Source of the DNA: a virus | IMG/VR virus record: IMGVR_UViG_3300021957_000425 | Span: 1-20,031 of that record | Reading direction: 5' to 3' (one strand) | DNA length: 20,031 bases | Shown here: positions 1 through 20,031 of the stretch, one piece after another | Numbering within the stretch: the stretch's first letter is position 1 | Layout: each line of letters starts with the position of its first letter | The notes under the pieces: model-generated | Told to the model about the DNA's origin: nothing | The model's database searches: none | What the model saw: only the letters and a program-made list of their open reading frames with translations | Position numbers and translations under genes: made by a program

Positions 1-2196
1 GAAGTAAACCTCCCAGAATGGTCTCAGCCATTATTTAGTGAAGATTATCGTTATTTTGCATTAAGAGGTGGTCGTGGTAGCTCGAAATCGAGAAGTATTG
101 CTTCCATACTGGTTTTAAGAGCATCCCAGAAACCATTAAGAATCCTTTGTACGAGAGAGGTGCAGAAATCTATTAAGGATTCGGTCAAGAGGTTGTTAGA
201 TGATGAAATTGATCGACTTGGTTATAGAGATTCGTTTTTTACCAGTACAGATTCTGAGATTAGGGGTAAGAATGGGAGTTTATTTATCTTTGCAGGGTTA
301 CAGCATAATATAGATAGTATCAAATCTATGGAAGGTATTGATATTTGTTGGTGTGAAGAAAGCCAGACTTTGAGTAAGAACTCGTTGAACACGTTAATTC
401 CTACTATTAGAAAGCCTGGTTCACAGATATATTTCAGTTGGAACCCTAAAGAAGCGACTGATCCTGTTGAAGATATGTTTATTATTGGTGATCCTCCTCC
501 ACGGACTTTTTCTTTAAAGGTCAATTGGCAAGATAATCCATGGTTCCCAGAAGTGCTAAAAGAGGAAATGGAGTATGATAAGAAACAGGATAGGGGGAAA
601 TATCTCCATGTCTGGGAAGGTGAATATTTAACTAGGAGTAATGCGAATGTATTTCAAAACTGGTATAAGGAAGACTTCGATACTCCTGCTGATGCTTTTT
701 TTAGGTTTGGTTGTGATTGGGGCTTTAGTGTCGATCCGACTGTTCTGGTTCGTTGCTACGTTATTGGTAGGAAGTTATATATTGATCAAGAAGCTTGGAA
801 AGTGGGGTGTGAGATAGATGACACTCCTGCTCTGTTTGCTACGGTTCCAGAATCGGAGAAATGGCCCATAATTGCTGACTCTGCATCACCCGAAAGGATT
901 AGCTATATGAGAAAACATGGTTATCCTAAGATGATGAAAGCTTTGAAAGGTGCTAGGTCTATTGAGGAAGGTCTGGAATTTATGAGGAGTTATGAGATCG
1001 TGGTTCATCCTAGATGTAAACATGTTATAGACGAATTGATGCATTATAAGTACAAGATTGATCCTCAGACAGATGCTATTACAAATGTATTGGAGGATAA
1101 GAATAATCACTGTATTGCGGAGGGTGAGTTAGTTCTGACAGATAGAGGGCAAATACCAATTGAGGATATTGATCCAGATGTTCACATGGTTCTGACCAGA
1201 GGAGGATGGCAGAAAGTTGAAGTAAAAGCATTGATGGATTATAATAGGGATATTGTAGAAATAAGAACTAAAAGAGGAAATGTTGTTAGGTGCACACCAG
1301 ATCATCAAATATATACCGCAAGGGGTTGGTTGCAAGCTGATTCGTTAGAGTATAATGATGAGATACTTGAATTAGAGGAACATCAATGGTGCGCACAGAG
1401 GAAACAGAGTTTAACGGAAGAATATACAGAAGATACCCAGACTCAGAAAGAAGAAACGATAGAGTCTACTTCCAGAGGTCTTACACTGGGGGAACAACTA
1501 CTTTGCACAGAGAGAAATGGATGCATTTCAATGGAGAAATCCCTAAAGGCTATCAAATACACCATATTGATGAAAATCCACTCAATAACGAAATTGAAAA
1601 TCTTGAGTGCTTATCTGTTTCTGAACATGTTAGAAAGCATTGGACTCCAGAGCGACAAGAAAACCAAGTTAAACATTTGGACAAAATTAGGCATCTCACA
1701 AAAGCTTGGCATGCTTCACCAGAAGGTCACGAATGGCATGTGCAAAATGGAGCGAAATCATACCAGAACTTTGTACCAACTGAAAAAAAGTGCGAACAAT
1801 GCGAGAAAAACTTCTTGCCAAAAGCAATTGGAAACAGAGATAGGTTCTGCTCAAACAAATGTAAATCAAAGTGGAGAAGGATTTCTGGAGTCGATAACAT
1901 TGAAAAGAAATGCCCAGTATGTGAAAACAATTTTACCAGAAATAAATATGAAAAAGTTAAAACTTGTTCAAGGTCATGTGCTAACCGTTACAGATGTAGG
2001 AAAAAGCAAGAAGGTCTATGACCTAACTGTTGCAAATCACCATGAGTTTGTATGTGGACTCATGTTAGTATCGAATTGTATCGACTCATTACGCTACGGA
2101 TTAGAAGCTATACGCAGAACGGTTAAGGCTAGAGAGAATCCTGCTAATGAAATGGTTGTGGAGTCTAGGACTAATTATTGGAATAAAGGTCGATAA
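1..2196 (+). CDS. Phage terminase large subunit, 5'-partial, interrupted by an intein
   Basis: This is the ATPase-nuclease motor that packages DNA into the prohead. Reading frame 1 is open from the first base, so the true start lies upstream of the window; the ATG at 160 falls after Walker A and is not the start. Walker A (GGRGSSKS) lies at nt 67-90, and Walker B (GIDICWCEE) at about 334-360, followed by an SWNP coupling-type motif near 436-447. The RNase H-like nuclease domain shows its acidic residues at D (715-717, in CDWGF), D (877-879, in IADSAS) and D (2083-2085, in CIDSLRY). The last is separated from the rest by a 966-nt intein (1111-2076). Removing the intein restores the join NNH-CIDSLRYGLE, the usual terminase C-terminal motif, and gives a product of about 409 visible residues, near the normal family length. 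The portal gene follows after 36 nt. Family assignment is confident; relation to P22 gp2 or to PBSX-type terminases was not resolved. Confidence 0.95.
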   Translation, partial: EVNLPEWSQPLFSEDYRYFALRGGRGSSKSRSIASILVLRASQKPLRILCTREVQKSIKDSVKRLLDDEIDRLGYRDSFFTSTDSEIRGKNGSLFIFAGLQHNIDSIKSMEGIDICWCEESQTLSKNSLNTLIPTIRKPGSQIYFSWNPKEATDPVEDMFIIGDPPPRTFSLKVNWQDNPWFPEVLKEEMEYDKKQDRGKYLHVWEGEYLTRSNANVFQNWYKEDFDTPADAFFRFGCDWGFSVDPTVLVRCYVIGRKLYIDQEAWKVGCEIDDTPALFATVPESEKWPIIADSASPERISYMRKHGYPKMMKALKGARSIEEGLEFMRSYEIVVHPRCKHVIDELMHYKYKIDPQTDAITNVLEDKNNHCIAEGELVLTDRGQIPIEDIDPDVHMVLTRGGWQKVEVKALMDYNRDIVEIRTKRGNVVRCTPDHQIYTARGWLQADSLEYNDEILELEEHQWCAQRKQSLTEEYTEDTQTQKEETIESTSRGLTLGEQLLCTERNGCISMEKSLKAIKYTILMKIHSITKLKILSAYLFLNMLESIGLQSDKKTKLNIWTKLGISQKLGMLHQKVTNGMCKMERNHTRTLYQLKKSANNARKTSCQKQLETEIGSAQTNVNQSGEGFLESITLKRNAQYVKTILPEINMKKLKLVQGHVLTVTDVGKSKKVYDLTVANHHEFVCGLMLVSNCIDSLRYGLEAIRRTVKARENPANEMVVESRTNYWNKGR
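1217..1356 (+). promoter_or_regulatory. Possible sigma70-like promoters upstream of the nested HNH gene
   Basis: Two perfect TATAAT hexamers lie inside the N-terminal intein coding region. One is at 1240-1245 with TTGAAG 17 nt upstream (1217-1222). The other is at 1351-1356 with TTGCAA 15 nt upstream (1330-1335). The second would start RNA near 1363, leaving a short leader that contains the HNH ribosome binding site. In DNA this A+T-rich such hexamers also occur by chance, and the -35 matches are only partial, so this is a weak call. Confidence 0.22.
1374..1380 (+). promoter_or_regulatory. Shine-Dalgarno of the nested HNH gene
   Basis: AGAGGAA sits 5 nt upstream of the ATG at 1386, a normal bacterial spacing. 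It lies in the middle of the intein coding frame, where no initiation signal is needed for the terminase. Frame 3 has a TGA stop at 1368-1370 just upstream, so this site decides the HNH start and argues for independent translation. Confidence 0.75.
1386..2021 (+). CDS. HNH homing endonuclease nested out of frame in the intein
   Basis: A 211-residue HNH nuclease, expected to cut intein-less terminase alleles and so drive homing of the intein. The N-terminal strand region (EFNGRIYRRYPDSERRNDRVYF, residues 8-29) and the HNH core are typical of phage HNH enzymes: H41-R42 and W45, then H59-H60, D62, N67-N68, N72-L73 and H81. Two zinc-finger-like modules follow, C136-C139/C155-C159 and C176-C179/C194-C198, probably for DNA binding. 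It uses frame 3 whereas the intein uses frame 1. It has its own ATG with a good Shine-Dalgarno and ends with TGA inside the codons for the block F residues Tyr-Asp. The last zinc module therefore overlaps conserved intein sequence in the other frame. Bases here look richer in A and C and poorer in T than the flanks, suggesting a separate origin. The enzyme class is clear; the target site is inferred from location. Confidence 0.93.
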   Translation: MVRTEETEFNGRIYRRYPDSERRNDRVYFQRSYTGGTTTLHREKWMHFNGEIPKGYQIHHIDENPLNNEIENLECLSVSEHVRKHWTPERQENQVKHLDKIRHLTKAWHASPEGHEWHVQNGAKSYQNFVPTEKKCEQCEKNFLPKAIGNRDRFCSNKCKSKWRRISGVDNIEKKCPVCENNFTRNKYEKVKTCSRSCANRYRCRKKQEGL

Positions 2197-2224
2197 TTTA
2201 CAATGGTGTGCGCCCATCTATAAT
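2197..2224 (+). promoter_or_regulatory. Sigma70-like promoter for a near-leaderless portal mRNA
   Basis: TTTACA (2197-2202), a 16-nt spacer and a perfect TATAAT (2219-2224) lie right after the terminase stop. The predicted RNA start, about seven bases past the -10 box, is near 2231, while the portal ATG is at 2233. No Shine-Dalgarno is present before that ATG, which fits a leaderless transcript. The same two hexamers with the same 16-nt spacer recur before the tailspike gene. Confidence 0.6.
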
Positions 2225-2232
2225 AGATAACC

Positions 2233-4368
2233 ATGAGAAACACCAAAAAGCATATAGACCTCCACTCAGATGCTAGGTCTGACTTCAATACCATCCAAGA
2301 AGTGTGCAGGGAACAGAGGGAAGAATCCCTTGAGGACAGGAGATTCTGTACTATTACTGGTGCTCAGTGGGAAGGGAACTTAGGGATTCAATATGAGAAT
2401 CGACCTAAGTTTGAGGTTAATAAGATTCATTTAAGTGTTTTTCGTATTATAAATGAATACAGAAATAATAGAATAACGGTTGATTTTTCGCCTAGAACTA
2501 AGGGAACTGATAAATTAGCTGAATTATGTGATGATATGTATCGTGCAGATGAGAAAGATTCTGATGCGATGGAAGCTTATGATAATGCTTTTGAGGAAGC
2601 TGTTATTGGTGGAATGGGTGCTTATAGGATTCGTGCTTGTTATGAAGATGAGTATGATGAAGAGAATGATAAGCAAGTTGTTAAGATTGAGCCTATTTTT
2701 GATGCTGATACTTCTGTTTATTTTGATTTAGACGCTAAAAAGCAGGATAAATCTGATGCAAAGTATTGTTATGTTCTTTCGAGCATGACCCATGATGCGT
2801 TTAGAGAGGCTTATGATGAAGAACCAACCAGTTGGCCGAGTGATGTTAATACTGATAACTTCGATTGGTTTACTCCAGATGTGGTTTATGTCGCTGAGTA
2901 TTACAAAGTTGAAGAATCTACTGAAACTAAGGTTTATTTTGAAACAATTACTGGTGAAGAAGAAACTTATTGGTTAGATAAGCTCGATGAAGAGAAAGAG
3001 CAGGAATTACTTGATTTAGGTCATACTGAAATTAGACGTAGAAAGATTAAGCAGCGTAGAATCCACAAATATATCATGTCTGGTAACAGTGTATTAGAAG
3101 ATTGTGGTTTTATTGCAGGCAAAAATATCCCTATTGTCCCTGTTTATGGCAAACGATGGTTTGTTGAAAGCATTGAACGGTTTATGGGTCATGTACGTCT
3201 GGCTAAAGATGCTCAAAGACTTAAAAATATGCAATTATCTAAACTTGGAGAGATTAGTGCTCTTTCAACGGTTGAGAAACCTATTCTCACACCAGAACAG
3301 ATTGCAGGACATGCTAATATGTGGAGAGATGATAATATTGAGGATTATCCTTATTTATTAATCAATCCATTAACTGACGAAGAAGGAAGAACTGTAGCAC
3401 AAGGCCCGATTGGATATACAAAACCTGCAAATGTCCCTCCAGCCTTGGCTGCACTTCTTCAAATTACAGAAGAGGACATGAAAGATGTTCTTGGACACTA
3501 TGAGAAAGGTGAAGAGTTAGAATCTCATATAAGTGGTAAAGCAGTTGAACTGGTTCAAAATAGATTGGACATGCAATCGTATATTTATATGTCTAATTTC
3601 GCTAAAGCTTTGAGAAGAGGTGGTGAGATATGGTTATCTATTAAACGAGATATTTGTATTGAGGACGAAAGAGAAGTTAAGACAGTTAGTTCTGATGGTA
3701 AGGTTAGTTCTAATGTTATTCGTATTACTAGAGCAGGAGAAGATGGAATTGTTGGTGTTCAAAACGATTTAGATAATGCTAATTTTGATGTAGATGTCGA
3801 GATTGGGCCTTCTTCACAAACACAAAGAGATGCTATTGTCCGTCAAGTTACTGGAATGATACAATATACGCAAGATCCAGAAACTCAGCAAGTATTGACT
3901 TCAATGGCTATGATGAATACAGAAGGTGAAGGAACTGCTGATCTGCGTGAATACTTTAGAAAGAAATTGGTCAAGATGGGTGTTGTAACTCCCACGGACA
4001 AAGATATTGAAGAAATGCAGTTGAACCCAGATCAGCCTTCACCAAATGACAAGTATTTACTGGCAGAAGCTGCTAGGGCTGAGTCTGAGGTCGATAAAAA
4101 TAAAGCTGATACTATGGAAACCATGGCTAATGCTGAGCTGAAGAAAGCACAAGCGTATCAAATCCAAGTTGAGATGGGCAAACCACCAGAACAACCTAAT
4201 GTCACTCCTTCTGAACCTAGTTATAAGGAAGAGGAGATTATGACTAAGGCTTATGTTGAGAAAGCTAAACTGGATTTACAAGCAAGAGAACTTGATCTTA
4301 GAGAACGTGAGATTGAGTTAAGATATAGCACTGAGATACCAGATGAGGGGTCTAGTGAGAAAGTTTAA
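2233..4368 (+). CDS. Portal protein, P22 gp1-like
   Basis: This forms the dodecameric ring at the capsid vertex through which DNA is packaged and ejected, and to which the tail attaches. The 711-residue length is close to P22 gp1 (725). Residues about 295-333 (IPIVPVYG, then VRLAKDAQRLKNM) and the following EQIAG and YPYLLIN segments match the P22 portal core as I recall it. The C-terminus (about residues 610-705) is a long charged helix rich in Glu, Lys and Ala, like the P22 portal barrel. The ATG at 2233 is the only usable start: in-frame codons just upstream end in stops (2221-2226), and the next internal methionine is far inside the conserved domain. There is no Shine-Dalgarno, but a promoter directly abuts the start. 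The acidic scaffold gene follows after 50 nt. Confidence 0.93.
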   Translation: MRNTKKHIDLHSDARSDFNTIQEVCREQREESLEDRRFCTITGAQWEGNLGIQYENRPKFEVNKIHLSVFRIINEYRNNRITVDFSPRTKGTDKLAELCDDMYRADEKDSDAMEAYDNAFEEAVIGGMGAYRIRACYEDEYDEENDKQVVKIEPIFDADTSVYFDLDAKKQDKSDAKYCYVLSSMTHDAFREAYDEEPTSWPSDVNTDNFDWFTPDVVYVAEYYKVEESTETKVYFETITGEEETYWLDKLDEEKEQELLDLGHTEIRRRKIKQRRIHKYIMSGNSVLEDCGFIAGKNIPIVPVYGKRWFVESIERFMGHVRLAKDAQRLKNMQLSKLGEISALSTVEKPILTPEQIAGHANMWRDDNIEDYPYLLINPLTDEEGRTVAQGPIGYTKPANVPPALAALLQITEEDMKDVLGHYEKGEELESHISGKAVELVQNRLDMQSYIYMSNFAKALRRGGEIWLSIKRDICIEDEREVKTVSSDGKVSSNVIRITRAGEDGIVGVQNDLDNANFDVDVEIGPSSQTQRDAIVRQVTGMIQYTQDPETQQVLTSMAMMNTEGEGTADLREYFRKKLVKMGVVTPTDKDIEEMQLNPDQPSPNDKYLLAEAARAESEVDKNKADTMETMANAELKKAQAYQIQVEMGKPPEQPNVTPSEPSYKEEEIMTKAYVEKAKLDLQARELDLREREIELRYSTEIPDEGSSEKV

Positions 4369-4376
4369 AAGGTATC

Positions 4377-4404
4377 CGCTCTGCCTTGAAAGAGTGAGTT
4401 TTTT
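4377..4404 (+). terminator. Weak intrinsic terminator or attenuator candidate
   Basis: CGCTCT and AGAGTG can pair (six pairs including one G-T) around an 8-nt loop. Two bases then precede a run of six T. The stem is short, so this would at most reduce readthrough between portal and scaffold. Confidence 0.3.
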
Positions 4405-4418
4405 ATAGGGGAAGTTTT

Positions 4419-5336
4419 ATGTCAGTAGCAGAATTAGAGGAGAACGATATTATCGAAGATGAACCAATGGATGTTGAAGAGGTTGATGAAGAGGTAGACA
4501 ACGACCAAACTGAAGTTGAGGAAATCGTTTCGGAAGACGAGTCAAGTGACGAGGATAACTCGGAAGTTGAGGAAGAAGAAGACGGTATTGACATTTCTTT
4601 TGATGGTGTGTCGCTAACACCGAAGGATGAAGAAGAAGAGGAAAAAGGTGCTCCACAGTGGGCTAAAGATTTGCGGAAGATTCAAGCGAATACAAGTAAA
4701 GAAAATCGTGAGTTAAAAAAGCAATTAGAGTCAATGAAGCAGGCGCAACCTGTGGAAGAAGCTCTTCAAGCTAAAGCTCGACCTACCAGGGAAGAGTTTG
4801 ATTACGATGACGATGCTTATGACGCTGCTGTAGATGAATGGCATGTCCATGATTTGAAGGTAAAGGAAGCTGCAAAGGCACAGGAGAAAGAGGTTGAACG
4901 TCAAACGCAAGAATGGCAGGATAGGCTCAATCACCATGAAGCATCTATTAAGAAGTTAGGGGTAAAGGATTTTGACCAAGTACAGGAAGTTGTCAGTAAT
5001 AGACTTGACGATAACCAACGTGGAATCATAGTTCATGCTTCTGATAACTCTGGCTTATCATTTTATGCCATAGGTAAGAATGAGGAATTGGCAAACGAAT
5101 TGGCAAATATTAAAGACCCTATAAAGTTCGCTTATGAACTTGGGAAGAAGGAGAGTAAATTGAAAACTACTAAGAGAAAAGCGAGAACCAATCCAGAATC
5201 TACTGTGAAATCCAGTGGTGCTGCGAAAGGGAACAAAGACAGAACTCTAGAAAGGCTTCAAGCTGAGGCTGATAAGACTAATGACCGTACAAAAGTTATT
5301 GCTTATCGGATGAAGTTGAGAGCACAAAACAAATAA
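4419..5336 (+). CDS. Scaffolding protein (P22 gp8-type by position)
   Basis: It probably directs coat assembly into a prohead and then leaves. It sits between portal and coat, as in P22, and at 305 residues matches the size of P22 scaffold (303). The first 75 residues are extremely acidic, with long runs of Glu and Asp. The middle (about residues 80-190) is charged and helical, and the last 60 residues are Lys/Arg-rich, as expected for a coat-binding C-terminus. AGGGGAAG at 4407-4414 is a good Shine-Dalgarno for the ATG. The sequence is too low in complexity for a firm homology call, so function rests mainly on position, size and charge pattern. Confidence 0.8.
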   Translation: MSVAELEENDIIEDEPMDVEEVDEEVDNDQTEVEEIVSEDESSDEDNSEVEEEEDGIDISFDGVSLTPKDEEEEEKGAPQWAKDLRKIQANTSKENRELKKQLESMKQAQPVEEALQAKARPTREEFDYDDDAYDAAVDEWHVHDLKVKEAAKAQEKEVERQTQEWQDRLNHHEASIKKLGVKDFDQVQEVVSNRLDDNQRGIIVHASDNSGLSFYAIGKNEELANELANIKDPIKFAYELGKKESKLKTTKRKARTNPESTVKSSGAAKGNKDRTLERLQAEADKTNDRTKVIAYRMKLRAQNK

Positions 5337-5363
5337 ACTAATTTTTTATAATAAGGAAATATA

Positions 5364-6608
5364 ATGGCTAATGCTTTTTCAAAAGAAGAGAGAGTAGCGT
5401 TTGATGACATCTTAATGGGTTTCAATGACGCTTTAACAATCTCAAAAAATGTAGTAAAATTCGGTACTAATGGTGAGATGATGGAACGTGCTAGTGACGT
5501 TGTTTCTCGTCCTGTGCCTTACATCTTAAATTCACAAACAAGAACTGTTGGTTCTGCTGTAACTGCTCAAGACGCAACTCAGTTGAAAGTACCTAGTTCT
5601 TTAACTGAATCACCAAACGTAACATGGACTTTGAATGCTTTAGAGCTTCGTGATGCGTTACAAGAAAATCGTTTAGGTAAGTCTGCTTACCAAAGATTGG
5701 CTTCTGATGTAAATAGTAAAGTTCGTGACGTTGCTTCACTTGAAGGAACTCTCGTTGTTGATATATCTGGTGCTTCTGGTTCTTATGACGATATTGCTTC
5801 TGCTGAGTCTTTGATGCTTGAACAAGGTATGGAAAGTTATGAGCGTTGTTTAGCTCTTACTGCAAGAGATTACAATGGTTTAGCTAAAGACTTGTCTGTA
5901 GCTACAAGAACTCTTGATAACAGCAAATCATTAGATGCATACGAGAAATCTTATGTTGGTATGGTTGCAGGGTTTGAGACTCTTAAAATTGATAGTGGTA
6001 AGCAAATCGCTGCTGCTGCTGCTGGTGGTTCAATTACTATCGCAACGAATGGTGCTCAAGTTCAGTACGCTCCTACTTCAACTGCTGATAATAGAACTCA
6101 ACAAGTTACATTTAGCTCTACTACAAGTATGGCTCAAGGTGACTGTTTTACTATCGCAGGGATCAATGCTGTTCACCACATCACTAAAGAAGACACTAAC
6201 CAACTCAAAACTTTCCGTATTGAGTCTGTTGATAGTGGAACTCTTGCTACTATTTCTCCACCTATGATTGGTGCGAATAGTACACCTACTGATGCTGAGT
6301 CTCAGTACAAAAACATCGAAGTTACTTCAACTTCTGCGACTGCTGCTGTTGTTTGGTTAAATGCCAATGCTGCTAATGCGAATCCATTCTGGTGTAAAGA
6401 ATCAATCGAATTGATGCCAGGACGTTACGCTATTCCAGAAGGTCAAGGTGTTGATGTTCTTCGTGGAACAACTGACCAAGGTATCGAAGTTGTTATGGGT
6501 AAAAGTTTCTCAAACTCTACCTTCGTATCAACTTACACTTTAGACGTTTACTACGGTGTAACCAACTTGAATCCAGAAATGAATGGGATAATTATTTTCG
6601 GGCAATGA
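5364..6608 (+). CDS. Major coat protein, P22 gp5-like
   Basis: The capsid shell subunit. The 414-residue length is near P22 gp5 (430). The central and C-terminal regions resemble P22 coat: TFSSTTSMAQGDCFTIAGI corresponds to the P22 segment with TGMKRGD and ISFAG, followed by a strand series, an ANPFWCKESI segment like NVFWADDAI, and a C-terminal LDVYYGVTNLNPE like ALWYGVNATRPE. This suggests an HK97 fold with a P22-type inserted domain (about residues 225-345). AAGGA at 5353-5357 precedes the ATG with normal spacing. A TATAAT at 5347-5352 lacks a good -35 box. A homing endonuclease gene lies 53 nt downstream. Confidence 0.92.
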   Translation: MANAFSKEERVAFDDILMGFNDALTISKNVVKFGTNGEMMERASDVVSRPVPYILNSQTRTVGSAVTAQDATQLKVPSSLTESPNVTWTLNALELRDALQENRLGKSAYQRLASDVNSKVRDVASLEGTLVVDISGASGSYDDIASAESLMLEQGMESYERCLALTARDYNGLAKDLSVATRTLDNSKSLDAYEKSYVGMVAGFETLKIDSGKQIAAAAAGGSITIATNGAQVQYAPTSTADNRTQQVTFSSTTSMAQGDCFTIAGINAVHHITKEDTNQLKTFRIESVDSGTLATISPPMIGANSTPTDAESQYKNIEVTSTSATAAVVWLNANAANANPFWCKESIELMPGRYAIPEGQGVDVLRGTTDQGIEVVMGKSFSNSTFVSTYTLDVYYGVTNLNPEMNGIIIFGQ

Positions 6609-6661
6609 TATCCAAATAGGATTAGTGCATATAATATCTTCTTTAAAACAGGAGGTATTAT

Positions 6662-7417
6662 ATGCATATTCTATATGTATTAAAATTCTCGTCTGGCAAG
6701 AATTATGTTGGACAAACAACAAGAGATATGAAAACCAGATTTCTGCAACACAAAAATTCATCACTAAATGGCAACTCAAAACTGGCTGTTCATTGTGCGT
6801 GGAGAAAACATGGTGAGCCAGATGTGGACATAATTGATGATAGTTTTGAGTCATCTGAGGATTTGCATAATGCAGAGAAGTATTTAATATCTAGTCTAAA
6901 TACAATTGTCCCAAATGGGTATAATTTAGGGTATGGTGGGGAGACTGCTCCATCTAAAAACCCAATGGTTGCAAAAAAGATATCTGAAAAGGCCATTGGT
7001 AGAAAAATAGATAACTCCGAAAGACGCTCTGAGATAGCAACTGAATTGTGGCAAAGTAAAGATTACAGGAATAAAATGTCTGAGTCTTTAAAGAAATCTT
7101 GGGATGATGAGAAGAGAGAAAAAGTAAGCATAAGAATGAAAGAGTTCTGGAAGAAAAGAAAAGAGTCTGGATGGAAAATGCCAGAAAAAACTAAAGAGAA
7201 AATTAGTAATAAAGAAATAAGTCAAGAAACTAAAGACAAAATGAGTGAGTCTGCTAAGAGAAGAGGTCAGAACAATAATTGCCCTCATGCAAGAAAGGTT
7301 AATTCTGATAAACTAAAGTCACTATGGGCTGATCCAGAAAAAAGAGCAGAGAGAGTAGAAGCTTTAAAAAAGTCTTGGGTAAGAAGGAAATTGTCAAACA
7401 ACGAGAGTGGAGTATAA
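6662..7417 (+). CDS. Free-standing GIY-YIG homing endonuclease
   Basis: A 251-residue nuclease of the Seg/I-TevI type that cuts DNA near its own location in related phages and is copied in by repair. The GIY-YIG domain covers residues 1-92: Y5-V-L, Y15-V-G-Q-T, R26, H30, E72 (metal ligand) and N88 in GYNLGYGG. The rest is a basic helical region with repeated units (SESLKKSW, TKEKISNK, TKDKMSES, KLKSLWADPEKR, EALKKSW) of the nuclease-associated modular type that binds DNA. The ATG at 6662 has a near-perfect AGGAGGT (6650-6656); an upstream ATG at 6625 opens a different frame. It sits between the coat gene and a small virion-operon gene, where P22 has no gene, so it is an insertion. Its last codons contain the -35 box of a promoter for the next gene. 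Confidence 0.9.
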   Translation: MHILYVLKFSSGKNYVGQTTRDMKTRFLQHKNSSLNGNSKLAVHCAWRKHGEPDVDIIDDSFESSEDLHNAEKYLISSLNTIVPNGYNLGYGGETAPSKNPMVAKKISEKAIGRKIDNSERRSEIATELWQSKDYRNKMSESLKKSWDDEKREKVSIRMKEFWKKRKESGWKMPEKTKEKISNKEISQETKDKMSESAKRRGQNNNCPHARKVNSDKLKSLWADPEKRAERVEALKKSWVRRKLSNNESGV

Positions 7418-7418
7418 T
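7391..7418 (+). promoter_or_regulatory. Sigma70-like promoter at the 3' end of the GIY-YIG gene
   Basis: TTGTCA (7391-7396), a 16-nt spacer and perfect TATAAT (7413-7418). The predicted RNA start falls at about 7425, one base before the ATG at 7426, which has no Shine-Dalgarno at usable distance. This is the same near-leaderless arrangement and spacer length as the portal promoter. It could keep downstream genes expressed despite the inserted endonuclease gene. Confidence 0.5.
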
Positions 7419-7425
7419 AAATATT

Positions 7426-7755
7426 ATGGAACCAACAATAATCTATAAAAAAGGTGGCCCACACAGAGGCCCATACGGAACCACTTATTCTTACAAAGGT
7501 GTAAGTGACCAAAAGGCTTTCGATGAAGCTTTAAAAGATGGTTGGTATGATAATCTTAATGAAGCAGTTGATCCTGCCGAAGAAGCGAGAAGGGTAGAAA
7601 AGAAAAATGGAGATAAACTTATACTTGGTCGTTCAAAAGTAAACAGAAAAGAGGATTTCGAAGAGAAACCAGAACCTAAGAAACCTAAAGCAAAACCTAA
7701 GACTGCAAAGCAGAAAACCAAAGATGTTATTAAGGCGAATGAAGAAAAAGAATGA
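7426..7755 (+). CDS. Small hypothetical protein between coat and gp4
   Basis: 109 residues, function unknown. The N-terminal 45 residues form a small folded-looking segment (KKGGPHRGPYGTTYSYKGV, then a helix with FDEALKDGWYDNL). The rest is highly charged, ending in a Lys/Pro/Ala-rich tail (KPKAKPKTAKQKTKDVIK). Small proteins with a comparable DGW motif lie near coat or adaptor genes in many phages, but no role is assigned. I chose the ATG at 7426 over a TTG at 7375, which would overlap the endonuclease end and add residues unlike the rest. The stop overlaps the next start by four bases (ATGA). Confidence 0.75.
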   Translation: MEPTIIYKKGGPHRGPYGTTYSYKGVSDQKAFDEALKDGWYDNLNEAVDPAEEARRVEKKNGDKLILGRSKVNRKEDFEEKPEPKKPKAKPKTAKQKTKDVIKANEEKE

Positions 7756-8234
7756 GTTGGACTAAACAACAACTAATCACCGCAGCCTTTGAAGAAATAG
7801 GTATGGGGTCTGCTTTCAATATTCAAGCTGAGGAATTGGAAAGTGTATTAAAACGCTTAGATTCCATGATGGCAGAATGGAATGTAGAAGGTATTCGTGT
7901 TGGTTATCCAATCGCCACTGTAGGAACAAGTTCTTTGACTACAGATACTAATGTTCCAGATTCAGCTACAGAAGCAATAATCACTAATTTGGCTATGAGA
8001 ATTGGGCCTTCTTTTGGTAAGGTTATTCCTAGAGAAACTAAAGTAACTGCTAAAAAGGCTTATGGAACTCTTCAAATGAGAGCATTGACTCAAGATCCAC
8101 AATCTAAACAATTCCCAAATACACTTCCTATTGGTGCAGGAAACAAAAGATACAAAAATCGTAACCAGAACTTTATGCCTACTCCGACTGATCCAGTTGA
8201 TGTTGGGCCAGACTCTATTTTGGAATTAAACTAA
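7752..8234 (+). CDS. Head-to-tail adaptor, P22 gp4-like tail accessory factor
   Basis: It binds the portal ring after packaging to close the head and receive gp10. The 160-residue length compares with 166 for P22 gp4. The helical opening (KQQLITAAFEEIGM) and the LDSMMAEWNVEGIRVGY segment match DLEAMMAEWYQDGIITGY in P22 gp4. AIITNLAMRIGP matches AVFHNLACRIAP, and the LPIGAGN motif corresponds to MPTGSGN. P22 gp4 has been reported to have peptidoglycan-hydrolysing activity; nothing here tests that. It overlaps the gene before by ATGA, and its TAA is followed immediately, in the same frame, by the next ATG. Confidence 0.9.
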   Translation: MSWTKQQLITAAFEEIGMGSAFNIQAEELESVLKRLDSMMAEWNVEGIRVGYPIATVGTSSLTTDTNVPDSATEAIITNLAMRIGPSFGKVIPRETKVTAKKAYGTLQMRALTQDPQSKQFPNTLPIGAGNKRYKNRNQNFMPTPTDPVDVGPDSILELN

Positions 8235-8693
8235 ATGTCAACAATTAATCAATTATCGTCAGTAGCTTCCACAGCAGTTACTTCTTCTGACAACTTTGTT
8301 ATTTACAGTAACCAAAATGGTGATGCTAGAAAGCTTTCTTCTGCTAATCTTTTAGAATACATCAGAACAAACCTTACTGATTCTGATTATATAACTACAA
8401 TTTCAACACCAGGAGATGGTTTTAATATAACCATTGAACAAGATGGTCAGAACAGATGGGCATTATTACGTCCTACTGGTGCATTAACAACTGGTACATT
8501 AGTTCTTCCTGCTCCTGCTGTTGCTGTAGATGGTCAAGAAATACTGGTTACTACAACTAACCAAGTAGCAACTTTTACTTTAAGCGGAAATGGAGCCACG
8601 GAAGTCAATGGAGATCCAACTGTTTTAGCAGTAGGAGATAGTTTCACAATGAAATATAACACACAAACAACTTCATGGTATAAGGTAGCATAA
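8235..8693 (+). CDS. Putative head decoration or fibre-base protein
   Basis: 152 residues. The N-terminus (INQLSSVASTAVTSSDNFVIYS, then NGDARKLSSANLLEYI) is a motif often found at the start of phage decoration and fibre proteins, where it is thought to anchor the protein to the virion. The remainder (about residues 55-152) is Thr-, Gly- and Val-rich and looks all-beta. P22 has no gene here. It starts directly after the gp4 stop in the same frame with only a weak ribosome site, so it probably depends on coupled translation. Its role is an inference from sequence style and position. Confidence 0.7.
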   Translation: MSTINQLSSVASTAVTSSDNFVIYSNQNGDARKLSSANLLEYIRTNLTDSDYITTISTPGDGFNITIEQDGQNRWALLRPTGALTTGTLVLPAPAVAVDGQEILVTTTNQVATFTLSGNGATEVNGDPTVLAVGDSFTMKYNTQTTSWYKVA

Positions 8694-8694
8694 T

Positions 8695-9000
8695 ATGAGT
8701 AACAGACAAAATACATTCGGCCCATCATGGGGTAGAGCAGTAATCAACACAACTTCAACTTCTAGTTCTCGTGATGCTGTGGGTTTAGGTGCAAGAGTTA
8801 TCTGCGTAACAAACCAAGATGGAACAGATGGTGTGTATGTGAGAAGTGGTGATTCAACTGTAGCAGCAACTACAGCAGATTATTATCTTCCTGCCAATGG
8901 TTCTGTAACATTAACAAAAGATCCTGCTGACACACATGTTGCTTGCATTGCTGTAGCAAATACTCCTGCTGTCCACATTATACCAGGACAAGGAATCTAA
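8695..9000 (+). CDS. Small beta-rich structural protein
   Basis: 101 residues with a pattern seen in small phage structural proteins: a strand with VTNQDGTDGVYVRSGDS, a TTADYYLPANGSVTLTK segment and a final AVHIIPGQGI. It is probably a single beta-sandwich domain that decorates the virion; no enzyme motif is visible. The ATG follows the previous stop by one base. The TAA stop (8998-9000) is followed at once by an in-frame TTG and a Gly-Arg repeat, so the two products could be joined by readthrough. Confidence 0.72.
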   Translation: MSNRQNTFGPSWGRAVINTTSTSSSRDAVGLGARVICVTNQDGTDGVYVRSGDSTVAATTADYYLPANGSVTLTKDPADTHVACIAVANTPAVHIIPGQGI

Positions 9001-9705
9001 TTGGGACGAGGAAGAGGCAGAGGTCGAGGTAAGGCTAGTGTAACTGCTGCTCCAGTTGCTTCTGCGGTTTATCCTGTCTCTGATGTTTGCTACGAAACCG
9101 TCTACGATGGTGTAGATGATAGTAACCAAAGTTCAGATGCAGGATTAAAAATAGCTGGTGCTCAAACATGGTGTTGTGAATTTTATATTGACTCTAGTGT
9201 TGGAACTGGGTTCTGCCCTGTTCTAAGTAACATAAACGGCCCAAGTACAGCAGGGTTAGCAATATACAGCAATGCCAATACAGTCGTATTACAAAAATGC
9301 ACAACAGATGGGGCTCAAGTCAATATTCTTAAAAGCGGAATAGGACAACTAGCACAAGCGACTTGGTATACATGCGTCGGAGCTTTAGATAACACTAGCA
9401 TGACTTTTCATATAGATGCTGTTAGTATGACAGGAACTGATGGCGCAGGAAACCAGATAATCGACACAGCAACAACCGACTTTTACATTGCAGGGCATAA
9501 AGGGTCATCATTTGGTGACATTAAAATAAGAAATGTAGAAATTTACAGTGGGAAAGCTTCTAACCCTACAGCATGGGTTCCAGGGAATACAGGCTCTCTA
9601 TCTGGAGTTAGTTTAGTTATGCAATCTAAAGATGGTGGTTCAACCATTGAAACGTCCCAATCTTTCGTTGAATCTGGAGATCCTACGAGGCAACTTTGCA
9701 CATGA
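9001..9705 (+). CDS. LamG-like (jelly-roll) structural protein with Gly-Arg N-terminus
   Basis: 234 residues from a TTG start; AAGGA (8990-8994) with six-base spacing supports it. Residues 1-10 are alternating Gly and Arg, very basic. From about residue 30 the sequence resembles concanavalin/LamG-type domains: YDGVDDSNQ, then TWCCEFYID, ATWYTCVGALDNTSMTFHID, and the closing IRNVEIYSGKASNPTAWVPGN. Such domains often bind glycans, suggesting a decoration or fibre protein that touches the cell surface. The binding role is inferred. The frame is the same as the previous gene across its TAA. Confidence 0.72.
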   Translation: MGRGRGRGRGKASVTAAPVASAVYPVSDVCYETVYDGVDDSNQSSDAGLKIAGAQTWCCEFYIDSSVGTGFCPVLSNINGPSTAGLAIYSNANTVVLQKCTTDGAQVNILKSGIGQLAQATWYTCVGALDNTSMTFHIDAVSMTGTDGAGNQIIDTATTDFYIAGHKGSSFGDIKIRNVEIYSGKASNPTAWVPGNTGSLSGVSLVMQSKDGGSTIETSQSFVESGDPTRQLCT

Positions 9706-9941
9706 TATCATATACAGACATATTACACACAGACCTAGAAACAGTTAGAAGTGTTGTTTTGGAAAAAAACAATGTAAGATGTAACTTAGCAGAAACTAGG
9801 TGTATCGTTAAATGGGAAGGTGATACACCACAGGCAATACTAGACTTGTCAGATGTTGGAACTATAAGAAGCCACGCTGAGGCTCTAGCATATTACAACG
9901 ACCCTGCAAATGGGTGGTGTGAAGAGGATCCATATCCTTAA
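9702..9941 (+). CDS. Small hypothetical protein before gp10
   Basis: 79 residues, function unknown. The ATG at 9702 overlaps the previous stop in an ATGA junction, and its own stop overlaps the gp10 start (TAATG). It is acidic, with WEGDTPQAILDLSD and a helical segment near HAEALAYYND; three cysteines are scattered. No signal peptide or membrane segment is visible. Tight coupling suggests it is expressed with the structural genes, perhaps as a partner of the LamG-like protein. Confidence 0.65.
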   Translation: MISYTDILHTDLETVRSVVLEKNNVRCNLAETRCIVKWEGDTPQAILDLSDVGTIRSHAEALAYYNDPANGWCEEDPYP

Positions 9942-11332
9942 TGCAAATACCAATCCTTAGCGGAGTTTACACAGACAACGACCCTAGTGTAAGGGTTCAG
10001 TATCCTGTCAACATGATTCCTGTATCTCAAGCAAGTGGAGTCAGTAATGGATATTTACGTCCTGCTGATGGCATTGTTCAAGACGGAACAGGACCAGGTA
10101 TCACTAGAGGTGGTATAAACTGGAACGATGTCCTGTATCGTGTTATGGGTTCAAAACTGGTAAGTATTGCAGACGATGGTACTGTCACAACTTTAGGAGA
10201 TGTTGGTGGGACTACTGAAAATGTCACGTTTAATTATTCGTTTGATAGATTGGGTATTGCTTCAAATAACAATCTATTTTATTGGGATGGAAGCACTCTA
10301 ACTCAAGTTACTGATCCAGACCTTGGTGTTGTAGTTGACATGACATGGATTGATGGGTACTTCTTAACCACTGACGGTGAGAGTTTGATTGTTACAGATT
10401 TAGATGATCCTACAGTTGTGAATCCATTGAAGTTCGGTTCTTCTGAGATTGATCCAGACCCTGTTATTGCATTACAGAAACTCAGAAATGAGGCTTATGC
10501 ACTAAACAGATACACTATTGAGGTTTTTGATAATATAGGTGGTGATTTCTTCCCATTCCAGAGAAAGAAAGGTGCTCAGATTCAAAAGGGTTGTGTCGGA
10601 ACTCATGCTTGCTGTATATACCAAGAAACAATAGCATTCGTAGGAAGCTCTAGAAATGAGCAGAACAGTGTTTATTTAGGAGTTAATGGTGTTGCCAATA
10701 AAGTAAGCACTAGAGAGATAGATGACATCTTAGAAGGGTACACAGAGGCTGAGTTATCAGTGGTGAAGCTTGAAGCTAGAAATGACCGTTCTTCTCAACT
10801 ATTGTATATCCATTTAAAAGATCAGACATTGGTTTATGACCATGCTGCTAGTGGTGAATTAGGACAACCAGTTTGGTGTATTTTAAAATCAACAGATGAG
10901 TACAGGGCTAAACATCTGGTTTATGTGTATAATAATTGGCATGTAGGAGATACTGACAGTGCCAATGTTGGTACGTTATCAACCACTACTGGTTCTCATT
11001 GGGGAGCTATTGTATCATGGGAATTTGGAACATCCATGGTTTATAATGAATCAAAAGGTGCTATCTTTCATAGTTTAGAACTGGTATCATTAACTGGTAT
11101 CACGGTTGTTGGGAAAGACCCTCGTATAAGCACCAGTCATTCTTTTGACGGTAAGTTTTGGAGTGAGGATAAATATATAAATTCTGGTAAAGTTGGTGAA
11201 ACCACTAAGCGTTTAGTCTGGTTTAGAGAAGGGCCAATGAAGAGTTTTAGGATGCAGAGGTTTAGAGGTGATTCTAATACTCATGCTTCATTTATGAGAT
11301 TAGAAGCTGAGTTGGAGGCTTTATTCGTATAA
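9941..11332 (+). CDS. Packaged DNA stabilisation protein, P22 gp10-like
   Basis: It forms the tail hub below gp4 that helps keep DNA in the filled head and anchors the tail needle and spikes. The 463-residue length compares with 472 in P22. The opening has PVNMIPVSQASGVSNGYLRP like YLPVNML and SGYLRSFPG in P22. The sequence continues as a propeller-like beta series with SLIVTDLDDPTVVNPLKFG (P22: SWFITDLEDESHPDRY), IQKGCVGTHACC (VQKGIAGTYC) and LLYIHLKDQTLVYDHAAS (LLIIHLPRHVLVYDASS). The C-terminal KRLVWFREG corresponds to KRVLWKRVG. This is one of the strongest assignments in the window. Confidence 0.93.
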   Translation: MQIPILSGVYTDNDPSVRVQYPVNMIPVSQASGVSNGYLRPADGIVQDGTGPGITRGGINWNDVLYRVMGSKLVSIADDGTVTTLGDVGGTTENVTFNYSFDRLGIASNNNLFYWDGSTLTQVTDPDLGVVVDMTWIDGYFLTTDGESLIVTDLDDPTVVNPLKFGSSEIDPDPVIALQKLRNEAYALNRYTIEVFDNIGGDFFPFQRKKGAQIQKGCVGTHACCIYQETIAFVGSSRNEQNSVYLGVNGVANKVSTREIDDILEGYTEAELSVVKLEARNDRSSQLLYIHLKDQTLVYDHAASGELGQPVWCILKSTDEYRAKHLVYVYNNWHVGDTDSANVGTLSTTTGSHWGAIVSWEFGTSMVYNESKGAIFHSLELVSLTGITVVGKDPRISTSHSFDGKFWSEDKYINSGKVGETTKRLVWFREGPMKSFRMQRFRGDSNTHASFMRLEAELEALFV

Positions 11333-11772
11333 TGGCCGATGCACTTAGAGTTAATAGAGATGAGTTATATCGTGTTTTTCAAAACCATGAAACGGTAATT
11401 CAGTTTGAGAATTTGTTCAGTACGGTTGATGAAACCAGTAGTGGGACAGATATTGATGAGGCTTTAATTGTAGGTGGTAATGCACTAGCAAAAGCTAATC
11501 TTGTATTTGCTTTATTGAAGGATTATTTAAAGGAAACCTTTGAGACTGTTAATGAGAATCTTAAATCTTATGCAAAAGCATTTAATTATACTGGTTCAAG
11601 ATTAGATAGTGTTGTTTACACGTTTGGTTCAAAAACCATAACGAAAACATTGTCTTATACTGGTTTGAAATTAAATACGGTTGTTCTGAGTGGAGATACA
11701 CCATCTGGAATAACATTAACAAAGACATTGACTTACTCTGGTTTGAATCTGACAGGAGTTGCATACACATGA
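11332..11772 (+). CDS. Hypothetical tail protein with YTG repeats (tail-needle position)
   Basis: 146 residues, directly after gp10, where P22 encodes the tail needle gp26. Residues 1-85 look helical (LAKANLVFALLKDYLKETF). The C-terminal half holds three copies of a short beta unit: FNYTGSRLDSVVYT, LSYTGLKLNTVVLS and LTYSGLNLTGVAYT. Similar Y-T-G repeats occur in phage proteins next to tail or fibre genes. It is shorter than gp26 (233) and lacks an obvious long trimeric coiled coil, so needle function is only suggested by position. TAATG coupling to gp10, ATGA coupling to the next gene. Confidence 0.65.
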   Translation: MADALRVNRDELYRVFQNHETVIQFENLFSTVDETSSGTDIDEALIVGGNALAKANLVFALLKDYLKETFETVNENLKSYAKAFNYTGSRLDSVVYTFGSKTITKTLSYTGLKLNTVVLSGDTPSGITLTKTLTYSGLNLTGVAYT

Positions 11773-12125
11773 AAAGTATTCTTGTAATAGAAGATTCTGA
11801 GCAATCTTTGAATTATATGGAAATGATTCTAAAGAAAGATGTTAAGATGAAGGTTGATACTGCTTCTACAGCAGAGGTCGCTTTGTATAAGCTTAAAGTC
11901 AATAAGTATGATTATATTTTGTGTGATATAGAATTGCCTAAGATGACAGGCCCAGAAATACTCCTAGAATCTGAAACTCATAATGCGAAGATTTATTTTT
12001 GTACTGCTCTAGATAATGTAGAAGAAAAAATAGCTGCTTGTAATAATGGTAGTTTGAATGTTGTTGGTTGGAAAAAGAAACCAGTTTTTAAGAAAGATTT
12101 GATGGAGATATTCAAGGATGGATAA
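11769..12125 (+). CDS. CheY-like response regulator receiver domain
   Basis: A 118-residue stand-alone receiver with every key residue of the family: acidic pair E8-D9 after the first strand (ILVIEDSE), phospho-acceptor D53 (YILCDIELPKMTG), switch Thr79 (IYFCTAL) and Lys104-Pro105 (WKKKPVF). The length is that of a single receiver fold, with no output domain. In bacteria such proteins accept phosphate from histidine kinases and act through partners, for example the flagellar motor. Here it lies within a virion gene operon, overlapping the gene before by ATGA and the membrane protein after it by eight bases. A role in host signalling, motility or assembly is inference. The fold assignment is firm. 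Confidence 0.9.
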   Translation: MKSILVIEDSEQSLNYMEMILKKDVKMKVDTASTAEVALYKLKVNKYDYILCDIELPKMTGPEILLESETHNAKIYFCTALDNVEEKIAACNNGSLNVVGWKKKPVFKKDLMEIFKDG

Positions 12126-12432
12126 AGAGCTTAGAGAAGCTATTCAAGGTATGTTGAATGAAACAAGTGGTCGTAGGGCCGAGGATCAGCAACAACTTCT
12201 AAAGCTCACATCTATTTCAGCTTTTGTTGGTTTAGCAGCTTTTGTTGGTGCAATCGTTCTATGGATTGGTGACGCTAGAATAGCAGAAGGAATAAAGCCA
12301 ATATCAGATAAGCAAATAGGAATTGATGCAGACTTGAAAAATATGAAAGAATTAGTGAACAATACAGACAGAAGACTTGATCGTATGGAAAAAGGCATTG
12401 ATGATATTAAGGATGTGTTGATTAAGAAATGA
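12118..12432 (+). CDS. Single-helix membrane protein with coiled coil (holin- or spanin-like)
   Basis: 104 residues. An amphipathic charged N-terminus (1-29) precedes one hydrophobic segment (about residues 30-51, SISAFVGLAAFVGAIVLW). A charged helix follows with heptad-like spacing (MKELVNNTDRRLDRMEKGI), which probably forms a coiled coil. Small phage proteins of this design are often annotated as holins or spanin-like, but there is no diagnostic motif and no endolysin beside it. It overlaps the receiver gene by eight bases, so the two are probably made together and may interact. Stop and next start overlap as ATGA. Confidence 0.65.
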   Translation: MDKELREAIQGMLNETSGRRAEDQQQLLKLTSISAFVGLAAFVGAIVLWIGDARIAEGIKPISDKQIGIDADLKNMKELVNNTDRRLDRMEKGIDDIKDVLIKK

Positions 12433-12617
12433 TTGCAACACCTTTAACAAAGACTATTAAGACTGACCCAGATGAGATTCAAGTTCGTAATGAACTAGAC
12501 CATCAAAGGGTATATGATCCAGATGCAAACGAAGAATTAAAAGAAATAAAGAAGTTATTAAAACAAGTAGTGCAACAATTAAGCTATATTACAGGAGAAG
12601 AAAATGATAATAGATGA
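12429..12617 (+). CDS. Small hypothetical protein with helical C-terminus
   Basis: 62 residues, unknown function. Residues 1-30 are polar with no clear structure; residues 32-54 (ANEELKEIKKLLKQVVQQLS) form a probable amphipathic coiled coil. Coupled to the gene before by ATGA and overlapping the next by 14 bases, so it is likely a real operon member. The Shine-Dalgarno of the next gene lies in its last codons. Confidence 0.6.
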   Translation: MIATPLTKTIKTDPDEIQVRNELDHQRVYDPDANEELKEIKKLLKQVVQQLSYITGEENDNR

Positions 12618-13215
12618 TGGAACAGGCAAGGGGGTATCTGCCAGAGTAGACAGTAACAAACAGTTGCACGTATTTAGTGTATCTGAAAGCGAACAAAATT
12701 CAGCATTAGAAGCAGGGTTTTTATATAACATAAATACTGGCCTAATCGCTCTTACTGGAACTGGGGACTCTGCGTGTTTATACATAAAGAATGATGAGTC
12801 AGCGATCAACGGAGAATCAGCACTCATTATATCATCTATCATAGTTGGTTTGTTTGATAGATCAGCTACAGTAACCGATGATGCTGTTGCAACGATCATA
12901 CGAAACCCTACTACTGGTACAATCATTGATGATGCAAATGTTTGCCCTATGATTTCTAACAGTAATTTTGGCTCAAGCAATAATTTAGATTCACTTTGCT
13001 ACGCAGCAAGTGCCACAGGAAAAACTTTAACTAACGGAACAGATCACGCCATCGTGAATCTTTCAGACGGAAGAACTCCTATCCCAGAATTAAATATTGA
13101 CATCCCAAAAGGTTCATCCATCGGTGTAAATATCGACTTGAACACATCTGGCGGTGCTAATGTATATATCGCTGTCGTTGCATACAGAAAAGATGGCAAC
13201 AATAACGGAAACTAA
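12604..13215 (+). CDS. Hypothetical beta-rich virion protein
   Basis: 203 residues, unknown function. It opens with IIDDGTGKGVSARVDSNKQL, a short module also seen in altered form at the start of the next gene. The rest is rich in Ile, Thr, Asn and Ser with alternating hydrophobic residues, suggesting a beta-sandwich. No catalytic motif, signal peptide or membrane segment is visible. The ATG has a strong AGGAG (12593-12597). It ends in a TAATG junction. Position in the late operon suggests a tail or capsid accessory protein. Confidence 0.7.
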   Translation: MIIDDGTGKGVSARVDSNKQLHVFSVSESEQNSALEAGFLYNINTGLIALTGTGDSACLYIKNDESAINGESALIISSIIVGLFDRSATVTDDAVATIIRNPTTGTIIDDANVCPMISNSNFGSSNNLDSLCYAASATGKTLTNGTDHAIVNLSDGRTPIPELNIDIPKGSSIGVNIDLNTSGGANVYIAVVAYRKDGNNNGN

Positions 13216-13862
13216 TGACTATTAAAGTTCATATTGAAGATGCTCATGGCGATGGTCATTCAGTACGAGTAGGAGATGAGGGAGAACAATATGTCGTTGT
13301 TCATCCCCATCCACCTAAGAATGAAATAGCTTCAATAGGAACCCCTACCCCATTCCGACAATACTTCACAGACACAGGAGTTTCTAGTGGTGATAATGAT
13401 ATGAGGGTCGATGGTTCTACGGTAAACCAAGACTTTTTTATCGAAGCAGCGCAGGATAAGGATATTTATATCAAAACTGTAAATATAGTTATAGCCGATG
13501 CAGGAGCTACGTTGAATAAGTTTGGGAACCTCACAGCACTCACTAATGGGGTTGAATTTCTATGGAGATCGCAAGACCTTGGAACAACCATTATTCACGA
13601 AGGTATGAAAACAAACTTTCAATTTGTGCGAACTGCACTAGGCGATCCATCTGTGGGAGATGGAACTGGGGCATTTAGAGCAAGTAATGTTTCGGGTACG
13701 TCCGAAGCATATATACCTACAGTAGACTTCGCTAAGGTCTTTGGTATGCCTTGGGGTGTGAGATTGAGAAAAGGAACTACGGATCGTATTTGTTTCAAAA
13801 TAAAGGATGATGTAACTGGTGTCGATGAGTTCGATGCAATAGGATATGGATTTAAATTTTAA
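13215..13862 (+). CDS. Hypothetical virion protein, shares N-terminal module with upstream gene
   Basis: 215 residues. Residues 4-28 (VHIEDAHGDGHSVRVG, then EQYVVV) parallel the start of the preceding protein, suggesting a common attachment module. The remainder looks all-beta (DKDIYIKTVNIVIADAGATL, TTDRICFKIKDDVTG). The product probably belongs to the virion surface or tail, but nothing identifies its role. TAATG junctions on both sides show tight translational coupling. Confidence 0.7.
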   Translation: MTIKVHIEDAHGDGHSVRVGDEGEQYVVVHPHPPKNEIASIGTPTPFRQYFTDTGVSSGDNDMRVDGSTVNQDFFIEAAQDKDIYIKTVNIVIADAGATLNKFGNLTALTNGVEFLWRSQDLGTTIIHEGMKTNFQFVRTALGDPSVGDGTGAFRASNVSGTSEAYIPTVDFAKVFGMPWGVRLRKGTTDRICFKIKDDVTGVDEFDAIGYGFKF

Positions 13863-14149
13863 TGGCCGAACTAAACATATCACTTGAAACAGGGCTTGCA
13901 ATAACAGCCAAAGTCTACAGTTTTGCAGGGGTTCAACAGGGAGTTGACACAGCATTAACTGAGACTGCAACAGGGGTATATTCAGCAACATTTGATGTTT
14001 CTGGTTTAGCCGATGGTGCTTACATGGTTTTAATGTTTAATGGTACAGAAAACAGAGGTTTTGGCGGTCTTTACGTCAGAGCAGGAACAGAGATAACGCA
14101 ACAAGAGTTTGCGACAATTTTTGATGTTATAGTGGGAGCAAACGCATGA
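13862..14149 (+). CDS. Small Ig-like or beta-sandwich phage protein
   Basis: 95 residues. A pattern of alternating strands (LAITAKVYSF, TGVYSATFDVSGLADGAYMV, GGLYVRAGTEIT) is like the small beta-sandwich domains common in phage tail and decoration proteins. No enzyme motif is visible. TAATG overlap with the gene before, ATGA with the gene after. Function unknown. Confidence 0.68.
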   Translation: MAELNISLETGLAITAKVYSFAGVQQGVDTALTETATGVYSATFDVSGLADGAYMVLMFNGTENRGFGGLYVRAGTEITQQEFATIFDVIVGANA

Positions 14150-14481
14150 GCGTAACTAATAAAGTACTCATCCCCTCCAAGCAAATGGAGGCGGTACAGA
14201 CTACTCAATACACCGCACCTACGACATCTAGGGCAGTAATCGACATGTTTACTGCCACGAATACCAGTGGTTCTATAGCAACCATATCAGTGAATTTAGT
14301 GGCTGTTAGCGATACTGCTTCAACCAGTAATTTGATTGTTGATGCTGTAAATATAGGTGTGGGAGAAACATATAATTTTCCAGAATTAGTAGGTCATTAT
14401 TTAGAAGCAGGAGGTCTTATCTCAACAATTGGGACTGCTTCTGCTTTAACCATTAGGTCAAGTGGCAGGGTGATTTCTTGA
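14146..14481 (+). CDS. Small beta-rich structural protein
   Basis: 111 residues. Segments TTQYTAPTTSRAVIDMFTA, TNTSGSIATISVNLV and YNFPELVGHYLEAGGLIST give the outline of a small phage structural protein I have seen near tail genes; the role is unassigned. It is all-beta by pattern. Its TGA stop shares bases with a TTG that may start the next small gene. Confidence 0.7.
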   Translation: MSVTNKVLIPSKQMEAVQTTQYTAPTTSRAVIDMFTATNTSGSIATISVNLVAVSDTASTSNLIVDAVNIGVGETYNFPELVGHYLEAGGLISTIGTASALTIRSSGRVIS

Positions 14482-14504
14482 CAGTGAGTGTAGATAGAGA
14501 TAAT
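14478..14504 (+). promoter_or_regulatory. Possible sigma70-like promoter for the ejection genes
   Basis: A perfect TTGACA (14478-14483) is followed after 15 nt by GATAAT (14499-14504, one mismatch from consensus). RNA would begin near 14511 and lead into the 422-residue ejection protein gene. The spacer is one base shorter than in the three better promoters, and TTG may instead serve as a start codon here. Confidence 0.35.
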
Positions 14505-14609
14505 GAAATCACTGAGATTTCGGCTTCCAGTGGTCAAGATATTGAAGAACAGGATAGGATGCCGAACAAAACACCCAATAAACATTTTTCAAATAGTGAG
14601 GTTTTATAA
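14478..14609 (+). CDS. Possible 43-residue protein, TTG start
   Basis: Frame 3 is open from the TTG at 14478 to TAA at 14607-14609, ending exactly where the next ATG begins. AGGG about eight bases upstream could serve as the ribosome site, and the start shares bases with the previous stop (TTGA). The product is acidic and polar (NEITEISASSGQDIEEQDR) with no recognisable motif. Without it the operon would have a 128-nt gap, unusual here. The alternative is untranslated leader carrying a promoter, so support is moderate. Confidence 0.45.
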   Translation: MTVSVDRDNEITEISASSGQDIEEQDRMPNKTPNKHFSNSEVL

Positions 14610-15878
14610 ATGGGTATTTTTGATAAGGTGATGGATGATTGGTTAGGTGATCCGTTTGGAACCTATGAAGCCGAATCTGGAGCAAGAGCAGCAGCAGATC
14701 AACAAGTAAATGCAGCCAATGAAGCAATAGCTAGGCAAGAAGAACAATATCAACAATCTAGGCAAGATTTAGCACCATTTGTAGAGTCTGGTTTAGGTGG
14801 AGTCAGAGGTCTTCAAAGTTTCGCTCAAGATAGAGACGCTGCTGTTGACCCATTAAAAAGCACGATCTTATCTGGCGAAAGAGCTAGAGGAGGAATTGAA
14901 GCTTTAGGTGGTTCTGGTCAAGTTCCACACATACAGCAATTAGTTAGAAGTGGTGCAGGAGCAATGCCTAATTTAGAGGGTTACTCAGCAGCAGGACAAG
15001 CAGGGTTAGGTGGAATAGACAGATATGCAAGAGATGTTAGTGGTGCTCCTTCTGGTTTAGAACAATATTCAGAAGCAGGACAAGGTTCTGTTCCAATACT
15101 TCAACAATACGCACAATCTGGTGCTCCTGCATTAGAAATGCAACAAGCATTAGCAGGGACATTGGGGCCAGAAGCTCAACAAGCAGCTTATGAACAAGTA
15201 GAGTCTTCTCCAGAAGTCCAGTATATGATGGACAAGGCCAAAGAAGGTATTCTTTCTGGTGGTTCTGCTACTGGTAATTTGAGAGCAGGGAGAACCAAAG
15301 CAGCTTTAGCTGAAATGAATCCTGCTATTCTTTCTCAAGCCATACGAGATAAATACAGTCAGTTAGGTCAATTGTCATCTATGGGTGGACAGTATGCATC
15401 AGATTTAGCTAGAACTGGTGCAGGAATAGACCAGTATCGTACTGGTTTAGGTGCAGGACTAGAACAATACAGAACAGGACTTGGTGCAGGAGTAGATCAA
15501 TACCGTACAGGAATGGGAGCAGATGCAGCAAGGTATTTGACTGACCAAGCAGCAGGAGCAAACCAATACTTAACATCAGCAGGCACAAATGTAGCACAAA
15601 ACTTATATGGTGGTTCACAAGCAGCACAAAGTCAATTAGCTTCATTGGGTCAAGCTTCCGCAGCAGGACAAGCAGGAGCAGCACAAAACTTTGGTGCTAA
15701 TCAAGCTAACCTTATCGGCCAAAGAGGAGCAGCACAAGCAGGAGGACAATTAGCCAGAGGCAGTGGCAGTTCTTGGGCAGCAGACTTAGGTGGAGCAGCG
15801 TTAGGTGGCTACCTTGGAGGAGGAGGACAGTTTGGTGGGTTCAGTAATTTAGGTAAACAAATTAAAGGATTTTTCTAA
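14610..15878 (+). CDS. Ejection / DNA transfer protein with 11-residue repeats
   Basis: 422 residues, rich in Ala, Gly, Gln and Ser. It is the first of three genes in the place of the P22 ejection genes 7, 20 and 16. The opening (FGTYEAESGARAAADQQ, then a helix with a RQDLAPFVESG segment) and the middle SPEVQYMMDKAKEGILSGGSATGNLRAGR are like phage DNA-transfer proteins, packed inside the head and injected to form a conduit. Residues 270-346 contain 11-residue repeats (GAGIDQYRTGL, GAGLEQYRTGL, GAGVDQYRTGM and weaker copies). The C-terminus is Gly-rich (ALGGYLGGGGQFGGF), which could associate with membrane. The start abuts the small upstream gene, with GAGG (14598-14601) as ribosome site. Confidence 0.78.
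   Translation: MGIFDKVMDDWLGDPFGTYEAESGARAAADQQVNAANEAIARQEEQYQQSRQDLAPFVESGLGGVRGLQSFAQDRDAAVDPLKSTILSGERARGGIEALGGSGQVPHIQQLVRSGAGAMPNLEGYSAAGQAGLGGIDRYARDVSGAPSGLEQYSEAGQGSVPILQQYAQSGAPALEMQQALAGTLGPEAQQAAYEQVESSPEVQYMMDKAKEGILSGGSATGNLRAGRTKAALAEMNPAILSQAIRDKYSQLGQLSSMGGQYASDLARTGAGIDQYRTGLGAGLEQYRTGLGAGVDQYRTGMGADAARYLTDQAAGANQYLTSAGTNVAQNLYGGSQAAQSQLASLGQASAAGQAGAAQNFGANQANLIGQRGAAQAGGQLARGSGSSWAADLGGAALGGYLGGGGQFGGFSNLGKQIKGFF
15417..15515 (+). repeat. Three tandem 33-nt coding repeats
   Basis: Units at 15417-15449, 15450-15482 and 15483-15515 each begin GGTGCAGGA and encode an 11-residue unit of form GAGxxQYRTGx. Copies differ mostly at third codon positions, so selection seems to act on the protein. 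More degenerate 11-residue units continue to about 15650. Confidence 0.85.
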
Positions 15879-15880
15879 CA

Positions 15881-17254
15881 ATGCCACAACCAATTAATTA
15901 TCTAAGACCAAGTCAAGGTTCTGGATTTGCACAGAGTTTGATGCAAGGAATGAACCTTGGTCAACAAGCAAAACAAAGAGCTATGCAAACTTCTATTATG
16001 GAAGAGAAGCAAAACTTGGCAAAAGCAGAAGTTCAAAGGAAGGCTTTAGGCAGAGAAGCTATACAATCATTGATTGATTCTGGAGAAACTGATCCTGTCA
16101 AATGGGCTGAAATTGATGCTCTTTATCCAGAGTTTAAAGATGGTGGGAAAAGGATTGCAGCAGCTCTTAACTTGAAGAATGATAAAAATACAGAGAACTT
16201 ACTATTAAGAACTCGTAATGCAATGGACGTTGGCAATTATGATGCAGCAGGAAAAATGTTTCATAACTTTGCAAAAGCATACGGAAGCAAACCAGATGTA
16301 GCAGCTATGTATCAAGAGATGGGGGATGCTTTTGTGGATTTAAATGAGGATCCAAAAGGATTAGAGAAGGCTATTGGTATGTTAGATAGATTAGGTGTAT
16401 CTGTTTTAGGTGAGAAATACTTTGCTGCTAAGAAGGCTAAGTCTGATATTAGGGGTGTTGATGCTGAGTCTGGTTTGAAGGAAGCTCAAGAAAAGGAGAT
16501 AGAAGCTAAGGCAGTACTTGAAAAAGCAAAGGCTAAGAGACTTGAAGAGGGTGGAGTTGATAGGGAAGCTATAATAAAAAACAAAGCTTATCAAACTGCT
16601 CAAAAGAGATCCACAGATACCACAAATATGTTTGGTGGTATCTCTTCTGCACTAGCAGGACTTCAAGTAAGAGATAAAGATGGAAAGGAAACTGGAGAGA
16701 TTATACAGTTTGGTGGTGCTCCAGATAGATGGGTTCGTACTTGGAAGCAATACTATGATGGCCTAAAAGGTGATGATAAAGAACAAGAAAGAGCTATTAT
16801 GATAAATAAGTTAAATAAATTGAGGTTAAATGAAGCGTTGCAAAATAGACCACCTGGCTCAATATCTCAAGAAGAATTAAAAATATTATTGGAGACTACA
16901 CCAAATAAAAATGCTAGTTCTGGTCAAATAGCCAAATGGTTAAAAGGGTTGGCTAAAGCTAATGACACCATGTACGCAGAGGATGCTATCAGAATGGCTT
17001 TTATTGAGAGGAATGGTGATGAGCTTGGAGCCAAAGAAAAGTTCACTATAGATATGGGTGGTAAAAAAATAGTGTTCAATAAAGGAAGAAAAGCTGATGA
17101 TGTTATCAGAGTAATAGGTAAGAGTGGAAAACTGCATACTTATGCTCCACAGATTGGTTCTGTAACTATTGATGAAACTGCAACTGTTGATGAACAAACT
17201 GTTGGTGATCAAACTGTTGATGACGATATTGATAACTTCTTAAAAGATTTATAG
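15881..17254 (+). CDS. Putative ejection protein (gp20-like by position)
   Basis: 457 residues, close to P22 gp20 (471), second of the three presumed injected proteins. The N-terminus (PINYLRPSQGSGFAQSLMQG, then GLNLGQQ-like helix) is typical of internal virion proteins. Residues 25-200 are helical, with a charged coiled coil near 195-220 (KEAQEKEIEAKAVLEKAKAK). The C-terminus is acidic with a threefold repeat of TVDEQTVGDQTVDD type. No catalytic motif was seen. AAAGGA about ten bases upstream of the ATG is the likely ribosome site. The TAG stop is immediately followed, in the same frame, by the next ATG. The assignment rests on order, size and composition. Confidence 0.7.
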   Translation: MPQPINYLRPSQGSGFAQSLMQGMNLGQQAKQRAMQTSIMEEKQNLAKAEVQRKALGREAIQSLIDSGETDPVKWAEIDALYPEFKDGGKRIAAALNLKNDKNTENLLLRTRNAMDVGNYDAAGKMFHNFAKAYGSKPDVAAMYQEMGDAFVDLNEDPKGLEKAIGMLDRLGVSVLGEKYFAAKKAKSDIRGVDAESGLKEAQEKEIEAKAVLEKAKAKRLEEGGVDREAIIKNKAYQTAQKRSTDTTNMFGGISSALAGLQVRDKDGKETGEIIQFGGAPDRWVRTWKQYYDGLKGDDKEQERAIMINKLNKLRLNEALQNRPPGSISQEELKILLETTPNKNASSGQIAKWLKGLAKANDTMYAEDAIRMAFIERNGDELGAKEKFTIDMGGKKIVFNKGRKADDVIRVIGKSGKLHTYAPQIGSVTIDETATVDEQTVGDQTVDDDIDNFLKDL

Positions 17255-19927
17255 ATGGCATATACAGAAGCACAAATAAAGGAAGCATTAGGAAGGCAGT
17301 TAAGGTCTGGTAAAATAACCAAAGAAGATGCGACTCGAAAGATGCAAAAGTTTCGTTCTATGCAAGTTGCTGAGACTCTACCAGAAACAAGTGTTGAAGA
17401 GTTAAGGTATGATCAGCCGATAATGACTGCTAATGCTCCAGTTCAAGAAACTCAACCAGAAGCGACATTCAGTGGTCAACTAGACCGACAAGGCCCCGAG
17501 GCAAAACTGCCAGAAGGATCAAACTTGATGGCTAATATCAAAGAGTTATTCTTTGCTGATAAGAGAAAGATAGAAGAATATGAGTCGTTACCATCATTTA
17601 GTGAAATGCCTTTCTATGAGGCTAGTCTTTTTGGTGTTCCATTGGGGGTTAGCGAAGGACTTAGAAGAGAAAAGGCTCACCTTGGTTCTTGGGCAGCAGG
17701 AAGTTCTAAAGAAGTAGCAGACATTTTTAGAAACCAGTTAGGAAAAAACCCAAAGACAGGAAAATATCCTAGACAAAAGACAGTTGGGTCTTATGAATTA
17801 ATTTGGAATCCGCATGATGAAAAATGGTATGCAGATAAACCAGGTTTTAGAGTCGAGGATTTAAAAAGGTTAGGTGGGACACTTGTAACAGAAGCAGTAG
17901 TTGGGAAAGGTCTTGGTTTAACCAAAAAAATATCAAATGTTGCAAAGAGTCTAGACAAAGCAATGGATAGTAGTGTTTTAGGTGCAGCAGGGAGAGAGGG
18001 AGCCTTCCAAGCAGGACATGAAGCTGTTCAAGAACTTACTGGTGGGCAGTTCAGCGAAAGAGACACATCATTAGCAGCAGGAATTGGAGGAGTTGGAAGG
18101 GGTGTTGGTAAAGCCATCAAGTCAGTTGTTTCCAGTGATGCAAACAAGAAGGCTATTGTGAAAGCTCACCAAGGTGGAGATTTTAATGACCTACAAAGAC
18201 TACATGCTGAAAACCCAGAGTCATTAAATATGAGTCTTAAAGAATATGGATTAAAAGAATATGACCCACAAAAAGGATTGGTACTTGAGGGGGATTTAGA
18301 TATCGCCATACAAGATTTGGCTAAAAGCAAGAATAAAGATAAGCAACAATTAGCCAATGCTATGGCAACTGATTTAGAGGTTGTTAAGGCTGCCAAGGAT
18401 GAAGGGATACTTGATTTATTAACCACTAGAGAAATCACAAGTGGCAAAGATTTTAGAACCTCTGAGCTTCTTGATTCTATAAAAACAGAAGGAACTAAAG
18501 AAGGTAGTATGGCAGGGAGGATGGGCCATAACCAGATAGAGCTTACAGAAAGAATGATTAAGAAGATGGACGATATAAACAAGAGCCCTGATGTTGGCAA
18601 AATGTCAGCAAAGATTAAATCTGTAATGCAGTCTAAAAAGGTGGACTATGAGGATAAGTCTGATGCTTTATATGCAGAACTAGGAAAGAGAATACCAAAG
18701 GATTTGACATTTAATGCTGAAAAGACTCTAAACTATTTAGACGATAGAATAGATAATTTCAGTAGGAATACCAATAAAGATGGTTTTTCTATGTTATCCA
18801 AAACAGAAAAAGATATATACAAACTTCTTAGGCCAGAAAAGGGTGAAGTTGATTTATCTACTGGTGTTAGAGTTCAGGACAATGCAAAATATAACACTAT
18901 CGACCAGTTAAGAAAAGATGTTGGTTCAAAAATAAAAGCATTAAAAGTTTCTGATGGTGATAATGCAGACTTTAAAGCTCTGTATAGAACTCTAACAGAA
19001 GACCAAGATAATGCGATTGCCAGTATCGGAGACATGGGTGGAGATGCTCAAGCTATTTGGAAAGAAGCCAAGGATTTAGTTAAGTTAAGAAAAGGTCTTG
19101 AGGATGATTTAGGTACTTTGTATGGCAAGCAATTTGATGAAGACTTCGTTCAAAGACTTGGTTCCGCTATGCAACAAACTGGGAAGGGGTCTTCTCATAA
19201 GTTTATCAATATGGTTAATGCTGTGCCAAAGGAAGAAAGAAAGAACTTTGTTTCTAGTGCTATACTCTACTCATTAAATGATAAGAACGGAATACTTGAG
19301 TTTGATAAGTTTGGCAATTGGTGGTCTAAGATAAAGAGAAATTCAACTGCTATGGATTTTTTGAGCAATCCTAAAAACATGAATCCAGAGGCATTTAAGC
19401 TTATTAAAAATTTAGGCACTGTTTCACAGGCAATTCACAGAACTGGAAAACAAACAGTTGAAGGTGTTTCTCCACAGATGTTTAAAGAAGTTATTGAACC
19501 AAAAGGTCAACTTATGAAGAAGGTGATAGACTCTGGTATGATTGCTATAGGTGCTTCTGGTCTATCTGCTTTAGCAGGACTTGGACTTGAAGGCATAGGT
19601 GGGGTTGGTGGAATAGCTTTCTCAATGTCAGTTCTTAATGGTTTAAAATCAACATTAAGTGGTGCTGTCGAGAAGAGATTCAAAGATACAGTTGATGTAA
19701 TAGGTTCGTCTGACTTCAAGAATTTCATGGCATCAGCAGGAAAAACAAAAGACCTAAGAAAACTATCTGCGTCTAAGAAGATGCAAGAGTGGGCAAAACA
19801 GGCAAAGATAGCAAACAACAGAACTGAGCTTGAGAAGTGGCTTACTAAATCATTTAGAGCAACAAGCGATGTAGGTAAAGAAGAATACCAAAGCGATAAC
19901 CAAGATTTACAACAACCCCAACCATAA
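17255..19927 (+). CDS. Large putative ejection protein (gp16-like by position)
   Basis: 890 residues, longer than P22 gp16 (609), just before the tailspike. The first 45 residues (KEALGRQLRSGKITKEDATRKM) are a basic helical module. Residues about 240-300 are Gly/Ala-rich, and the middle is long, charged and helical. Near residues 757-800 there is a hydrophobic Gly/Ala/Leu stretch (GMIAIGASGLSALAGLGL and on) that could insert in a membrane. Position and design suit a protein injected to carry DNA across the inner membrane. No lytic transglycosylase motif was recognised. There is no Shine-Dalgarno; the ATG directly follows the previous TAG, so translation probably depends on coupling. Confidence 0.7.
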   Translation: MAYTEAQIKEALGRQLRSGKITKEDATRKMQKFRSMQVAETLPETSVEELRYDQPIMTANAPVQETQPEATFSGQLDRQGPEAKLPEGSNLMANIKELFFADKRKIEEYESLPSFSEMPFYEASLFGVPLGVSEGLRREKAHLGSWAAGSSKEVADIFRNQLGKNPKTGKYPRQKTVGSYELIWNPHDEKWYADKPGFRVEDLKRLGGTLVTEAVVGKGLGLTKKISNVAKSLDKAMDSSVLGAAGREGAFQAGHEAVQELTGGQFSERDTSLAAGIGGVGRGVGKAIKSVVSSDANKKAIVKAHQGGDFNDLQRLHAENPESLNMSLKEYGLKEYDPQKGLVLEGDLDIAIQDLAKSKNKDKQQLANAMATDLEVVKAAKDEGILDLLTTREITSGKDFRTSELLDSIKTEGTKEGSMAGRMGHNQIELTERMIKKMDDINKSPDVGKMSAKIKSVMQSKKVDYEDKSDALYAELGKRIPKDLTFNAEKTLNYLDDRIDNFSRNTNKDGFSMLSKTEKDIYKLLRPEKGEVDLSTGVRVQDNAKYNTIDQLRKDVGSKIKALKVSDGDNADFKALYRTLTEDQDNAIASIGDMGGDAQAIWKEAKDLVKLRKGLEDDLGTLYGKQFDEDFVQRLGSAMQQTGKGSSHKFINMVNAVPKEERKNFVSSAILYSLNDKNGILEFDKFGNWWSKIKRNSTAMDFLSNPKNMNPEAFKLIKNLGTVSQAIHRTGKQTVEGVSPQMFKEVIEPKGQLMKKVIDSGMIAIGASGLSALAGLGLEGIGGVGGIAFSMSVLNGLKSTLSGAVEKRFKDTVDVIGSSDFKNFMASAGKTKDLRKLSASKKMQEWAKQAKIANNRTELEKWLTKSFRATSDVGKEEYQSDNQDLQQPQP

Positions 19928-19933
19928 TATAAT
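19906..19933 (+). promoter_or_regulatory. Sigma70-like promoter for the tailspike gene
   Basis: TTTACA (19906-19911), a 16-nt spacer and perfect TATAAT (19928-19933). Both hexamers and the spacer length are identical to those before the portal gene. RNA would start near 19940, giving a leader of about 20 bases that keeps the AAGGA ribosome site (19945-19949). The tailspike can thus be transcribed apart from the long operon. Confidence 0.6.
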
Positions 19934-19958
19934 TAACACACTTTAAGGAATAGTTACA

Positions 19959-20031
19959 ATGTCACAAACAATTACATCAGTCTATCCAGTATTCCAAGAT
20001 TTAGATGGCGAACCTCTTGAATTAGGTTACA
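19959..20031 (+). CDS. Tailspike / tail fibre protein, N-terminal fragment
   Basis: Only the first 24 codons lie in the window. They read ITSVYPVFQDLDGEPLELGY, which resembles the start of the P22-type head-binding domain (the P22 form has [23 protein letters not shown]). This domain trimerises and plugs the spike into the gp4/gp10 tail hub. The ATG has AAGGA upstream at normal spacing, and a dedicated promoter precedes it. Gene order (after the ejection genes) matches P22 gene 9. The receptor-binding part is outside the window. Confidence 0.82.
   Translation, partial: MSQTITSVYPVFQDLDGEPLELGY

Follow-up and report, generated by a model that had tools for sequence, protein, structure and literature searches.

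An HNH endonuclease gene overlapping a terminase intein in another reading frame: a probable mobile element of phage terL genes

Inteins are usually thought to hold their endonuclease either in frame or between split halves. In the window, a complete IMG/VR virus record of 20,031 bases, the first gene is terL, encoding the large subunit of the terminase (TerL), and its intein is overlapped by an HNH endonuclease gene read in another frame. The question that this locus raises is whether such a layout is an artefact, a fortuitously open frame or the result of selection in both frames, and how two proteins sharing the same DNA could act together.

The intein and the overlapping HNH gene

Frame 1 is open from position 1 to 2193, with the stop codon at 2194-2196, so that the two halves of the intein do not lie in separate ORFs, as those of a split intein do; the 5' end of the gene is truncated at the contig edge. 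The features of the locus are as follows.

1-1110, + strand: N-extein, terminase large subunit (PBSX family); Pfam Terminase_3, E 2.7e-39, and Terminase_3C, E 3.6e-13
1111-2076, + strand: TerL intein, 322 residues, frame 1, from C1 to N322, with Cys at +1; AlphaFold and Foldseek
1111-1395, + strand: IntN splicing half with blocks A and B; TIGR01445, residues 1-95 of high pLDDT
1375-1379, + strand: Shine-Dalgarno-like GAGGA, 6 nt before the HNH ATG at 1386
1386-2021, + strand: nested HNH endonuclease gene, frame 3, 211 aa; PF13392, E 1.2e-15, and phrog_15471, E 1.4e-37
1396-1956, + strand: off-frame intein linker, the frame-1 shadow of the HNH gene; predicted to be disordered, low pLDDT
1957-2076, + strand: IntC splicing half with blocks F and G, VYDLTVANHHEF...LVSN; residues 283-322 of high pLDDT, Pfam Intein_splicing
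2077-2196, + strand: C-extein, the C-terminal segment of TerL starting with CIDSLRYG; alignment to the empty terL of locus L133

The N-extein also matches TIGR01547 (E 3.3e-48). The intein, inserted in the TerL motif NNH^CIDSLRYG, is recognized by Pfam Intein_splicing (E 3.6e-12) and, at its N-terminus, by TIGR01445 (E 8.5e-9), the TPDH motif of IntN being located at 1294-1305. C1, T62, H65 and N322 are invariant in an intein alignment of 41 rows, and the +1 residue in the window is Cys. The HINT halves (residues 1-95 and 283-322) are modelled by AlphaFold with a pLDDT of ~97, and Foldseek matches the model to solved inteins (E 3.5e-6 and weaker). Judging by the splicing-block residues, the HINT fold and the clean insertion as compared with intein-less homologues, the element is a complete intein; its intact catalytic residues and predicted fold suggest that it would be capable of protein splicing. 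The insert could also be read as a self-splicing intron, or an intron-like RNA element with an ORF, since group I introns often harbour HNH genes, but the continuous frame, the HINT fold and the catalytic residues of an intein, intact in 41 of 41 aligned members, make this reading very improbable. A group I intron or other known RNA was rejected, as no Rfam match was obtained anywhere in the window.

The HNH protein consists of an HNH_3 domain followed by two CxxC...C(x3)C zinc-finger-like modules. Its model, built from frame 3, has a mean pLDDT of 96.8, against about 30-52 for linker residues 101-279 in frame 1. According to the original prediction, the intein blocks belong to frame 1, while frame 3 holds a complete HNH gene equipped with an ATG and a Shine-Dalgarno (SD) sequence; the Pfam and TIGR matches and the alignment confirm this. 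The original prediction had also regarded the linker as the off-frame shadow of the HNH gene, which is likewise supported. The HNH gene overlies the linker for most of its length, except for its last ~20 codons, which coincide with the beginning of the IntC fold (intein residues ~283-303); at the 3' end of the HNH gene both frames therefore encode folded protein. H41, H59, H60 and H81 are invariant in the HNH alignment (A5), and N68 and N72 almost invariant, the active-site motif of HNH homing endonucleases being thus present. By profile, the closest solved relative is I-HmuI (PDB 1u3e, E 1.1e-3); Foldseek found no significant match for the HNH model among solved structures (I-HmuI, E 0.26), and the HNH query had no match in Mycobacterium phages at E 1e-5. 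Lying out of the intein frame, the HNH gene does not provide the in-frame endonuclease of a canonical large intein.

Elsewhere in the window, a second homing-endonuclease-like gene (6662-7417, + strand, 251 aa) is located between genes of the capsid region; it matches phrog_314 (E 8.5e-21) and, weakly, NUMOD3, and another PHROG match suggests, by its name, the GIY-YIG type. An ORF of 118 aa (11769-12125, + strand) appears by eye to resemble a response-regulator receiver domain (MKSILVIEDSEQ...), which is unusual among phage structural genes.

Chance, artefact and constraint in two frames

Across the HNH gene of the window, the intein register contains no stops and the other register 23, where about 34 would be expected. 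The probability of an open intein register had originally been estimated as 4e-5; this value is too small, because the register is intrinsically stop-poor, its stops arising only from Met, Leu, Ile and Val codons before A or G. Given the HNH protein, the probability is 2e-4 with the codon usage of the window and 3e-3 with the codons of the HNH gene itself. The other register being full of stops, a single register is practicable for the nesting of such a protein.

HNH-based searches together with a frame scan yielded 102 nested loci, 19 loci with intein pieces separated by stops and 11 free-standing HNH genes, reduced after the removal of near-copies to a non-redundant set of 73 nested (HNH less than 88% identical), 8 split and 11 free loci. 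The layout that the original prediction proposed to look for in relatives is thus found repeatedly, all 73 nested loci having the same HNH family in the same register. Since the loci share descent, the trials are not independent, and the control is the comparison of nested and non-nested states of one HNH family: the intein register of the nested loci contains 0 stops against 314.6 expected, while that of the split and free loci contains 132 against 102 expected, i.e., shows no avoidance of stops. The other register of the nested loci, with 1394 stops present for 1354.9 expected, shows that the null model is well calibrated. A Met of the HNH protein cannot precede Ile, Met, Thr, Asn or Lys without creating a stop in the frame of the intein; such pairs are absent from 14,664 residues of nested HNH and occur 21 times in 3,421 non-nested residues. 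The comparison of 73 loci, with not one of about 315 expected stops present, removes the doubt about chance which the window alone would leave; an open frame arisen by chance was accordingly rejected on the stop model of the window and the 73 loci, and the dual-frame constraint originally proposed is upheld.

The same data bear on the case which the original prediction itself held to be damaging, namely that two compensating indels, introduced by sequencing or assembly, had displaced an originally in-frame HNH into another frame than that of its intein. We regard the probability of this as negligible and reject the artefact: we found nothing in its support, while the identical register and the absence of stops recur in 73 divergent loci, including the isolate genomes Highwayman and TJE1. 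Relatives with the same HNH in frame were also considered. A profile scan based on IntN retrieved 50 terL-site inteins with HNH, all in the same register, and no in-frame copies of the nested HNH family at terL. In-frame matches to HNH were confined to short distant cores, in inteins with flanks of the NP|SEI type (L280-282 and L287, at about 2501-3238), whose host, by these flanks, is probably ribonucleotide reductase.

The two frames do not seem to be held equally. In most close nested pairs, substitutions fall mostly at codon position 3 of HNH, which is position 2 of the linker codon, and in most related pairs HNH identity exceeds linker identity (e.g., 0.76 vs 0.53 and 0.56 vs 0.28; one identical pair is uninformative). 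This indicates conservation of the HNH protein, the main requirement on the linker being an open frame. As to the splicing part, the first residue is Cys and the last Asn, with Cys or Ser next to it, in all 69 extracted inteins, each of which resides in the TerL motif; this result is partly by construction, as the extraction required C, S or A as the first residue and N before C, S or T. The insertion motif in TerL is H.xDA.RY, and the position within it shifts slightly among these 69 relatives.

A start codon is present near the beginning of HNH homology in 72 of the 73 nested loci (66 ATG and 6 GTG). An SD sequence of at least 4 bases precedes 29 of these 72 starts (40%), compared with 7.3% of background ATGs; about 60% of the starts have no recognisable SD. 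The latter figure might favour the production of HNH as a TerL-IntN fusion by programmed frameshifting rather than by internal initiation, as might the constant register, for which one type of frameshift would serve all members. However, we consider frameshifting quite unlikely in view of the nearly universal start codons, the enrichment of SD sequences and the free-standing HNH relatives, which are annotated as genes in their own right. In one nested locus (L018) HNH homology extends from 2392, the HNH frame is open only from 2533 and the intein frame is intact; this HNH gene is possibly decaying.

Empty sites, free and split forms, and loss of the endonuclease

The hosts of the scanned nested elements are all TerL of one family or another, according to Pfam or PHROGs (the extein of L027 is too short), and the same terL motif is occupied in many TerL families. 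Among the nested carriers are contigs assigned to Bacteroidota, Omnitrophota, Actinomycetes and Pseudomonadota. In the records of Highwayman, TJE1 and LS06-2018-MD07, three named isolate or complete genomes, the terminase is the sole annotation over the HNH ORF.

The nearest terL (L133, 84.6% amino acid identity to that of the window) has an empty site, KNNH^VIDSLRY. Acinetobacter phage Highwayman carries a 327-residue relative of the window intein and is the only one of 80 Acinetobacter records with near-identical terL flanks that covers the insert, hence the element is dispensable. Over the matched flanks Highwayman is 99.4% identical to Acba_21. To the right of the insertion 7 of 13 nt differ, followed by 287 nt without differences, and to the left 8 of 400 bases differ; the right-flank cluster of mismatches, in this one close pair, resembles a short conversion tract that may have arrived together with the element. 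With the insert the +1 residue becomes Cys, the empty alleles having Val (L133) or Leu (Acba_21).

Two overlapping coding frames, intact splicing residues, separate conserved starts, precise insertion and patchy presence are thus directly visible in these loci. We consider it very probable that the element is a mobile terL intein and that its homing endonuclease is produced as a protein of its own, from an overlapping gene in the -1 register. A two-gene system of a splicer and a separate cutter, as had been originally proposed, is the best reading of the data, and it is from sequence that we infer splicing, internal initiation, DNA cleavage and homing. The patchy distribution and the flanking mismatch cluster are indirect signs of an HNH protein that may cut the empty allele and so drive its own copying.

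The main rival explanation takes the HNH protein for a packaging factor working with TerL, the nesting serving to keep linkage with terL and not to mobilise the intein. A role in packaging has been cited for terminase-linked HNH proteins (PMC12613952, PMC11855218), the host is TerL wherever it was checked, and free-standing HNH relatives are found near intein-less terL genes, adjoining terL in PAE1, SN1, FBPa53 and Shemara and lying upstream of terS in BP10. Nevertheless, this explanation is disfavoured, and in our opinion improbable, because HNH is nearly absent from otherwise near-identical phages, as the single occupied Acinetobacter record attests; precise insertion in a conserved motif at several nearby positions, the mismatch cluster beside the insert and mini-inteins with HNH remnants (see below) all fit homing better.

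A second set of loci differs from the nested form in that IntN ends in a stop and is followed by an HNH cistron and then by IntC. By sequence, the HNH cistron lies between apparent halves of a terL intein in L010-015, L019-021, L026, L039, L042, L124 and L126-L132, and in relatives including L014, L015 and L019-021 the halves appear to occupy separate ORFs. IntN of this set may be in any register relative to HNH, but every IntC detected is in the +1 register, with candidate start codons within the 3' end of the HNH gene or close by. In L014, L015, L019-L021, L026, L039, L042, L124, L126, L128 and L130 the IntC ORF either overlaps the 3' end of HNH or adjoins it; the register is as in the nested form, and the candidate starts are mostly GTG. 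Such registers and starts are to be expected if the split and nested forms share an ancestor with the HNH-IntC overlap. In Exiguobacterium phage vB_EauM-23 (L036, 1026-2237) the annotated TerL extends no further than the insertion motif (...EDKNNHSMAA, stop), and a free HNH gene is located downstream of TerL, with no intein half detected; terL is possibly broken or unusually split in this phage.

The IntN-based scan also revealed three HNH-less mini-inteins at the TerL motif (L222, L245 and L248), of which L245 retains, by eye, both ends of the HNH ORF in the HNH frame. In the shorter inteins of L232/L233, L263 and L279 only the C-terminal zinc-finger part of HNH is left, out of frame. These remnants suggest loss of the nested endonuclease, and at least some of the HNH-less mini-inteins look like products of HNH loss and not like ancestors. 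The tree, in which many branches are weakly supported, does not give the direction of the state changes, the nested state being old and widespread in it. The proposed origin of the element, a free HNH gene invading a mini-intein, is a hypothesis for which the existence of free relatives does not suffice.

The mobile element with a separate endonuclease, as we envisage it, would operate as follows. TerL would be made as a single frame-1 precursor, from which the HINT domain, according to its residues and fold, would splice itself out together with a passive disordered linker. Ribosomes starting at the internal ATG, as the conservation of starts and SD sequences implies, would produce the free HNH protein. 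The target of the latter would be terL without an intein, cut close to the codons of the nuclease-domain motif (N/D)H.xDA.RY; in the course of repair the element would be copied in full, at times together with a short conversion tract beside it. Selection in the HNH frame would keep the nuclease, while selection on TerL would keep the intein frame free of stops, only the -1 register being practicable owing to the stops in the other one. Should the nuclease decay, deletions could leave mini-inteins; should the continuity of the frame be lost, the intein might persist as two halves around the HNH cistron.

As for a broader generalization, we give roughly even chances to the window being the type case of a widespread class of bipartite mobile elements, 'nested inteins', whose splicer and cutter are encoded by the same DNA in a single obligatory register. 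Such elements would be convertible to split (fractured) inteins and mini-inteins, and the overlap would be a source of natural split inteins whose halves flank a free-standing endonuclease. The overlap of splicing and cutting functions in different frames, in more than 70 divergent TerL loci from phages and from contigs of several bacterial phyla, provides extensive natural material for the study of long overlapping genes, with an internal control in the nested, free and split states of the HNH family. Nested inteins may represent a testable route to split inteins, and mini-inteins of this family labelled 'endonuclease-free' merit rechecking in other frames.

Comparison with known systems

Canonical homing inteins consist of HINT halves inserted in a conserved motif, with an in-frame endonuclease between blocks B and F. 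The window element is similar to them in the HINT halves, in the conserved-motif insertion and in the location of the endonuclease between these blocks, and differs in that the endonuclease is a separate protein read in another frame instead of being fused. The fractured genes of Dassa 2009 are reported to be split inteins whose halves are separated by a homing endonuclease gene, the endonuclease reportedly belonging to a family different from the nested HNH. They resemble our split terL group, where HNH is likewise a cistron of its own between IntN and IntC; unlike them, the intein of the window is contiguous and overlapped by HNH. I-HmuI is intron-encoded, whereas the nested HNH family is associated with inteins and possesses the two additional C-terminal zinc-finger-like modules.

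Inteins of TerL proper are known from mycobacteriophages, where the tested ones splice and some of the endonucleases are active (Kelley 2016, PMC5050341). Their seven sites are in the N-terminal ATPase domain (PMC5050341), in contrast to the C-terminal nuclease-domain motif H.xDA.RY occupied here. For TaPaz, a TerL intein was reported with no mention of a nested gene (PMC8228797).

The closest precedent that we found for the layout of the window is the ShiLan domain (2025), or Pacc40 gp60 insertion, of mycobacteriophage DNA methylases, an otherwise open insertion with an HNH ORF in the alternate frame, as in the window, and in the same register. For overlapping reading frames its authors cite Gosselin 2025 ('Non-Canonical Architecture') and Gorbalenya 1998 ('Non-canonical inteins') (PMC11855218), both of which may describe related overlaps. 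Considering this precedent and the possible related overlaps, the nested layout is not categorically new. However, the ShiLan element has no intein splicing domain, and the host protein is thought to retain the insertion (Arsenault, Gosselin, Gogarten 2025, PMC11855218); its host is a methylase and no detectable ribosome-binding site was reported for its HNH ORF, while in the elements described here the host is TerL, an SD sequence is often present and, in the window, a complete HINT domain brackets the HNH gene.

Follow-up and report, generated by a model that had tools for sequence, protein, structure and literature searches.

Methylases of mycobacteriophages have been described to contain 'hidden' HNH insertions out of frame, the ShiLan domain and Pacc40 (PMC11855218). 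The authors found neither an intein nor an intron in the host frame, and ShiLan has no detectable splicing domains (PMC11855218). Canonical inteins carry an in-frame endonuclease between the splicing halves at a conserved HEN insertion site (PMC6801210). Here we analyse the virus record IMGVR_UViG_3300021957_000425 (positions 1-20,031), whose entire length of 20,031 bases is called the window in the following. Its gene for TerL is interrupted by an intein, and the intein in turn harbors a HNH gene in a different reading frame.

The ShiLan domain is the closest precedent for this locus. Both have an out-of-frame zinc-finger HNH in a stop-free insertion of a phage gene, and the ShiLan domain is apparently mobile. 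Unlike ShiLan, where the insertion lacks splicing domains, the host frame of the window is a complete HINT intein and its 3' end is dual-coding. Among 20 phage records matching the window HNH at E<=1e-5 there was no ShiLan-type record. With the PI-SceI and Mtu RecA inteins the locus shares the HINT domain and an endonuclease located between N- and C-terminal splicing halves. Yet, in contrast to the in-frame endonuclease of a canonical HEN-containing intein, the HNH gene lies in frame 3 and the intein in frame 1, so that the endonuclease would be made as a protein of its own. In fractured genes, reportedly described by Dassa et al. in 2009, the two halves of a split intein are said to flank a free-standing endonuclease gene. 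The window resembles them in having a separate endonuclease gene between intein halves, but these halves form one open frame through the HNH gene and are not split. Finally, the HNH fold is common to I-HmuI and the HNH endonucleases of group I introns, while the window has no intron and different flanking zinc modules. In the literature searched, where the 2009 work of Dassa et al. is known by citation only, we found no complete intein reported to carry its endonuclease out of frame. Thus this arrangement appears to be new, the in-frame, split and ShiLan forms being already known.

Anatomy of the terminase locus

Frame 1 is open over positions 1-2196, the TerL gene being already under way at the start of the window, and the intein junction leaves the TerL reading frame unbroken. 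The features of the locus are listed in Table 1.

Table 1. Position and basis of the features in and around the TerL intein of the window
Feature	Position	Strand	Basis
TerL N-extein, Terminase_3 and Terminase_3C	1..1110	+	Pfam E 2.7e-39 and 3.6e-13
Intein, 322 aa, Cys1...Asn322, +1 Cys, between TerL NNH and CIDSLRY	1111..2076	+	Pfam Intein_splicing E 4.6e-13
Intein N-terminal HINT half, residues 1-98	1111..1404	+	AF2; N-domain HMM in 88/88 nested loci
Shine-Dalgarno-like AGAGGA, 6 nt before HNH ATG	1374..1379	+	sequence
Nested out-of-frame HNH_3 endonuclease gene, 211 aa	1386..2021	+	Pfam HNH_3 E 1.2e-15; PHROG_15471 E 1.4e-37
Intein linker, residues 99 to about 284, frame 1 across HNH gene	1405..1962	+	AF2, resampling
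Last HNH zinc module C176-x2-C179-x14-C194-x3-C198 and C-terminal helix 196-210	1911..2018	+	alignment, AF2
Intein C-domain first strand, residues 285-307, leading into block F	1963..2031	+	AF2 strand E285-307
Doubly constrained core, HNH S197(part)-C198-A-N-R201-Y-R203 / intein H-V-L-T-V-T	1975..1998	+	both-direction resampling, n=23
Intein block F V-Y-D (GTC TAT GAC)	2014..2022	+	sequence
TerL C-extein, CIDSLRY..., nuclease motif	2077..2196	+	continuous with TerL of intein-free relative L029

The window intein carries all of the splicing motifs, namely C1, block B T62xxH65, VYD in block F, N322 and the +1 Cys; C1, H65, V302 and N322 were invariant in an alignment of 51 inteins. The AF2 model showed a confident HINT fold at residues 1 to about 98 and about 283-322, with a pLDDT of 94-98 at residues 1-90 and mostly 97 in the C-domain's first long strand (residues 285-307). 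It superposed on the splicing domain of the Mtu RecA intein with a Z of 20.9 and an rmsd of 1.5 (VIA-align, 130 aligned). Segments with a pLDDT below 50 begin at residue 99 and the linker is mostly below 60; according to the model, the linker is probably disordered. PHROG_35162, a family of unknown function, matched residues 146-322 of the window intein, i.e. the frame-1 linker plus the C-intein, with an E of 8e-5. Therefore this family may contain such out-of-frame linkers.

The HNH protein has two zinc modules of the C-x2-C...C-x3-C type. It has an HNH motif and a predicted HNH fold, with H59, H60, N68, N72 and H81 invariant in 17 aligned sequences, and C176, C179, C194 and C198 of the last zinc module were invariant in 53 aligned HNHs. 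The AF2 model had a mean pLDDT of 97.1 and reached about 95-98 in the C-terminal helix 196-210. Because a fold search with the zinc modules yielded weak matches only (YacG 4tma, Z 2.9; FCS finger 2w0t, Z 2.3), we claim no family for them.

The HNH ORF ends with C194-S-R-S-C198-ANRYRCRKKQEGL*, the codons of C194 and C198 being at 1965-1967 and 1977-1979 and the TGA stop at 2019-2021. At 1975-2022 frame 1 reads HVLTVTDVGKSKKVYD, which lies inside the complete intein. AF2 predicts a helix (HNH residues 196-210) and a strand (intein residues 285-307) from the same seam. A preliminary description of this DNA had assigned the last zinc module and the tail of the HNH protein, from C194-S-R-S-C198 onward, to frame 3 and the strand running into block F to frame 1. 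The sequence bears out residues and coordinates of the former as well as the latter, for which AF2 also predicted the strand.

In the homologous loci the HNH start is mostly found 250-290 nt downstream of the intein Cys1 and is mostly ATG, rarely GTG or TTG. A Shine-Dalgarno match of 5 or more was present at 32 of 87 homologous HNH starts compared to 12% in shuffles, a modest signal, as about one third of the nested loci have no recognisable Shine-Dalgarno sequence. Clustered starts and Shine-Dalgarno enrichment favor an internal start of the HNH gene. On the other hand, the HNH frame of the window is open from 1371, shortly upstream of the ATG at 1386, and in most relatives it likewise opens just upstream of the start. 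A programmed -1 frameshift near 1371-1386 is therefore geometrically possible; it would join HNH and intein into a TerL-N-intein-HNH fusion that needs no internal start. Yet the sequence at 1371-1386 shows no slippery heptamer, and no frameshift signal was seen between the intein and HNH frames. Furthermore, the start codon hardly changes its position among the homologous loci and comes with Shine-Dalgarno enrichment, and the HNH family also occurs as a free-standing gene in relatives. We consider frameshifting quite improbable and work with an internal start.

Recurrence of the nested layout in phages

HNH homologues were gathered from IMG/VR, GTDB genomes and phage records and comprised 118 distinct loci, a scan of genome contigs giving four loci only. 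In more than 90 of the 118 the intein frame was stop-free through the matched HNH, and the relative frame was always identical. Nearly all of these loci had between 5 and 36 stops in the other shifted frame. Removal of near-copies left 88 non-redundant nested loci from phages and metagenomes, and an intein N-domain was detectable in each of them. A frameshift or assembly artefact was rejected because of the identical frame relation in 88 loci.

The nested layout is common in phages and mostly overlooked by annotation. In Acinetobacter phage Highwayman (L268) and Tetrasphaera phage TJE1 (L270) TerL is the sole annotation at this place and the nested HNH is unannotated, i.e. the endonuclease gene was missed in at least two named phages. 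The nested HNH was found in inteins at several TerL sites. Nested inteins also occur in hosts other than TerL (L264, L258-L262), and that of L264 runs on into DNA methylase-like sequence.

The HNH proteins of these loci have one, two or three zinc modules, and the overlap is always on the last one. Proteins ending before residue 190, which the preliminary description had named as speaking against dual coding, do exist as single-module versions (L231, L233, L248, L251, L259, L261, L262 and L277). Because in these the last module overlaps the strand instead, the detail changes while the idea of dual coding is not refuted.

Constraint on the linker and on the seam

To test constraint on the intein frame, the HNH protein was held fixed and synonymous codons were resampled; for stops each HNH gene's own synonymous codons were shuffled. 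Over the HNH gene the intein frame of 75 nested loci contained no stop, while 197 were expected from synonymous shuffles. The HNH ORF of the window alone had none compared to a mean of 4.6 in shuffles, and not one of 400 shuffles reached zero. Free-standing and split HNHs contained 1-14 stops in this frame, close to expectation. A chance open frame was rejected on the basis of the shuffles and the free-standing controls. Because the wobble bases of the HNH codons are the second codon positions of the intein, synonymous choice in the HNH gene can keep the intein frame open.

Apart from this strict avoidance of stops the linker is near-neutral: at HNH residues 1-193 conservation of the intein frame was close to the null, with block mean z of -0.01 to 1.2. 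A few isolated upstream columns far from the splicing domain deviated, the intein frame being more conserved there than expected, among them HNH H60 (z 9.5, about position 1563) and S156 (z 6.5, about 1851).

Toward the 3' end the picture changed. With the HNH protein fixed, the intein-frame signal of the nested family rose at C198 (z 18), at residue 201 and at block F; at residue 201 the intein had Val in 41% versus 8%. The window belongs to a spacing class with 37 nt from C198 to block F, which comprises 23 divergent loci with a GC content of the HNH of 34-66%. In this class the intein side was constrained from nt -2 of C198 onward when the HNH was fixed. When the intein was fixed, the HNH side was constrained through R203 (+15), weaker at +21 and then mostly fading. 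True dual constraint in the spacing class of the window thus covers about 1975-1998, i.e. 8 codons. Positions 1960-1974 showed clear constraint in the HNH frame only, and about 1999-2021 the constraint was essentially in the intein frame only. The dual constraint was strong in the 37-nt class, partial in the 34-nt class, where it comprised the first Val only, and near absent in the 31-nt class. A constraint over all 62 nt was rejected, the core being about 24 nt, and a family-wide constraint was not supported, with little seen in the 31-nt spacing class. The constraint can be measured from each side, and the free-standing relatives serve as controls.

The preliminary description had proposed a constraint in two frames over 1960-2021. 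This holds for about 1975-1998 and fails on either side, where one frame is under constraint essentially alone. Its view that both readings are conserved protein parts was upheld, and a short segment proved to be constrained independently in each frame. Its argument that the overlap amounts to more than an endonuclease in a neutral linker applies to about 8 of 211 codons; it does not apply to HNH residues 1-193, with their near-null intein frame and a linker predicted to be disordered.

The codons at the seam show how this comes about. In the 37-nt class C198 was TGT in 23/23 loci and residue 201 was Arg-CGT in 21/23, and both codons give Val in the intein; TGC at C198 would put Ala there. C198 was TGT in 57 of 75 nested loci compared to about half at the other zinc cysteines (p 3e-6). 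Family-wide, Arg201 was CGT in 28/31, as opposed to 13% of all Arg codons (p 5e-23) and to 1/7 in free or split relatives. The Val wobble bases vary among loci, with GTT, GTG, GTC and GTA at +10; therefore the seam signal is at the protein level. The resampling null ignores phylogeny, yet divergence is extreme, with a median terminal branch of 1.1 changes per site, and shared codons by descent are therefore an unlikely cause of the codon signal. dN/dS-type tests were set aside because the sequences are saturated at this branch length.

If only the HNH were under selection, frame 1 would be accidental and the strand a by-product of zinc-finger codons, TGT always being read as Val in the other frame. 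Indeed, Cys codons of the HNH leave the intein frame no choice but Val or Ala, and over most of its length the overlap is near-neutral. Yet the codon choice at C198 and R201 far exceeds a Cys-codon by-product, and in most free-standing and split HNHs the number of intein-frame stops ranges from several to 14, which is what the absence of selection would give. With a full HINT fold predicted and the intein catalytic residues invariant, we deem selection on the HNH alone hardly credible and retain a seam that is under selection in both frames.

The end of the HNH gene is also tied to the intein. In the window TAT-GA of block F supplies the HNH stop, and in many nested loci the HNH stop is at the block F register (8 nt). 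Of the block F codons for VY[DN], TAT-GAY reads TGA, and TAY-AAY after A can read TAA-type stops.

Candidate mechanism and other states of the HNH family

A TerL intein with its homing endonuclease as a nested out-of-frame gene, which has its own start and a dual-coded 3' seam, is to our mind a highly probable explanation of the locus. The anatomy, the conservation, the avoidance of stops and the dual constraint of 8 codons can be read from the sequence itself, while we infer splicing, separate HNH translation, nuclease activity and homing. The HNH gene lies in the -1 (equivalently +2) frame, at the site that an in-frame endonuclease domain usually takes up. Translation of TerL would yield one polypeptide consisting of the N-intein half, a disordered 'anti-frame' linker of roughly 190 aa and the C-intein half, from which the intein would excise itself and restore TerL. 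Initiation at the internal AUG at 1386 would separately yield the HNH protein, a putative nuclease that would cut intein-free terL and so lead to homing. At the 3' collision Cys198 TGT and Arg201 CGT would be required for the V-x-x-V of the intein strand, and the block F codons VY[DN] would provide the HNH stop. An intein could in this way carry an endonuclease without fusing it.

The distribution of the element is patchy, with many close TerLs lacking it. The relative L029 has an empty site NNH|VIDSLRY in a TerL protein that is 84% identical, which suggests homing of the TerL intein. Around 2100, L029 has Val where the intein-bearing TerL has the +1 Cys.

The HNH family also exists outside of inteins. 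Free-standing HNHs adjoin terL in BP10, PAE1, SN1 and EauM-23, and relatives of this kind are located beside terL/terS in L269, L273, L274, L276 and L278. This would fit a HNH that is a terminase partner in DNA packaging, kept by the phage and not a homing enzyme, with the intein as a passive carrier. Yet the closest solved fold to the HNH is the homing enzyme I-HmuI (Z 7.7, rmsd 2.8, 76 aligned), to which a weak sequence match with 1u3e can be added (E 0.0013). In addition, the HNH is present at several TerL sites and, in L264 and L258-L262, outside of TerL, and it is missing from many close TerLs. A role as terminase partner thus is improbable, and a homing endonuclease remains the preferred reading.

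Split loci represent a third state. In L014, L015, L020, L275 and BL3 the N-half is closed by a stop and the C-half opens within the HNH gene. The intein halves are separate ORFs in L010, L014, L015, L019-L021, L211 and L275, as in a fractured gene with a split intein, and these relatives look like HNH versions of fractured genes. In all of these and in L271 the order in the apparently split TerL is N-intein half, stop, HNH and C-intein half, the last being in the +1 frame of the HNH. The conserved HNH motif G-[IL]-D-D reads TAG ATG ATG in the +1 frame at L211:3437 and L271:2311 and so holds both a stop codon and a start from which the C-intein half can be read. In Lactobacillus phage CL2 (L275) the C-half with the last TerL piece is unannotated; in Brochothrix phage BL3 (L271) the C-half is annotated as 'gp3'.

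In a weakly rooted HNH tree nested, split and free states clustered, and the order of events was not resolved. We lean, with moderate confidence, toward a widespread and so far unnamed class of phage mobile elements, in which intein and homing endonuclease overlap in different frames and are locked by a dual-coded 3' seam. If so, the seam would be hard to change without damage to both proteins, the free-standing, split and nested states may follow one another along a single evolutionary path, and the frame-1 linker, neutral for the most part, may be a naturally overprinted protein. The locus is a clear case of natural overprinting, in which a zinc-finger helix and a beta strand of the intein, from unrelated folds, share codons. 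It also offers a direct handle on the interconversion of endonuclease-bearing, split and nested inteins.

Beyond the terminase gene the window contains a P22-like module with portal, coat and tail accessory proteins. A response regulator receiver domain (11769-12122, Pfam E 9e-16) is located inside the phage structural region, and after the coat protein a second homing-type gene is found at 6662-7414 (PHROG homing endonuclease, E 8.5e-21, with a weak NUMOD3).
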